From an uncultured Bacteroidales bacterium (GTDB lineage: Bacteria > Bacteroidota > Bacteroidia > Bacteroidales > Paludibacteraceae), in the NCBI GenBank assembly GCA_900319035.1, contig ONMU01000014.1:1-54618 (forward strand): DNA of 54,618 nt. The letters run 5' to 3'. Position 1 is the first letter of the stretch. Each line of letters begins with the position of its first letter. Below the pieces are notes generated by a model. The model was given only the letters and a program-made list of their open reading frames with translations. It made no database searches and was not told the DNA's origin. Made by a program: the position numbers and the translations under genes. Positions 1-54,618 of this stretch are shown here, piece after piece.

Positions 1-3000
1 ACCGTAGAACATCTTCTCACCATTGATGGTCGTATCGTTGCGATAGAGACCAGTGGTGTAGTAGCTCTCTTGTTTACCGCTCCATCTGTTGTTCCAGATG
101 ACAGGCAGGTCATTGTCGCAGACGTTGATGACGGTATCGATGAGCGGATGAACGGTGAGTTGGAGAACGGTCGTGCTGTCGCATCCTTCCGGTGTACGAG
201 CGTAGTGCGTGTACGTACCGGAGGTGCTGTATGTCGTACCGTAGAACTCAACCGAGTTACCTTCGAGGATGTTCTCCTTGATGATGTTGTAGTACGGTTT
301 GTTGACCGTCAGGATCAAGGTAACGATACTGTCGCAACCATTAGCGGCACGGAGTGTGTCACGATAGATGCCCGCTTCGGTATAGGTGTTACCCTTGAAC
401 TCGTAGCTTGCACCCTCGCACATCGCGTGACGAATTGTGTCTTGAACAGGATTGTTTACGATGAGTTGCAATCCGTAGTACATCGGCTTGCCATTTACCA
501 TCGTGGTGTCATTGCGGTAGAGACCAGCTGCATAGAGGAGAGCCTCCTGACCATTCCACTTGTTGATCCAGCGGTAAGGCAGATCATTCGAGCAGACTAC
601 TACGGTGGTGTCAATCAGCGGATGCATGATGATACGTACATCGGTGATGCTGTCACAACCGGCAGAAGTCAATCCTCTGAACGAAGCTAATGTATCTGTT
701 GTATAAACCTGACCGAGTACTTCTACCGATTGACCTTCCACAATATGACGCTCAATATAGTTGTAGTACGGCTTGTTGACCGTGAGGTACAAGGTGGTGA
801 TGCTGTCGCATCCGTTAGAGCCTGTTATGGTGTCGTGGTAAATACCGGTGGTAGTCAATCGTTGTCCGTTGAACTCGTAGAAGTCATTCTCTTCTTGACA
901 GATCGAAGCGCGGATGGTGTCGTATAGCGGTTCGTGGACTACGAGTTGTAAGGTATAGAAAGTTCGTTGGTCATTGACTACGGTCGTGTCGTCTCGGTAG
1001 ATACCCGGCGAGTAGAGTAGTCGTTCTTGTCCGCTCCACTTATGAACCCATGTGTAAGGCAACTCGCTCTTACAGATGGTCACGATTGTGTCTATCTGCG
1101 GATGAACGGTAAGGAACAGTTCTGCAATCGAATCGCATCCTTCCGGTGTCAGACTGTAATGACGATAGGTTCCCGAAGTGGTGTACGGCTGACCGTAGAA
1201 CATATATGTCTCGCCTTCGTAGATATCCGCAGGGATACGTACGTAAACGGATTTGTTGACGGTCAGAATCAAGGTCACGATACTGTCACAACCGTAGTTG
1301 GAAACGAGTGTGTCAGTATAGGAGCCTCCTTCGGTATAGCGTACGCCGTTGAACAAGTAGTCTGTTCCTTCGCACATCGCATGACGAATAGTATCATGGA
1401 TAACCGGTATCACGCGTACGTAGCGTACGTACGTACTATCATATAGGTCATGCGTCTGGAGACGTTTGATGTATGTGCCGGTCTCGTAGATACCTTCTTG
1501 GAAGATCTCGGTCTGATCGGCGTTGTACCATGTGTACGGCGTTTGGTCGTAACAGATGGTGACGGTATCTTTGAACAGATACGTCGGATGAATAACAAGT
1601 GTCAGACTATCGATACTGTCGCAACCAAAAGTGGACTCGTAGCGGAATCCGTATCTTCCGGCAGCGTACAACGAATCGCGTGCGATCTCCTGTCCGCCTT
1701 GCTTATGAATCCATACGTACGGCGTATCTACATCAGCGATATGTTTGGTCGAATCGTTGAAGTAACGCGGGAAGATATTGAGGCTCAGCACGAGGATACT
1801 GTCGCAACCACGGCTTGAAACGAGCGTATCATTGTACAGACCGGCGTTGTAAACGAATCGCGGTTGATTCATCTTGGTCAGACCCCAACGCATCGAGTCG
1901 CCTTCGCAGATGGAGGCTTGGATAGTGTCATATACCTGCTTCCAAACATTGATATGTACGTAATAGATACTGTCGTAACCCTCGGTGGTCTGTCTGCGGT
2001 TCTCGTAATCGCCTGTCTCTGTGATGTTGTTCAACTCGCGCCATGTGAACGGTGTCTCGCTGTAACAGATGTTGATGGTATCGTCTTGTATGTGATAGGT
2101 CTTATGGATGAAGAGATGCAAACTGTCTATGCTGTCGCAACCGAATTGGCTCTTATAGATATATTCATAATTGCCCGGGGTGTATAGCGAGTCACGTGCT
2201 ATCTCTTGTCCGCCTTGCTTATGGATCCAGACGTATGGCGTGTCAACATCTGCGATGTGTTTGGTCGAGTCGTTGAAGTAACGCGGATAGACATTGAGTC
2301 GCAGTACGATGATACTGTCGCAGCTGTTGTCATGACGTACCAGTGTATCGCGGTAAGTGCCCGACTCCTTGAGGTAACGCGGCATATTCAGTCGTGTCAG
2401 ACCGAAGCGCATCGAGTCGCCTTCGCAGATAGTGGCATTGATAATCGTTGAATCCTCTACATGGTAGTGTACATACAGATGATAGATGCTGTCGTTGATG
2501 ATGCGAGTTACCAGTGTGTCTTCGTAGGTGGTATCTACATCGTGATCCGGAACGGTGAAGAACTGCTCGTAGTTTGGCTCGAAATCCCAGATGTGAGAGA
2601 GCGTTCTGTTCACAGGAGCGCAGACCGTGATCGTGTCGCGGAAGACGTGCGTCTGATGAACGGTGAAGTTCATTACGATCGTACTGTCGCAACCATGTAC
2701 GTTCGGCATCGTGATCTGATAGATACCGGTTTCGCGAAGCTCCATCGTGGAGTCTTGAAGTGCGTTTCCTTCGTACCATGAGTTGGTCCAAATATACGGC
2801 AACTCACGATCGGAAACGGTCTTCTCCAAATAGGTTGTTGGGATACTGTCGCGGGTCTCAAAGTAGAGTTCGATGATACTGTCGCAACCGTTCAATGCAG
2901 GGATCGTATCGTAGTAAATACCTTTGACTTTCAAGAACCGTTGTTCCAATGTGTTGTTGCGGTGATGGATATCGAACCGCAGGGAGTCGCCTTCGCAAAT

Positions 3001-6000
3001 AGTGTCGTAGTATTGTTTGAAGTACTCCTGACGGTAGTAAACTACCAAGTTGAAGTAGTGGTCGTAATGTTGATACGACGGGTGCATCAACGAGTCTTCA
3101 AAGTGCAGCAGAGCGGTGTCTTTATCCGGCGTTTGGAACTTGAAGGTGTACGTTGAGTCATCCTGAGATCTCATTACATAGGTGTATTCGCGATTAGCGC
3201 GGAAGCAGATGTCAATCGTATCTGTGGTGCGATAAACAGGATCTACCGTCAGGTGCAAGTGATAGTATGCTTTGCAGTAGTTGTGCGCCGAGTCCATCGT
3301 AGTGTAGACGCCGATAGAGTCGTAAACGCCTGTGGTAGCAAGGATACTGTCGTTGAAGACATAGGTCTCGCCTTCGCGAATATGTTCGTATAAGTGTTTA
3401 TGAACCGTATCCGTCAGATGGAATGTCCATTTCGTGATACTGTCGCATACATATGCTCGATCGTTATGAACAATGCCTCCATGTTTGGTGTCCTCAAACG
3501 GATTGATGTTCGGTATCGTGTCATAGATGACGGTATCGGTCTTTACCCAAATCGGGTTGTGCGGCCAGAAGGGTTGAACGGAGTCGCCTTTACAGATGCT
3601 GTATTCTACCTCCGGTATCGTCTTCTGACGCGGACGAACGATAATATGGTGGAAGTACTCATGGTTGCAATCCCAAACGATGGTGTCCGTCGTGTACTTG
3701 ACACCGGTCCATTTGCCTTCCCATTTGCCGTGGTATCTACCGCCTTCACTGGTGTCAAACCACGGGTTCGTCAGGTTACCCAAAACGACCGGATGCTCGG
3801 CTATCTCGTCCTCGCAGATGAAGGTGGAGTCGTTCTTGCCGAGTGTCGGAGTGATATGCAGAGTCAGCACAACGGTCGAGTCACAACCATAAGCGGTAGT
3901 GTCAGAGTGATAATACGGGTTCGCATCTTCCGTCCAGATAGTATCCGGATTCTGACGACCTAAGATATACGGCAGGTCATTCTCGCAGATCGTATCATTG
4001 AGATATACCGTATCGACACGATGTATCGTGACATGAATCTTGTAGATCGTGTCGCAATCGAGGGTGTCGCTGACAATCGTATCGTTCAAATACACTTGAT
4101 CCAAGAAGGTAACGCCGCCCTTTTCGATACAGCCCTCCAAGAAGATAGTCTTCTCCTCCGGATTCTTGATGGTCAGGTCGAGGGTGTAGAAACGGGTGAT
4201 AAAGCCGTTCTCGAAGGTTGTGTCGGTGTAAACACCGGTGGTGTAGTATTTCTCGTTATTATAACTCCAAACGTACGGTGTATCCAGTGCGCAGAAGTCA
4301 TTGATGACTAATCGGTCTTCTGCTATAACATTCAGGTAATGAGTTATTTCGCAATTGGTTACAGGGTCGTTCGTGATGTGCTTATAGGTCTTGGTGACTA
4401 TCTCTGTGATGGTATCGCCTTCCCAGACAATCGTATCTCCGTCGCGAATCACCTTGGTCTCTGTTTGTTCGGTCGGACCGGAAACGTAGATCTCGTAGAA
4501 GATGGTACTGTCGCATACAGAGGTGGAGCTTGGCCAATCGAGAATAGTATCTCGGAACATTTGTCCGTTCTGAGCAGGATCAGCTCCGTACACCTTATTA
4601 TTTATCGTGCGCGGCGTGCCTGCGCATACGTACTCGCGTATCGTGCGCGCAGGAATAGTGTCGATTGCCAGATGGAGAGTGTAGTATGCGCTGATGTGTC
4701 CGTATGCATCGATGGTGGTGTCTGCCCAGATACCGGCGGTGTAGTAGCTCTCACCGGTTTGTGTCCAGACGAACGGTGTATCGGTGATACAGATGGTCTT
4801 GTTCAGACGGGTCTCTTCCACTACATGGAGGATACTGAGGCTGTCGCAACCGGTAGCTATCGGAGTCGTTACGCTGTAGTCGCCTCCCTTGGTGATCGTC
4901 ATGCCGTTCCAATTGATCGTCTCGCCGAAAGGCAGGATCTTGGTTTCCGTATGTTTCTTAACGGACGATACATGGATCTCCAGATAGATGATACTGTCGC
5001 AAGCCGAAGTCGGGCTGGTCTTGGCAGGGATGGTATCGTAGTAGAGCGTGTCACGCATCGTGGCGTCAGCTCCGTACTCTTTACCATTGATGAACTGCGA
5101 ATAGCCGGCACAAACATAGTACTCACGGATGATGCTCGGAACGGTATCTACTTTGAGGTTCAAGGAATGGAACTCTTTGATAAATCCGTTCTCGAAGACC
5201 GTATCAGTATAGATACCGGTCGTATAGAGTTGGTATCCACGCCAAGCTGTGTACGGTGTATCGAGTACGCAGATGGTCTTGTTCTCCCGTTGCTCGGCTA
5301 CGATACGCAGTTGCTCGGTGATCGTACAACCCGTCACAGGGTCAATATTTCCATCATAGGTGTACGTGCGGTCTACCAGTTCGGTAATCGTCATGCCGTT
5401 CCAAACGATCGTGCTGTCCACATGCAGGATCTTGGTCTCAATCGTATGTTTAGCCGGATATTGGGTGATCTCGTAGTAGATGACGCTGTCGCACAGGTTC
5501 TCTCCGTTTGCTTTGCGCAAGGTATCGCGGTAAACGCTGTCGGATTGGAGATTGTGGTAGATCTTGTCACCAACCTTGATCTGGTCTCCTTCGCAGAAGA
5601 AGATCCGCTCGTATCGGGTCGGAACGGTATCTACGGTCAAGCTCAGCGAGTGGAATTCCGTGATCACGTTGTTAACGCGAACGGTATCGGTGTACAATCC
5701 GGTGGTGTTTAAGTATTGGTTACGCCATTCATAGGGAGTGTTTTCTACACAAACGTGATCCGCTATATGCTGCTCGGCAATGACACGCAACTGATAGATG
5801 TCCTCGCAACCGGTACTGTTGATCACTCGCTCCTCATAGGTCTTGGTGAGCAACTCGGTGATGGTCATGCTGCGCCAATTGATGGTCTCGCCTTCGTGCA
5901 TGATGACGGTCTCAGTCACGCGGTTCACGGGGTTCTGATAGATCTCCAAATAGATGATACTGTCGCAACCGGCAGCCTCCGGATTCGGACGCATGATCGT

Positions 6001-9000
6001 GTCTCGCAATACGCTGTCGGAGCTGCTCATGTAGTATGTCTTACCATAGATGCTGACATCTTCGCCTTCGCAGAAATAGTGTTGCTCAACTTTCTTGATT
6101 TGCGGCAGGACGGTCAGTTGCAGGATATAGACGCTGTCGGCTCCTGTGATTTTGCTGATGAAGCTGTACGATACCTCGCGTGTCGTTCCCGGTTCCGCAC
6201 TCAGGTCTGTGGAGCGGTACTCAATCGGTCCGCGCTCCCAGTGGTAAGGCAACTCGCTCTCACAAACGGCTACCGAGTCGCGCAGGATAAATACCGGATA
6301 TACCTCGAAGAATAATTCCCAAACATTATCGCAACCACCGTTGGTCTTCCGTTTGTATTGGTAGGTGCTCGGCTCCATCAGATAGATGGTGGTGTCGGTT
6401 CCGGTCGGCGTCCATGCATAGGGCAGGGTGTTCTCTGCTACGCGTGCTGTGTCGCGAAGGAACAACGCTTCGTTGAAATGCAGATAGGTCTTCACTACGC
6501 TGTCGCAACCATGGATCGTGTGGTAATTGGTAATAACGGTGTCATTCTTTAAGTAGTCTTTGCCGTTATAGCGGATGACGCCGCCGTCATTACAGGTATA
6601 GAGGTGTTCGTAGATGGTGTCCTTTGGAGCAGGCCAAGCAGTGAAACTCAATGTGAAGACGGAGTCCACTTTGACTTTGCCTTCCGCCCAAACGGTATCT
6701 ACATAAGTACCGGAACGCCAGATGTTCTTACCACGCCAAACGATCGTGTCGCCCTCACAAGTGGACAACTCTTCCGCGTACTGGTTGCTCTCCGGAGCAG
6801 CTGGGATGATCGTTACGGTCAACTCATAGACGCTATCACAACCCTGAACGGTTGTCAGACGGTCGTAGTAAACACCATCCGTGGTGATGTTCTGACCATG
6901 CCAGATGAGCACCTTGCCTTGTGGCCAATCTTTGCTTTCACGGAAGTAGTACGACTGCGCTTTGTCGAGGTTGATACGCTCAATCCGGTAGCATCCGTTC
7001 GATAAGGAAATCGTGTCGTACACTACAGCCGAAGAGGTATAGGTCTTTCCCTTCCATTCGGTCTCGCCGCAGAAGGTGATGGTACGTACTGTGCGCTCTA
7101 CAGGCACTACCGTCAGCGTCAATTCATAGATGCTGTCTTTGCCTGCATGTGTCTCATATTCAACGCGATAGGTGTTCGTTCCTGTGATGCTACTCAATCC
7201 GCTTAGACCCTGCCATGTGAAGTCATCACCCTCGCAGATCGTCAGAGTCTCTTGGAACAGATAGGAGTTTTCGTCAAGGGTAAGGATGAGTCGCCAGATC
7301 TCGCTACAACCGGTCTCGGCGTTCGGAGTCTCGAACTCATATGTCCCCGGTTGATTGAACTGCACGTTCTCATGCTTAACGCCGTTATCCCAGTATGTCC
7401 AGTGGTAACCGTGATCATCGGTCATCCGTGCATGCGTCTCATAAACTTGCTGCGGATGATTGACGATGTGTACGTTCACGATGGTATCACATGCAATATG
7501 GTTCGGATACGTGCCGGACTCGTTGTATGTCGCACCATGGAAAGTAACGGTCTGGTCGCCGCAGATGGTGAAGGTCGTGTCAAGATAGACCATCTCACGA
7601 ACGGTGAGGTCTAAACGGTAGTAGTTGATGACACCGCCGATCTCTTCTGTTCCGGTAAATTTACCGCTCTGGCTTGCTGTGATACCATGCCATACAAACG
7701 GTATCTCATTCGGACATATAACGGCTATGGAGTCAATGGTATCTACGTGATTAACAGTCAGTTGCAGAATTTCCAAGGAATCGCAACCCCAACGGTTAGT
7801 ACCGTGGAAATAGTGCACACCGGTCTCGTGATAGGTCTCTCCATGCCAAGTGTAAGAGTCGTGCTCGTTCATGTGGTGTACGTAACGGATTGTATCCGGA
7901 CTCACTACATTGAGCGCCAAGTGAACGATGCTGTCGCAACCTGTCTCGTGGAAGGTGAAATCGTAGATGCCGGCTTCGGTCAACGTGCGGTCTCCATAGG
8001 TGTAACTGCTTCCCTTACAAATCGTCTTCTTGATATAGGTGTCAGGGATGTACCGAACGGTCAGATTCAGAATATGCTCTACGCTGTCGTTGCCGTTCTG
8101 GTCTTTGATGGTCTTGAAGTAACGTCCTGTTTCTCTGTATGTTAAACCATCCCAGTCCCATATGTACGACTCACCCGGACAGATCACAACGTTCTCTTCA
8201 AAATGCGAAATTTCAAATTCTGCTTTGACGATCACTACGCTGTCGCAACCATTAACCGAGGTGTAGTGGAACTCCACTTCTTGGTCTCTGTAGAACTCTT
8301 GTCCACGGTAATATGTGGGGAATACATGCGACGTGATACGCTCACGTGTTACATATTTCTGATTCTTGGTGATGATAAGAATATGCAGAGAATCAACTTG
8401 TTGCGGGTTAACAGCGTTGAAGACGGTATCTACATAGGTGCCACCGTTGAAGTATTTCTGGTTGTCTGCTTCCCACAAGTAATAGTCGCCTTCACAGATA
8501 GAAGCGTACCATGTACGAGTCGGAGTAGCTACCGGTACTTCCTCCAGACCAACGCCAAGAGAGTAGATACTGTCGCAACCGGCTGCTGTCACATAGCTGT
8601 CTTTGTATTGACCATCAGCAGAGATGATCTGACCACGCCATGTAATCGACTCACCCGGACGAATAGTAGCCGTATCATGCTTGTGGAACGGAATACCTTT
8701 CGATAAGAGGGTGGTTACGATCGAGTCGCAGTGATACTGCATTGACATCATGGTATCTACCAAAACCGTTGATTCCGTGTATGTTACACCGTTCCATTCG
8801 ATGCTTCCGCAGAACTTGATGGTCTGCGAGGTACGTGGAACAGGTTGTACACGAAGGATCAATTCGTAGATACTGTCTTGGTCTGCAGCGGTGCGGTAAC
8901 GGTCGAAATAATGGGTCGTTGTACCGATACCTTGACGGTTCAAACCGGGCTTGCCTCTCCATTCGAAGTATTCGTTTTCGCACACTACGGTGTCGGTGAT

Positions 9001-10185
9001 GTAGTGGTAAGCCGTCTCATCTTTGGTTACGATCAAGCGGTAGATCTCATTACATCCCGTTTCGGCATCATGAGTCGTGTGCTCATACGTTCCGGCAGCC
9101 AAGATCGTGTCCACGTATTGCACACCATCGAGTTCGTAACGCCAGTAGTACGGGTTCGTCCGGTCTAAAACAGCCGTCTGAACATGCAGTTTGGTAGGAT
9201 GTTTGACTACTGTGATCTTGTACAAGGTGTCACAGGTGTACTGATCGTCGTATTCGCCCGGATTAGTGTACACTTTTCCGTTGAAGGTAAGGGTCTCATC
9301 ATCGCAGATGGTGAAAGTGGTGTCCACTACCACCATCGGCTTGACGGTCAGATCGAACCGATACCATACTTGGTCTCCGTTCTCGCGCACACCCGGGAAC
9401 TCATATTTCATCGTTTGGCTTCCGGTGTAGCCGTGCCATGTGTACGACTCACCCGGACATACCACTACGGCGGTGTCAATCGTGTCCACATGATAAACGG
9501 TCAAGACCAAGCGGCTCAACGAATCGCAACCAAAACGGTCGGTGAACACAAGGTCATAGACACCCGTGAGACTATAACTGTTGCCGTTCCAATCAAAACT
9601 CGTTCCTTCCGGTATACGAACATCTTGCGTCACCGTATCCGGCATATGACCTAACAGCGACAGGATAGTGATCGAGTCGTAGTCTGCATAGTGCAAACTG
9701 TCACGGTAGATGCCGGGCTTCGTGAGTGTCTGATTACCAAAGGTCTTGGAACTTCCCAAACACAAAGTGTCCGTTATGTGCGTCTCCACACGTTCGCGCA
9801 CCCGAATCTGGTAGATACTGTCACATTCGTGAACCGACTTGTACACTTTCTCGTACATGCCGGCCTTGCTGATGACGATACCATGCCAATTGAACGTCGT
9901 TCCACGCTCGATACGACGCTCCGTTTCCAACTTCAAGAAAGTGGGAAACTTGTTTACGACCGTCGTACGTATCAACGTATCTTGCACGTCCGGTGGAGTG
10001 GAGGACACAATGGTGTCGTACCATATGGTATCATTGACAACGCGTACCTCGTCAATGTATATGGTATCGCCCATACAGAGTTTGTACTTCATCGGAGTAT
10101 CGTAATGGATACTCGCGTTTACATTCACTACTGCTGCCGCTATCAGTAACATGCAGCAAATCAATCTATAGAGAAAGTTTTTCAT
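1..10185 (-). CDS. Giant secreted repeat protein, 3' end outside window
   Basis: A reading frame of 3,395 codons starts at ATG 10185 (complement) and runs off the left edge; no stop was met in the lines checked. It begins with a signal peptide (MKNFLYRLICCMLLIAAAVV). The rest is about 40-50 degenerate units of about 50-55 residues, some with longer spacers: C-E-G-x-x-Y, G-x-x-Y-x-x-x-G-x-Y-x-D-T, then G-C-D-S-I-V-x-L-x-L-T-V-N. The GCDSI core is visible on the complement near 333, 1620, 1803, 2137, 2690, 2884, 4846, 5963, 6501, 7936, 8246 and 8571. Two conserved Cys per unit suggest one disulfide each. Such Cys-containing repeats are common in very large Bacteroidota surface or T9SS-exported proteins. 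The C-terminus, where a sorting domain would lie, is not in view, so adhesin or matrix function is inference. It follows the outer-membrane barrel gene by 43 bp, probably in one operon. Confidence 0.85.
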   Translation of the reverse strand, partial: MKNFLYRLICCMLLIAAAVVNVNASIHYDTPMKYKLCMGDTIYIDEVRVVNDTIWYDTIVSSTPPDVQDTLIRTTVVNKFPTFLKLETERRIERGTTFNWHGIVISKAGMYEKVYKSVHECDSIYQIRVRERVETHITDTLCLGSSKTFGNQTLTKPGIYRDSLHYADYDSITILSLLGHMPDTVTQDVRIPEGTSFDWNGNSYSLTGVYDLVFTDRFGCDSLSRLVLTVYHVDTIDTAVVVCPGESYTWHGYTGSQTMKYEFPGVRENGDQVWYRFDLTVKPMVVVDTTFTICDDETLTFNGKVYTNPGEYDDQYTCDTLYKITVVKHPTKLHVQTAVLDRTNPYYWRYELDGVQYVDTILAAGTYEHTTHDAETGCNEIYRLIVTKDETAYHYITDTVVCENEYFEWRGKPGLNRQGIGTTTHYFDRYRTAADQDSIYELILRVQPVPRTSQTIKFCGSIEWNGVTYTESTVLVDTMMSMQYHCDSIVTTLLSKGIPFHKHDTATIRPGESITWRGQIISADGQYKDSYVTAAGCDSIYSLGVGLEEVPVATPTRTWYASICEGDYYLWEADNQKYFNGGTYVDTVFNAVNPQQVDSLHILIITKNQKYVTRERITSHVFPTYYRGQEFYRDQEVEFHYTSVNGCDSVVIVKAEFEISHFEENVVICPGESYIWDWDGLTYRETGRYFKTIKDQNGNDSVEHILNLTVRYIPDTYIKKTICKGSSYTYGDRTLTEAGIYDFTFHETGCDSIVHLALNVVSPDTIRYVHHMNEHDSYTWHGETYHETGVHYFHGTNRWGCDSLEILQLTVNHVDTIDSIAVICPNEIPFVWHGITASQSGKFTGTEEIGGVINYYRLDLTVREMVYLDTTFTICGDQTVTFHGATYNESGTYPNHIACDTIVNVHIVNHPQQVYETHARMTDDHGYHWTYWDNGVKHENVQFNQPGTYEFETPNAETGCSEIWRLILTLDENSYLFQETLTICEGDDFTWQGLSGLSSITGTNTYRVEYETHAGKDSIYELTLTVVPVERTVRTITFCGETEWKGKTYTSSAVVYDTISLSNGCYRIERINLDKAQSYYFRESKDWPQGKVLIWHGQNITTDGVYYDRLTTVQGCDSVYELTVTIIPAAPESNQYAEELSTCEGDTIVWRGKNIWRSGTYVDTVWAEGKVKVDSVFTLSFTAWPAPKDTIYEHLYTCNDGGVIRYNGKDYLKNDTVITNYHTIHGCDSVVKTYLHFNEALFLRDTARVAENTLPYAWTPTGTDTTIYLMEPSTYQYKRKTNGGCDNVWELFFEVYPVFILRDSVAVCESELPYHWERGPIEYRSTDLSAEPGTTREVSYSFISKITGADSVYILQLTVLPQIKKVEQHYFCEGEDVSIYGKTYYMSSSDSVLRDTIMRPNPEAAGCDSIIYLEIYQNPVNRVTETVIMHEGETINWRSMTITELLTKTYEERVINSTGCEDIYQLRVIAEQHIADHVCVENTPYEWRNQYLNTTGLYTDTVRVNNVITEFHSLSLTVDTVPTRYERIFFCEGDQIKVGDKIYHNLQSDSVYRDTLRKANGENLCDSVIYYEITQYPAKHTIETKILHVDSTIVWNGMTITELVDRTYTYDGNIDPVTGCTITEQLRIVAEQRENKTICVLDTPYTAWRGYQLYTTGIYTDTVFENGFIKEFHSLNLKVDTVPSIIREYYVCAGYSQFINGKEYGADATMRDTLYYDTIPAKTSPTSACDSIIYLEIHVSSVKKHTETKILPFGETINWNGMTITKGGDYSVTTPIATGCDSLSILHVVEETRLNKTICITDTPFVWTQTGESYYTAGIWADTTIDAYGHISAYYTLHLAIDTIPARTIREYVCAGTPRTINNKVYGADPAQNGQMFRDTILDWPSSTSVCDSTIFYEIYVSGPTEQTETKVIRDGDTIVWEGDTITEIVTKTYKHITNDPVTNCEITHYLNVIAEDRLVINDFCALDTPYVWSYNNEKYYTTGVYTDTTFENGFITRFYTLDLTIKNPEEKTIFLEGCIEKGGVTFLDQVYLNDTIVSDTLDCDTIYKIHVTIHRVDTVYLNDTICENDLPYILGRQNPDTIWTEDANPYYHSDTTAYGCDSTVVLTLHITPTLGKNDSTFICEDEIAEHPVVLGNLTNPWFDTSEGGRYHGKWEGKWTGVKYTTDTIVWDCNHEYFHHIIVRPRQKTIPEVEYSICKGDSVQPFWPHNPIWVKTDTVIYDTIPNINPFEDTKHGGIVHNDRAYVCDSITKWTFHLTDTVHKHLYEHIREGETYVFNDSILATTGVYDSIGVYTTMDSAHNYCKAYYHLHLTVDPVYRTTDTIDICFRANREYTYVMRSQDDSTYTFKFQTPDKDTALLHFEDSLMHPSYQHYDHYFNLVVYYRQEYFKQYYDTICEGDSLRFDIHHRNNTLEQRFLKVKGIYYDTIPALNGCDSIIELYFETRDSIPTTYLEKTVSDRELPYIWTNSWYEGNALQDSTMELRETGIYQITMPNVHGCDSTIVMNFTVHQTHVFRDTITVCAPVNRTLSHIWDFEPNYEQFFTVPDHDVDTTYEDTLVTRIINDSIYHLYVHYHVEDSTIINATICEGDSMRFGLTRLNMPRYLKESGTYRDTLVRHDNSCDSIIVLRLNVYPRYFNDSTKHIADVDTPYVWIHKQGGQEIARDSLYTPGNYEYIYKSQFGCDSIDSLHLFIHKTYHIQDDTINICYSETPFTWRELNNITETGDYENRRQTTEGYDSIYYVHINVWKQVYDTIQASICEGDSMRWGLTKMNQPRFVYNAGLYNDTLVSSRGCDSILVLSLNIFPRYFNDSTKHIADVDTPYVWIHKQGGQEIARDSLYAAGRYGFRYESTFGCDSIDSLTLVIHPTYLFKDTVTICYDQTPYTWYNADQTEIFQEGIYETGTYIKRLQTHDLYDSTYVRYVRVIPVIHDTIRHAMCEGTDYLFNGVRYTEGGSYTDTLVSNYGCDSIVTLILTVNKSVYVRIPADIYEGETYMFYGQPYTTSGTYRHYSLTPEGCDSIAELFLTVHPQIDTIVTICKSELPYTWVHKWSGQERLLYSPGIYRDDTTVVNDQRTFYTLQLVVHEPLYDTIRASICQEENDFYEFNGQRLTTTGIYHDTITGSNGCDSITTLYLTVNKPYYNYIERHIVEGQSVEVLGQVYTTDTLASFRGLTSAGCDSITDVRIIMHPLIDTTVVVCSNDLPYRWINKWNGQEALLYAAGLYRNDTTMVNGKPMYYGLQLIVNNPVQDTIRHAMCEGASYEFKGNTYTEAGIYRDTLRAANGCDSIVTLILTVNKPYYNIIKENILEGNSVEFYGTTYSTSGTYTHYARTPEGCDSTTVLQLTVHPLIDTVINVCDNDLPVIWNNRWSGKQESYYTTGLYRNDTTINGEKMFYG

Positions 10186-10206
10186 ATTCTAACCTAAATC
10201 TGAATA

Positions 10207-10234
10207 CTGAAATCTTAATTCTGAAATCTTAATT
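10207..10234. repeat. 14-bp tandem repeat (two alternating heptamers)
   Basis: Two perfect copies of CTGAAATCTTAATT; each copy is two heptamers. The array covers the stop codon of the barrel gene (10229-10231) and fills most of the spacer before the giant gene. Confidence 0.8.
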
Positions 10235-11203
10235 ATAGCACATACATCCGTGGTGGAATCCGGAACGAGCCGTGCGGCTACCTCCGATCATATAGGTGAT
10301 TTTAGCACCGGCAAAGAACGGAACCGTACGAGCCGGACTCGCTTCTGTATTCAAGAACGGGTTGAAGACCAACTCGGTAGCACTTGCTTCGTGTTCCTTG
10401 TTGAACGGCGGCATCTCGTACCGCAGTTTGTCTCCGCCTTTATTGTAGTTGTTTAATCCGTATTCGAAATAGAAACTCAGTTTGAGCACATGGCACAAAC
10501 GGCTGTTGCTCGGCATTGACGACAAGAGGTCATAACCGATCTCTCCGATCAGCGCGGCTCCCACGTTGATGCGGTTTTTCTGATTTGCCTCAAATTCATA
10601 AACCGTCAGACCTCGGTCCGGCATATCGTGATAGGGCTCTTTCACCTGATAGTCCGCAGGCAGGAATCGCAAGTTATACGATCCCACTGTATTCGACTTT
10701 GCACTCAAGGCATAACTCAACTTGATACCTGCTCCTATATGGAAACCATGGGTATAGTAACCGAACAAGATAGGCACGTCGAAGAAATTCCATTGAATCT
10801 GGTCGGTCTGCTCCACATCGTACAGGAAGGTTCCGTTCAAGAGCTTCTGGTCTGTGAATTTATACTTACCCGGGTGCTCTATCGTGTACGGGTCAAGTTT
10901 GAGACTCGAACGATGGAAACTCATCTGAATACCGACGTTCGCCCAAAGACCGCTGTTGCGATACTCATAACCGACGCCGAATCCGCCGCCCACTTTACCG
11001 GAGGGCATCACGCCTGTGGAGTGTGAGTCCAAAATCGAATAGCCGACATGACCGCTTAGATACACAAAGTGGTAATGGTCGCCGTCTAACAAGCCTCCTC
11101 TACGGCGATATTGTCCCCAAGAAGGAAGGGTTACAACCAGCATGGTGAGAATGATCATCATTCGTGTGCTCCATGCGTTCGTGTGTGTGTGCATATTCTG
11201 CAT
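10229..11203 (-). CDS. Outer-membrane beta-barrel protein
   Basis: A 324-residue protein with an N-terminal hydrophobic signal segment ending near LPSWGQ, then alternating polar/aromatic strands with many Gly and Tyr (GGGFGVGYEYRN, WNFFDVPILFGYY, VGAALIGEIGYDL, FFAGAKITYMIGG), typical of Bacteroidota outer-membrane barrels of the PorT-like kind. It ends in an unusual Cys/His tail (HHGCMCYN). An in-frame ATG at 11284 lies upstream of the promoter at 11253-11285, so translation should begin at 11203 or the nearby ATG 11194. The giant repeat protein follows, so it may act as that protein's outer-membrane partner (inference from adjacency). The exact family is not recognised. Confidence 0.75.
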   Translation of the reverse strand: MQNMHTHTNAWSTRMMIILTMLVVTLPSWGQYRRRGGLLDGDHYHFVYLSGHVGYSILDSHSTGVMPSGKVGGGFGVGYEYRNSGLWANVGIQMSFHRSSLKLDPYTIEHPGKYKFTDQKLLNGTFLYDVEQTDQIQWNFFDVPILFGYYTHGFHIGAGIKLSYALSAKSNTVGSYNLRFLPADYQVKEPYHDMPDRGLTVYEFEANQKNRINVGAALIGEIGYDLLSSMPSNSRLCHVLKLSFYFEYGLNNYNKGGDKLRYEMPPFNKEHEASATELVFNPFLNTEASPARTVPFFAGAKITYMIGGSRTARSGFHHGCMCYN

Positions 11204-11252
11204 AATTATTGTAAGTTTTTGTATGTTCGCGTAAATATAGATACAATCGGGC

Positions 11253-11285
11253 GCAAAATTACAAAAATTTTCTGATATACACAAA
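11253..11285 (-). promoter_or_regulatory. Promoter of the barrel/giant protein operon
   Basis: On the complement: -33 element TTGTGTATAT, 13 nt, then TAATTTTGC, matching the Bacteroidota TAnnTTTG -7 consensus. It lies about 50 bp before the ATG at 11203. A perfect AT-rich palindrome (7+2+7 bp) at 11287-11302 sits just upstream. Confidence 0.75.
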
Positions 11286-11484
11286 TATTTTCTTTAGAAA
11301 ATGTTTTTTTTGTGTTTTTTGTAAGCCAATTGTCTGAAAAAACGATGTATACGTCCTTCGCAACATAGATAAAACTGATCGGACATCTTTCCTTTGTACA
11401 TCGTACATCTTACACCAAAATGCCGCTATATATCGGCACAAAATACATAAAATTTCATTTTATTGGACGAAAAATGCCCGAAAG

Positions 11485-11517
11485 TTTGCATATGTGCAAT
11501 TTTTGTAGTAAATTTGC
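11485..11517 (+). promoter_or_regulatory. Promoter of secreted nuclease gene
   Basis: TTGCATATGT at 11486-11495, 13 nt, then TAAATTTGC at 11509-11517; ATG follows at 11542. Confidence 0.75.
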
Positions 11518-11541
11518 AGCCAATTTTAATTTTTTGAAACC

Positions 11542-13083
11542 ATGAGAAAGCATATTTTGACTTTTTTGCTGACTGTTGTCACGATGGCGGTGTGGGCCGC
11601 TACTCCCGTTCCGGATGTGGGAAACGGAAGGATTCGTGTGGTGGGTAACAACCTGCTCAATTATTACTATAACTACGCTGAATCGAGCCGTCCGTCTTAC
11701 GATGACGAGGCAGGTCTGATCGAGAAAACACAGCGTATCGCCGACATGGTCATTGCCTCCGATGCCGATATCTTCGCTTTCTGCGAGGTGGAAGCCAAGC
11801 CGATCACCTTGGAGTATCTGGTGGATGCACTCAATACCCGTATGGGCGAAGGTGCTTATGCAGCTGTGAGCGACGGGATCTACGAGGAGACCGATTCGTA
11901 TGACAATGCCATCAAGTCCGGTTTTATCTATCGTACGGAGAAAGTGAAACCGTATGGTTCCAATTACGCGGCTACGAATGTGGCTTATTACCGCAACACG
12001 ATGCGCATACAGGCATGGGAAGAGTTGGCAACCGGCGAACGGTTCACCCTCTCCATGAACCATTTCAAAGCCAAGTCTGATGCTGCCTCTCAATCCAAAC
12101 GTGTGGACAATGCCAACTGGCTCGTCAGCGGACTTAATACGTCGTCCAAGGTCAAAGATCCGGATATCCTGATCATGGGCGACCTCAATGCCGAGATGGA
12201 TGAAGAGGCGATGCAGATCCTTATCAATAACAACTACGAGGAGCAGCTTCTTAGCTTCAATCCCTATGCGTATTCATACTGCTATCAAGGCAGCGGGGAG
12301 CTTATTGACCATGCTTTTGCCAATTCTTCGATGGCGGATCAGATCACCGGCGCAGCCGTTTGGCATATTAACACTTCCTGTGGCGGCTATTATAACTCTG
12401 CTACCCGCTATTCCGACCATGACCCTTATATGGTAGGACTGAACCTTGGCGGCGAACTGCCCGGACAGGACTGCACACCGATCCGTTTCTCCGAGAGTTT
12501 CAGTGAAGGCTTAGGACAGTTTACACCTGTTGATCAAGGCGGTGCAGCTACTTGGCTCTGGAACTCGTCCTATTCCTGCGCAAACATGAACGGCTATAAC
12601 AAAGGCGCCAACGAGGATTATCTGATCTCTCCGGCTTTTGATTTCACCGACCAAAAGAGCGGTACGATCGCTTTCCAACATGCGGTCGGTTATGGCACCT
12701 CGACCGATTGGTCTTCCCAGTGTCAGTTGCTCATTAGCGATGACTACACCGGTGACGTAACGGCTGCTACATGGACTCAACTGCAGATTCCGCTTTGGGG
12801 CACGTCCAAAAACTTTGAATGGATGAGTAACAGCATCGCTATCCCAGCTCAGTTCATGCATCGCAACAATGTTCATTTTGCTTTCTATTATACCATCGGA
12901 GAGAGCAATGCTCCGTCTTGGGAGATCAAAGATCTGACGGTCAATACCGTTTGCGAGAAGAGCGGTGAGTCGGCTGTGGAGAGTGTACAGGCTGCGCCGA
13001 GCGCACAAAAAATACTCCGCCACGGACAACTCATCATCATCCGCAGCGGAGTCGAATACACGGTCACGGGTCAAAGACTCTGA
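11542..13083 (+). CDS. Secreted endonuclease/exonuclease/phosphatase family protein
   Basis: A 513-residue protein. It has a signal peptide (about residues 1-19, ending VWAA) and an EEP-fold domain at about 25-300. Visible EEP motifs are the metal-site Glu in IFAFCEVEA, the MNHFKAK segment, the ILIMGDLNAEMD motif and a final RYSDHDPYMVG. These suggest a divalent-metal phosphodiesterase or nuclease acting outside the cell. Residues about 315-465 form a second module resembling 'choice-of-anchor' jelly-roll domains (FSESFSEGLGQF, NEDYLISPAFDF). The last ~25 residues (KILRHGQLIIIRSG, YTVTGQRL) closely resemble the tail of the convergent pectate lyase and may be a shortened export tail. DNase versus other phosphodiesterase activity cannot be decided. 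The 3' end overlaps the pectate lyase gene by 13 bp. Confidence 0.85.
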   Translation: MRKHILTFLLTVVTMAVWAATPVPDVGNGRIRVVGNNLLNYYYNYAESSRPSYDDEAGLIEKTQRIADMVIASDADIFAFCEVEAKPITLEYLVDALNTRMGEGAYAAVSDGIYEETDSYDNAIKSGFIYRTEKVKPYGSNYAATNVAYYRNTMRIQAWEELATGERFTLSMNHFKAKSDAASQSKRVDNANWLVSGLNTSSKVKDPDILIMGDLNAEMDEEAMQILINNNYEEQLLSFNPYAYSYCYQGSGELIDHAFANSSMADQITGAAVWHINTSCGGYYNSATRYSDHDPYMVGLNLGGELPGQDCTPIRFSESFSEGLGQFTPVDQGGAATWLWNSSYSCANMNGYNKGANEDYLISPAFDFTDQKSGTIAFQHAVGYGTSTDWSSQCQLLISDDYTGDVTAATWTQLQIPLWGTSKNFEWMSNSIAIPAQFMHRNNVHFAFYYTIGESNAPSWEIKDLTVNTVCEKSGESAVESVQAAPSAQKILRHGQLIIIRSGVEYTVTGQRL

Positions 13084-13085
13084 CC
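13069..13085. other. 17-bp quasi-palindrome encoding both C-termini
   Basis: GGTCA-AAGACTC-TGACC spans the convergent gene ends. Plus strand reads Gly-Gln-Arg-Leu-stop (stop 13081-13083); minus strand reads Gly-Gln-Ser-Leu-stop (stop at 13071-13073). The arms are too short for a strong terminator. Confidence 0.85.
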
Positions 13086-15671
13086 TAAGATCGAATAGGC
13101 TTTACCATCACGGTAGATAACCACCTGACCGGAACGCAGTACTTTACGTGCTGCGTTCTTTTGTGCAGCTTGGTACTCGATACCGGAAGGCTCATCATCA
13201 TCGATGAACTTGAGCACGATGACGGCGATACGCACATTGCCGCTGGACGCTGCGCGCTCAATGGAGTAGGTACCTGCCGGTAGCGGATCGCTCTCTATAC
13301 GCTGGTACGTGCTGCTTCCTCCCGGTACACTCAGCTCATAGGTGTCCGTAGCGCTGATGAGGTCGATCTGACGGTCAGCTCCGCCGGACGAGATAGCGAG
13401 GGAGTAGAAGATGGCCTGCTTACCCTCCGGAACGGTGAAAGAACCGAACTTACCGTCTGACGGATCACCCGAACGGCGGGTCACAGAATAACTGGTACCG
13501 TCAATCGTGATACTGCCTTCCTTGGAACTGTTGGAAGAAACCATGTTAGAGAAGACGGAGGCATCGTTGGTGACGTTATTCGTAGCAGCATCAGCGGCGT
13601 GGATGAACCAGAAATGCAGGTCTCCCGTGATCTCCGGCGGCACAGAACCGTTCTCCTGCCACTGAGCCGTCAAGGTGGCGTTGGAAGGCGTTACCCAGCT
13701 GTTCATACTGCTGCCGTTCTCATCGTAGTACTGTTTGTTCTGTGCATCGAAATAGCCGACGAACGTATATCCCTCACGACTCGGGATAGTGATGTTCGGC
13801 ATCGGTTCGTCGAAGACAGCCTGCACGCTGGTCGTACCGCCTGTTCCGCCGTTGGCATTCAGGGTAATGGTATAGCTGTTCGGCGACCAAACGGCATAGA
13901 GCGTCAGGTCGGCATGCATCGTCACGCTCTGACCGGCATTGTATTTCGTACCCGAACCTTTGTGGTTGTCGTTCCATTCCTTGAAGCTATATCCCGCAGG
14001 AGCTGTGAAGGCGTTGGCTTTGACGGTCAGGGACTGTCCGTCCTCCGCCGTCTGCGGCTCCATCGAACCCGAACCGCCGTTCTCATCGTAGCTGAGCGTA
14101 TAGGTCTCCACCGGTTGCGGCGTGTCTCCACTGTAAACGAGGTTAATCGCGTAGAAATTGATGCCGCTGTTAGCGCTGCCCATGTAGATGGTAGTGGCGC
14201 CTCCGGTGTAGTTATAACTCTGTTTGGAAGCCGTAGTAGCTGCTGTGAACGTCGTGAGCAGCGTGCCGCTATAACTGCCGGCATAGATATTGAGCGTACG
14301 CTCGGAGCTTGCGTTGGCACTAACTAAATACACCTCTATCGTACACGGACCTGTTACCGCAAACTGGAGACTGCGCGCTGTCGCAGAACCTGTTCCACCG
14401 GTCTTGAGCACATGGGTGAAAGCGATGCCCTCGATGGTCTTGGCGCCTGTTGCAACCGTGACTGCTTTATCGGAAGAAGCCGTGATCGTCAGTCCTTTGA
14501 CGGTCGTGGTGGAGGTAATCGTTCCTAATGCGTTAAAATCGCTGGTGGAGAAATTCCACGTCAGATCGCCGGTTACCGGAGTAGGAGGATCGACATGTGT
14601 GGTATCCTGCGGATCGGGAGTAGGCGTGTCGCCACCGTCGCAGGACGAGCCGATCTGAGCTTGCGTGTTGATGATGAGCGTAGCTCCGGCTCCGCAGGTC
14701 TCGTTGGTGACATAGGTCTTGGAGTCCGCCGGATTCAGCTGGTCGTAGGCGTACGTCGGCGCATTGACTGTGCCGCTGTTGGAGGGCAGTTTGCCTGAAC
14801 AGTTGACGAACTTACAAGCGTTCGTACCGCCGTAGGACTTGAAGATATTCTTGGTGGTGTTCGCTTTGCCCTCAAACGTGCAACCCTCGAAATAGGCTTT
14901 GACGTTCTCCGGACCGACATAGTAATTGGCTACGGACGAGTTCCAGTAGCAGTTCAGGAAATGCAGCTCCGCGTTACGGCAACGCACCATGCGCTCCTTG
15001 CATCCCTCGTCCCACCAGCAGTAAGCCCAAGTGAAGTTATAGGTGCCGTCCGAAGGTTTGTCGGAAGAGGAGGAACCGAGCAAGTTGGTGAACCGATGGT
15101 CATCCGCGCCGCCTGAACCGCCTGGTTTGGGCGCTTTCAGATAGCGGAAACGGCACCAACTGACCGTCACATTATCCGTGGTGCTCTTGTTGTCAAAATT
15201 ACCGTCACAACCGTCTTGGAACTCACAGTGGTCAACCCAAGCTTTTGTGACTCCCTCGAAGCAGAGGTTGTCGTTTCCGTCGCAGTCATAAGCACCGGGA
15301 CCCTCGAAGATCAGGTTGCGGATGATGATGTTGGACGATTTCTTGACGAAGAGGATACCCGAAGTGGTGGCATTCTGCTGGGTGCTGACTAACTTGACAC
15401 CCGGCAGACCCAAGATGGTCACGTTCTGGGCGTTTTGCATGGTGAGCATGGAGGTGAAAGTCAGGCTCTTGGTGATGATCACCACCTTGTTCTTCGCGTT
15501 GCTGCCGATAGCGGATTTGAGTTCGCTGACGCTGCTTACCAAAGTCGGCGTAGCACTACCGCCACCGGTCACGCTTGAACCGGCGTACCCCCAACTCTGC
15601 GGGGCGCAGTAATTGATTGCTTGGAGCGACAAAGTCACCAAGGAAAGAGCACAAAGGAGAAATTTTTTCAT
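13071..15671 (-). CDS. Secreted modular pectate lyase (PL1 family)
   Basis: An 866-residue protein that cleaves pectate by beta-elimination, acting outside the cell. It has a signal peptide (residues 1-18) and a PL1 beta-helix at about 20-300. That domain shows the family signature WVDHCEFQDGCDGNFD, then VTVSWCRF and a basic ERMVRCRNAELHFLNCYW segment equivalent to the RxPRxRxG region. A Thr/Pro linker follows (~345-365), then a beta-sandwich-like module (~370-510). Next come two Listeria-Bacteroides (Flg_new/InlB-B) repeats (~515-665; YSFKEWNDN, LYAVWSPN, YTFVGYFDA, LTAQW), another module, and a tail (RKVLRSGQVVIYRDG, YSILGQSL) like that of the convergent nuclease. Accessory modules probably bind glycans. 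The start is fixed by the signal peptide and the promoter at 15727-15759. Confidence 0.9.
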   Translation of the reverse strand: MKKFLLCALSLVTLSLQAINYCAPQSWGYAGSSVTGGGSATPTLVSSVSELKSAIGSNAKNKVVIITKSLTFTSMLTMQNAQNVTILGLPGVKLVSTQQNATTSGILFVKKSSNIIIRNLIFEGPGAYDCDGNDNLCFEGVTKAWVDHCEFQDGCDGNFDNKSTTDNVTVSWCRFRYLKAPKPGGSGGADDHRFTNLLGSSSSDKPSDGTYNFTWAYCWWDEGCKERMVRCRNAELHFLNCYWNSSVANYYVGPENVKAYFEGCTFEGKANTTKNIFKSYGGTNACKFVNCSGKLPSNSGTVNAPTYAYDQLNPADSKTYVTNETCGAGATLIINTQAQIGSSCDGGDTPTPDPQDTTHVDPPTPVTGDLTWNFSTSDFNALGTITSTTTVKGLTITASSDKAVTVATGAKTIEGIAFTHVLKTGGTGSATARSLQFAVTGPCTIEVYLVSANASSERTLNIYAGSYSGTLLTTFTAATTASKQSYNYTGGATTIYMGSANSGINFYAINLVYSGDTPQPVETYTLSYDENGGSGSMEPQTAEDGQSLTVKANAFTAPAGYSFKEWNDNHKGSGTKYNAGQSVTMHADLTLYAVWSPNSYTITLNANGGTGGTTSVQAVFDEPMPNITIPSREGYTFVGYFDAQNKQYYDENGSSMNSWVTPSNATLTAQWQENGSVPPEITGDLHFWFIHAADAATNNVTNDASVFSNMVSSNSSKEGSITIDGTSYSVTRRSGDPSDGKFGSFTVPEGKQAIFYSLAISSGGADRQIDLISATDTYELSVPGGSSTYQRIESDPLPAGTYSIERAASSGNVRIAVIVLKFIDDDEPSGIEYQAAQKNAARKVLRSGQVVIYRDGKAYSILGQSL

Positions 15672-15726
15672 TGTATTTTTAGTTAAAAGTTTCCAATGAA
15701 GTTTTATAAATTGGCATATTCAGCGC

Positions 15727-15759
15727 ACAAAATTACAACAAAAAAGCGACATACGCAAA
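15727..15759 (-). promoter_or_regulatory. Promoter of PL1 pectate lyase
   Basis: Complement: TTGCGTATGT, 13 nt containing a T-run, then TAATTTTGT. The -33 box and spacer coincide with one arm and the U-tract of the ybeY terminator. Confidence 0.7.
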
Positions 15760-15776
15760 CGAGTATGCCACTTTTT
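15736..15776 (-). terminator. Intrinsic terminator after ybeY
   Basis: Inverted arms 15741-15754 and 15763-15776 pair over 14 bp. The two non-Watson-Crick positions become G-U pairs only in minus-strand RNA, and a U-run follows. It therefore ends ybeY transcription while overlapping the next promoter. Confidence 0.75.
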
Positions 15777-15812
15777 CTATTTTTTCTACAATAATTGCGA
15801 ATTAATACACTT

Positions 15813-16226
15813 CTATACCCATTTAGCCAAAGCGGATTCTTCTTTTTGGGTCATTTGAGCTTTGGTTTCGGGGGTTTTGTCGCCTTGTCCGGTGAGGTGC
15901 AGGACGCCGTGGATGAGGATACGGAGCAGCTCGTGGTCGAAGGTCGTGGAGACCATCTCGGCATTTGAGCGGACAGTATCCAAAGAGATGAAGATGTCGC
16001 CGTTGAGCGTCGTAGGAGTGGAGTAGTCGAAAGTGATGACATCCGTGTAGTAGTCATGACCAAGGAACTGACGGTTCACCTCTAATTCCCGTTCATCGGA
16101 GCAGAAGATATAATTGATATTACCGACGGAAAAACCATATTCCGCCGCTACAGAGCGAATCCATTTGCCTATCTTGCGCTCATCCAGCGCAGGCATCTCT
16201 GTGTCATCCGTTGTAAAACGTATCAT
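15813..16226 (-). CDS. ybeY: Endoribonuclease YbeY (rRNA maturation)
   Basis: A 137-residue protein. YbeY is a zinc-dependent endoribonuclease that works in 16S rRNA 3' maturation and ribosome quality control in the cytoplasm. The diagnostic motif HGVLHLTGQG is present (family HGxLHLxGxDH). The usual third ligand His is replaced: after HLTG the sequence reads QGDKTPETKAQM instead of YDH followed by acidic residues, as in several Bacteroidota YbeYs. FLGHDYYTDVITFDY matches the family's N-terminal signature. Length is normal. It lies alone between the SpmAB-like gene and its own terminator. Confidence 0.88.
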   Translation of the reverse strand: MIRFTTDDTEMPALDERKIGKWIRSVAAEYGFSVGNINYIFCSDERELEVNRQFLGHDYYTDVITFDYSTPTTLNGDIFISLDTVRSNAEMVSTTFDHELLRILIHGVLHLTGQGDKTPETKAQMTQKEESALAKWV

Positions 16227-16284
16227 GTGTTCTATTTATTTATACTTATTTTGTCCGTAAAAACACCGACTCAATACCGAAAAC

Positions 16285-16328
16285 CTCGTACTAACCTCGC
16301 ACTTACGACGCACTAACAACGCACTAAA
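16285..16328. repeat. 11-bp tandem repeat, four degenerate copies
   Basis: Four consecutive 11-bp units of the type CTCGYACTWAC / RACGCACTAAM in the spacer between the SpmAB-like gene and ybeY. The unit is not seen elsewhere in the window. Confidence 0.7.
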
Positions 16329-16389
16329 TTTAGCACCTTCTTTCGTTGGTATTATATACATAGTATATAATACTGGCATGTTGCACTTT

Positions 16390-17622
16390 TTAGCCAAAAA
16401 AGATAGGTGCAATCATGAAGGCAGCAATCACTCCAGCAAGGTCAGCTAACAAGCAACAAGCGACAGCGTGACGGGTATCTTTGATGTTCACTGAGCCGAA
16501 ATAGACGGCAAGGACGTAGAACGTGGTGTCCGTGGTGCCTTGCAGGATGCAGCAAAGTCTTCCGACGAGGCTGTCGGCTCCGTGTGTGGTCATGGCTTCG
16601 AGCATCAGTCCTCGTGCTCCTCCTCCGCTGAGCGGTTTCATGAGGGCAGTCGGAACAGCTCCTGCCATGTCGGGATTGATACCGCAGGCTGCGAAGAGCG
16701 AAGCGAGACCGTTTTCGAGAAGTCCCATTGCTCCGCTGGCTCGGAACATGCCAACTGCCACCAAGATAGCGATGAGGTAAGGGATGATACTGACGGCTGT
16801 TTGGAAACCGCCTTTGGCTCCGTCGATAAAGGCGTCATAGACGTTGATCCCTTTGCACATGGCTTGGATGATGAACCAGCAGATGACGCTGAGCAGCAGG
16901 ATAGCAGCTACGGCTGCCGACACTACCGAGAGGGCGTGTGGAGAGAGCAGGGTTGCACCCCAGACCAACAGTCCCACTAAAGCCGTCAAGCCGATGATGG
17001 TGCCTAAGACGACCGGATCTTTGAGGCGGATCTTCTGCGCTACGCAGACGCAGAGCAGTCCGACGAGCGTAGCTACATATGTAGCGATCAGTATAGGCAG
17101 GAACACGTCTGCAGGGTTAGCGGCACCGAGTTGCGCGCGGTACGCCATGATGGTCGTCGGAATGAGCGTCAGACCACTGGCTCCCAAGACCACGAACATG
17201 ATCATCGCATTGGACGCTTTCGTCTTGTCGCTATTCAGTTCCTGCAGTTCGCCCATGGCTTTCAGTCCCATCGGCGTAGCGGCATTGTCCAGACCTAACA
17301 TGTTCGCGGCGATGTTCATGAGCATCGAACCGAACACTTTATGCCCTTTCGGTATATCCGGGAAGATACGGCTGAAGAACGGATTGATGGCTTTGCCTAA
17401 GGTGTTGACGGCTCCGGCTTGCTCGCCGATCTTCATGATTCCCGTCCATAAAGCAAGGACTCCGGTCAAGCCCAAGGAGAGTTCAAAACCTGTTTTAGCG
17501 TTGTCAAACGTCGAATTGAGAATCGCGGAGAAGATATCCACGTTTCCATAGCAAATAGCCTGTATGATACCCGTCAAAACGGCTATCAGAATGAGCGAAA
17601 TCCAAATATAATTCAAAATCAT
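16390..17622 (-). CDS. SpmA/SpmB-like nucleoside-recognition membrane protein
   Basis: A 410-residue polytopic inner-membrane protein made of two Gate/nucleoside-recognition domains in tandem. The N-half resembles SpmA (GFELSLGLTGVLALWTGIMK, AANMLGLDNAATPMGLKAM); the C-half resembles SpmB (GGFQTAVSIIPYLIAILVAV, ALMKPLSGGGARGLM, GTTDTTFYVLAVYFGSV). The two are separate sporulation-associated genes in Firmicutes but one fused protein in many Bacteroidota. The substrate is unknown and a transport role is inferred from the family. ATG 17622 lies only four bases after the TTTG of its promoter, so the mRNA may be essentially leaderless. Confidence 0.85.
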   Translation of the reverse strand: MILNYIWISLILIAVLTGIIQAICYGNVDIFSAILNSTFDNAKTGFELSLGLTGVLALWTGIMKIGEQAGAVNTLGKAINPFFSRIFPDIPKGHKVFGSMLMNIAANMLGLDNAATPMGLKAMGELQELNSDKTKASNAMIMFVVLGASGLTLIPTTIMAYRAQLGAANPADVFLPILIATYVATLVGLLCVCVAQKIRLKDPVVLGTIIGLTALVGLLVWGATLLSPHALSVVSAAVAAILLLSVICWFIIQAMCKGINVYDAFIDGAKGGFQTAVSIIPYLIAILVAVGMFRASGAMGLLENGLASLFAACGINPDMAGAVPTALMKPLSGGGARGLMLEAMTTHGADSLVGRLCCILQGTTDTTFYVLAVYFGSVNIKDTRHAVACCLLADLAGVIAAFMIAPIFFG

Positions 17623-17625
17623 GGT

Positions 17626-17658
17626 GCAAAATTACAAAATTTCTTGCATATATGCAAA
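17626..17658 (-). promoter_or_regulatory. Promoter of SpmAB-like gene (divergent pair, left arm)
   Basis: Complement: TTGCATATAT (17648-17657), 13 nt, TAATTTTGC (17626-17634). Its -33 box lies on the same palindrome as the -33 box of the plus-strand promoter. Confidence 0.8.
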
Positions 17659-17675
17659 TTTTTTTGTACTTTTGC
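17644..17675 (+). promoter_or_regulatory. Promoter of methyltransferase gene (divergent pair, right arm)
   Basis: TTGCATATAT (17644-17653), 13 nt, TACTTTTGC (17667-17675). ATG 17683 is 8 nt after the TTTG, so the transcript may have almost no leader. This also rules out an in-frame ATG at 17644. Confidence 0.8.
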
Positions 17676-17682
17676 AGCCCAA

Positions 17683-18510
17683 ATGAGTAAAATTCATCAA
17701 ATAGGAGCTTTTGTCCGGCATTTTTTGACAGCTTGGAATACGTCCGGCGAGGCGATTCATTCGCCGTATCTGTTCCGTTTGGTTCGGTTCGTTCTGCGGG
17801 ATGAGAATGCGTATTACTGCTTTCGGGACATCGAACGTCGGCGGGAGTTTTTGTTGGCGTGTGAGGATAGTTTGGACGTGGTCGATTATGGTTCGGCAGG
17901 TTCGCCCGAAGGACTGCATGTACAACGCCGTGTGTGTGACATCGCCAAGAACCATTTAGAGCGCGCGCGAGTAGGACAGGTGTTGTTCCGGATTGTCAAT
18001 TTTCTGCACGAGGAAGAGAAACGACCGTTGCAGATCTTGGAATTAGGAACGTCCTTGGGAATCACTACCGCCTATTTAGCGAGTCCGGACAGCCGGAACA
18101 AGGTGGTGACGATGGAAGGAAGCGAGGCTGTGCTGCGTGTGGCGCAAGGCGTTTGGAAAATGCTCAAGTTGGAGAATATCGAATGGATTCAGGGAAATAT
18201 CGACGACACCTTATATAATATATATAGCGTTCAGAGTTCAGAAGCGAAAGATGAAAGGATTGATTTGGCGTATGTGGATGCAAACCATACATATGAAGCT
18301 ACGATGCGTTATGCCGACTTCTTGCTGAATCGGTTGACGGAGAAAGGCATACTGGTGTTGGATGATATTCATTATTCGGAGCAGATGGAGCGCGCATGGC
18401 GCGAACTGAAAGCTGATCCGAGGGTGACGACATCCATGGACTTATACCATGTGGGACTGCTCTTTGTAGATACACATTATTTGAAACGGCATTATAGAAT
18501 ACGTATATGA
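17683..18510 (+). CDS. Class I SAM-dependent methyltransferase
   Basis: A 275-residue cytoplasmic protein with a Rossmann methyltransferase core. Motif I is ILELGTSLGITTAYL near residue 118; the acidic motif II is VVTMEGSE; motif IV is IDLAYVDANHTYEAT; then GILVLDDIHYSEQM. This arrangement is like small-molecule O-methyltransferases (the YrrM/caffeoyl-CoA group), but the substrate cannot be named. A short insertion between NIDDTLYN and DERIDLA is encoded partly by two copies of a TTCAGAG-type heptamer (about 18229-18243), the same unit that expands in the next gene. It overlaps the adenosyltransferase gene by 4 bp (ATGA). Confidence 0.75.
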   Translation: MSKIHQIGAFVRHFLTAWNTSGEAIHSPYLFRLVRFVLRDENAYYCFRDIERRREFLLACEDSLDVVDYGSAGSPEGLHVQRRVCDIAKNHLERARVGQVLFRIVNFLHEEEKRPLQILELGTSLGITTAYLASPDSRNKVVTMEGSEAVLRVAQGVWKMLKLENIEWIQGNIDDTLYNIYSVQSSEAKDERIDLAYVDANHTYEATMRYADFLLNRLTEKGILVLDDIHYSEQMERAWRELKADPRVTTSMDLYHVGLLFVDTHYLKRHYRIRI

Positions 18511-19070
18511 TTTATACTAAGACAGGGGATTTAGGTGAGACCTCGCTTGCCAGCGGCAAACGGGTTTCGAAGACTGACGCACGTATTGAGGCGTACGGAA
18601 CAGTAGATGAACTCAACAGCTGGATCGGTTTGTTGAGGGCAGGGATGAAACATTCAGAGTTCAGAGTTCAGAGTTCAGAATTCAGAGTTCAGAGTTCAGA
18701 CGAACAGCTGCAATGGATTCAGAACAAACTGTTCAATCTTGGAGCCGCATTGAGCGATGCTCCCGGTCAGTGGATCCAAGAATCGGATGTGCAGCAGTTG
18801 GAGCAATGGATCGATGCGATGCAGGCAGAGGTGCCGAAACAAAGAGCCTTCATTCTGCCGGCAGGTAGCGAGACAGTCTGCCGATGTCATGTTTGTAGGA
18901 CGGTTTGCCGACGTGCAGAAAGACGTATTGACGTACTCCAAAATACCGAAAATGATGCCCGAAAAGAAGAACTGAAATTTGTGAACCGTTTGAGCGACTA
19001 TTTGTTCGTTTTGTCGCGCTACATCGGTCACCTGCTTGAGGAGCCGGAAGAAGCGTGGAAGCAGGGGTAA
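18507..19070 (+). CDS. Cob(I)alamin adenosyltransferase, PduO type
   Basis: A 187-residue protein that transfers adenosyl from ATP to cob(I)alamin, forming adenosylcobalamin. The PduO/ATR signature is clear: IYTKTGDLGETSLASGKRV, DARIEAYGTVDELNSWIGLL, then the C-terminal CRRAERR, FVNRLSDYLFVLSRYI. It is probably translationally coupled to the methyltransferase (ATGA overlap). A 49-bp array of seven TTCAGAG-type heptamers (18653-18701) is inserted between GLLRAGMK and DEQLQWIQNKLF and adds about 16 residues to a loop. Loss or gain of one 7-bp unit would shift the frame. Confidence 0.92.
   Translation: MIYTKTGDLGETSLASGKRVSKTDARIEAYGTVDELNSWIGLLRAGMKHSEFRVQSSEFRVQSSDEQLQWIQNKLFNLGAALSDAPGQWIQESDVQQLEQWIDAMQAEVPKQRAFILPAGSETVCRCHVCRTVCRRAERRIDVLQNTENDARKEELKFVNRLSDYLFVLSRYIGHLLEEPEEAWKQG
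18653..18701. repeat. Heptamer array inside adenosyltransferase gene
   Basis: Seven consecutive 7-bp units: TTCAGAG x3, TTCAGAA, TTCAGAG x2, TTCAGAC. It is in frame overall with the gene. A 7-bp unit is not a multiple of three, so single-unit slippage would truncate the enzyme. Confidence 0.9.
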
Positions 19071-19144
19071 AAGGTGGAAAAATTGACAAAAATGGCGCGT
19101 TTTGTGTAAAAAATGCCAAAAAATGTAAAATATTCTAAAAAATA

Positions 19145-19177
19145 TTTGCACGTTTGGAAAGTTTTTACTACTTTTGC
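19145..19177 (+). promoter_or_regulatory. Promoter of DUF2795 gene / T9SS operon
   Basis: TTGCACGTTT, 13 nt, TACTTTTGC (19169-19177). It precedes the DUF2795 gene and is the only clear promoter before the gld genes, which may therefore be read from it. An AT-only inverted repeat (19128-19147) overlaps the -33 box. Confidence 0.65.
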
Positions 19178-19232
19178 ACGATATTTTGAAAAACTATGCC
19201 CGTATTGGGTCAACTTGTGATAGATTAAAACT

Positions 19233-19463
19233 ATGTATTGGACACTTGAATTAGCATCAAAATTAGAGGACGCTCCATGGCCTGCAACCAAGGAAGAGTT
19301 ATTGGATTACGCCAACCGTATCGGAGCTCCTGCCGAGGTTATTGAGAACTTGCAAGAATTGGATGACGATGACGACGAGGAGCAGTACGAGAGTATCTTG
19401 GACATCTGGCCGGATTATCCTACTCGGGATGAAGATTTCTTCTTTGACGAAGAAGAGTATTAA
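19233..19463 (+). CDS. DUF2795 domain small acidic protein
   Basis: A 76-residue cytoplasmic protein. The N-half (WTLELASKLEDAPWPATKEEL, LDYANRIGAPAEVIENLQEL) matches DUF2795. The C-half is very acidic (DDDDDEEQ, DEDFFFDEEEY). The function of the family is not established. In Bacteroidota small DUF2795 proteins often stand beside housekeeping genes. Here it precedes the T9SS operon by 42 bp, separated only by a heptamer array, so cotranscription is likely. Confidence 0.85.
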   Translation: MYWTLELASKLEDAPWPATKEELLDYANRIGAPAEVIENLQELDDDDDEEQYESILDIWPDYPTRDEDFFFDEEEY

Positions 19464-19466
19464 TTA

Positions 19467-19494
19467 GTCGAAAGTCGAAAGACAAAAGACAAAA
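19467..19494. repeat. Heptamer array before porP
   Basis: GTCGAAA x2 followed by GACAAAA x2, four 7-bp units, starting 3 bp after the DUF2795 stop codon. A shorter relative (GTCGAAA-GACAAAA) recurs near 21852-21865 between gldK and gldL. Confidence 0.8.
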
Positions 19495-19505
19495 GATATT
19501 GAAAA

Positions 19506-20456
19506 TTGAAACGTTATATTGTTCTGTTATTGGGGCTTATTGCCGTTGTGACTGCTCGTGCGCAGTTCGACCCGCAAATGGGGCAATATATGTATATGCC
19601 TACAGCCTATAATCCCGCAGCGGTGGGAGAAGGCGATTTGCTGAAAGTAGCAGGAATGCACCGCATGCAGTATGTGGACATTACCAACGCTCCGATGAGC
19701 ACATGGTTTACTTTCTGTTCGCCGTTTGTGATAGGTAAGACGCGTCATGGCGCGGGTGTGCGATTCTTGAATGATCGGTTCGGTTTGTTTACGAACCAAG
19801 CATTCTATGCGCAGTACGCTTACCGCCAGAAACTCGGAAAAGGTTATCTGAGTGTGGGTGTGGACTTAGGATTCGTGAACGTGGGCTTCCGAGGTGACTC
19901 GGTCAACCTCAAGGAGATGGAGGATGAGTACCACGATGCGGATGACGATGCAATACCGCAGGGTAGCAAGTCCGGCATGAAGTTCGATATGGCGTTGGGT
20001 ATTTGGTATAGCACTCCCATTTGGTGGGTCGGAGCCAGTTATAATCACCTGACAAGGCCGAAGGTGGACTGGGACGACTATTCCGATGTTAAGCTGGTCG
20101 GAACGATGTACGTCACCGGAGGATACCATTTCAGACTGAAGAACAACCGAGAGTGGATGTTGACCCCGAGCGCCATGGTGATGAGTGATTTTGTGAGCTG
20201 GGATGTGAACCTCACCTTGATGTGCGACTACAAAGATCGCTACCGGTGGGGACTCGGATACCGAATTGACGGAAGTGTTAATATATTATTAGGTGTAGAT
20301 ATCATCGCAGGACTGCAATTAGGATATAGTTGCGAACTGCCAACTAACAAGCTGATGTTGGAATCCTATGGTAGCCACGAGCTCTACCTGTCATACGGTT
20401 TTGACATCCTCAAACCAAAAAGAACGAACAAATACAAGTCTATAAGGTACTTGTAA
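19506..20456 (+). CDS. Type IX secretion membrane protein, PorP/SprF family
   Basis: A 316-residue outer-membrane protein of the PorP/SprF family. These bind the PorKN/GldKN ring or act as partners for T9SS substrates. The signal peptide ends VTARAQ, followed by the family start FDPQMGQYMYMPTAYNPAAVG; internal strands include HGAGVRFLNDRFGLFTNQAF, GYLSVGVDLGFVNVGF and WGLGYRIDGSVN, and it ends with ELYLSYGFDI. The signal peptide fits translation from TTG at 19506; no suitable ATG is near. It is the first gene of the porP-gldKLMN order typical of T9SS loci. Confidence 0.9.
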   Translation: MKRYIVLLLGLIAVVTARAQFDPQMGQYMYMPTAYNPAAVGEGDLLKVAGMHRMQYVDITNAPMSTWFTFCSPFVIGKTRHGAGVRFLNDRFGLFTNQAFYAQYAYRQKLGKGYLSVGVDLGFVNVGFRGDSVNLKEMEDEYHDADDDAIPQGSKSGMKFDMALGIWYSTPIWWVGASYNHLTRPKVDWDDYSDVKLVGTMYVTGGYHFRLKNNREWMLTPSAMVMSDFVSWDVNLTLMCDYKDRYRWGLGYRIDGSVNILLGVDIIAGLQLGYSCELPTNKLMLESYGSHELYLSYGFDILKPKRTNKYKSIRYL

Positions 20457-20488
20457 TATAAATAGAAAATAAATCGATTTATACTAAT

Positions 20489-21835
20489 ATGAAAGTAACA
20501 AAGATTTTGCCTGTCATCGCTTTGGCAGTAGCCTTGGCGAGTTGTAACAAGCCTGCCGGAGAACTGGTAGGTGCGTTCAAAAGCACAAATTTCAAGGAGG
20601 CTAATCCTTATGGTATGTTATTTATCAAGAAGGGTTCCTTCATGATGGGTGCCAACACTCAGTCTGCTGTTTTCGAGCAGCCGGATAATGTGGTGATGGT
20701 AACTGTTGATGCGTTCTGGATGGATGAGACCGAGATTACCAACAATGAGTACCGCCAGTTCGTCAACTGGGTGCGTGACTCCATTGCGCTTACCAACTTG
20801 GTAGCGGCCGGTTTGACCGATTATGCTATTCAGCCGAAAGATGAAGACTTCGATGAGGAGAACTTCCGTATTGACTGGCGTAAGAAAATTCCTTGGAACA
20901 GCAAGGAAGAGGACGTAGTGGATGCATTGTCTTCGATGTACTATTCCGATGGTACTTTCAAGACCAATTTCATGCACTATCGTTATAGCTGGGTGAATAT
21001 GGATCAGGCTTTACCTCAACGTAATAAATTCGATGTGGCTACGAGTACCTATCCTCCCGGAGCTACGGCACGTGTAGATACCTTCTGGGTAAACGAATTG
21101 GGCGAGATCAAAGACTCGACCATCTATCGTCCGTTGCGTGAACCGAAAGATCTGCGTACTCTGAAGATTATCAGTGTTTATCCTGATACGCTCGTTTGGG
21201 CACGTGATTTCCAGTTCTCGTACAACGATCCGTTGCTCCAGATGTATTTCAAGCATCCGGGTTATTCGGAGTATCCTGTAGTGGGTGTAACGTGGGAGCA
21301 GGCACATGCTTTCTGCAACTGGCGTACCAAGTTGTTTAATATGTATTCCTCTAACGAGGCAAACGAATACCGTCTGCCGACGGAGTCTCAGTGGGAGTAT
21401 GCAGCCCGTGGTGGTCGTAAGATGGCTATGTATCCGTGGGGCGGTAACTACGCTCGTGACGGCAAGGGTTGTTTCTTTGCTAACTTCAAGCCGTATCGTG
21501 GTGCATACAACGATGATACCGGTACTACGACTATGAAAGTAGCTCAGTTCCGTCCGAATGACTTCGGTCTGTTCGATATGGCGGGTAACGTAGCAGAGTG
21601 GACCAACTCGGCTTATCAGAGTGCCGCTAATACGCATATCCATGACCTTAACCCGGATTATTGCTACATGGCTCGTAAGGCCGATCCGGACATCTTGAAA
21701 CGTAAGGTGGTTAAGGGCGGTAGCTGGAAAGATATCAGTTACTTCATGCAGTGCGGTGTACGTACGTATGAGTATCAGTATGAGAGCCGTCCGTACATCG
21801 GATTCCGTTGCGTTCGCGCGTACATAGGCGATTAA
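20489..21835 (+). CDS. gldK: T9SS ring lipoprotein GldK/PorK
   Basis: A 448-residue lipoprotein with lipobox at residues ~16-19 (VALASC). GldK/PorK forms, with GldN/PorN, the periplasmic ring attached to the outer membrane in the type IX secretion system. The body has the FGE-sulfatase fold: GSFMMGAN, DAFWMDETEITNNEYRQFV, YPVVGVTWEQAHAFCNWRT, YRLPTESQWEYAARGG, FGLFDMAGNVAEWT, VVKGGSWKD, and RPYIGFRCVR at the C-terminus. The length is as expected. It is 32 bp after porP and is followed by gldL, gldM and gldN on the same strand. Confidence 0.95.
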   Translation: MKVTKILPVIALAVALASCNKPAGELVGAFKSTNFKEANPYGMLFIKKGSFMMGANTQSAVFEQPDNVVMVTVDAFWMDETEITNNEYRQFVNWVRDSIALTNLVAAGLTDYAIQPKDEDFDEENFRIDWRKKIPWNSKEEDVVDALSSMYYSDGTFKTNFMHYRYSWVNMDQALPQRNKFDVATSTYPPGATARVDTFWVNELGEIKDSTIYRPLREPKDLRTLKIISVYPDTLVWARDFQFSYNDPLLQMYFKHPGYSEYPVVGVTWEQAHAFCNWRTKLFNMYSSNEANEYRLPTESQWEYAARGGRKMAMYPWGGNYARDGKGCFFANFKPYRGAYNDDTGTTTMKVAQFRPNDFGLFDMAGNVAEWTNSAYQSAANTHIHDLNPDYCYMARKADPDILKRKVVKGGSWKDISYFMQCGVRTYEYQYESRPYIGFRCVRAYIGD

Positions 21836-21897
21836 TATATATAAATAAGGTGTCGAAAGACAAAATAAAAGAATAACAAAAAAATTAAAATACTATT

Positions 21898-22794
21898 ATG
21901 GCTACAGAAAAAGCTGGAAAGCAAGGCCTTTGGGCAGGTTTTATGCATTGGTATGGTTCATACCAGGGTAAGAACATCGTCAACATCGTGTATTCGGTGG
22001 GTGCATCCGTCGTAATTATCGGTGCATTGTTTAAAATTTTGCACTGGCCGGGTGCCAGCCAGGTACTTATGATTGGTATGTTTACCGAGGCATTCTTGTT
22101 CATCATCGGTGCATTGGATCACCCGCATCCAGAGTTCCACTGGGAGAATGTGTTCCCGCAGTTGCTCGAATACGGAACTGATCCGGAGTTGTTGGAAATC
22201 AAATCTAAACAGGCTCGTCCGACTTTGTTGGGCGCAGGTGTAGCCGGTCAAGTAGCTACCGCCGGAATGAGTGTTGCAGCTCCGGCTGCTGGTCCTGCTG
22301 CTGAGGGCGCTGCTGTTGGTAAGGTACCGACGCTCAAAGATGAGGATCTGAAAGCTCTCAAAGACGGTATTGCTGATTTGGCTAAGACAGCTACGCAGTT
22401 CAGCGAGTTGAGCAAAGTGGCTGAGACCGGTGTTAAACTGAATGAGAAACTGGCTGCTGCTGAGGCTGCAACGGCTTCTTATACCGCAGCTACTGCTACT
22501 TTGGCACAAAGTTACGCTCAGGTTAGTGGTGATATGCAGCACGTTGCTGACGAGACCAAGGCTTACAAAGAAAGTGTTCTGGAAATGGGCAAGAAAATGG
22601 CTTCTCTGAACTCGGTATATGAGTTGCAGTTGCAGTCGGTTAACGCTCAGATGGAGGCTCAGAAGGGCGCAGCAGCAGCTGCTAAAGAGGCTGCAGAGGC
22701 TCAGGTAGCTTTCGCAGCAAGCACCAAACAGTTACAGAAACAAGTAGCTGACCTCAATGGTATATACGGTAATATGCTTAACGCTTTGGCATAA
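21898..22794 (+). CDS. gldL: T9SS inner-membrane motor protein GldL/PorL
   Basis: A 298-residue protein. GldL with GldM forms the proton-driven rotary motor of the type IX secretion system. Two N-terminal transmembrane helices are visible (~28-48, VYSVGASVVIIGALFKILHW; ~54-72, VLMIGMFTEAFLFIIGAL) with the characteristic loop H-W-P-G-A. The conserved membrane Glu lies in the second helix (TEAFLF). The remaining ~220 residues are Ala-rich, cytoplasmic and coiled-coil-like. The spacer from gldK contains short GACAAAA-type repeats. Confidence 0.95.
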   Translation: MATEKAGKQGLWAGFMHWYGSYQGKNIVNIVYSVGASVVIIGALFKILHWPGASQVLMIGMFTEAFLFIIGALDHPHPEFHWENVFPQLLEYGTDPELLEIKSKQARPTLLGAGVAGQVATAGMSVAAPAAGPAAEGAAVGKVPTLKDEDLKALKDGIADLAKTATQFSELSKVAETGVKLNEKLAAAEAATASYTAATATLAQSYAQVSGDMQHVADETKAYKESVLEMGKKMASLNSVYELQLQSVNAQMEAQKGAAAAAKEAAEAQVAFAASTKQLQKQVADLNGIYGNMLNALA

Positions 22795-22841
22795 GCATGG
22801 ATAACAGCAAACTAAGTAAAAACAAATAAAACACTTCAGCA

Positions 22842-24410
22842 ATGGGTGGAGCAAAAAACTGTCCGGAAACCCCGAGACAACGAATGATAGGTATGATGTA
22901 CTTGGTGCTCACCGCCATGTTGGCGTTGAACGTAAGTACGGATATCCTCAATGGTTTTACATTGGTAGACAATAGTTTGCACTCCTCTATCGCTGCTACG
23001 GACACTCGAAACGAGAAGCTCTATCGCGATTTCAGGGCGGCTAATGAAGCTAACCCCGAGAAAACGCAAGAGTGGTTCGACAAGGCAGCTGAGGTTCAGA
23101 AACGTGCAGACTCGCTCTATAATTATATCCAGAATTTCAAGGAGCGCATCGCGATTTTGGCAGATGGTCAGAAACGCGTTGATGAGTTTAAAGCACAGGG
23201 TATTGACCCGACTATGCATATCGAGGGTAACTCTAACTTGGATGTGACAGGTCAGTATGCTATCGTGCAAGGTAATGGTACTATCCTCAAACAGACGGTT
23301 GCTTACTACCGTGATTATGCTTCTGAGTTGGCAGAGAATGATGCTGAGTTGCGTAACGCTATTCAGACTGCTTTGGCAACCGAGCGTGGTTATAACGCGC
23401 ATGAGAAAGACTCATGCGACTGGGAAGTAGCTGTGTTTGATGGTATGCCTGTCGGCGCTTCGATCACTATCTTGACCAAGATGCAGAACGATGTACGTAC
23501 CACCGAGGGTCAGTTGATCCAGTATTTGATGGATCGTACCGATGCAGGTGACTTGCGTGTAAACAAACTGAACGCATACGTGATCCCTAACTCGAACTAC
23601 GTCATCCGTGGTGGTAAATATACTGCGCAGATTATTCTTGCGGCTGTCGATTCAACGCAGCGTCCGGAGTACTATATCGAGGGTCAGCGTATTAACGATC
23701 AAGGTATTTATGAGGTTGCTGCTACCGGCGTGGGTCTCAAGAAATACTCCGGTTATATAGCATATCAGAACCCGCTGACGGGTGCTATGGAGAACCTGAA
23801 TTTCCAGAGCGAATATAGCGTTGGCGAACCGGCTGTGACGATTTCGAATACCGACCTCAACATCATGTACCGTAAGTATGAGAACAAGTTCTCGATCTCG
23901 GTACCGGGTGTATCTAATGATAAAGTGAAGGTAAGTGTCAGTGGTGCGCAGGTTAAACAGCAAGGCGGTTTATGGGTTATTGTACCGGGTGAGAACTCCA
24001 AGAGCGTCACCATCAACGTATCTGCTGAATTGGACGGAAAGATGCAACCGATGGGTAGCAAGGAATACCGTGTGAAAGCGCTGCCGAACCCGCAGGCTTG
24101 GTTCTCTGCTAAAGAGAAAGAGTACACCACGGGTAATATCGCGCTTAGCACGCTGACTCACTCTTCCGGTGCTATTACCGCATCGTATGGTCCTGACGGT
24201 TTGCTCAACCTGCCGTTTAAGGTAACCAGCTTCCGCGCTATTATCAACGGAATGACTTCGCAATCCAACGGAAACAAGTTCACCCAAGATCAGTTGAACC
24301 AGATCGGTAAACTGAAAAAAGGTGGTGTTGTGATCATCCAAGATGCTCGTGCAGTGGGTCCTGGTGGTCAGGAAATGCGTCTGTCTCCGCTTGTATTCAC
24401 ATTGAATTAA
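22842..24410 (+). CDS. gldM: T9SS motor protein GldM/PorM
   Basis: A 522-residue protein with one N-terminal transmembrane helix (MIGMMYLVLTAMLALNVS, ~13-30). A large periplasmic region of four domains spans the periplasm and contacts the GldKN ring. The start GGAKNCPETPRQRMIGMMYL is typical of the family, and the C-terminal domain (FRAIINGMTSQSNGNKFT, LKKGGVVIIQDARAVGPGG) matches GldM-C. It lies 47 bp after gldL and 12 bp before gldN. Confidence 0.95.
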   Translation: MGGAKNCPETPRQRMIGMMYLVLTAMLALNVSTDILNGFTLVDNSLHSSIAATDTRNEKLYRDFRAANEANPEKTQEWFDKAAEVQKRADSLYNYIQNFKERIAILADGQKRVDEFKAQGIDPTMHIEGNSNLDVTGQYAIVQGNGTILKQTVAYYRDYASELAENDAELRNAIQTALATERGYNAHEKDSCDWEVAVFDGMPVGASITILTKMQNDVRTTEGQLIQYLMDRTDAGDLRVNKLNAYVIPNSNYVIRGGKYTAQIILAAVDSTQRPEYYIEGQRINDQGIYEVAATGVGLKKYSGYIAYQNPLTGAMENLNFQSEYSVGEPAVTISNTDLNIMYRKYENKFSISVPGVSNDKVKVSVSGAQVKQQGGLWVIVPGENSKSVTINVSAELDGKMQPMGSKEYRVKALPNPQAWFSAKEKEYTTGNIALSTLTHSSGAITASYGPDGLLNLPFKVTSFRAIINGMTSQSNGNKFTQDQLNQIGKLKKGGVVIIQDARAVGPGGQEMRLSPLVFTLN

Positions 24411-24422
24411 TACCATTTGATT

Positions 24423-25379
24423 ATGATAAAGAAACTAAGTTTTGTCGTATGTTTGCTGTTGGGCGTATTAACGGCTCAAGCGCAGCATCAGGTCATCTCG
24501 TTCTTTGATGAGTTGGGTACAGCACGTATCCAAACGGAGGAGTATTCGCAGGCTCATGATACTATAGTCATGGTGGATCACCGTATTGATGACGTCATTT
24601 GGGCTCGCTATGTATATCGTATCATCGATATGCGTTATAAGCAGAACTATCAGCTCTACTTCCCGACTCGTGTGGATGATCCGGACTATCGTAACTTGTT
24701 CAAAGTGATTTTGGATGCTGTCGTAGATGGCTTGCAGATTTATCCGCGTGACCCGGAGACGATTAAGCCGAGCTTTAAGACTCAGCCGCCGTTTACCAAA
24801 CCGCAGATCCCTATGGATGCGTTCATGCCTGTCGATAAGACCGAAGATCACTCGGATGATGATACCTATTTTGATATCAGCCGTTCTACCGCGATGCTCA
24901 TCAACTATGACAGTATCACCGACGAGTTACGTCCGCAGCCTTATTCGTTCGAGAGCGTGGTACGTAATCAGGTGAAGTATCTAATTCAGGAAGTGGTGTT
25001 CTTCGACAAGCATACGAGCCGTATGCACCAGAAGATCATGGCAATCGCTCCGCTGCATCCGGTGTTGATCAGTACGCAGGATAGTGCAAAGATTATGTCT
25101 TCGCTCCGTGAGTCGATCATGTTCTGGATTCCGTTTGATAACTTGCGTCCATATTTGGCAATGCAGTATGCTATTCCTAACCGCAATGAGGTGAAACGTG
25201 TGACGTTTGATGAGTTCTTCCAGAAACGTCTATATACGTCCTATATCGTCGGTGAGGGCAATATGTACAACCGCTGGATTCCGGATTATAAACACAATGA
25301 TATTACCGGCATTCGTCAGGAGCAAGATCGTATTGCTACTGAATTGCTGAATTTCGAACAAGACCTTTGGGAATATTAA
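24423..25379 (+). CDS. gldN: T9SS ring protein GldN/PorN
   Basis: A 318-residue periplasmic protein with a signal peptide ending LTAQAQ. GldN/PorN completes the outer-membrane-associated ring with GldK. Family features are the early acidic segment HDTIVMVDHRIDDVIWARYVYRIIDMR and the C-terminal half VFFDKHTSRMHQKIMAIAPL. ATG 24423 is preferred over an in-frame TTG at 24417 because it places the signal peptide at the N-terminus. The stop overlaps the ftsX start (TAATG), so the secretion operon is translationally linked to the cell-division and housekeeping genes downstream. Confidence 0.94.
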   Translation: MIKKLSFVVCLLLGVLTAQAQHQVISFFDELGTARIQTEEYSQAHDTIVMVDHRIDDVIWARYVYRIIDMRYKQNYQLYFPTRVDDPDYRNLFKVILDAVVDGLQIYPRDPETIKPSFKTQPPFTKPQIPMDAFMPVDKTEDHSDDDTYFDISRSTAMLINYDSITDELRPQPYSFESVVRNQVKYLIQEVVFFDKHTSRMHQKIMAIAPLHPVLISTQDSAKIMSSLRESIMFWIPFDNLRPYLAMQYAIPNRNEVKRVTFDEFFQKRLYTSYIVGEGNMYNRWIPDYKHNDITGIRQEQDRIATELLNFEQDLWEY

Positions 25380-26239
25380 TGCGTAAGCATCGCTTTAGAA
25401 ACTCCTATATGACGGCAGGCGTCAGCGTATCGCTGGTGCTTTGCCTGATAGGAATAGAATGTGTGCTCCTGCTGTCGGCAGGAGCGCTTCTTACGCGCAT
25501 GCGCGAGAACGTGACCATCACAGCCGTCTTGTCTCAAGAGGCAGATAGCACGCAATGTGCCCGTTTGGAGCGTATGTTGGAGGCAAGCGAAGGATATAGC
25601 AGTTTCCGCTATGTCTCCAAAGAGGAAGCTTTGCAGGAACATATTGTCTCGTTGGGAGAAGATCCGACGGCGTTCTTGGGATACAATCCTCTTTCTGCCA
25701 GTTATGAGATCCATCCGTCCGAGCTTTATAGCAATCCGGATAGTTTGGCACAAGAAGCAGAGCGTTTGGAGTCGCTGCCGTATATTTCTGAGGTGCTCTA
25801 TCCGCGGGATTTGACCGATCTGATGAACCGTAACGTACATGATTTCTCGTATATCCTGCTTGGTGTGGCTTTGCTGCTCCTATTGGTGTCCATGGTGTTG
25901 ATTGTCAATACCATCCGTTTGCAGATTTATTCCAAACGCTTTATCATTAACACAATGACGCTGGTGGGTGCCACGTCTTGGGTGACACGTCGTCCGTTTG
26001 TGTTGCGTAATATGCTGATGGGGCTGATTGCCGGTATCGTAGCGCTGATCGTGCTGAGCGGATTGGTCTATTATGTTGAGTTTGAGATGGGCTTGTTCCT
26101 CTTCCCGATTACGTGGATGAATGTTGCTTTTGTATGCGGCGTAGTCTTAGGTAGCGGTTTGCTGATCACGCTCTTTGCTTCTCTCATCGCCACGGGTCGC
26201 TACATCCGTATGGATAATAACTCGTTGTACGAGATTTGA
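25379..26239 (+). CDS. ftsX: Cell division permease-like protein FtsX
   Basis: A 286-residue inner-membrane protein with the FtsX layout: one N-terminal transmembrane helix (~16-38), a periplasmic domain with the FtsX signature (YRYVSKEEALQEH-like, LGYNPLSASYEI), then three C-terminal helices (ILLGVALLLLLVSMVLIVNT, LMGLIAGIVALIVLSGLVYY, CGVVLGSGLLITLFASLI). With the ATPase FtsE (not in this window) it activates peptidoglycan hydrolases at division. ATG 25379 overlaps the gldN stop by 1 nt. Its final codons and stop lie inside a heptamer array that continues to the next start codon. Confidence 0.9.
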   Translation: MRKHRFRNSYMTAGVSVSLVLCLIGIECVLLLSAGALLTRMRENVTITAVLSQEADSTQCARLERMLEASEGYSSFRYVSKEEALQEHIVSLGEDPTAFLGYNPLSASYEIHPSELYSNPDSLAQEAERLESLPYISEVLYPRDLTDLMNRNVHDFSYILLGVALLLLLVSMVLIVNTIRLQIYSKRFIINTMTLVGATSWVTRRPFVLRNMLMGLIAGIVALIVLSGLVYYVEFEMGLFLFPITWMNVAFVCGVVLGSGLLITLFASLIATGRYIRMDNNSLYEI

Positions 26240-26272
26240 TATTTGAGATTTGACATTTGATATTTGACTTTT
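26231..26272. repeat. Six-unit GANATTT heptamer array joining ftsX and the DUF3098 gene
   Basis: Units GAGATTT, GATATTT, GAGATTT, GACATTT, GATATTT, GACTTTT follow without gaps. The array contains the last codons and stop of ftsX (26237-26239) and ends exactly at the next ATG (26273), leaving no other spacer. Confidence 0.9.
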
Positions 26273-26485
26273 ATGAAACAGACATTACCTAAATTGAACC
26301 TCATCCTGATAGCCGTTTCGTTTGCTATTATCGTAATCGGTTTCTGCCTTATGGTGGGCGAACCGTCCGGAGAGGTGTATAATCCCAATATTTTCTCCTT
26401 CCGCCGTATCACTTTGGGTCCGATGATCTCACTCTTCGGCTTTGTGAGTATGATTTTTGCTATCTTATTCCGCGCAAAGAAATGA
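26273..26485 (+). CDS. DUF3098 small membrane protein
   Basis: A 70-residue protein with two transmembrane helices (~9-29, [20 protein letters not shown]; ~46-65, [20 protein letters not shown]) and the signature [14 protein letters not shown] between them. DUF3098 proteins are Bacteroidota-specific, usually between ftsX and uppP as here; their function is unknown. It overlaps uppP by 4 nt (ATGA), so it is probably translationally coupled. The leader consists wholly of heptamer repeats, with no Shine-Dalgarno sequence. Confidence 0.88.
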
Positions 26486-27288
26486 GTTGGTTAGAAGCAT
26501 TGATATTAGGCATTGTGCAGGGCTTGACGGAGTTCCTGCCTGTTTCGTCTTCGGGACATCTGGAGATCGGTCAGGTCTTATTAGGAACTTCCGGAGAAGA
26601 GAACCTCATGTTTGCTATCATAGTCCATGTAGCTACGGTGCTCTCTACGCTTGTAGTGCTTTGGCGTGAGGTATTGCAGCTGTTTGGCGGCACGTTCACT
26701 ACTCCCAAATGGAACAAAGAGAAAGACTATGTAGCGAAGATCTTAGTCTCCATGATCCCTGTCTTCATCGTGGGAATGTTCTTCAAAGACCAAGTAGAAG
26801 CATTTTTCGGTAACGGTCTTTTGCTGGTCGGTATATGCTTGCTGATCACGGCTCTGTTGTTGGCGCTCAGCGAATGGTTACAGAAAAAACGCCAAGGAGC
26901 AGGTCATGAAGTGGGCTATTGGGATGCTATCATCATCGGTATCGCTCAAGCATGTGCTGTACTACCGGGTCTGAGCCGTTCCGGTACGACGATCGCTACC
27001 GGTTTGCTCTGTGGTGTGAAAAAAGAGAGTGTAGCACAGTTCTCCTTTTTGATGGTACTTATCCCTATCTTAGGAGAAGCTTTTCTCGATCTGCTCAAAC
27101 TGCTGAAAGGCGAGATGACCAGTGAGTTAGGCATGCTGCCTGCCTTGGTGGGATTTGTGGCTGCTTTCGTCACCGGCTGTTTTGCCTGCCGTTTTATGAT
27201 TGAGATTGTTCGCCGTCAACGCCTCATCTGGTTTGCAATCTACTGCGCTATCATCGGTTCTACCGCTATTATTGCTACTGTTTGCTGA
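26482..27288 (+). CDS. uppP: Undecaprenyl-diphosphatase UppP (BacA)
   Basis: A 268-residue polytopic inner-membrane enzyme that dephosphorylates undecaprenyl diphosphate, recycling the lipid carrier for peptidoglycan and other envelope polymers. Family motifs are [20 protein letters not shown] near the N-terminus (the E-rich BacA motif) and [15 protein letters not shown] (the PGxSRSG motif) around residue 161. The length is normal. Start ATG overlaps the DUF3098 stop; truB begins 1 nt after the stop. Confidence 0.96.
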
Positions 27289-27289
27289 T

Positions 27290-28009
27290 ATGTGGGATTT
27301 TGAGCAAGGCGAGGTATTGGCGTTCGATAAGCCGCTGCATTGGACATCGTTCGACTTGGTGGCTAAAATACGGTATAACCTCTGCCGTAAATTGGGCAAA
27401 AAGAAACTGAAAGTCGGTCATTCGGGAACCTTGGATCCTCTGGCAACAGGTGTGGTGATTGTCTGTACAGGCAAGAAAACCAAGCTCATAGACCAACTCC
27501 AATACGATGCCAAGGAATACGTAGCTACGCTCCAATTAGGAGCAACAACCCCGAGTTTTGACTTGGAGAAAGCGATCGATGCCACGTATCCGACGGCGCA
27601 TATAACGCGTGAACTGATCAACGAGACTATTCCGACTTTCCTTGGTGAGCAGTGGCAAGTACCGCCCGTCTTCTCGGCTATCCAGATCAACGGCAAACGT
27701 GCGTATGAGTTTGCCCGCAAAGGAGAAGAGGTGGAACTCAAACCGCGGCTCTTGGTCATCGATGAGATTGAAGTCTTGGCGTTTGACGAAGAGAAGATGC
27801 AGCTGACTATCCGTGTTGTGTGCTCCAAAGGCACGTATATCCGCGCCTTGGCAAGGGATATAGGAGAGCGTCTCCATTCCGGTGCACACCTCATCGCTCT
27901 GAGACGAACACGAGTTGGAGACACGCGTGTAGAAGATTGTCTCTCTATTGAGGCCTTTTTGGAAGAACTGAATCATTACGAACCGAATAGTCTAAACGAC
28001 GATAAATAA
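27290..28009 (+). CDS. truB: tRNA pseudouridine-55 synthase TruB
   Basis: A 239-residue enzyme that makes pseudouridine 55 in the T-loop of tRNAs. Motifs: GEVLAFDKPLHWTSFDLV, VGHSGTLDPLATGVVIVCTG with the catalytic Asp (TLDP), the YEFARKG segment (after PPVFSAIQINGKRA), and CSKGTYIRALARDIG. ATG 27290 is used because it lies just before GEVLAFDKP and 1 nt after the uppP stop. Its substrate class includes the tRNA-Arg at 33204-33277. Confidence 0.96.
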   Translation: MWDFEQGEVLAFDKPLHWTSFDLVAKIRYNLCRKLGKKKLKVGHSGTLDPLATGVVIVCTGKKTKLIDQLQYDAKEYVATLQLGATTPSFDLEKAIDATYPTAHITRELINETIPTFLGEQWQVPPVFSAIQINGKRAYEFARKGEEVELKPRLLVIDEIEVLAFDEEKMQLTIRVVCSKGTYIRALARDIGERLHSGAHLIALRRTRVGDTRVEDCLSIEAFLEELNHYEPNSLNDDK

Positions 28010-28031
28010 GAATATGTACAAAGCTAATGAT

Positions 28032-29135
28032 ATGAAACTCAGCCAGTTTAAGTTTAAACTGCCTGAAGAACTGATTGCTCAATTCCCCGCTGCGTATCGC
28101 GATGATGCGCGTCTGTTGGTGTTGCACCGCAAGACCGGTGAGGTGGAGCATAAGATGGTCACCGACACGGTGCAATATTTTGATGAAGGCGACTTGTTCG
28201 TTTTCAATGATTCGAAGGTCTTTCCGGCTCGGCTGTGGGGACACAAGGAGAAGACGAACGCGCTGATTGAGGTCTTCCTCCTCCGTGAGTTGAATCATAG
28301 ATCGCGTTATTGGGACGTGTTGGTTGATCCGGCGCGTAAGATCCGTATTGGTAATAAACTGACCTTCGATGACGATCCTTCCATCGTGGCTGAGGTGATA
28401 GATAACACCACAAGCCGCGGACGTACGTTCCGTTTCCTGACGGACTATGAGAACGAGGAGTTTGTACCGCATCTCTATGCTTTGGGTAGCGCTCCGCTGC
28501 CTAAGTATATCCGTCGTCCGATGGATGCGCAGACCCAGCAGCAGTACGAGGAGACCTTCCATGATCTGCCTGTGCGCGAGATGGATATCGATCGTTACCA
28601 GACCATTTTTGCCAGCAAGATAGGAGCTGTTGCAGCTCCGGCATCCGGTCTGCATTTCTCCAAACAGCTCCTCAAACGAATGGAGATCCGTGGTATTGAG
28701 ACGACCTTTATGACGAGCCACGTATCCCTCGGTATCTTCAAGGAGATCGACGTGGAGGACTTGACCAAGAATAAGATGGAGTCCGAGCAGATCATCCTTC
28801 CGGCAAACATGGCAGAAGCAGTCAACAACGCCCATGAGCGTCAGAAACGCGTCTGTGCGGTGGGAACAGAGATCATGCGCGCTATGGAGCATGTGGCAGG
28901 AACGAATGGTCAGCTCAAGGAATATGACGGTTGGACGAATAAGTTCATCTATCCGCCGTACACGTTCACGGTAGCGAATAGTTTCTTCACGAACCTCTAT
29001 ATGCCGATGTCAAGCCAGTTGCTGATGGTTGCGGCGTTCGCAGGCTACGAAGAGACCATGCACGCTTACGAAGAGGCGGTGAAGGAAGGCTATCGTTTTG
29101 GTGACTATGGAGACGCTATGTTAGTTGTAGATTGA
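28032..29135 (+). CDS. queA: S-adenosylmethionine:tRNA ribosyltransferase-isomerase QueA
   Basis: A 367-residue protein from ATG 28032 (an alternative ATG at 28014 would add six residues). QueA transfers the ribosyl part of SAM to preQ1 in tRNA, forming epoxyqueuosine. Seen: KLSQFKFKLPEELIAQFPA, RLLVLHRKTGE, FVFNDSKVFPARLWG, AAPASGLHFSKQLLKR, TSHVSLGIFKEI and VANSFFTNLYMPMSSQLLMVAAFAG. Length is normal. It overlaps ung by 1 nt (TGATG). Confidence 0.95.
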   Translation: MKLSQFKFKLPEELIAQFPAAYRDDARLLVLHRKTGEVEHKMVTDTVQYFDEGDLFVFNDSKVFPARLWGHKEKTNALIEVFLLRELNHRSRYWDVLVDPARKIRIGNKLTFDDDPSIVAEVIDNTTSRGRTFRFLTDYENEEFVPHLYALGSAPLPKYIRRPMDAQTQQQYEETFHDLPVREMDIDRYQTIFASKIGAVAAPASGLHFSKQLLKRMEIRGIETTFMTSHVSLGIFKEIDVEDLTKNKMESEQIILPANMAEAVNNAHERQKRVCAVGTEIMRAMEHVAGTNGQLKEYDGWTNKFIYPPYTFTVANSFFTNLYMPMSSQLLMVAAFAGYEETMHAYEEAVKEGYRFGDYGDAMLVVD

Positions 29136-29797
29136 TGCAAGTACGAATAGATCCATCTTGGCAGCGCGTGTTGCAGACGGAGTTTGACAAGCCTTATTTC
29201 GAACTCCTCACTCAATATGTGCGCCAGCAATACCAGACCTGCCGGTGTTTTCCTCCGGCGGGTTTGATTTTTAATGCGTTCGACTCCTGTCCTTTTGAGA
29301 AAGTGCGGGTGGTCATCATCGGTCAAGACCCGTATCACGAGCCCGGACAAGCTATGGGACTCTCTTTCTCCGTGCCCGAAGGCGTGCAGATCCCTCCTTC
29401 GCTCATGAACATATACAAAGAGATCCATCGGGATTTAGGAACGCCTATTCCGCAAAGCGGAGACTTACGCCGTTGGGCGGAGCAGGGTGTCTTGCTCCTC
29501 AACGCGACCCTGACGGTGGAGGCGCATAAAGCCGGTAGCCACCAAGGCAAAGGCTGGGAAGAACTGACCGATGCAGCAATCTCGGCGCTTAATAGAGAAC
29601 GCGAACATCTGGTCTTCATGCTCTGGGGATCATATGCTCAACGCAAAGGTCAGTTTATCGACCGAAAGAAGCACTTAGTGCTCCAAACCTCGCACCCGTC
29701 ACCCCTGTCTGTTTATCGGGGATTTGATGGCTGCGGACATTTCTCAGCGGCTAATAACTATCTGATTAAGAACGGCTTGGAGCCTATACAATGGTAA
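29135..29797 (+). CDS. ung: Uracil-DNA glycosylase, family 1
   Basis: A 220-residue DNA repair enzyme that excises uracil. Catalytic and binding motifs are intact: VVIIGQDPYHEPGQAMGLSFSV (GQDPYH water-activating motif), LLLNATLTVEAHKAGSH, VFMLWGSYAQRKG, and SHPSPLSVYRGFDGCGHFS (HPSPLS loop). ATG 29135 overlaps the queA stop. polA follows after a 75-bp spacer that holds the first copy of a 59-bp direct repeat. Confidence 0.96.
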   Translation: MQVRIDPSWQRVLQTEFDKPYFELLTQYVRQQYQTCRCFPPAGLIFNAFDSCPFEKVRVVIIGQDPYHEPGQAMGLSFSVPEGVQIPPSLMNIYKEIHRDLGTPIPQSGDLRRWAEQGVLLLNATLTVEAHKAGSHQGKGWEELTDAAISALNREREHLVFMLWGSYAQRKGQFIDRKKHLVLQTSHPSPLSVYRGFDGCGHFSAANNYLIKNGLEPIQW

Positions 29798-29808
29798 AAT
29801 GGTTCAAT

Positions 29809-29867
29809 AAATGACCCATACGGCAAAGCAGATCGTATGAACGAAGTGAATAAAGAAATGGTAAATG
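29809..29867 (+). repeat. 59-bp direct repeat, copy 1 (start of polA)
   Basis: Perfectly identical to 30835-30893. It covers the polA leader and a possible upstream start (ATG 29837) that would add twelve residues, beginning MNEVNKEMVN, before the usual PolA start. Confidence 0.95.
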
Positions 29868-29872
29868 CCCAA

Positions 29873-32239
29873 ATGAAAAAATTACTGTTAGTTGATGCTT
29901 ATGCGATGATCTTTCGCGCATACTACGCATTCATCCGCGCGCCGCGCATGAACAGCAAAGGAGAAAACACCTCTGCTATCTTTGGTTTTTGCGTCACGCT
30001 GGAGGACTTGCTCAAGAAAATCAACCCCACACATGTCGGTGTGGCTTTTGATCCGAAAGGTGGCACGTTCCGTCATGAGGCGTACGAGCAATACAAAGCG
30101 CAGCGTCCCGAGACGCCCGAAGACATCCGCAAGGCGGTGCCTGTGATCAAGCAGATTTTGGAAGCCATGAATATACCCGTGCTGGAAGTACCCGGTTTTG
30201 AGGCGGACGACGTCATCGGCACGCTCTCTCAACAAGGCGAAAAAGCTGGTTTTGAGGTCTATATGGCTACGCCGGATAAGGACTACGGACAGCTCGTCTC
30301 CGACCATGTGTTCATGTATCGTCCCCGTCATACGGGCGGTTTCGAACTGATGGGACCGAAAGAAGTGTGCGATAAATACGGCCTGCAACGCAAGGAACAA
30401 GTCATCGACCTGCTCGGACTCATGGGCGATGCCAGCGATAATATCCCGGGCTGCAAAGGTGTGGGGGAGAAAACAGCTGTGGCTCTCTTGCAGCAGTTCG
30501 GAGACATCGACAATATGCTTGCCCACACGGACGAGATCAAAGGTGCGCTCCGTACGAAAGTGGAGACCCAGACGGAGGAGATCCGTTTCTCGCGGTTCTT
30601 GGCTACTATTCGTACCGATGTGCCGATTGCCTTGGACGAAAACCAGCTGGCGAAGAAAGAGCCCAACATCGAAGCCCTCACAAAACTCTATCAGGAACTC
30701 GAGTTCAACTCCCTCCTCAAGAAACTCGCGCCTTCGTCCATCAATCCGCCCATTTTGGCGGATAAACAGCCCTCCAAGAAAGCCAAACCCGTTGACCCGA
30801 ATCAGCTCGATCTCTTCGCCGAACCCGAAGAGCAAAATGACCCATACGGCAAAGCAGATCGTATGAACGAAGTGAATAAAGAAATGGTAAATGACCAGAT
30901 GGTAAATTCCTTTGATACCATCGAAGCCCGCCTCTGTCAATATCTCCTCAACCCCGAGGTGGCGTTCAATCCTTATAAGGAGCCGAACTGGGATGCCCTC
31001 AAAGCCGATGCCAACTTATGGAACTTGTACAACAACGTCGAGTTGCCGCTGGTGGAAGTCCTGCGCGAGATGGAGGCTGCCGGTGTCCGTATTGACGTTG
31101 CTAAACTCAAAGAGGCGGAGACAGCCTTGACCGAAGAACTGAATACGATCGAGCAACGTATCTACACCCTCGCAGATGGACCGTTCAATATCAACAGTCC
31201 GAAACAAGTGGGCGAACTGCTCTTCGACAAACTCAAACTGGACAGCAAAGCTAAGAAATTGAAGACCGGACAATACTCCACTTCCGAAGAGGTGTTAGTG
31301 GCGCTCAAAGATCGTCATGAGATCGTCGGACTGATCTTGGATTACAGAGCTTTGAGCAAACTGATCACCACCTATATATCCGCTTTGCCGGGCTATATAG
31401 CCGCTGACGGAAAGATCCACACGACTTATAATCAGACCGTTACGGCTACCGGACGTCTCTCTTCCTCGAACCCGAACTTGCAGAACTTGCCTATTCGTTC
31501 CGAACGCGGACGGTTCATCCGTGAGGCGGTTATACCCGATGACGGATGTCTTTTCCTTTCTGCCGATTATAGTCAGATTGAGCTTCGTCTCATGGCGCAT
31601 TTCTCGCAAGACGAACATCTCCTTGCGGCGTTCCGCAACGGGCAGGATGTACACGCCGCTACGGCTGCTAAGATCTTCGGTCTCCCTATCGAACAGGTCA
31701 CCAAAGACCAGCGTCGCAAAGCCAAAACGGCGAACTTCGGAATCATCTATGGTATCTCTGCTTTCGGTCTCTCCCAACAGCTCGATTGCAGCCGTACGGA
31801 AGCCAAACAGCTGATTGACGACTACTTCGCCGCTTTCCCGCGCGTGATAGAATATATTGAGTCTCAGAAAGAACTCGCCCGTCAGAAAGGCTATGCCGAA
31901 ACGCTCTTCGGGCGCAAACGTTACTTGCCGGATATCCATTCCCAGAATGCTACCGTTCGTTCGTTTGCCGAGCGAAACGCGGTTAACGCGCCTATTCAAG
32001 GGACCGCAGCCGACATCATCAAAATGGCTATGGTCTCTATCCACCGCCGTTTGAAAGCGGAGAAGCTGCAAGCCCAGATGACGATGCAGGTTCACGATGA
32101 ACTCAATTTCAACGTCCCTGCCCAAGAAGTCGATCGTGTGCGTGAGATAGTTGTCTCCGAGATGCAGAATGCCGTCCAACTCTCCGTTCCGCTCATCGCC
32201 GAATGTGGAGTCGGACATAACTGGCTCGAAGCACATTAA
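29873..32239 (+). CDS. polA: DNA polymerase I, proofreading domain reduced
   Basis: A 788-residue protein from ATG 29873, which gives the usual PolA N-terminus MKKLLLVDAYAMIFRAYYAF; ATG 29837 in the repeat would add 12 residues. It fills gaps and removes primers in replication and repair. The 5' nuclease domain (~1-285) shows GVAFDPKGGTFRHEAY, VPGFEADDVIGTL, TPDKDYGQLV, GLMGDASDNIPGCKGVGEKTA. The polymerase domain (~385-788) shows TATGRLSSSNPNLQNLPIR, FLSADYSQIELRLMAHFSQD, DQRRKAKTANFGIIYGIS, and QVHDELNFNVP. The 3'-5' exonuclease domain normally found between is nearly absent; only a trace (DTIEARLCQYLLNPE) remains, and a linker encoded by repeat copy 2 takes its place. Confidence 0.93.
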   Translation: MKKLLLVDAYAMIFRAYYAFIRAPRMNSKGENTSAIFGFCVTLEDLLKKINPTHVGVAFDPKGGTFRHEAYEQYKAQRPETPEDIRKAVPVIKQILEAMNIPVLEVPGFEADDVIGTLSQQGEKAGFEVYMATPDKDYGQLVSDHVFMYRPRHTGGFELMGPKEVCDKYGLQRKEQVIDLLGLMGDASDNIPGCKGVGEKTAVALLQQFGDIDNMLAHTDEIKGALRTKVETQTEEIRFSRFLATIRTDVPIALDENQLAKKEPNIEALTKLYQELEFNSLLKKLAPSSINPPILADKQPSKKAKPVDPNQLDLFAEPEEQNDPYGKADRMNEVNKEMVNDQMVNSFDTIEARLCQYLLNPEVAFNPYKEPNWDALKADANLWNLYNNVELPLVEVLREMEAAGVRIDVAKLKEAETALTEELNTIEQRIYTLADGPFNINSPKQVGELLFDKLKLDSKAKKLKTGQYSTSEEVLVALKDRHEIVGLILDYRALSKLITTYISALPGYIAADGKIHTTYNQTVTATGRLSSSNPNLQNLPIRSERGRFIREAVIPDDGCLFLSADYSQIELRLMAHFSQDEHLLAAFRNGQDVHAATAAKIFGLPIEQVTKDQRRKAKTANFGIIYGISAFGLSQQLDCSRTEAKQLIDDYFAAFPRVIEYIESQKELARQKGYAETLFGRKRYLPDIHSQNATVRSFAERNAVNAPIQGTAADIIKMAMVSIHRRLKAEKLQAQMTMQVHDELNFNVPAQEVDRVREIVVSEMQNAVQLSVPLIAECGVGHNWLEAH
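30835..30893 (+). repeat. 59-bp direct repeat, copy 2 (inside polA)
   Basis: Identical to 29809-29867, 1,026 bp (342 codons) downstream and in the same frame. It encodes the inter-domain linker and carries an internal ATG (30863) in the same context as ATG 29837. Confidence 0.95.
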
Positions 32240-32270
32240 TCCCACCATCATCGGTCTCCTTTCCGACCTT

Positions 32271-32325
32271 TATCGGTCCAATGTCGGTCCAATGTCGGTC
32301 CAATATCGGTCCAATATCGGACCAA
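32271..32325. repeat. Five 11-bp tandem repeats after polA
   Basis: Five consecutive units TRTCGGWCCAA with one or two changes. They lie 32 bp after the polA stop, ahead of the DUF4886 gene. No clear terminator is seen in this spacer. Confidence 0.9.
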
Positions 32326-32377
32326 TCCTAGACCTTTGCCCTTATTATCGTGTAACAATCACGGACGTATTAGCATA

Positions 32378-33193
32378 ATGAAAACGATTTTATCCATATT
32401 GATGCTTATCCGTATACTCTGTATCGGAAATAGCTTTTCTTGGGACGCTGTGGAGCAGGAACTCGTGCCGCTCTGCGATGCCAAGAACATAGAGATCGAG
32501 GTGCATAACCTCTATTACGGCGGTTGTTCCTTAGCCCAACACGCAGAGTTCCTGCTCAAAGACACCGCCGCCTATTCTCATCGTGTCTGCACAAATCCTC
32601 AAATCCTCAAATCTTCAAATCCTCAAATTCGCGAAATCCGAGACACGATTTCGCTACGCAAGGCGCTCAAGGACGGTAAATACGATTACATCTCCCTGCA
32701 GCAAGCAAGTCATGACTCCGGTATCAAGTCTTCGTACGAGCCTTGGCTCTCCATGCTCATCGACACTGTCCGTGCGTATCAGCCCGAGGCGCAACTCTGC
32801 TGGATGCAGACCTGGGCGTATAGCCAAGACGCCAAACATCCGGCTTATCCCCTCTACCATAACAACCAGCAGGAGATGTGGGATTCTATCCAAGCTTGCA
32901 CGCGCTACGTGCAGCAAAAATGTCAAATGTCAAATGTCAATTGTCAAATTATCCCTTGCGGTTTGGCTGTCCAGAACGCACGTCAAACGAAATTAGGAGA
33001 CACCCTTTGCCGAGATGGTTACCATCTGAACTATATCTACGGTCGTTATACGGCAGCCTGCGTGTGGTACGAGATCGTAACCGGAAAAGATGTTCGTAAG
33101 AACCGCTATATGAACCCGCAGATGACCAAAACTCAACGCAAACTAACGCAGAAAGCTGCCCACAACGCAACAAAAAAGAGATGTCCTATTTGA
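32378..33193 (+). CDS. DUF4886 SGNH-like hydrolase with two repeat insertions
   Basis: A 271-residue protein, probably exported or membrane-associated (short hydrophobic N-terminus MKTILSILMLIRILC). Block I is ILCIGNSFSWDAVEQ (nucleophile Ser in GNSFS), then YYGGCSLAQH, DYISLQQASHDSG, and CRDGYHLNYIYGRYTAACVWYE carrying the Asp/His block. DUF4886 proteins are SGNH hydrolase-like; the substrate is unknown. Two loops are encoded by short tandem repeats: an octamer array (32592-32631; TNPQILKSSNPQIR) and a heptamer array (32921-32948; QMSNVNCQ). Its last codons and stop (33191-33193) lie inside the terminator hairpin of the opposite-strand tRNA gene. Confidence 0.8.
   Translation: MKTILSILMLIRILCIGNSFSWDAVEQELVPLCDAKNIEIEVHNLYYGGCSLAQHAEFLLKDTAAYSHRVCTNPQILKSSNPQIREIRDTISLRKALKDGKYDYISLQQASHDSGIKSSYEPWLSMLIDTVRAYQPEAQLCWMQTWAYSQDAKHPAYPLYHNNQQEMWDSIQACTRYVQQKCQMSNVNCQIIPCGLAVQNARQTKLGDTLCRDGYHLNYIYGRYTAACVWYEIVTGKDVRKNRYMNPQMTKTQRKLTQKAAHNATKKRCPI
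32592..32631. repeat. Octamer array inside DUF4886 gene
   Basis: CAAATCCT, CAAATCCT, CAAATCTT, CAAATCCT, CAAATTCG: five 8-bp units read in frame as a polar loop. Confidence 0.88.
32921..32948. repeat. Heptamer array inside DUF4886 gene
   Basis: TGTCAAA x2, TGTCAAT, TGTCAAA: four 7-bp units within the coding sequence, unlike the octamer 300 bp upstream. Confidence 0.88.
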
Positions 33194-33201
33194 CATCTCT
33201 T
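33171..33201 (-). terminator. Intrinsic terminator of tRNA-Arg
   Basis: A perfect 10-bp stem (33176-33185 with 33192-33201, 6-nt loop) followed on the minus strand by a T-run, 3 bp after the tRNA 3' end. It overlaps the last codons of the convergent DUF4886 gene. Confidence 0.88.
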
Positions 33202-33203
33202 CG

Positions 33204-33277
33204 TGATCCATGCAGGATTCAAACCTGCAACCCCCACATCCGTAGTGTGGTACTCTATTCAGTTGAGCTAATGGACC
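33204..33277 (-). tRNA. tRNA-Arg (anticodon ACG)
   Basis: A 74-nt cloverleaf on the complement. The acceptor stem is GGTCCAT/ATGGATC with one G-U; the D stem is G-C-T-C with G-A-G-T. The anticodon stem CCACA/TGTGG holds loop CTACGGA (ACG at 34-36, read as ICG after deamination). The T stem is GCAGG/CCTGC. The discriminator is A and CCA is not encoded, as usual in Bacteroidota. Position 56 in the T-loop is T instead of C, and position 19 in the D-loop is A instead of G, so the tertiary pair 19-56 would be A-U. Confidence 0.95.
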
Positions 33278-33286
33278 CGGAGGTGT

Positions 33287-33336
33287 CCCCGTCAATCGGG
33301 GAAACCGGCCTCCGCCGGAAGGGGCTAATTCCCCTT
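33287..33336 (-). other. Three consecutive hairpins in the tRNA-Arg leader
   Basis: Between promoter and tRNA are three perfect inverted repeats: 33287-33301 (5-bp stem), 33305-33318 (5-bp GC stem, 4-nt loop) and 33319-33336 (6-bp stem). The second and third abut; no U-run follows any of them. Confidence 0.8.
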
Positions 33337-33364
33337 AAAGTGCTTCTCTTATCGAAAAGCGGGT

Positions 33365-33397
33365 GCAAAGGTACTACATTTTTTTGACATGACCAAA
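33365..33397 (-). promoter_or_regulatory. Promoter of tRNA-Arg
   Basis: Complement: TTGGTCATGT, 13 nt, TACCTTTGC (33365-33373). The predicted start lies about 80 nt before the mature tRNA, giving a long structured leader. Confidence 0.72.
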
Positions 33398-33480
33398 TAT
33401 TTTGGCAAAAAAAATCAAAAAAAGTTCATTTTGTCATGTTATTTGAACAAAAATAGGTATAATTAAACATTTAAACAGAT

Positions 33481-33969
33481 ATGAAACGATTCTTTTTGGC
33501 ATTCTTATGTGCCGCAACCATGACTGCTATGGAAGCAAAAACATTAGTGGCTTATTTCTCTGCCACAGGTACTACAAAAGCTGCTGCAGAGCGACTCGCT
33601 AAGCAGCACGATGCTCGTCTTTGGGAGATCGAACCGGCGCAACCTTACACCGCTGCTGACCTCGATTGGCGTAACGACAAGTCCCGTTCGTCCTTGGAGA
33701 TGAAAGACCCCGAGGAGCGTCCGGCTATCAAGCGTTGCACCGATGTCACACCGTACGACACCATCTATGTCGGTTTCCCGATTTGGTGGGGCATCTGTCC
33801 GCGAATCATCAATTCGTGGCTCGATAACAACGTTCCGCAGTTGGAAGGCAAGACCCTCATCCCGTTTGCTACCAGCGGGTCAAGCACTATTGCAGACGCT
33901 GAGGCTTATCTCAAGAAAACGTATCCTTCCCTCAACTGGCAGAAAGGTCTATTGATGAACAAGCGCTAA
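33481..33969 (+). CDS. Exported flavodoxin-like protein, C-terminus short
   Basis: A 162-residue protein with an N-terminal signal segment (MKRFFLAFLCAATMTAMEA) and a flavodoxin domain: TLVAYFSATGTTKAAAERLAK is the FMN-phosphate loop, YDTIYVGFPIWWGICPRIINSW the second flavin loop, LIPFATSGSSTI the third. Related proteins usually continue past the YPSLNWQKGLLMN segment with another amphipathic helix; here only KR and the stop follow, so roughly 10-15 residues appear lost. Its stop (33967-33969) abuts the stop of the convergent AraC gene. A periplasmic redox role is inferred. Confidence 0.8.
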   Translation: MKRFFLAFLCAATMTAMEAKTLVAYFSATGTTKAAAERLAKQHDARLWEIEPAQPYTAADLDWRNDKSRSSLEMKDPEERPAIKRCTDVTPYDTIYVGFPIWWGICPRIINSWLDNNVPQLEGKTLIPFATSGSSTIADAEAYLKKTYPSLNWQKGLLMNKR

Positions 33970-34827
33970 TCAGCCTTGTTGCCGGAAATCGTTTGGAGTG
34001 ATACCTGTGTGTCGTTTGAAAAAACGGCAGAAAGAAGGCGAATCGGCATAGCCCAAATGATCGCTGATCTGCTGCACGGATAAGTCCGGACGGGAAGTCA
34101 GCAGTTTCTTCGCCTGCGTAGCAAGGTATTGCTCGATATAATCGCTGGCGGAAATACCCACTACTTCTTTGATTATCACCGAGAAATGGCGCGTCGTAAG
34201 ATGCGCCTTTTCGGCAAAGAAAGCCACCTCATGCTGCTCGTGGTAGTTCCTCGCTAAGGCGTCGCAGAACGCATTGAAAACCGCGTATTTGTTATCATCT
34301 TTCCGCATCTTTTCGTCCATCTCGCGCCGAAAAGCATTGTGCATCTCCGACATCACATTCGTCAGTTGGATGAGCATCTCATGACGAAGCGGATAGCGTT
34401 GCGTAGAGGTTTGACATATATGCTCTAACAGATCAACCGCACGCATAAACTGTGTCATCTCTTCGTTTGTCAGCAGGCAGGTCGGTTGCCGGTGGTACTT
34501 ATGGTAATCATGCGTCAGACGCTTCGTCTTCAGTTCCTCGCATAGGGCAGGGGAGTGAACCAATATCGTCACGTTATAATCAGGCGTGCTTTCGAGGGGA
34601 CGCAGTATATGATTCGGCATAACGACAGCTATCTCATTGGGGCGGAACACCACTTCCTGCAAGTCGTACAATGCCCGCGCAACACCGGAATGATTGATAC
34701 ACACCATCATACAAGGCGAGATCACATCCTTGCCGTACACCGGAAAACGATTCACATTCCGCAACACTGCCATTTCATTGCGTTCTATCGTCCGGTACAT
34801 CTCTTCAAACACCTGTCCTCTATCCAT
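33970..34827 (-). CDS. AraC-family transcriptional regulator
   Basis: A 285-residue regulator. The N-terminal ~180 residues form a cupin-like sensor region (NEIAVVMPNHILRPLES). The C-terminal ~100 residues hold two helix-turn-helix motifs of the AraC/XylS type: VAFFAEKAHLTTRHFSVIIK, then LSVQQISDHLGYADSPSFCR and FFKRHTGITPNDFRQ. The promoter is at 34905-34937. Targets are not evident; the convergent flavodoxin or the upstream PL9 gene are positional candidates only. Confidence 0.9.
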   Translation of the reverse strand: MDRGQVFEEMYRTIERNEMAVLRNVNRFPVYGKDVISPCMMVCINHSGVARALYDLQEVVFRPNEIAVVMPNHILRPLESTPDYNVTILVHSPALCEELKTKRLTHDYHKYHRQPTCLLTNEEMTQFMRAVDLLEHICQTSTQRYPLRHEMLIQLTNVMSEMHNAFRREMDEKMRKDDNKYAVFNAFCDALARNYHEQHEVAFFAEKAHLTTRHFSVIIKEVVGISASDYIEQYLATQAKKLLTSRPDLSVQQISDHLGYADSPSFCRFFKRHTGITPNDFRQQG

Positions 34828-34904
34828 ACGATATCATTTGTCATAGTATTCTATTCTATGACCGATTTTGCCATGTTGTTTTACTCTCTTTGCAACTTTT
34901 GGTT

Positions 34905-34937
34905 GCAAAGTTACACAAAAAAAATGACATACGCAAA
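34905..34937 (-). promoter_or_regulatory. Promoter of araC-family gene
   Basis: Complement: TTGCGTATGT, 13 nt including a T-run, TAACTTTGC (34905-34913). It overlaps the terminator of the PL9 gene. Confidence 0.72.
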
Positions 34938-34952
34938 TTTGTATGCCATTTT
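34913..34952 (-). terminator. Intrinsic terminator after PL9 lyase gene
   Basis: Arms 34921-34932 and 34941-34952 form a 12-bp stem with one position that is a G-U pair only in minus-strand RNA, followed by a U-run. The descending arm is also the -33 region of the next promoter. Confidence 0.75.
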
Positions 34953-34991
34953 CTTTGGAATTTTTGTTTTTTGCCCTTGGGCAGATAGCGT

Positions 34992-37220
34992 TTACCGCGT
35001 AAACTTAGCAGACGCAGAGTACGTTCCGGCAGTAAGGCGTACGACATACAGACCGTTTCCTTCGGGCATTTCGAGAGGCTGGTAGTACTCGGCTCCATAA
35101 CTCAGATGCGACAGCGGAATACGTTGAACCATGCGTCCACTGAGATCAAAGAGCGCAAGTTCTGCCTCTGCAACCGCATTGGGAACCGAGAAACGAACAA
35201 TCCGCTCGTTAGCCGAGTTTCCGGCGATGACATCCATAGAGCCTTTCTTTTCCGGATTAACGATGACCTGAGTAAGTGAGGTGGTGGTGTCATCTATTTG
35301 GGGTAACTCATACGGACCCAGATCACGTGCTGTGCCGCTAACATTTACTGCCAAGAAGGGGAAGTCAGCAAGCATCTGAGCCAGATTAGGCGTAACAGAC
35401 GAGGGCACTTCACAGCCTGCATCAACGAGATTAGAACCCGGCAGAAGGCGTGCAAAACGGGAAGGCATCGATCCATCTCCACGACGAGGAGCTATAGCAT
35501 CTGCTTCGCTGAGCGAGACATAATCCGAACGCGAGAAAGAAGTCACCAGATGGTTCGTCCAAGCTAATTTGCTATGAGAGGTAGCCAAGGCGTTGTAGTC
35601 GTCTGTTCCTACTGAAATCTCCTGACGACCGAAACAGACATTATTATAGTAATACGTATTGGCATCAGAGCCTCCGGACTCGAACATGTAGTCATAGGAG
35701 TTATCGAAAGCGAGACATCCGATGAGCACATGTCCGCCTTTGTGGCTGTTACAGTCAAAACCCTTGACGGAACTGGAGATATCGCATCCGAAAGCCACGC
35801 AGCGGTACGCATAGTGAATACCTTGACTGCTACCACCGGTTCCGTTGCCGCCCAACTTGATACCATTACCGTTGCCGGAGAAGGAAGCCGAGCCATCAAA
35901 ATACTGCTTTACCCAGAGATGGTCAGAAGCGTTGCCGGATTCCCATGCCCAGCATTCTGCGAGGATTACATCGTAATCGGTCTCAAAAAGATCCCATGCG
36001 TCATCGGAGTTACGCCATGCGCGGCAGCGGATGAAACGATTACCTTTACCGTTGTGCATCTTGCAGGCAAAACCATCGGCATCGGAACCGTAGTTAGCAT
36101 CGTAATCGCAGTTATGATGCGAGTCACAATCGACGATATCGTTATAGGCACAATAACTGCCGTCATTCTTACTTATGCCGGGGAATGTGTCGGAGAACTT
36201 ATGCCCGAAACCGAGTTGGATGCCGGTATCGAGGTTATAGGAGAACTCGCAACGCTCAATACGGTTGTGCGATCCTTCCAGTTTGATGGCATTGTCGGCA
36301 GCGTGCATGAGATGCAGACCGAAGAGGATCCAGTAATTACCGGTAATGAGCATACCACGGTCTCCCACATTGTTCTTATTGCGATTACAATCCAATAACT
36401 GCTGCTCGAAGTCAAAGATCGGAGCTTCGTTCTCATAGGCGGAAATGACAATCGGCTCAGCTGCGGTTCCGGACTGCGAGAGACGAACCGTCAGTTTTCC
36501 ATCTGTTCCCCGCCATGACATCATATAACGTCCGCCACGACAATAGATCACATCGCCTGCCTGTGCTACAGAGATAGCTTTGCCGAGGTTATACCATGGA
36601 TTCTCAAACGAACCGTTACCTGTCTCGTCGTTACCCTCCGGAGAGATATAATAGGTAGCATGTGTAGCTACATATTCCGGACGGGTAAATTCCGGATCCG
36701 GTTCGCCGGGAACAACCGTTCCGCCACCTTGACCTTGACCCTGCAGGGGGTTTTTGAGAAGAACATCATCAATAAATATACTGCTTGCAAGACCTTTTAT
36801 ACGCACGCGCACATTTAAAGAGGAGTCCGCCGGAACAGCATGAGAATACGAGGAGAACGACGAGGAAGAAGATGGGATAGAAAGGGTGTCTATCACTTGC
36901 CATGCCTCTGAACCGATCTGGTATGCAATCTCCACTTTCTTGTTACTGCCGCCGGAACGATACTTGAACTCGATGGTAGCAAGGCTGTCCATCGCAGGCG
37001 TAATCATGTATGCGTTCGCGTTGTTGAACTTAATGGCGATGACATTACTGGACTTGTTATACTGAGCCCCGCCACCAAACGACCATGTACCCGAAGGAAG
37101 ATCTACATTCGTCTCCGTGGACCACGAACCGGAACTAAGAGAGTTGAAGTCCTCCGAAAGATCAGCCCGAACTCCGAGAGTTATCAGGCTAAAAAGAGCA
37201 AGAAGTGTTACCTTTTTCAT
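34992..37220 (-). CDS. Secreted PL9-type pectate lyase with T9SS sorting domain
   Basis: A 742-residue protein. It has a signal peptide (ending LGVRA), a jelly-roll module (~20-155), a linker (GQGQGGGTV), then a right-handed beta-helix (~185-620). The PL9 core is visible: YYISPEGNDETGNGSFENPW at the start, SDADGFACKMHNGKGNRFIR (Ca-binding Asp and candidate catalytic Lys), WRNSDDAWDLFE, and VKGFDCNSHKGGHVLIGC. The last ~75 residues form a type A T9SS sorting domain (RFSVPNAVAEAELALFDLSG, MPEGNGLYVVRLTAGTYS), so export by the system at 19.5-25.4 kb is likely. Expected activity is endo-cleavage of polygalacturonate. Confidence 0.9.
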   Translation of the reverse strand: MKKVTLLALFSLITLGVRADLSEDFNSLSSGSWSTETNVDLPSGTWSFGGGAQYNKSSNVIAIKFNNANAYMITPAMDSLATIEFKYRSGGSNKKVEIAYQIGSEAWQVIDTLSIPSSSSSFSSYSHAVPADSSLNVRVRIKGLASSIFIDDVLLKNPLQGQGQGGGTVVPGEPDPEFTRPEYVATHATYYISPEGNDETGNGSFENPWYNLGKAISVAQAGDVIYCRGGRYMMSWRGTDGKLTVRLSQSGTAAEPIVISAYENEAPIFDFEQQLLDCNRNKNNVGDRGMLITGNYWILFGLHLMHAADNAIKLEGSHNRIERCEFSYNLDTGIQLGFGHKFSDTFPGISKNDGSYCAYNDIVDCDSHHNCDYDANYGSDADGFACKMHNGKGNRFIRCRAWRNSDDAWDLFETDYDVILAECWAWESGNASDHLWVKQYFDGSASFSGNGNGIKLGGNGTGGSSQGIHYAYRCVAFGCDISSSVKGFDCNSHKGGHVLIGCLAFDNSYDYMFESGGSDANTYYYNNVCFGRQEISVGTDDYNALATSHSKLAWTNHLVTSFSRSDYVSLSEADAIAPRRGDGSMPSRFARLLPGSNLVDAGCEVPSSVTPNLAQMLADFPFLAVNVSGTARDLGPYELPQIDDTTTSLTQVIVNPEKKGSMDVIAGNSANERIVRFSVPNAVAEAELALFDLSGRMVQRIPLSHLSYGAEYYQPLEMPEGNGLYVVRLTAGTYSASAKFTR

Positions 37221-37247
37221 TTTCAGTCACGTTTTTGAATTGATGCT

Positions 37248-37279
37248 GCAAAGGTAGTGCTATTTTTGCAAACGCTTGT
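37248..37279 (-). promoter_or_regulatory. Probable promoter of PL9 lyase gene
   Basis: Complement: TACCTTTGC at 37248-37256 is a good -7 box; the -33 region at the usual 13-nt spacing (ACAAGCGTTT) is weak, so activator dependence is possible. Confidence 0.5.
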
Positions 37280-37321
37280 ACATTAATTACCGAAAAATGT
37301 GTAAAAACCGAAAAACACAAC

Positions 37322-37353
37322 AAAAAAAAGAGCACTCGCTCTTGGAGTGCTCT
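37322..37353 (-). terminator. Intrinsic terminator after hsp20
   Basis: A perfect 9-bp stem (37329-37337 with 37345-37353), followed on the minus strand by a run of eight T. It ends hsp20 transcription; a shorter T-run on the other side may allow bidirectional use. Confidence 0.9.
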
Positions 37354-37375
37354 GGTTTTTAGGGATCATGCCTCG

Positions 37376-37822
37376 TTATGAGATGGCGATTTGGCGTCCG
37401 GTCTTGCCTTCTTCGCGTTTGATCTTCGGCAGGTCGATGGTCAAGATACCATCTTCGACTTTTGCGCTAATCTTCGCTTCATCCACATTGTCCGGCAAGG
37501 TGTACTTTTGTTCGAAGTTGGTGTACGCAAACTCGCGTCTCAGGTAGTGCGAATGTTTGTCTTCTTCCTTGTGTTCGAACTTGTTCTCGATGGCGACACA
37601 CAGGTTGTGATCTTCATCTACGTGCACTCGGCAGTACTCTTTCTTAACGCCCGGAGCAGCCAGTTCGACTACATAGCCTTGCTCGTCCTCTTTGACGTTA
37701 ACCGAAGGCGCCACATTGCTTGCCGTGTTCAGCATGTCATTGTTCAAAAACTCATCAAATACTGTTGGAAACCATCCGTTTGTCGGCAGCCAACTGTTTC
37801 TACGACACATTGCATTTTTCAT
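37376..37822 (-). CDS. Small heat-shock protein, Hsp20/alpha-crystallin
   Basis: A 148-residue cytoplasmic holdase chaperone. The alpha-crystallin domain (~38-140) shows PSVNVKEDEQGYVVELAAPGV, the strand LRREFAYTNFEQKYTLPDNV, and KVEDGILTIDLPK near the end. The N-terminal WFPTVFDEFLNND is typical of Bacteroidota Hsp20. On the complement GGAGG lies 7 nt before ATG 37822 but only 1 nt before ATG 37828, so 37822 is preferred; this is a rare clear Shine-Dalgarno in the window. A nonamer repeat array lies upstream (37859-37903). Confidence 0.92.
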   Translation of the reverse strand: MKNAMCRRNSWLPTNGWFPTVFDEFLNNDMLNTASNVAPSVNVKEDEQGYVVELAAPGVKKEYCRVHVDEDHNLCVAIENKFEHKEEDKHSHYLRREFAYTNFEQKYTLPDNVDEAKISAKVEDGILTIDLPKIKREEGKTGRQIAIS

Positions 37823-37858
37823 AATCATTCCTCCAAATTTAGTTAAACAATGTTTAAC

Positions 37859-37903
37859 GTAGTTTGCGTAGTTTACGTGTTTTGCGTAGTATGCGTAGTT
37901 GCG
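37859..37903. repeat. Nonamer tandem array upstream of hsp20
   Basis: Five consecutive 9-bp units of the type GTAGTTTGC / GTAGTATGC in the hsp20 upstream region. Confidence 0.8.
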
Positions 37904-37911
37904 TTTTCACC

Positions 37912-38004
37912 CTAATACTCGCAATAAGCGTGCCAAGTCCGGTTTTCTGCCAATTTGTCCACTTTTCGTGACAATTTGTCCATCTTTTGTGCCAAAATGT
38001 CCAT
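37912..38004 (-). other. Possible 30-codon heptad-repeat ORF
   Basis: ATG 38004 to stop 37912 on the complement encodes three heptads (MDILAQK, MDKLSRK, VDKLAEN) then RTWHAYCEY. The underlying DNA is a 21-bp tandem repeat (37948-38010). It follows the flavodoxin-family pseudogene. It may be a small coiled-coil peptide, or only a repeat array that happens to be open. Confidence 0.25.
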
Positions 38005-38018
38005 ATCCACGCAGTATA

Positions 38019-38157
38019 TTACATCAATTTACGTTTTCCCATGAGGCGAAGGAAGGCATCCCACCAGCGTGTCGGAAGCAGCCAATGGAAGATCCAACAT
38101 CTGCGCGGTGTTTTTGTTCTTGCGCGGAGAACCATTGATAAAGATTGCTTTCATCAT
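38019..38157 (-). pseudogene. Remnant of NADPH-dependent FMN reductase/flavodoxin-family gene
   Basis: The complement begins with a typical family N-terminus (KAIFINGSPRKNKNTAQML), immediately followed in another frame by what looks like the family C-terminus (IFHWLLPTRWWDAFLRLMG, then KRKLM, stop 38019-38021). In the first frame translation ends at 38029-38031. About 130-150 middle residues are missing, so an internal deletion with frameshift joined the ends. It lies 31 bp after the sugar kinase gene. Confidence 0.7.
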
Positions 38158-38188
38158 TTCTTATTGGAGTGCTTGTTTTATTTCCTTA

Positions 38189-39082
38189 TTATGCTTTTCT
38201 TAACTGTGCAACCAGTTCGTCGGAGATGTTATTACCTAACTGTCGGCATACATCCTGGCTCCATCGTTGTGCCATGTCTATACGTCGGGCGGGTTCATCG
38301 ATACCTTTAAGCTTCGCATAGATGTAACCAGCGTTGAAATTATCTCCGGCTCCCACCGTACTGACCGTCTCAATCGGCGAAACAGAGTACTTCTCGCAAC
38401 CTGTGGGTGAATAGAAGCGAATCATCCGTGCGCCATCTGTCAGGATTAGGGTGGAGCAGAATGGTCGTACGCGTTCGTAAATAGCATCTGCATCAGTCAG
38501 GTTGTACAGATAACAGAAATCCTCCATCGATCCCCGAACAATAGTTGCTAACTGCATGTTCTCTTCGATATTCTCCATTACATGAGGAATATCGGCGATG
38601 TGTGTCTTACGGAAATTGATGTCATAATACAGCCATGCGCCCTTTTTGTGCGCTTCTTGCAGCATCGATCGCACGGCAGGACGGATAGCCGGATTGATAG
38701 CAAAGAAGGAGCCGAAGAGCACGATGTCATCTGCTTGAATATGCGGTAACTTGCCATCCAAAGCTGCAGAAACGTGATCTTTATAAAAGATATACTGAGC
38801 ATCGTTGTGCTCGTCTAAAAACGCTAACGTGATATGCGATTTTGTTCCTTCGTGGCGGCGGACAAACTCATCCGAGACGCCGTTCTCGCGCAGATACTGG
38901 CAAGTCAGATCGCCAATATGGTCATCTCCGACTTCCGTCACCATGACGCAAGGCACACCGGCTCGTCCCAGCGAAACGATACTATTAAACGCCGATCCAC
39001 CCGGAATGGCTTTCTGCGGCTGGTTATCCTTGAACAAGATGTCCAAAACCGTTTCTCCGATACCAATTACTCGCTGTTTCAT
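38189..39082 (-). CDS. PfkB-family carbohydrate kinase
   Basis: A 297-residue cytoplasmic sugar kinase (ribokinase/fructokinase type). Seen: VIGIGETVLDILFK, GGSAFNSIVSLGRAGVP (PfkB signature 1 region), DIVLFGSFFAINP, and VSTVGAGDNFNAGYIYA, which is the GAGD anion hole with the catalytic Asp. The sugar substrate is not decided; fructose or 2-keto-3-deoxygluconate (a pectin breakdown product) are both possible. ATG 39082 gives the usual family start; upstream ATGs at 39094 and 39109 are alternatives. Confidence 0.88.
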   Translation of the reverse strand: MKQRVIGIGETVLDILFKDNQPQKAIPGGSAFNSIVSLGRAGVPCVMVTEVGDDHIGDLTCQYLRENGVSDEFVRRHEGTKSHITLAFLDEHNDAQYIFYKDHVSAALDGKLPHIQADDIVLFGSFFAINPAIRPAVRSMLQEAHKKGAWLYYDINFRKTHIADIPHVMENIEENMQLATIVRGSMEDFCYLYNLTDADAIYERVRPFCSTLILTDGARMIRFYSPTGCEKYSVSPIETVSTVGAGDNFNAGYIYAKLKGIDEPARRIDMAQRWSQDVCRQLGNNISDELVAQLRKA

Positions 39083-39133
39083 AGAAATATTCATTTTCGT
39101 TGTGCGCAAAACGTGACACTAAGGTACAAATTG

Positions 39134-39937
39134 TTATTTTCGTGAAGCATGAACGGAGACATCTATCTGCTCCGTACGCGGAATCCACTCCGAATAGACC
39201 TGCGCAGCTGTCTCGGCATCGTCGCGGCTTATCGTGTGGAGATAGTGATAGACGGTTTCGTCCGTCTCGTTGGGCAATAGACTCAAACGGCAGGTGAGTG
39301 TGTCGCCGAGGAACGTCTCCTTGAGCCAATGAATCGTCAAACAACGAATCGCGTGTGCATCCATGAACGCCTCATCCGCCGACTGCATAGCAATCGAGAG
39401 GTACGTCCGGTTATTGACATGCCCGTTGAAGTCCAAGTTAATCGGATTGACCCGATGCTCAATCTGCTGAAGCGGCGTGCCTTCTGCTACAAAACGACGT
39501 TTCTTATGGCTCTCCGAAGTGACTTCCGGCAGCACAGGTATCTGCGCTTGAAAAGGTGTCATCGGCGCTAAACGATGTGCCTCGGTGTCTAACAACGTCC
39601 AACAGCCGTAACCATGCGCCACCTCGATGCCATCTGCCCGATACACGCGGAACTCGGCATAGAGCCGCAACGTGCTCACTTCGCTGTTCCAAACGGTCAC
39701 ATCAATATCGTCCGACCATAAAGCTGTCTGCTCTTCAAACCACGCGTTAAACTCCGTAATGACCCATATGCGGTTTTGCTTGACAATATCAAAAGCCGCC
39801 AGATGCATACAAGCCATAAAACGTGCCCAACAGTCCTGATAATAAAGCAACACGGCGTTCGGCGTCATCCTATAACGTGTATCCATATCCGCTGCTGTGA
39901 GCGAATACCGATGGGTGTATTGATCAAGCTCTTTCAT
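39134..39937 (-). CDS. Acyl-ACP thioesterase
   Basis: A 267-residue cytoplasmic enzyme with a double hot-dog fold that releases fatty acids from acyl carrier protein. The N-terminal hot-dog contains YSLTAADMDTRYRMTPNAVLLYYQDCWA and VITEFNAWF. The C-terminal half has the catalytic segment NPINLDFNGHVNNRTYLSIA (Asp/Asn/His of the FatA/FatB-like family). Length fits PF01643 bacterial members. The next gene downstream starts after 4-6 bp. Confidence 0.9.
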   Translation of the reverse strand: MKELDQYTHRYSLTAADMDTRYRMTPNAVLLYYQDCWARFMACMHLAAFDIVKQNRIWVITEFNAWFEEQTALWSDDIDVTVWNSEVSTLRLYAEFRVYRADGIEVAHGYGCWTLLDTEAHRLAPMTPFQAQIPVLPEVTSESHKKRRFVAEGTPLQQIEHRVNPINLDFNGHVNNRTYLSIAMQSADEAFMDAHAIRCLTIHWLKETFLGDTLTCRLSLLPNETDETVYHYLHTISRDDAETAAQVYSEWIPRTEQIDVSVHASRK

Positions 39938-39942
39938 CGCTT

Positions 39943-40371
39943 TTAAATGTTTTTGCCTAATTCGTATGCCTCTTGCAGTTTGGCGTTGCCTGCAATCTCT
40001 TTCGGGTCATTCACACCACCACAGAACAAATGCCCTTTGAGTGTGCATTTCTCATAGCAGTCAATCCATCCTTGCAAACCGCTCTCGGCGCGTTTGGGCG
40101 TAAACTCCTCGTCCTCGGCTGCGGTGGTCAGCAGATAGATGTCTCTAAACTGGTAATCCTTCGGATACATAGCGTTCATTCGGTCGATAAGGGTCTTCAT
40201 CTGACCTGACATCTCATAGTAATAAATAGGCGTTGCCCAACAAACAACATCCGCGTTCAGCACGCTCTCCATGATTTGTCCGGCACTCTTAGCGCCTTCT
40301 GCAAACTTCTCCGCCAACAGATGACTGTTCGATCCCGGACGGAGACTCGTCGAAATAACAACTACTTTCAT
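39943..40371 (-). CDS. NAD(P)H-dependent oxidoreductase with internal deletion
   Basis: A 142-residue flavodoxin-fold protein. The N-terminus (MKVVVISTSLRPGSNSHLLA) and second flavin loop (ADVVCWATPIYYYEMSGQMK, TLIDRMNAMYP) are intact. The segment between FAEGAKSAG and QIMESVLNADVV is missing; relatives carry about 35-40 residues there, including the Cys-rich C-x-x-C loop and the DDxxx motif. The frame is kept. Either the enzyme tolerates this loss or the gene is decaying. It lies 5 bp upstream of the thioesterase gene on the same strand. Confidence 0.72.
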   Translation of the reverse strand: MKVVVISTSLRPGSNSHLLAEKFAEGAKSAGQIMESVLNADVVCWATPIYYYEMSGQMKTLIDRMNAMYPKDYQFRDIYLLTTAAEDEEFTPKRAESGLQGWIDCYEKCTLKGHLFCGGVNDPKEIAGNAKLQEAYELGKNI

Positions 40372-40388
40372 ATTCTTCCCATTTTTTA

Positions 40389-41657
40389 TTAGTTGGTTTT
40401 TATGGTTAATATATCTCGGAGATCCGTGGTGTACAGCGGACTCTTGTGTTCGTTGCGATAGACGATCGTTGAGTCGCCGGAACGCATCTGCGAACCAAGG
40501 ATGATAGCTCGTTTACCATGACGGTCGTCTATATGATCCAAGACGCGTTGGAGACGGCTGTCTTTGTCACGGTCTTTCTCGTCGAACAGATCCGGCACAA
40601 CGGCACTCTCGGGGATGATCTTGAGCAAGACCACACCGGCTTTCTTATAGAGCACACCCTTTCGGAACGAACGCCGGAAAGCCGTCAAGGCGTACGAGAT
40701 CAGCTCCTGACTGTTGGAGGTCGCTACCGGCAGATGGACCAGTTCGGACAGGTAGTGCTGCTCGATATCCGTGCGGAAAGCCGAAGTATGGGCATAGACA
40801 TAGACCTGTTGCGCTACGGATTTCTGCGTACGTAACTGCCTTGCACAATGCGCACAGAAATTAGCTATCTGTTCCTCCAAAAGCGCTTGGTCGGTGATAG
40901 CCGAAGCAAAAGTACGCGAAGTGGTAATCGACTGTTTCATAGGCAACTGTGTGATGTCTATCGCATCTTGTCCGCGCAACTCCTGCCACGTCAGCAGACC
41001 GGGTTTATTGAGCATGTTACGGGCAAAAGTGGACGATCTCTCCGTGAACTGAAGCGCTGTTGTGATACCCGCCGAAGCTAATTTGGCTTTCGCTCGCCGT
41101 CCGATACCCCATACATCGCCTATCTCGAACGTAGAGAGCGCTTTGAGACGCTGTTCCTCTGTGCGGATCTCGCAGACACCATGGTAACCCGGGTATTTCT
41201 TGGCGTATTTGGATGCCACTTTTGCAAGCGTTTTGGAAGACGCAATACCGATGGAGATGGGAATGCCGACACCTTTGCGGATGTCCTTGACCAACTGCTC
41301 GCAATAGGCTTTCTGCCGCTCAGCGGGGACGTGATCGATATTGAAGAAACACTCGTCGATGGAGTATTGTTCAAACCGAGACGTGTGTTTGCGGATGATG
41401 GTCATGACGCGGTCGGAAAGGTCGCCGTACAGCGAGAAATTCGAGGAAAAACAGACCACTCCCTCTTTCTCCACCAACGCCTTGATCTGATAGAGCGGCA
41501 CGCCCATCTTGATGCCGATCGCTTTTGCTTCGTTGCTACGCGAGACGACACATCCGTCGTTGCCGGAAAGCACGACTACAGGCTTTCCCTCCAGATCCGG
41601 ACGGAAGACTCGCTCACAAGAGACGAAGAAATTATTGCAATCAGCTAAAGCGTACAT
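40389..41657 (-). CDS. umuC: Y-family DNA polymerase, UmuC type
   Basis: A 422-residue catalytic subunit of DNA polymerase V, used in translesion synthesis. Palm motifs: YALADCNNFFVSCERVFRPD with the first metal Asp, VVVLSGNDGCVVSRSNEAKA, and YSIDECFFNID with Asp-Glu. The helix-hairpin-helix region is FEIGDVWGIGRRAKAKL. Little-finger and UmuC C-terminal parts are present (SPLYTTDLRDILTI). Length is normal. It follows umuD after a spacer made largely of heptamers. Confidence 0.95.
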   Translation of the reverse strand: MYALADCNNFFVSCERVFRPDLEGKPVVVLSGNDGCVVSRSNEAKAIGIKMGVPLYQIKALVEKEGVVCFSSNFSLYGDLSDRVMTIIRKHTSRFEQYSIDECFFNIDHVPAERQKAYCEQLVKDIRKGVGIPISIGIASSKTLAKVASKYAKKYPGYHGVCEIRTEEQRLKALSTFEIGDVWGIGRRAKAKLASAGITTALQFTERSSTFARNMLNKPGLLTWQELRGQDAIDITQLPMKQSITTSRTFASAITDQALLEEQIANFCAHCARQLRTQKSVAQQVYVYAHTSAFRTDIEQHYLSELVHLPVATSNSQELISYALTAFRRSFRKGVLYKKAGVVLLKIIPESAVVPDLFDEKDRDKDSRLQRVLDHIDDRHGKRAIILGSQMRSGDSTIVYRNEHKSPLYTTDLRDILTIKTN

Positions 41658-41665
41658 CCGATAAA

Positions 41666-41693
41666 GTTGAAAGTTGAAAGTTGAAAGTTTAAA
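41666..41693. repeat. Heptamer array between umuD and umuC
   Basis: GTTGAAA x3 then GTTTAAA, four 7-bp units filling the spacer and ending 5 bp from the umuD stop. Confidence 0.9.
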
Positions 41694-41698
41694 GGAGT

Positions 41699-42133
41699 TT
41701 ATAAGCGCGTTTTGTGTACCGCATAAGTGATCACGCCCCAGACGATGAAATTGCTCTCTGATGTCACTTTTATCGGCTGAAAATCAGGATTGTGCGGAAT
41801 GAGCCAAGCACATTGACCCGACTCGTCTTTCTTAAACTCCTTGATCGTGTACTCACCATCGATATATGCCACAATGAAATCCCCGTTATTGGGTTCCAAA
41901 CTGCGATCGACCACCACTATATCGCCATCAAGGATACCGGCATCCCGCATCGAATCGCCTTGCACATGTGCATAGAAAGTAGTCTCCGGATGAGGCGTCA
42001 TCTCCCTTGCCAAATCAATCCGCTCTCCGGCATGATCCGCCGCAGGCGAAGGAAAACCCGCATGGATATTCTCTGCAAACTCAAGCGCCAATTCCTGCGC
42101 TTCTGAGTCCGTTATGTCTGTTAACTTTGCCAT
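41699..42133 (-). CDS. umuD: UmuD-like S24 self-cleaving protein
   Basis: A 144-residue protein. UmuD cleaves itself after RecA activation and joins UmuC as polymerase V. The cleavage region HAGFPSPAAD (Ala-Gly bond), catalytic Ser in VQGDSMRDAGI and catalytic Lys in GEYTIKEFKK are all visible. It lacks a LexA DNA-binding domain. The promoter is at 42168-42199. No SOS box could be identified because the LexA operator of this lineage is not known to me. Confidence 0.93.
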   Translation of the reverse strand: MAKLTDITDSEAQELALEFAENIHAGFPSPAADHAGERIDLAREMTPHPETTFYAHVQGDSMRDAGILDGDIVVVDRSLEPNNGDFIVAYIDGEYTIKEFKKDESGQCAWLIPHNPDFQPIKVTSESNFIVWGVITYAVHKTRL

Positions 42134-42167
42134 CTATATAAAATTAGCGTCATTTCCAAAAACGGCT

Positions 42168-42199
42168 GCAAAATTACAAAAAAAATCCCACATATGCAA
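42168..42199 (-). promoter_or_regulatory. Promoter of umuDC
   Basis: Complement: TTGCATATGT, 13 nt with an eight-T run, TAATTTTGC (42168-42176). It overlaps the terminator of the beta-helix protein gene. Confidence 0.75.
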
Positions 42200-42215
42200 G
42201 CATACGCAGGATTTT
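42177..42215 (-). terminator. Intrinsic terminator after beta-helix protein gene
   Basis: Outer arms 42182-42188 and 42209-42215 plus inner pairs; the non-Watson-Crick positions are G-U only in minus-strand RNA. A U-run follows. It lies 11 bp after the stop codon and overlaps the umuDC promoter. Confidence 0.7.
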
Positions 42216-42225
42216 ATTGTAAGAT

Positions 42226-44181
42226 TTACCATCTTCCGCCGCCGGGACCTCCACCGCCACCGGTGTACGAACTGAGCGATACAGATGAGCCGCCTGTAGC
42301 TTCTGCCGGATAGAAACCGACACCGTCGAAGATCTCTGTTCCGGAAGCAGTAACACCGGATTTGAGTGTCGGTGTACTTGCGCCGGAGACGATCAGATTA
42401 CTACCACCGCTACTCGGGGTCTTGAACGCAAACACATCACTTCCGACCGTCAAGGCGTACCATGTGTTCTTGCTCCATGACGAAGCTTTGTAGCAACTCT
42501 GTGTGAGACTTGCGCCGCTCTCCAAACCGCCGACAGCTACGATCGTACCACCTTGCACGTACAGTTTCTTCTGCTCCTCGCTGTTGGCATCAATCGCCAT
42601 CTCGGGACTCGAAGCTCCGATAGCATAGACCAAGCCGCCTTTGAGATAGACGTTTCCGTTGGCGTCTATACCGTCGTTATTGGTTGAACGCGAATAGACG
42701 AGTCCGCCGTTGATGGTGAGGTCGGAAGCGGCATTGATACCGTCGTCGTACGCATTGACCACCACTTCGCCATCGTTGATGACCATCGTGCTCTTACTCT
42801 CAATACCCTCGGCATTGCGTCCCGATGTGCTGACGGAGATCTTACCGCCGCTGATGATGATGCCACCTGCGTACGTGTATGTCACACTCCATCCGCTGCC
42901 CGACTCGGTCTTGATACCGGCTTTGATACCTTTCGGCGAAGAGTAGTACTTGCTGTCGATATTATCGGTGTTACCGGTGTAATTGGTGTTCTCCGTCGTG
43001 CCGTTGTTGTAATAGAGCGCGCCGGTGGTCTTGATCACCATCGTACCGCCGGTGATGGTCAGCAAGCTGTCGCATTTGAGTCCCTTACCGCCGGAACCGG
43101 TACTCGTCAGATTGAGCGTACCGCCGGAGATGGTGATGTTCGCATCGCTGCTGATACAAGCTGCCGCTTTGGTCTCCAGATCCTCCGTGTCCCACATTCC
43201 GATGCCGGAAGTGGTGATAGTGAACTCACCGCCGCTGATGGCGATGTTACCTTCGGATTTGATACCTTTGCAAGCCACACCGGTGATGTTCATTGTCAAC
43301 GAGCCGCCGGAGATATAGATGTTACCGGAGTCTTCCTCCTCGTGATCTACGGTCTCGCCTGTCGAACCAACGGTCGTGTCCTCGATGTCACATTGCAGAC
43401 CATCGTCGGCTACGTTGTTGATCGTGATCGTGCCGCTCTCCATAAGGAAAAACTGCTCGCAGTTGATACCGTCACCCACTGCCGAGAGGATGTTGATGGT
43501 CGAGTTCTTGATCGAGAAATACTCGCCGGTCTTAATACCGTGTTTCACGTTACCCGTCACGTTCAGCGTACCTTTCTGCGCAAACTCCGCATGACCTTTT
43601 ATATACAGACATCCTTTCTGCTTACCGTTGGCGGCATCTACAAGCGTGTTCGTTGTGCCGTTAAGCGGTTTCACTTTGATTCGCTTGCTGTTCTGGATGT
43701 GTACTGCCGCTCCGGAATAAACGGCTGATATATTGGTCAAGTTAAGGTTATTTAACTCCACCGTTGCTTTGAATGCGCCATCGTTATAGAACCCACCGTC
43801 GGACGAAGTACCCGAGAGCGTATAGGTGATCTCTTCTGCCACATCGGCACTCTGGATGATGCTCACGTGCGCGCCTGTTTGCGTAATAGTAAGGAGACGC
43901 GCGATATTGCCAGCTACCGTGATATCCGCACTCTCATCGCTGTATGCCACTTGCACGGTGTTGTCCGTCACGGCTGTCTCATCTACGTACATGCTGTCAA
44001 TCTCACTCAGGTTAAACACTTTGTCCATGACGGTCAAGGTCGAACCATTCTCATATGGCATCTGAGCAGTCTGTGCTGCCGGGAACATATACCGTACATT
44101 TCCCACTTGCACATTCAGCGTCTGGGCAAACAAACTGATGGCTGATAGCTGAATACTGACAGCTAATAATATCTTTTTCAT
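42226..44181 (-). CDS. Exported Cthe_2159-type carbohydrate-binding beta-helix protein
   Basis: A 651-residue protein with a signal peptide (ending SLFAQ), a short N-terminal domain (~20-95), then a long beta-helix (~100-560). The helix has stacked turns such as GTLNVTGNVKHGIKTGEYFS, GSLTMNITGVACKGIKSEGN and AYDDGINAASDLTINGGLVY, each with G-I-x-x-x in a regular rung. This matches the domain first described in Cthe_2159, reported to bind cellulose and acidic sugars such as polygalacturonate. The C-terminus is Gly-rich (GGGGGPGGGRW). Binding rather than cleavage is inferred. Heptamers separate it from the small upstream gene. Confidence 0.82.
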   Translation of the reverse strand: MKKILLAVSIQLSAISLFAQTLNVQVGNVRYMFPAAQTAQMPYENGSTLTVMDKVFNLSEIDSMYVDETAVTDNTVQVAYSDESADITVAGNIARLLTITQTGAHVSIIQSADVAEEITYTLSGTSSDGGFYNDGAFKATVELNNLNLTNISAVYSGAAVHIQNSKRIKVKPLNGTTNTLVDAANGKQKGCLYIKGHAEFAQKGTLNVTGNVKHGIKTGEYFSIKNSTINILSAVGDGINCEQFFLMESGTITINNVADDGLQCDIEDTTVGSTGETVDHEEEDSGNIYISGGSLTMNITGVACKGIKSEGNIAISGGEFTITTSGIGMWDTEDLETKAAACISSDANITISGGTLNLTSTGSGGKGLKCDSLLTITGGTMVIKTTGALYYNNGTTENTNYTGNTDNIDSKYYSSPKGIKAGIKTESGSGWSVTYTYAGGIIISGGKISVSTSGRNAEGIESKSTMVINDGEVVVNAYDDGINAASDLTINGGLVYSRSTNNDGIDANGNVYLKGGLVYAIGASSPEMAIDANSEEQKKLYVQGGTIVAVGGLESGASLTQSCYKASSWSKNTWYALTVGSDVFAFKTPSSGGSNLIVSGASTPTLKSGVTASGTEIFDGVGFYPAEATGGSSVSLSSYTGGGGGPGGGRW

Positions 44182-44201
44182 AACTTTCTACTTTTAACTT
44201 T

Positions 44202-44236
44202 AAACTACACTAAACACTAAACTCTAAACGCTCAAC
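44202..44236. repeat. Heptamer array upstream of beta-helix protein gene
   Basis: Five 7-bp units ending in C (AAACTAC, ACTAAAC x2, TCTAAAC, GCTCAAC). The array runs into the stop codon of the neighbouring gene (44236-44238). Confidence 0.82.
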
Positions 44237-44643
44237 TATTTCACAACAATCGTTTGTGAAATTTTCCCATTTGTAATCACATAGCTGCCCTTACCGAGCA
44301 CTCCTGCTGCTTGTGGCAGACTGTTGTAGTGTCCGACCTTCACGCCCAAAATCGTATAGACATCTATCGGCGCGTTGGCATCCAAGATATTGTCTAATCG
44401 TTGTGCCAACTGTCCGTCTTCGGTCATGAACTGCATAAACTGCAAGTCCGTTAACGTGAAATTCACTATGCCTTCGGTGTTCGTCACCATCAGGCTGTTC
44501 TCATTGACTTTAAGCGTCATGCCGGTCACCGACAGCGCTGTCGTGTCATTACTCTGGTTCACAAACACCAGATACGGGTAATCGGCAGCCTGCGCAATCC
44601 CTGCGCAGACAACCGCTACCACCAATACCAAAATCTTTTTCAT
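44236..44643 (-). CDS. Small secreted protein with T9SS-like C-terminus
   Basis: A 135-residue protein with a signal peptide (MKKILVLVVAVVCAGIAQAA). The middle resembles the N-terminal domain of the neighbouring beta-helix protein (VNFTLTDLQFMQF compares with VFNLSEIDSMYV). The end (PIDVYTILGVKVGHYNSLPQ, GKGSYVITNGKISQTIVV) has the strand pattern of a short type A sorting domain: D-V-Y-x-x-x-G-x-x-V and G-x-Y-V-I. The function is unknown; it may be a secreted companion of the beta-helix protein. Confidence 0.7.
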   Translation of the reverse strand: MKKILVLVVAVVCAGIAQAADYPYLVFVNQSNDTTALSVTGMTLKVNENSLMVTNTEGIVNFTLTDLQFMQFMTEDGQLAQRLDNILDANAPIDVYTILGVKVGHYNSLPQAAGVLGKGSYVITNGKISQTIVVK

Positions 44644-44679
44644 ACCTCTTACACTTTTTGGTTTAATACGAATTTGGGC

Positions 44680-44711
44680 GCAAAATTACAAAAAATTACG
44701 CACATACGCGT
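44680..44711 (-). promoter_or_regulatory. Promoter of small secreted protein/beta-helix operon
   Basis: Complement: ACGCGTATGT, 13 nt, TAATTTTGC (44680-44688), 37 bp before the ATG. Confidence 0.7.
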
Positions 44712-44793
44712 TACCCATTTTGAGGAACTTATTAACCAAAAGTAAGATTTGCTCAAAAAAGAGCATAAAAATCACATTATTTTGCTATAAAAC

Positions 44794-44825
44794 TTGTCGG
44801 TATCGGAAAATTTTTGTACCTTTGC
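44794..44825 (+). promoter_or_regulatory. Promoter of xpt operon
   Basis: TTGTCGGTAT, 13 nt, TACCTTTGC (44817-44825). It excludes an in-frame start at 44794 and supports ATG 44851. Confidence 0.72.
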
Positions 44826-44850
44826 ACCTAATTTTTTAAAATCAATCATT

Positions 44851-45423
44851 ATGGACGAATTGAAGCAGCGGATTTTAAAAGATGGCCTCGCAAGAAAAGA
44901 GGGTGGAGTAGTGTTGGTTAGTAGTTTTCTAAACCACCAGTTAGACCCCGAGTTGATGATGCATTGTGCGCAGGAGTTCGCACGTTTGTTTGAAGGTCAA
45001 GGTGTCAATAAGATCGTTACCATTGAGGCATCCGGTATAGCTCCGGCTATCCTCTTGGGCTATATTATGCACCTGCCTGTGGTGTTTGTGAAGAAGAAAA
45101 TCCCGAAGACGGTCGATGACTCGTGGAAATCGTGGGTGTGGTCGTTCACGCGCAACGATGAGACGACCGTGTGTATCGATCGCCGGTTCTTGACGGACAA
45201 AGACCGCATCCTATTCGTTGATGATTTCTTGGCGGATGGTCACGCTTCCGGCTCTATCATCGATCTTTGTCGTCAGTCGGGCGCACAGATTGTAGGAATG
45301 GGATTTCTCATCGAGAAAGGTTTTGCGAGAGGCGGTCAGTTCCTTCGGGACCATGACATACCTTACCACGCGTTAGCTACCGTCCGGCAGATCAACGACG
45401 ACAACACGATGGTGGTCGAGTAA
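44851..45423 (+). CDS. xpt: Xanthine phosphoribosyltransferase
   Basis: A 190-residue purine-salvage enzyme converting xanthine and PRPP to XMP. The family start MDELKQRILKDGLARKEGGV is present, with VTIEASGIAPAILLGYIMHL and the PRPP-binding loop ILFVDDFLADGHASGSI. Length is normal (~190). The promoter is 26 bp upstream. The YjbR gene begins 12 bp after the stop; the next genes follow closely, forming a four-gene transcription unit. Confidence 0.94.
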   Translation: MDELKQRILKDGLARKEGGVVLVSSFLNHQLDPELMMHCAQEFARLFEGQGVNKIVTIEASGIAPAILLGYIMHLPVVFVKKKIPKTVDDSWKSWVWSFTRNDETTVCIDRRFLTDKDRILFVDDFLADGHASGSIIDLCRQSGAQIVGMGFLIEKGFARGGQFLRDHDIPYHALATVRQINDDNTMVVE

Positions 45424-45435
45424 TAAGGACATTGT

Positions 45436-45783
45436 ATGAACGTAGAAGAGATTCGGAATTACTGCCTTTTTTTAGGCTCGGACGTGGAAGAAAAACTGCC
45501 TTTCGTCATGTTCAAGAACGGCGAGGGAGTGCTGGTTTTCTATGTCTGCGGACACATGTTCTGTTTCTTCGATCTGAATGATTTTCAGGTCATTTCGCTC
45601 AAGTGCCAGCCTGAACGGATCGACGAACTGAAAGCCCAATACGATTGTGTCGGCAACCCCTATAACGAGTCGCCCAAACACTGGATCGGTCTTGACCCGC
45701 ATACTTCGCCGGATGACTTGACACGCGACCTCATCCGCAATTCATACGAGATTGTCAAAGCCAAATATACCAAGAAAAAATAA
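45436..45783 (+). CDS. MmcQ/YjbR family protein
   Basis: A 115-residue protein with the MmcQ/YjbR fold: VEEIRNYCLFLGSDVEEKLPF, VCGHMFCFFDLNDFQVISLK, and the C-terminal NESPKHWIGLDPHTSPDDL, RDLIRNSYEIVKAKYT. The fold suggests DNA or small-ligand binding, but the role is not established. It overlaps the acetyltransferase gene by 1 nt (TAATG). Confidence 0.88.
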   Translation: MNVEEIRNYCLFLGSDVEEKLPFVMFKNGEGVLVFYVCGHMFCFFDLNDFQVISLKCQPERIDELKAQYDCVGNPYNESPKHWIGLDPHTSPDDLTRDLIRNSYEIVKAKYTKKK

Positions 45784-46337
45784 TGACAGAACGAGAGAAA
45801 ATGTTAGCAGGCGAAGTGTATGATGCCTGTGATCCGGAGTTATTGGAAGACCTCAACCGTGTGAAGGTTCTTTGCCAGCAGTATAATAACCTGCTGCCGA
45901 CGGACTTTGCGGCGCGCAATAAAATGATCCGCGAGATCTTGGGCCAAGCGGATGAAGACACGTTCATCAACCAGCCTTTCTATTGCGACTATGGCAAGCA
46001 TATCCGCGTCGGTAAACGGTTCTTTGCGAACTTCGGTTTTACCGTCTTGGACGAAGCCTATGTCACCATCGGCGACGATTGTTTTTTAGGACCGAGCGTG
46101 CATATCTACTGTGCGTGTCATAGTACCGATCCGCGTGAACGCAAGACGCGTCAGGAATGGGCGGAACCCGTGACCATCGGTAATGATGTCTGGATCGGCG
46201 GCAACGTCACCATTCTGCCCGGCGTCACCATCGGCGATAATTGTACCATAGGAGCCGGTTCCGTCGTCACGCACGACATCCCCGCCAACTCCATCGCCGT
46301 CGGTAATCCCGCGAAAGTCATTAAAACGATACAATAA
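45783..46337 (+). CDS. Maltose/galactoside O-acetyltransferase family protein
   Basis: A 184-residue acetyl-CoA-dependent sugar O-acetyltransferase (Maa/LacA type). The N-terminal Mac domain reads EKMLAGEVYDACDPELLEDL. It continues into a left-handed beta-helix of hexapeptide repeats (VTIGNDVWIGGNVTILPGVT, IGDNCTIGAGSVV) and the catalytic-His region HIYCACHSTDPRERK. It ends NSIAVGNPAKVIKTI. The natural acceptor sugar is unknown. Confidence 0.92.
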   Translation: MTEREKMLAGEVYDACDPELLEDLNRVKVLCQQYNNLLPTDFAARNKMIREILGQADEDTFINQPFYCDYGKHIRVGKRFFANFGFTVLDEAYVTIGDDCFLGPSVHIYCACHSTDPRERKTRQEWAEPVTIGNDVWIGGNVTILPGVTIGDNCTIGAGSVVTHDIPANSIAVGNPAKVIKTIQ

Positions 46338-46338
46338 T

Positions 46339-46866
46339 ATGGATTCATTGGAAGAACTGATACACAGCGACTTACAGCAGTATTTGCTGAGCGTGAACGA
46401 AATTGATGAACGACTGCCGGAGTGTCCCGATGTGGAGGACAGATGGGAGTCGATTGCGAATGCGTATATCCCGGATGGCGTGCGCGAGTTTCAGAACTAT
46501 CCCCTTGCCTCGCTCGGATGGATGATGTATATAGGCATGGCGGTTGCGAAGATGTGGGACGATAACTGGCAGTACTATGCTGCGAAAGAAGATCTGTATC
46601 TTTATCTGCGGGACAAACGCGGCTATGATGCCATGGACGAGTATATCCGTCGGGACTTTCTCAAGCTGTCTGCCAAGGACTTTGCGGCGACCGAAGAACT
46701 CGTCAGCGAGTGTGCCTCACGCGTGCATAACACCTTGATGCATCAGTCCATCGAGCCGGGCACGAAAGAGGCATTCCATGCTTACGTTGTATGTCTGCAT
46801 CAGTTATACCTCTTTGGCATCGCCGTCCAACTCAAACGTCTTGGCTACCACATGACGCAATTATAA
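46339..46866 (+). CDS. Conserved Bacteroidota protein of unknown function
   Basis: A 175-residue acidic, helical protein starting 1 nt after the acetyltransferase stop. No domain is recognised with confidence. Visible features are an N-terminal helix (DSLEELIHSDLQQYLLSVNE), a central segment NYPLASLGWMMYIGMAVAKMWDD that is partly hydrophobic, and a C-terminal helix (HAYVVCLHQLYLFGIAVQLKR). No signal peptide is seen. Its position suggests cotranscription with xpt, but a functional link is not clear. Confidence 0.75.
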   Translation: MDSLEELIHSDLQQYLLSVNEIDERLPECPDVEDRWESIANAYIPDGVREFQNYPLASLGWMMYIGMAVAKMWDDNWQYYAAKEDLYLYLRDKRGYDAMDEYIRRDFLKLSAKDFAATEELVSECASRVHNTLMHQSIEPGTKEAFHAYVVCLHQLYLFGIAVQLKRLGYHMTQL

Positions 46867-46928
46867 GCTCTCATCGAGAACACCATAAACCGTCAAAACG
46901 ACAGCATTCTCTAATGTTTTAAAAGGCC

Positions 46929-46963
46929 TATTCCTGCATAGGAATGCCCGTTTACTATACGGG
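46929..46963. repeat. Two inverted repeats ahead of the iterons
   Basis: ATTCCT-GCAT-AGGAAT (about 46930-46945) and CCCGT-TTACTAT-ACGGG (about 46947-46963) lie side by side between the upstream gene and the direct repeats. They could be operators or a weak terminator; no T-run follows. Confidence 0.6.
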
Positions 46964-47059
46964 AATAAGTGGTGCATTTTTGCCCTGCAAAATGGGAATA
47001 AGTGGAATAATTTTGCATAAAAAACACGGAATAAGTGGTAAAATGCTTGCATATATCAA
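46961..47059 (+). repeat. Three iterons at 33-bp period upstream of DUF4143 ATPase
   Basis: GGAATAAGTGG occurs at 46962-46972, 46995-47005 and 47028-47038, exactly 33 bp apart (about three helical turns). Each is followed 8-9 nt later by TTGC. The third copy runs into the -33 box of the promoter. Confidence 0.88.
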
Positions 47060-47078
47060 TTATTTTTTGTAATTTTGC
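47047..47078 (+). promoter_or_regulatory. Promoter of DUF4143 ATPase gene
   Basis: TTGCATATAT (47047-47056), 13 nt, TAATTTTGC (47070-47078); ATG follows at 47100. Confidence 0.8.
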
Positions 47079-47099
47079 AGCCTAAATCGATATACTACT

Positions 47100-48473
47100 A
47101 TGTTAAAGCGAAAGTTTACATCTGTTCTGGAGCAGTATTTAACGGAAAATACCAATAAAATACTATTGGTGAATGGCGCTCGTCAGATAGGCAAGTCCTA
47201 TTTGATCCGCTATGTGGGCAAAAAACTCTATCCTCACTTTGTGGAGATTAACCTGCAGAAAGACAAGGAAGGACCGGCTATTTTCTCCCATGTGCATACT
47301 ACGCAAGAGCTGTATATGCAGGTCAGCACTATTGCCAACGAGATACTGGGAAACAAGTCGGATACGCTGATTTTCTTGGACGAGATACAAGCTTATCCTC
47401 ACTTGCTGACCATGCTCAAGTTCCTGCGTGAGGATGGTCGTTACCATTTTATCGCCTCCGGCTCACAATTAGGTATTGCTTTGGCTGAGACCACTTCTGT
47501 TCCGATGGGCAGCGTGGCAATAGAGACGATGTATCAACTGGATTTTGAGGAGTTCTTGTGGGCTAACGGAGCAGGACAAGAAGCAATAGATGGAATGCGA
47601 GATCTGTTTGAGAAACGACAACCGCTGCCGGAAGGATTGCATCGGTATATCTTGCAGCAATTCCAATATTATCTGCTGGTGGGAGGTTTGCCTGATGCAG
47701 TCAACCATTTCGTGGAATCCCATAACATGCGTGAGGTGCGTGACATCCATCGTGATATTCATGAGTTGTATCGCACAGACGCGTCACAATACGATGCGGA
47801 ACGCAAACTGATGATACGTCGCATCTACGACATGGTGCCAAGCCAGTTGGAGAACAGAAAAAAAAGGATTGTATATCAGAACATCGAAGACAAGAAGGGT
47901 AAGCATTTCGCTGACTATCAGAACGAGTTTGAATATCTGATAGAATCCGGTATCACATTGGAAGTCAAGGCAGTTAGCCAACCTAAATACCCATTAGCCG
48001 AGTCGTCATCAAAGAACCTGCTGAAGCTCTATCTGAACGATGTCGGTTTGCTTACCTATCTGCTATACGGGCTGAATATCAACGCTGTGTTGCAGGACGA
48101 GCGCAGTATCAATTTAGGAACCGTCTATGAGTCCGTCGTAGCGCAGGAACTGCGTGCGCATGGATTCAAGTTATATTACTATGATAACAAGAAAAAGGGC
48201 GAAGTGGATTTCTTGATTAATGATTATTCCACAACGCAGGTATTACCGTTAGAGATCAAGTCCGGCAAGGATTACAAGGAGCATAGCGCGCTATCGAAGT
48301 TCTTGGACGAAAAGGAATATAACATCCATCAGGCTATCGTCTTCTCCAACGAACCTCGTGTTTGGCAAGACAAAGGGATTTGGTATATGCCGATATACTA
48401 TGTCATGTTCCTGCAAAAATCACAAGCAGAACAGATCATCTTGCCGAGGTTGGAAATGCCAACTATAGCCTGA
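47100..48473 (+). CDS. DUF4143-type AAA ATPase
   Basis: A 457-residue cytoplasmic protein. The N-terminal AAA domain has Walker A GARQIGKSYLIR, Walker B LIFLDEIQAYPHLL, and sensor segment FIASGSQLGIALAE; the typical YQLDFEEFLWANG follows. The C-terminal DUF4143 region has a PD-(D/E)xK-like signature (KKGEVDFLIND, then LPLEIKSGKDYKEHSAL). The family is abundant and multicopy in Bacteroidota; its role is uncertain, possibly nuclease or signalling NTPase. The complex repeat region in front of it suggests its own regulation. Confidence 0.9.
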   Translation: MLKRKFTSVLEQYLTENTNKILLVNGARQIGKSYLIRYVGKKLYPHFVEINLQKDKEGPAIFSHVHTTQELYMQVSTIANEILGNKSDTLIFLDEIQAYPHLLTMLKFLREDGRYHFIASGSQLGIALAETTSVPMGSVAIETMYQLDFEEFLWANGAGQEAIDGMRDLFEKRQPLPEGLHRYILQQFQYYLLVGGLPDAVNHFVESHNMREVRDIHRDIHELYRTDASQYDAERKLMIRRIYDMVPSQLENRKKRIVYQNIEDKKGKHFADYQNEFEYLIESGITLEVKAVSQPKYPLAESSSKNLLKLYLNDVGLLTYLLYGLNINAVLQDERSINLGTVYESVVAQELRAHGFKLYYYDNKKKGEVDFLINDYSTTQVLPLEIKSGKDYKEHSALSKFLDEKEYNIHQAIVFSNEPRVWQDKGIWYMPIYYVMFLQKSQAEQIILPRLEMPTIA

Positions 48474-48532
48474 TGTAATTTGCAACGATTTGAATTTTAA
48501 GTTGTATATATGAAAGCAATTGATAGAATACT

Positions 48533-49291
48533 ATGATTCTTTATTTTTCAGCAACAGGAAACAGCCTCGCCGTTGCACGGCTGTTGGCAGAGCGGCTGAA
48601 CGAACGACTGATGCTGCTGACAGAAGCCGTACAGCAGGATTGGACAGCCGAGAAACGTATCGGTCTGGTCTTTCCGTCCTATGACTTCAACCTGCCACCG
48701 GCTTTGCCGGATATGATTGCGCGATTGAAGATCAGTCCGCAGTCTTATGTCTTCACGGTCGTCACGTGTGGCAGCGCGGCGGGTAACTGCATCTGGACGC
48801 TGCGTCGCCTTTTGCGCGAGAAAGGTATCGAACTGGCATACAGCCATAAGGTTAGTATGCCCGATAACAGCGCGCTGGCTTTCGGACGCAATCCCAATAA
48901 ACAGCTGGGTAAGTTCGACCGTGTACCGGCTCGTATGGAGCTGATCATCCGCGAACTGCAAGCGGAAAGCCACACCTTGCACTATAGTTGGTTTGGACTC
49001 CTCTCATGGCTCCTTGGTCGTCCGGCTGTGACGAGAGGCATGATCCATTTCTTGGGTCCGAAAGTGATTGCCGACAAGTGTACCGGCTGTGGTACCTGCG
49101 TGCGTGTCTGCCCGATGGAGAACATCCGCTTGGCGGACAACAAAGCTCTCACCGGCGACCATTGTACCGTGTGTCTCGCGTGCGTTCATGCTTGTGCGCA
49201 ACAAGCCATCAGCACGAACGGTCAACAGGCACGCAAGGATCGTCAATACCGTCATCCTCAGATCAAACTGAAAGACTTGTTGCTGAGATAG
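48533..49291 (+). CDS. EFR1-type flavodoxin-ferredoxin protein
   Basis: A 252-residue protein with an N-terminal flavodoxin domain (MILYFSATGNSLAVARLLAE, VVTCGSAAGNC) and a C-terminal 2x[4Fe-4S] ferredoxin domain (CTGCGTCVRVCP and CTVCLACVHACAQ). This is the EFR1 architecture, thought to carry electrons in anaerobes; the partner is unknown. The usual Pro after the last Cys of the second cluster is replaced by Ala-Gln. No clear promoter of the standard type was found in the 59-bp upstream gap. Confidence 0.9.
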   Translation: MILYFSATGNSLAVARLLAERLNERLMLLTEAVQQDWTAEKRIGLVFPSYDFNLPPALPDMIARLKISPQSYVFTVVTCGSAAGNCIWTLRRLLREKGIELAYSHKVSMPDNSALAFGRNPNKQLGKFDRVPARMELIIRELQAESHTLHYSWFGLLSWLLGRPAVTRGMIHFLGPKVIADKCTGCGTCVRVCPMENIRLADNKALTGDHCTVCLACVHACAQQAISTNGQQARKDRQYRHPQIKLKDLLLR

Positions 49292-49332
49292 ACCAGAATA
49301 GTTCCGATTGTTAATGACCAAATAGTAAGCCT

Positions 49333-51183
49333 ATGCAACGAATCTGTGATTTTATAGCTAAATGGATGGGCGTGATTGTGCTGCTGGTAGCCGCACTAAG
49401 TCTTGTTGTGCCCACTTCGCTCGCGTGGATCGGCACTTGGGTCATCAATCCGATGTTGGGCGTCATCATGTTCGGCATGGGGTTGACCCTTTCGGCGAAT
49501 GACCTCAAGATAGTGCTGAGTCGTCCCAAAGATATCCTCATCGGTTGCCTCACGCAGTTTACCGTCATGCCGCTGTTAGCATGGGCTCTGACCAAGACTT
49601 TCTCGCTCCCGCAAGAAATAGCGATAGGCGTCATCCTCGTCGGCTGTTGTCCGGGAGGAACGGCTTCGAATGTGATCACTTATCTGGCAAAAGGCGACTT
49701 GGCTCTTTCTGTGGGCATGACGGCGGCATCGACTTTGTTTGCGCCAATCCTGACGCCGCTTCTCGTCTGGCTCTTGGCGGGTACGATGGTCGATGTGCAT
49801 ACCACGGGGATGTTAATGAGTATCGTTTATATCGTCATTCTGCCTATTGTATGCGGTTTGCTCTGCCAGCGTTTCATCCCCAAACTCACGCAACGCGTCA
49901 CGCCTTACCTGCCTGCGTTCTCATCCCTTGCGGTAGCGCTTACTGTCGGCATCGTCGTGTCGCATAACGCCGATCGGCTGATGACCGCAGGTATGCTCGT
50001 CGTGCTCGTGGTGATGTTGCATAACCTCTTCGGACTCGGTATCGGCTATCTGGTCGGACAACTGTTGCGTCTGCAACGTCCGAAAAGCGTGGCACTCAGT
50101 ATCGAAGTCGGTATGCAGAACTCCGGTTTGGCTACCTCGCTGGCGGTGATGCACTTTGCCGCATTCCCCTTAGCCACTATTCCCGGAGCTGTCTTCAGCG
50201 TCTGGCATAACATCAGCGGCGCTATCATCGCACGTATCTATTCGCGCCATGCGACAGCCCACAAACCGGTTGCGTTGATCTTTCTCTCCATGCTTCTTTT
50301 GATGGCATGTAACCGTCCGGCTGAGACTTTCATCCCTGCTCCTCCGGACTATCAGGACACCACCATGTGGATCACGCTTGACGGCGATACTGCAGGCTCA
50401 GGAGCGGACATCTTCTATGTTGTCTCTACATGGGAGCAGGATTGGAAGCACGACAGCCTCGTCTGCCATTATGCCGACGTCTGGAATCCCGAACATCGTG
50501 CGCACATGGCGATTGAGATTCGCCGTGCAGCAGCGTATATGTCTCCCGGAAACCGCTTCTATGCGCCTTTCTACCGCCACACGACGATCGACGGATGGGT
50601 CACCCGCAACGAGGACACGATCTACCATCGTACGCGTTTGTCTATGGACGATGTCTGCCGGGCGTTTGACGCGTTCCTCGCACAACGTGATAACTCACGT
50701 CCGCTCGTCATAGCCGGTTTCAGTCAAGGCGGTTTGGCGGTGGTCGAACTGCTCAAACACATGTCTGACGAGACCTTCAACCAGCTGGTGGCGGCTTATG
50801 TCATGGGCTATAAGCTCACTCCGCAAGACACCCTCTGTCCGCATATCCGTCCGGCGCAAGGCGAATTGGATACGCATGTCACCATCTGTTATAATACCGT
50901 CAAGGACGTGCGTTTCATCCAACCCGTCATAGCCGCTTCCTGTGTCTGCATCAATCCCGTCAACTGGCGCACCGATGCCACTCCTGCTACGCTCCACGAC
51001 ACCATTACCGTCTCCGTGGCACCCGAACATGTGCTGGTCGTCAGCGGTTATAGTGGGTCGGAATATCCGCCTTTTGCCGGATTTATCAATGTGGGTGATA
51101 TCCATAGCTGCGAACCATGGCTCTATAGTGACTGTATCCGCCAGAACATCCATGCCCGCACTCAATCGTTCCGGAATTTATGA
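49333..51183 (+). CDS. Fused bile acid:Na+ symporter family protein and DUF3089 esterase-like protein
   Basis: A 616-residue protein. Residues 1-310 are a ten-helix BASS-family transporter (PMLGVIMFGMGLTLSANDLK, GVILVGCCPGGTASNVITYL, GMQNSGLATSLAV). Residues ~340-610 are a DUF3089 alpha/beta hydrolase (NRFYAPFYRHTTIDGW; nucleophile elbow VIAGFSQGG; late PPFAGFINVGDIHSCEPW). The two are joined by ALIFLSMLLLMACNRPAE, which looks exactly like a lipoprotein signal with lipobox L-M-A-C. The join is in frame with no stop. It may be a genuine fusion with an extra membrane helix, or the second part may also start separately (an in-frame TTG lies before IFLSMLLL). Confidence 0.85.
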   Translation: MQRICDFIAKWMGVIVLLVAALSLVVPTSLAWIGTWVINPMLGVIMFGMGLTLSANDLKIVLSRPKDILIGCLTQFTVMPLLAWALTKTFSLPQEIAIGVILVGCCPGGTASNVITYLAKGDLALSVGMTAASTLFAPILTPLLVWLLAGTMVDVHTTGMLMSIVYIVILPIVCGLLCQRFIPKLTQRVTPYLPAFSSLAVALTVGIVVSHNADRLMTAGMLVVLVVMLHNLFGLGIGYLVGQLLRLQRPKSVALSIEVGMQNSGLATSLAVMHFAAFPLATIPGAVFSVWHNISGAIIARIYSRHATAHKPVALIFLSMLLLMACNRPAETFIPAPPDYQDTTMWITLDGDTAGSGADIFYVVSTWEQDWKHDSLVCHYADVWNPEHRAHMAIEIRRAAAYMSPGNRFYAPFYRHTTIDGWVTRNEDTIYHRTRLSMDDVCRAFDAFLAQRDNSRPLVIAGFSQGGLAVVELLKHMSDETFNQLVAAYVMGYKLTPQDTLCPHIRPAQGELDTHVTICYNTVKDVRFIQPVIAASCVCINPVNWRTDATPATLHDTITVSVAPEHVLVVSGYSGSEYPPFAGFINVGDIHSCEPWLYSDCIRQNIHARTQSFRNL

Positions 51184-51293
51184 CATACGACGAGTACATA
51201 GCACAACAGCAACAAGCGATGGATGAGGAGCAGCAGGAGGATAGTTGTTTCCTTGAATACCAGCCAGAAGGGCAATTTGTAAGAGGACATTAA
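51180..51293 (+). CDS. 37-residue acidic Gln-rich protein
   Basis: ATG 51180 overlaps the preceding stop by 4 nt (ATGA). The product begins MTYDEYIAQQQQAMDEEQQE and ends EGQFVRGH. No family is recognised. Tight coupling to the transporter-esterase gene and a sensible amino-acid composition favour a real small protein, but it could also be a truncated remnant. Confidence 0.5.
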   Translation: MTYDEYIAQQQQAMDEEQQEDSCFLEYQPEGQFVRGH

Positions 51294-51322
51294 AGGAAAA
51301 TCTTCATTTTCTTGCAGAATTA

Positions 51323-51355
51323 TTTGCATATATCAATAAAAAGTAGTACCTTTGC
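51323..51355 (+). promoter_or_regulatory. Promoter of AbiE-type operon
   Basis: TTGCATATAT (51324-51333), 13 nt, TACCTTTGC (51347-51355). ATG follows at 51391. Confidence 0.8.
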
Positions 51356-51390
51356 AGCGTGAAATGAAAAGTTGAATAAATCATTTCAAA

Positions 51391-51996
51391 ATGGACAGTA
51401 CGCAAAAGAACATAAAAAGCAGGATTGTAAAGGCAGGAAGAGGTCGTTGTATCTTCTCTCAGGACTTTGCACAGTACGGCACACAAAATGCCGTACGGCT
51501 GGCATTTTTCCGGTTGGTTCAAGAAGGACTAATCATTCGTGTTGCACAGGGAATATATTGGTATCCGAAAATAGACAAAAAGCTTGGGCTTGGCGTGCTC
51601 CTTCCGGACACAGATACGATAGCGTATGCCGTTGCGGCACGAGACAACGCCCATATTGTACCAGATGCCAATGCAGCGCTGAACATGCTGGGTTTCTCTA
51701 CCCAAGTTCCTGCCAACACGGTCTATCTGACCAGCGGCGTGGGAAGGCACATTAACTTGCAAATAGGCAACGGCAACAGCATTCTCTTCAAGCACACGTC
51801 CAACGGAAGCTTGTTTGCTTATAAATCCAAGTTGATGCTTTTGTTGGTACTCTCGATCCGTGAGATTGGACCGAACTTGCGCGACGATGAGAAAGAACTT
51901 ATTCGTAAGCATCTTAGTCATATCAGCGAGAAAGATTACATACACGATATCCAGTTCGTGCCCGGATGGATACGCGATATATTTATCAAGTTATGA
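51391..51996 (+). CDS. AbiEi-like antitoxin (DUF6088)
   Basis: A 201-residue protein with an N-terminal winged-helix region (IKSRIVKAGRGRCIFSQDFA, VRLAFFRLVQEGLIIRVAQG IYW) and the DUF6088/AbiEi middle domain (DTIAYAVAARDNAHIVPDAN, AALNMLGFSTQVP, VYLTSGVGRHINL). In AbiE systems this protein represses the operon and counters the nucleotidyltransferase toxin without a stable complex (type IV). It overlaps the toxin gene by 4 nt (ATGA), supporting the pair. Confidence 0.88.
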   Translation: MDSTQKNIKSRIVKAGRGRCIFSQDFAQYGTQNAVRLAFFRLVQEGLIIRVAQGIYWYPKIDKKLGLGVLLPDTDTIAYAVAARDNAHIVPDANAALNMLGFSTQVPANTVYLTSGVGRHINLQIGNGNSILFKHTSNGSLFAYKSKLMLLLVLSIREIGPNLRDDEKELIRKHLSHISEKDYIHDIQFVPGWIRDIFIKL

Positions 51997-53003
51997 AATA
52001 TTCAGATTTGACAGAAGTTCAGCAGCAGGAACTTCTCATGCAGGCGAACATTGCTACTCGTATTCAGAAGAAGAATATAGAGAAAGACTGGTGGGTAACG
52101 CAAGTGTTGAAAGCCATCTTTGCGCTCCCGTATGCCGAACATCTATCGTTCAAAGGTGGCACGTCCTTGAGCAAGGCGTGGAATATCATCGAGCGTTTCT
52201 CCGAGGATATTGACATCGCTATCAGCCGCGAGTACTTAGGCTTTGCCGGAGAACTGAGCCGTACGCAGGTGAGCGACAAACTGCGTCGTGCTGCGTGCTC
52301 GTTCGTGCGTGAGAAACTATCTGCTGACATCAAGCAGCAACTTATCGCCAATGGCATTCGCGAAGACTTGTTCTCCGTGCATGTGAATATCACCTCTGTT
52401 TCTACGGTTGATCCGGAGGTGGTATATATCGAATACAAATCGCTCTTCCCGTTCGATGACTATGTGCAAAATACAGTCAAAATCGAAGTGGGCGGTCGTA
52501 GCATGTTTGAGCCCTTGCAATCGGTCATGCTCTCTTCTATCATAGATGAGACGTTCCCTAATGCGGCTTTCGTAGAACCTCCTTTTGCCGTCAGTGTCGT
52601 TCGCCCGGAACGTACGTTCTTAGAGAAAGTGATGCTGCTGCACGAAGAGTTTGCAAAGCCCATGGCAGAAGTGCGTACGGAGCGCATGAGTCGCCACTTG
52701 TATGACCTCGAGCGCATGCTGCATACGGATATTGCCGAGCGTGCGTTGAATGACGAAAAGCTCTATCGTGCGGTTGTGGAACATCGTCGTAAGTTTGTCA
52801 ATCTCAAAGGCTTTGATTATGACACACTCTATCCACAGTCACTTTCATTGGAGATACCCGCAGACGTGCTTCCGCTCTGGCGCAAAGACTATGAGAATAT
52901 GCAAGGCTCGATGATCTACGGCAAGTCTGTCTCGTTTGACGAACTGCTTACAGAGATTCGCCAACTCAACGAACGTATCCGTCAGTTGCCTTATACGAAG
53001 TAA
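51993..53003 (+). CDS. AbiEii-like nucleotidyltransferase toxin
   Basis: A 336-residue protein of the AbiEii/DUF1814 family. The polymerase-beta-like nucleotidyltransferase motif is clear: LSFKGGTSLSKAWNIIERFSEDIDIAI is here split as GGTSLSKAW and RFSEDIDIAI, followed by the second-site VVRPERTFLEKVMLLHEE and MSRHLYDLERML. Family members block growth during phage infection by modifying tRNA with nucleotides. ATG 51993 is preferred over an in-frame ATG at 51966 because it overlaps the antitoxin stop. Confidence 0.9.
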   Translation: MKYSDLTEVQQQELLMQANIATRIQKKNIEKDWWVTQVLKAIFALPYAEHLSFKGGTSLSKAWNIIERFSEDIDIAISREYLGFAGELSRTQVSDKLRRAACSFVREKLSADIKQQLIANGIREDLFSVHVNITSVSTVDPEVVYIEYKSLFPFDDYVQNTVKIEVGGRSMFEPLQSVMLSSIIDETFPNAAFVEPPFAVSVVRPERTFLEKVMLLHEEFAKPMAEVRTERMSRHLYDLERMLHTDIAERALNDEKLYRAVVEHRRKFVNLKGFDYDTLYPQSLSLEIPADVLPLWRKDYENMQGSMIYGKSVSFDELLTEIRQLNERIRQLPYTK

Positions 53004-53072
53004 TGTGTGGCGCAGTCTCGATACGGGTGGCGATTACACCGAGGTCGATGGGCACATCTTCCGGAACTAAAG

Positions 53073-53098
53073 CAAGGGCAGCGCAAGCTGCTCTTTGA
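53073..53098 (+). terminator. Possible terminator after AbiE-type operon
   Basis: GGGCAGC-GCAA-GCTGCTC forms a 7-bp hairpin with one imperfect pair, followed by a T-rich stretch. Weak but well placed. Confidence 0.4.
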
Positions 53099-53118
53099 CT
53101 CTTTTCCGACCTATAAAA

Positions 53119-53210
53119 TTCCTATAATTTTGCAAATATTTTCGTAGAACGATCTTTACTTTGACTAAAAATCGGAAAAGTGCGTAGATTTGACTAAAAA
53201 ATTATAGGAA
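53119..53210. repeat. 13-bp inverted repeat with internal direct repeats
   Basis: TTCCTATAATTTT (53119-53131) and its exact complement (53198-53210) flank 66 bp. TTTGACTAAAAA occurs twice between them (53160 and 53190 regions). No coding sequence is enclosed. Significance is unknown; the sequence is AT-rich. Confidence 0.6.
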
Positions 53211-53224
53211 AATTGTATTTTCTC

Positions 53225-53256
53225 TTGCATAATTCAGAAAAAAGCAGTAAATTTGC
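53225..53256 (+). promoter_or_regulatory. Promoter of lipoprotein gene
   Basis: TTGCATAATT, 13 nt, TAAATTTGC (53248-53256); ATG at 53283. Confidence 0.72.
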
Positions 53257-53282
53257 ACGCAAATTTGTTTGAACTATAAAAA

Positions 53283-53681
53283 ATGATTGCTATGAAAAAT
53301 AGTTTTTTTAGATTTTTAGCACTAATTATTGTGTGCTTCGCTGCCTTTTCGTTTCAGTCATGTAAAGATAACAAAGACGACAAATACACTGTCTGGACAG
53401 ATACGGGCACATATGCAGAATTTCAGCAAGCATTCCAAGCAGATCTTCAAGATGGCTATTACGTAAGAATAGAGATTACAAATGATGAATGGAAAGAGAT
53501 TGCCAAAAATCTTGACAATGAGGGGAAACATCGGTGGGATGAGGAAACAATCAAGAAATGGCTCATAAGTAATGGTTTTGGTGAATCCGAAGCGAGGAAA
53601 GAATCATCATGGTTCGCTGTTGTTGACCATGGCTTGTTAGCGACCAGAACAGGTAATCTCGTTTACCTAATTCTGAAATAG
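53283..53681 (+). CDS. Lipoprotein of unknown function
   Basis: A 132-residue protein (an ATG at 53292 gives 129). It has a basic start, a hydrophobic stretch (FLALIIVCFAAFSF) and a lipobox ending FQSC, so it is probably anchored in the outer membrane or inner-membrane outer leaflet. The mature part (WTDTGTYAEFQQAFQADL, WDEETIKKWLISNGFG) is acidic and helical. No family is recognised. It has its own promoter. Confidence 0.78.
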   Translation: MIAMKNSFFRFLALIIVCFAAFSFQSCKDNKDDKYTVWTDTGTYAEFQQAFQADLQDGYYVRIEITNDEWKEIAKNLDNEGKHRWDEETIKKWLISNGFGESEARKESSWFAVVDHGLLATRTGNLVYLILK

Positions 53682-53694
53682 TTCTTGTGTCTAG

Positions 53695-53840
53695 GTTCAC
53701 ATAGGAGCGAAAATGTTCACATAGAAAAGTTCACATAAAAGCTTAACTTTGAATAACGGATACAACTGAAATTAGTAACGGAAGTAGTAACGGAAAGTAA
53801 GGTAAAAAGTAAGGTAAAAAGTAAGGTATAATAGTTCACA
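53695..53840. repeat. Spacer with GTTCACATA and 12-bp repeats
   Basis: GTTCACATA occurs at 53695, 53715 and 53729, with a shorter copy (GTTCACA) at 53834. Between them three tandem 12-bp units GTAAGGTAAAAA lie at 53797-53832, preceded by two GTAACGGAAGTA-like units. No gene is seen here. Confidence 0.8.
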
Positions 53841-53876
53841 AAAAAGGAAGCGACCCATTTGGATCACTTCCTTTTT
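53841..53876. terminator. Bidirectional terminator
   Basis: Arms AAAAAGGAAG and CTTCCTTTTT with further inner pairs and a short loop; A-run on one side and T-run on the other. It separates two convergent transcription units. Confidence 0.8.
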
Positions 53877-53884
53877 CCATTCTC

Positions 53885-53924
53885 TAACTCGTTAATTCGT
53901 ACATTCGTTAACTCGTCATTTCTT
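53885..53924. repeat. Octamer array at the 3' end of the small lipoprotein gene
   Basis: Units TAACTCGT, TAATTCGT, ACATTCGT, TAACTCGT, CATTTCTT. The array covers the stop codon (53916-53918) of the minus-strand gene. Confidence 0.8.
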
Positions 53925-54095
53925 AACTCCGGTGTATTCTTCCTGAGTTTTCGTCACAATCGTAGTCGTGGTCTTTGTGCTGTCAGTCGCCTGCGTATAG
54001 GTCGCAGTCGTGCTGATGGTTCGCCAAGCCTTACATGAGGTCATGCCAAAGGCGAGGCTAACCGCAACTACCGATATGAATAAAAGTTTTTTCAT
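53916..54095 (-). CDS. 59-residue lipoprotein
   Basis: ATG 54095 on the complement. It starts MKKLLFISVVAVSLAFGMTS followed by the lipobox Cys, then KAWRTISTTATY and a Thr-rich tail ending VKK. It lies 2 nt after the stop of a gene with two C-terminal membrane helices. A small Thr-rich lipoprotein after a holin-like gene resembles an outer-membrane spanin (Rz1-like), but this is only a positional inference. Confidence 0.65.
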   Translation of the reverse strand: MKKLLFISVVAVSLAFGMTSCKAWRTISTTATYTQATDSTKTTTTIVTKTQEEYTGVKK

Positions 54096-54097
54096 TG

Positions 54098-54616
54098 TTA
54101 TTCTCCTTTCTGTTTGAATTTGTAGGTGTAATCGACACCCATTATTGCACCGGAGAAGGTGGCAAGCTCGCCGAAGCCGACTAAGAGGCTCTCGTGGATC
54201 TCGCCCTGCGGAGCGATGTACACTCCGCAGAACAAGAGCACTAATCCGCCAATCGCCAGTATCGCGCCGTTGTGCTCCGCATCATAGGCTGCCTTTTCGA
54301 GACTCCAGAGGTACGCCTTCATGGTCTTTTTGCCATCCGGCTGATCCTTCTGAGCAGCGAACGCCATCTGGTCGGCAGAAATCTTCGAGAGGTCCTTGGC
54401 ACGAGCGGCTACGGCAGCTGCGACGGCTGAGAAGCGGTTACGCTGTCTTACCTCGTTGGCAGTGACCGGTGTGGAGCGTTCGTACGAATCCGCCTTGCGG
54501 AGATAGATGCGGGTGCAATTTGGGTTGGTGGTTGCGGCGGTTCGGTGGGTACCGATGAGGTAATCACCACACTTGTGTCCGTCTTTCTTTTTGGGTTTAG
54601 CGAGTGCGCCTTGCAC
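54098..54616 (-). CDS. Two-part protein with C-terminal holin-like membrane domain (start may lie outside window)
   Basis: At least 172 residues; the first visible start is GTG 54616, 2 nt from the edge, so the true start may be further right. Residues 1-110 are basic and Ala-rich (KPKKKDGHKCGDYLIGTHRT, VRQRNRFSAVAAAVAARAKD, AAQKDQPDGKKTMKAYLWSL), like conserved phage-type proteins of Bacteroidota. Residues ~115-165 hold two membrane helices (AILAIGGLVLLFCGVYIAPQ and VGFGELATFSGAIMGVDY) and a basic tail, resembling small holin-like proteins. Function is not assigned. Confidence 0.6.
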   Translation of the reverse strand: MQGALAKPKKKDGHKCGDYLIGTHRTAATTNPNCTRIYLRKADSYERSTPVTANEVRQRNRFSAVAAAVAARAKDLSKISADQMAFAAQKDQPDGKKTMKAYLWSLEKAAYDAEHNGAILAIGGLVLLFCGVYIAPQGEIHESLLVGFGELATFSGAIMGVDYTYKFKQKGE

Positions 54617-54618
54617 AT

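Follow-up and report, generated by a model that had tools for sequence, protein, structure and literature searches.

The window analyzed here, the whole 54,618-nt stretch of contig ONMU01000014.1 (assembly GCA_900319035.1) from an uncultured Bacteroidales bacterium of the family Paludibacteraceae, carries a polA gene next to ung and, at this gene, two copies of a perfect direct repeat (Table 1). The copies, 29809-29867 and 30835-30893, both on the plus strand, are identical at 59 of 59 bases, and the identity extends 0 bases beyond either side; their spacing of 1,026 bp is a multiple of 3, and they are in the same frame. Given that the next longest direct repeat in the surrounding 4.5 kb is only 20 nt long, a chance origin of the 59-mer is excluded. 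An earlier note on this DNA, which had drawn attention to the repeat, reckoned an open frame from ATG 29837; as the start of polA, this candidate is ruled out. The conserved PolA start (MKKLLL[VI]DAYAM) is instead ATG 29873, because the protein of the relatives begins at the equivalent position, directly after a short spacer, and copy 1 is therefore leader DNA in the ung-polA spacer. When the open reading frame is numbered from ATG 29837, the Pfam matches to the 5'-nuclease and the polymerase cover residues 15-277 and 423-798, respectively; the notion that the repeats bracket the 5'-nuclease domain holds only to this extent: copy 1 precedes the gene, and copy 2 lies in the linker that follows the domain. 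Between the nuclease and the polymerase, the PolA protein (29873-32239) contains no Pfam 3'-5' exonuclease domain, and close relatives are similarly short in this region.

Table 1. Coordinates of polA, the two 39-nt element copies and their flanking micro-repeat parts in the window
Feature	Position	Strand	Remarks
polA coding sequence	29873..32239	+	788 aa; start common to relatives; Pfam 5_3_exonuc_N, 5_3_exonuc, DNA_pol_A
Left micro-repeat part AAATGACC, copy 1	29809..29816	+	Element-less relative L045 has AAATGAAC
Element copy 1, 39 nt	29817..29855	+	ung-polA spacer, 17 nt ahead of conserved polA start
Hairpin region, copy 1 (element columns 21-35)	29837..29851	+	Contains ATG 29837; covariation, 41 distinct elements
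Right micro-repeat part AAATGGTAAATGCCCAAATG, copy 1	29856..29875	+	Ends in conserved polA start codon; same in element-less L045
Left micro-repeat part AAATGACC, copy 2	30835..30842	+	Same in element-less L093 and L045
Element copy 2, 39 nt, 13 extra residues	30843..30881	+	PolA interdomain linker; identical to copy 1
Hairpin region, copy 2 (element columns 21-35)	30863..30877	+	Contains ATG 30863; covariation, 41 distinct elements
Right micro-repeat part AAATGGTAAATGACCAGATGGTAAAT, copy 2	30882..30907	+	Encodes MVNDQMVN; matches the relatives' linker array

Comparison with orthologous empty sites resolves each 59-mer into a 39-nt insert between AAATGACC and AAATGGTAAATG, both of which are parts of a 15-nt micro-repeat already found in the relatives; by these borders, the 59 bp consist of 8 nt of micro-repeat, 39 nt of element and 12 nt of micro-repeat. 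In the polA linker, L045 and RUG715 (L093), a near relative with 96% identity in the best tblastn segment, both read AAATGACC followed immediately by AAATGGTAAATGACC; at exactly this junction, the sequence of the window is 39 bases longer. In the polA leader, L045 is empty (AAATGAAC followed by AAATGG), and the element occupies this point in both L093 and the window. A third pair comes from an Amidase_3 gene of the genome under study (L002), which is filled, as is its counterpart in RUG715 (L242), as opposed to the empty L244. This was the one clean empty site found among the three own-genome loci where such sites were sought; at the other two, L039 and L005, the element is absent from 6 and 5 aligned relatives, respectively, which carry other repeats or sequence in its place, with no clean empty site. 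No target duplication was detected at the three loci with clean filled/empty pairs, namely, the polA linker, the polA leader and L002. The leader insertion, common to the window and RUG715, is the older one, predating the split between the two, and the linker insertion, seen only in the window, is the younger.

Fetched loci yielded 123 distinct element matches; besides truncated or masked matches and other length classes, this sample includes matches that arose by chance at 3 mismatches, for example those in L043, L071 and L096. Full 39-nt elements account for 81 of the 123 and comprise 42 distinct sequences; some of these copies are orthologous insertions in sister species and are therefore not independent. 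The layout of the unit is a nearly constant 5' part, CATACRGCRAAGCAGATCGT, followed by a 15-nt hairpin region and then, usually, WWAG. The element is followed by AAAT in 74 of the 81 copies, with the reservation that the 39-nt class is defined in part by AA after the element, and the base on its 5' side is C in 71 copies, G in 8, A in 1 and T in 1. Insertion takes place in short tandem repeats that are already present, at a junction of C and AAA. In addition to the AAATGGTAAATGACC array, the 39-nt unit is found in arrays of AAATCTG (L034, L042), AAATGTC/AAATCTC (L008) and CTCAACT (L020). The own-genome copy in L002 is identical to the two polA copies. Two other length classes have the same 5' 20 nt. 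The class found in L010, L188 and L211 is about 55 nt long, with a GGCTT...AAGCC hairpin, and occurs in head-to-tail pairs; that of L129, L133 and L141 measures about 35 nt and has a GCCC...GGGC hairpin.

The window also contains other short tandem arrays, at 18653-18700, 26231-26272, 32271-32326, 32592-32628, 32918-32949 and 41663-41694, with the units TTCAGAG, GAGATTTGACATTT, TATCGGTCCAA, CAAATCCT, AAATGTC and AAAGTTG, several of which are 7 nt long; one of these arrays lies directly behind polA and two lie inside the next open reading frame.

The 3' 15-nt region of the element shows strong signs, in the alignment, of a hairpin with covarying arms, which flank G.A oppositions and a triloop. 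In 41 of the 42 distinct sequences, taken together, the column pairs 21-35, 22-34, 25-31 and 26-30 contain standard pairs in 96.3% of the cells, compared with a mean of 64.5% after shuffling; 50 cells are changed on both sides, as against 16.3 in the shuffled alignments; and the covariation score is 0.831, compared with 0.272 for the shuffled and at most 0.144 for the slid versions. Each of these three values was reached by 0 of 500 shuffles. Two further measures are not exceptional: the number of pairs with a change on both sides (4) was reached by 367 of 500 shuffles and the number of pair types (6) by 500 of 500. The G.A and A.G oppositions between the pair doublets are nearly invariant (39 and 37 of 42, respectively) and resemble those of GA-mismatch mini-hairpins. 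When single 39-nt elements are folded as RNA at minimum energy, the covarying hairpin does not appear, so that the case for it rests on covariation; the GCCC...GGGC class is an exception in that its RNA fold shows the stem of its own. The CATACG/CGTATG hairpin that appears in the RNA fold of the window copy was rejected as a family structure, since 71.1% of the cells are paired and none is changed on both sides. Two hairpins in the 5' part, CGA..TCG and GC..GC, are compatible but nearly invariant. The ATG shared by the two polA copies, which the earlier note had treated as a potentially meaningful start, corresponds to element columns 21-23, that is, to the 5' arm of the covarying hairpin; column 21 is T in 28 of the 42 distinct elements, and the ATG is not conserved in the family.

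For searches beyond the locus, the 20-nt 5' part CATACRGCRAAGCAGATCGT served as the core pattern, with mismatches allowed and the reversed pattern as the control. At up to 2 mismatches, the core is present in 92 of the 178 genomes of this Paludibacteraceae genus, with 0 control hits among the matches listed. The genome under study itself has 11 core matches at this threshold, so the repeat is not restricted to polA; with 3 mismatches allowed, this genome gives 12 core matches and 1 control match. In a family-wide sample of 150 genomes, 4 of the 13 that belong to this genus have the core at no more than 1 mismatch, and it was found in none of the 137 genomes sampled from other Paludibacteraceae genera (32 genera), one of which had a control match. 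When a 91-base segment around copy 1 was used as a BLAST query, the own genome returned 10 matches, of which six were strong, the two polA copies being among these six; at E values of 0.001 or less, 9 of 41 genomes were matched, the own one included. The nearest polA loci belong to uncultured Bacteroidales or Paludibacteraceae, many of them from the rumen. The micro-repeat is also largely confined to the genus: an exact 14-mer of it occurs in 22 of 37 genus genomes compared with 2 of 24 from outside it, and 5 of these 61 genomes gave control matches. A search of viral contigs for the exact core was negative, and plasmids gave no match; 25-nt matches in three Pseudomonas phage records, with an E value of 0.4, were judged to be due to chance. 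Rfam covariance models applied to 10 loci detected nothing at the element, with one sub-threshold match elsewhere, and no description of the 39-nt element was found within the open-access papers searched. The pattern of presence and absence points to mobility, and the suggestion that the repeat reflects a recent duplication or an active element gains support in that the linker copy is absent from RUG715 and the element is dispersed through the genus.

Within polA, the setting of copy 2 is a linker that is hypervariable in the relatives. The comparison covered 77 polA loci, 76 of them from relatives, and the linker could be delimited in 53; the element is present in that of the window alone. 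A micro-repeat of the QMVND type occurs in 10 of the 52 relatives' linkers, and others carry unrelated repeats, for example PSPVTGN, ANSQEPTA or a palindrome of GGGAGG. With 3 substitutions allowed, the core was found once among 79 relative loci (L044-L122), in the leader of L093, and in none of their linkers, with 0 control matches; the matches of L071 and L096 to a looser core pattern were judged to be chance. In an AlphaFold model (22 sequences), the mean pLDDT of PolA is 81.7 and falls below 50 at residues 287-345 of 788; the insert, residues 324-337 of 788, lies inside this stretch, and copy 2 is accordingly predicted to sit in a disordered linker following the 5'-nuclease domain. A second small palindromic repeat, which is G-rich (CTCCCTCCCTTG..GGGGAGGGA..GGGG), is found in frame in the PolA linkers of other species (L057, L062, L066, L070, L100 and L108) and also in L254 and L268.

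Insertion into coding sequence is frequent in the family. By a crude criterion, at least 40 codons on each side of the element, 27 of the 81 39-nt copies lie inside same-strand open reading frames (25 frames), 24 of them in a single phase, which reads NDPYGEADR..., and 2 and 1 in the other two; in 7 of the 27, the antisense strand is open as well. Pfam matches were obtained for 16 of the 20 in-gene proteins scanned. The hosts include Amidase_3, chorismate synthase, FGGY kinase, Sua5/YrdC, GH88, GH32 (two insertions), HAD, metallophosphatase (two insertions), RlmL-type methyltransferase, GH97, histidine kinase ATPase, M20 peptidase, Mur ligase, PD40, GNAT and the exonuclease VII large subunit. 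Antisense-only frames served as a control: 9 of the 10 have no Pfam match and, in the tenth (L185), a DUF1016 domain starts after the element, such that no antisense in-gene copy was confirmed by Pfam among these 10. Of the remaining 54 copies, 32 lie ahead of a sense frame only (within 90 nt of an open reading frame of at least 80 aa), 3 ahead of an antisense frame only, 4 ahead of both and 15 ahead of neither; the totals are 36 sense and 7 antisense, with 4 copies counted in both. The element-less micro-repeat arrays, too small a set for comparison, are distributed as 12 in sense frames (7 of which are open on both strands), 1 in antisense only and 6 in none.

Taken together, these observations make it likely that the 59-bp repeat represents two insertions of a non-autonomous, SDR-like mobile element of 39 nt that is passively tolerated in polA. 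In this view, a single strand of DNA or RNA that bears the hairpin would be copied and pasted into array junctions by machinery encoded elsewhere and acting in trans; the insert would be tolerated in polA because it only lengthens a disordered, hypervariable linker. The observation in the earlier note is confirmed and its interpretation is partly supported. The arithmetic of that interpretation is correct, as either a deletion through recombination of the two repeats or initiation at ATG 30863 yields an open frame of 458 aa without internal stops (51.6 kDa, as computed for the latter); however, the element is genome-wide, its linker copy is absent from the relatives examined and the ATG is not conserved in the family, so that a role of the repeats in producing a Klenow-like polymerase, by loss of the nuclease domain or by internal initiation, appears extremely improbable. 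It is also very improbable that copy 2 was mis-joined in the contig: although this is a single metagenome-assembled genome and repeats are often misassembled, the sequence on either side of copy 2 agrees with the orthologous empty linker and not with the leader, and the insertion obeys the junction rule of other genomes and keeps the frame.

Two other routes compete with insertion of a mobile element. Gene conversion or illegitimate recombination between micro-repeat arrays could have carried the 39-nt block, taken from the leader or from another copy, into the linker as a passenger. The 15-nt micro-repeat around the two polA copies is the same, arrays of it are common in the genus, and copy 2 does not differ from copy 1 or from the copy in L002; for the many copies that share this array, spread by array recombination is therefore possible. 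Yet precise 39-nt units with the same borders occur in the unrelated arrays AAATCTG, AAATGTC and CTCAACT, and the shared homology at the polA sites amounts to merely 8 and 12 nt. Unlikely as an account overall, array recombination is a serious rival for the copies in the common 15-nt array and less so for those in unrelated heptamers. The other route, transposition of a REP/REPIN-like element by a RAYT (Y1 transposase), would fit a small hairpin element that leaves no target duplication. Genes for Y1 (RAYT-like) proteins were found in 68 of the 178 genus genomes and are enriched in carriers of the element (45 of 92, compared with 23 of 86 non-carriers; Fisher p 0.003, a test that ignores kinship and completeness). 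Nevertheless, no Y1 gene was detected in 47 of the 92 carriers, the core is near a Y1 gene at 0 of 33 genus loci (flanks of about 1.5 kb, shorter at contig ends) and at 0 of 29 in a first set of loci (7 common to the 33), and the aligned elements have no GTAG or CGTC end tag; mobilization by a RAYT is thus distinctly unlikely. On contig C64 of the own genome, a 333-aa Y1/RAYT-like protein with a long C-terminal extension and a weak PF01797 match is encoded from position 1441 of L225 onward; it has a close homologue in L226 (genome G007), and the element core is not nearby.

A bolder form of the insertion hypothesis, which we consider unlikely, is that of a 39-nt hairpin parasite copied into tandem-repeat junctions in a strand-specific manner, either coupled to mRNA or as single-stranded DNA. 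Such a parasite would be among the smallest mobile elements known; with a length of 13 codons and one sense frame free of stops, it could persist within coding sequence; and its signature would be the sense bias, that is, 27 copies in sense frames with no confirmed antisense in-gene copy, and 36 copies ahead of sense frames versus 7 ahead of antisense ones, 4 of them counted in both.

Among the known systems, the cyanobacterial SDRs are closest in behaviour to the 39-nt element. The SDR elements of Nostoc and its relatives, ascribed to Elhai (2008), are reportedly 21-27 nt long. The likeness includes very small dispersed units embedded in short tandem repeats, hairpins backed by compensatory change (here, with three of five measures beyond all shuffles), precise insertion at a fixed motif, confinement to one clade and no known enzyme. 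The differences lie in the length (39 nt compared with 21-27 nt), the phylum, the frequency of in-frame copies in housekeeping genes and, presumably, the sequences themselves. SDR5 inserts precisely within HIP1 (PMC4390886). The Rickettsia palindromic elements are described as 105-146 bp long, with terminal inverted repeats; they lie both in intergenic regions and, in frame, within conserved protein genes (PMC2229807); the 39-nt element shares with them the in-frame insertion within genes but is much shorter, has no terminal inverted repeats and prefers tandem-repeat junctions. The GTAG/CGTC REPs and REPINs are hairpin repeats of 20-40 bp (PMC3733652, PMC3116915), with published insertions in DNA polymerase I and other repair genes (PMC3733652). 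They resemble our element as small hairpin repeats with intragenic copies, whereas the element has CATAC and, mostly, WWAG as its two ends rather than a GTAG/CGTC tag, has no linked RAYT that we could find and resides inside tandem arrays. Assignment to MITEs was rejected: there are no terminal inverted repeats, the CATACG/CGTATG stem being neither terminal at both ends nor kept in the family, and no target-site duplication at the three clean loci. Heptanucleotide arrays known as STRRs occur in cyanobacteria. Several of the target arrays of the element are likewise 7-nt tandem repeats, but the element is a discrete insert in the array rather than an array unit, and the commonest array unit is 15 nt long.

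We regard the element as a case of SDR-like behaviour in a different phylum and with a presumably unrelated sequence, and its location in polA as incidental. A presumed oddity of one polA gene thereby becomes a genus-wide system in which a 39-nt unit is found inserted, at base resolution, into tandem repeats and also, in frame, within conserved enzymes. The natural filled/empty pairs found here allow one to ask how elements far too small to encode anything get copied, a question that the cyanobacterial SDRs raise as well. In these rumen bacteria, the findings suggest, several repeat families use the linkers and loops of housekeeping proteins as landing sites, such that variation in the length of linkers and loops may reflect repeat traffic rather than function.
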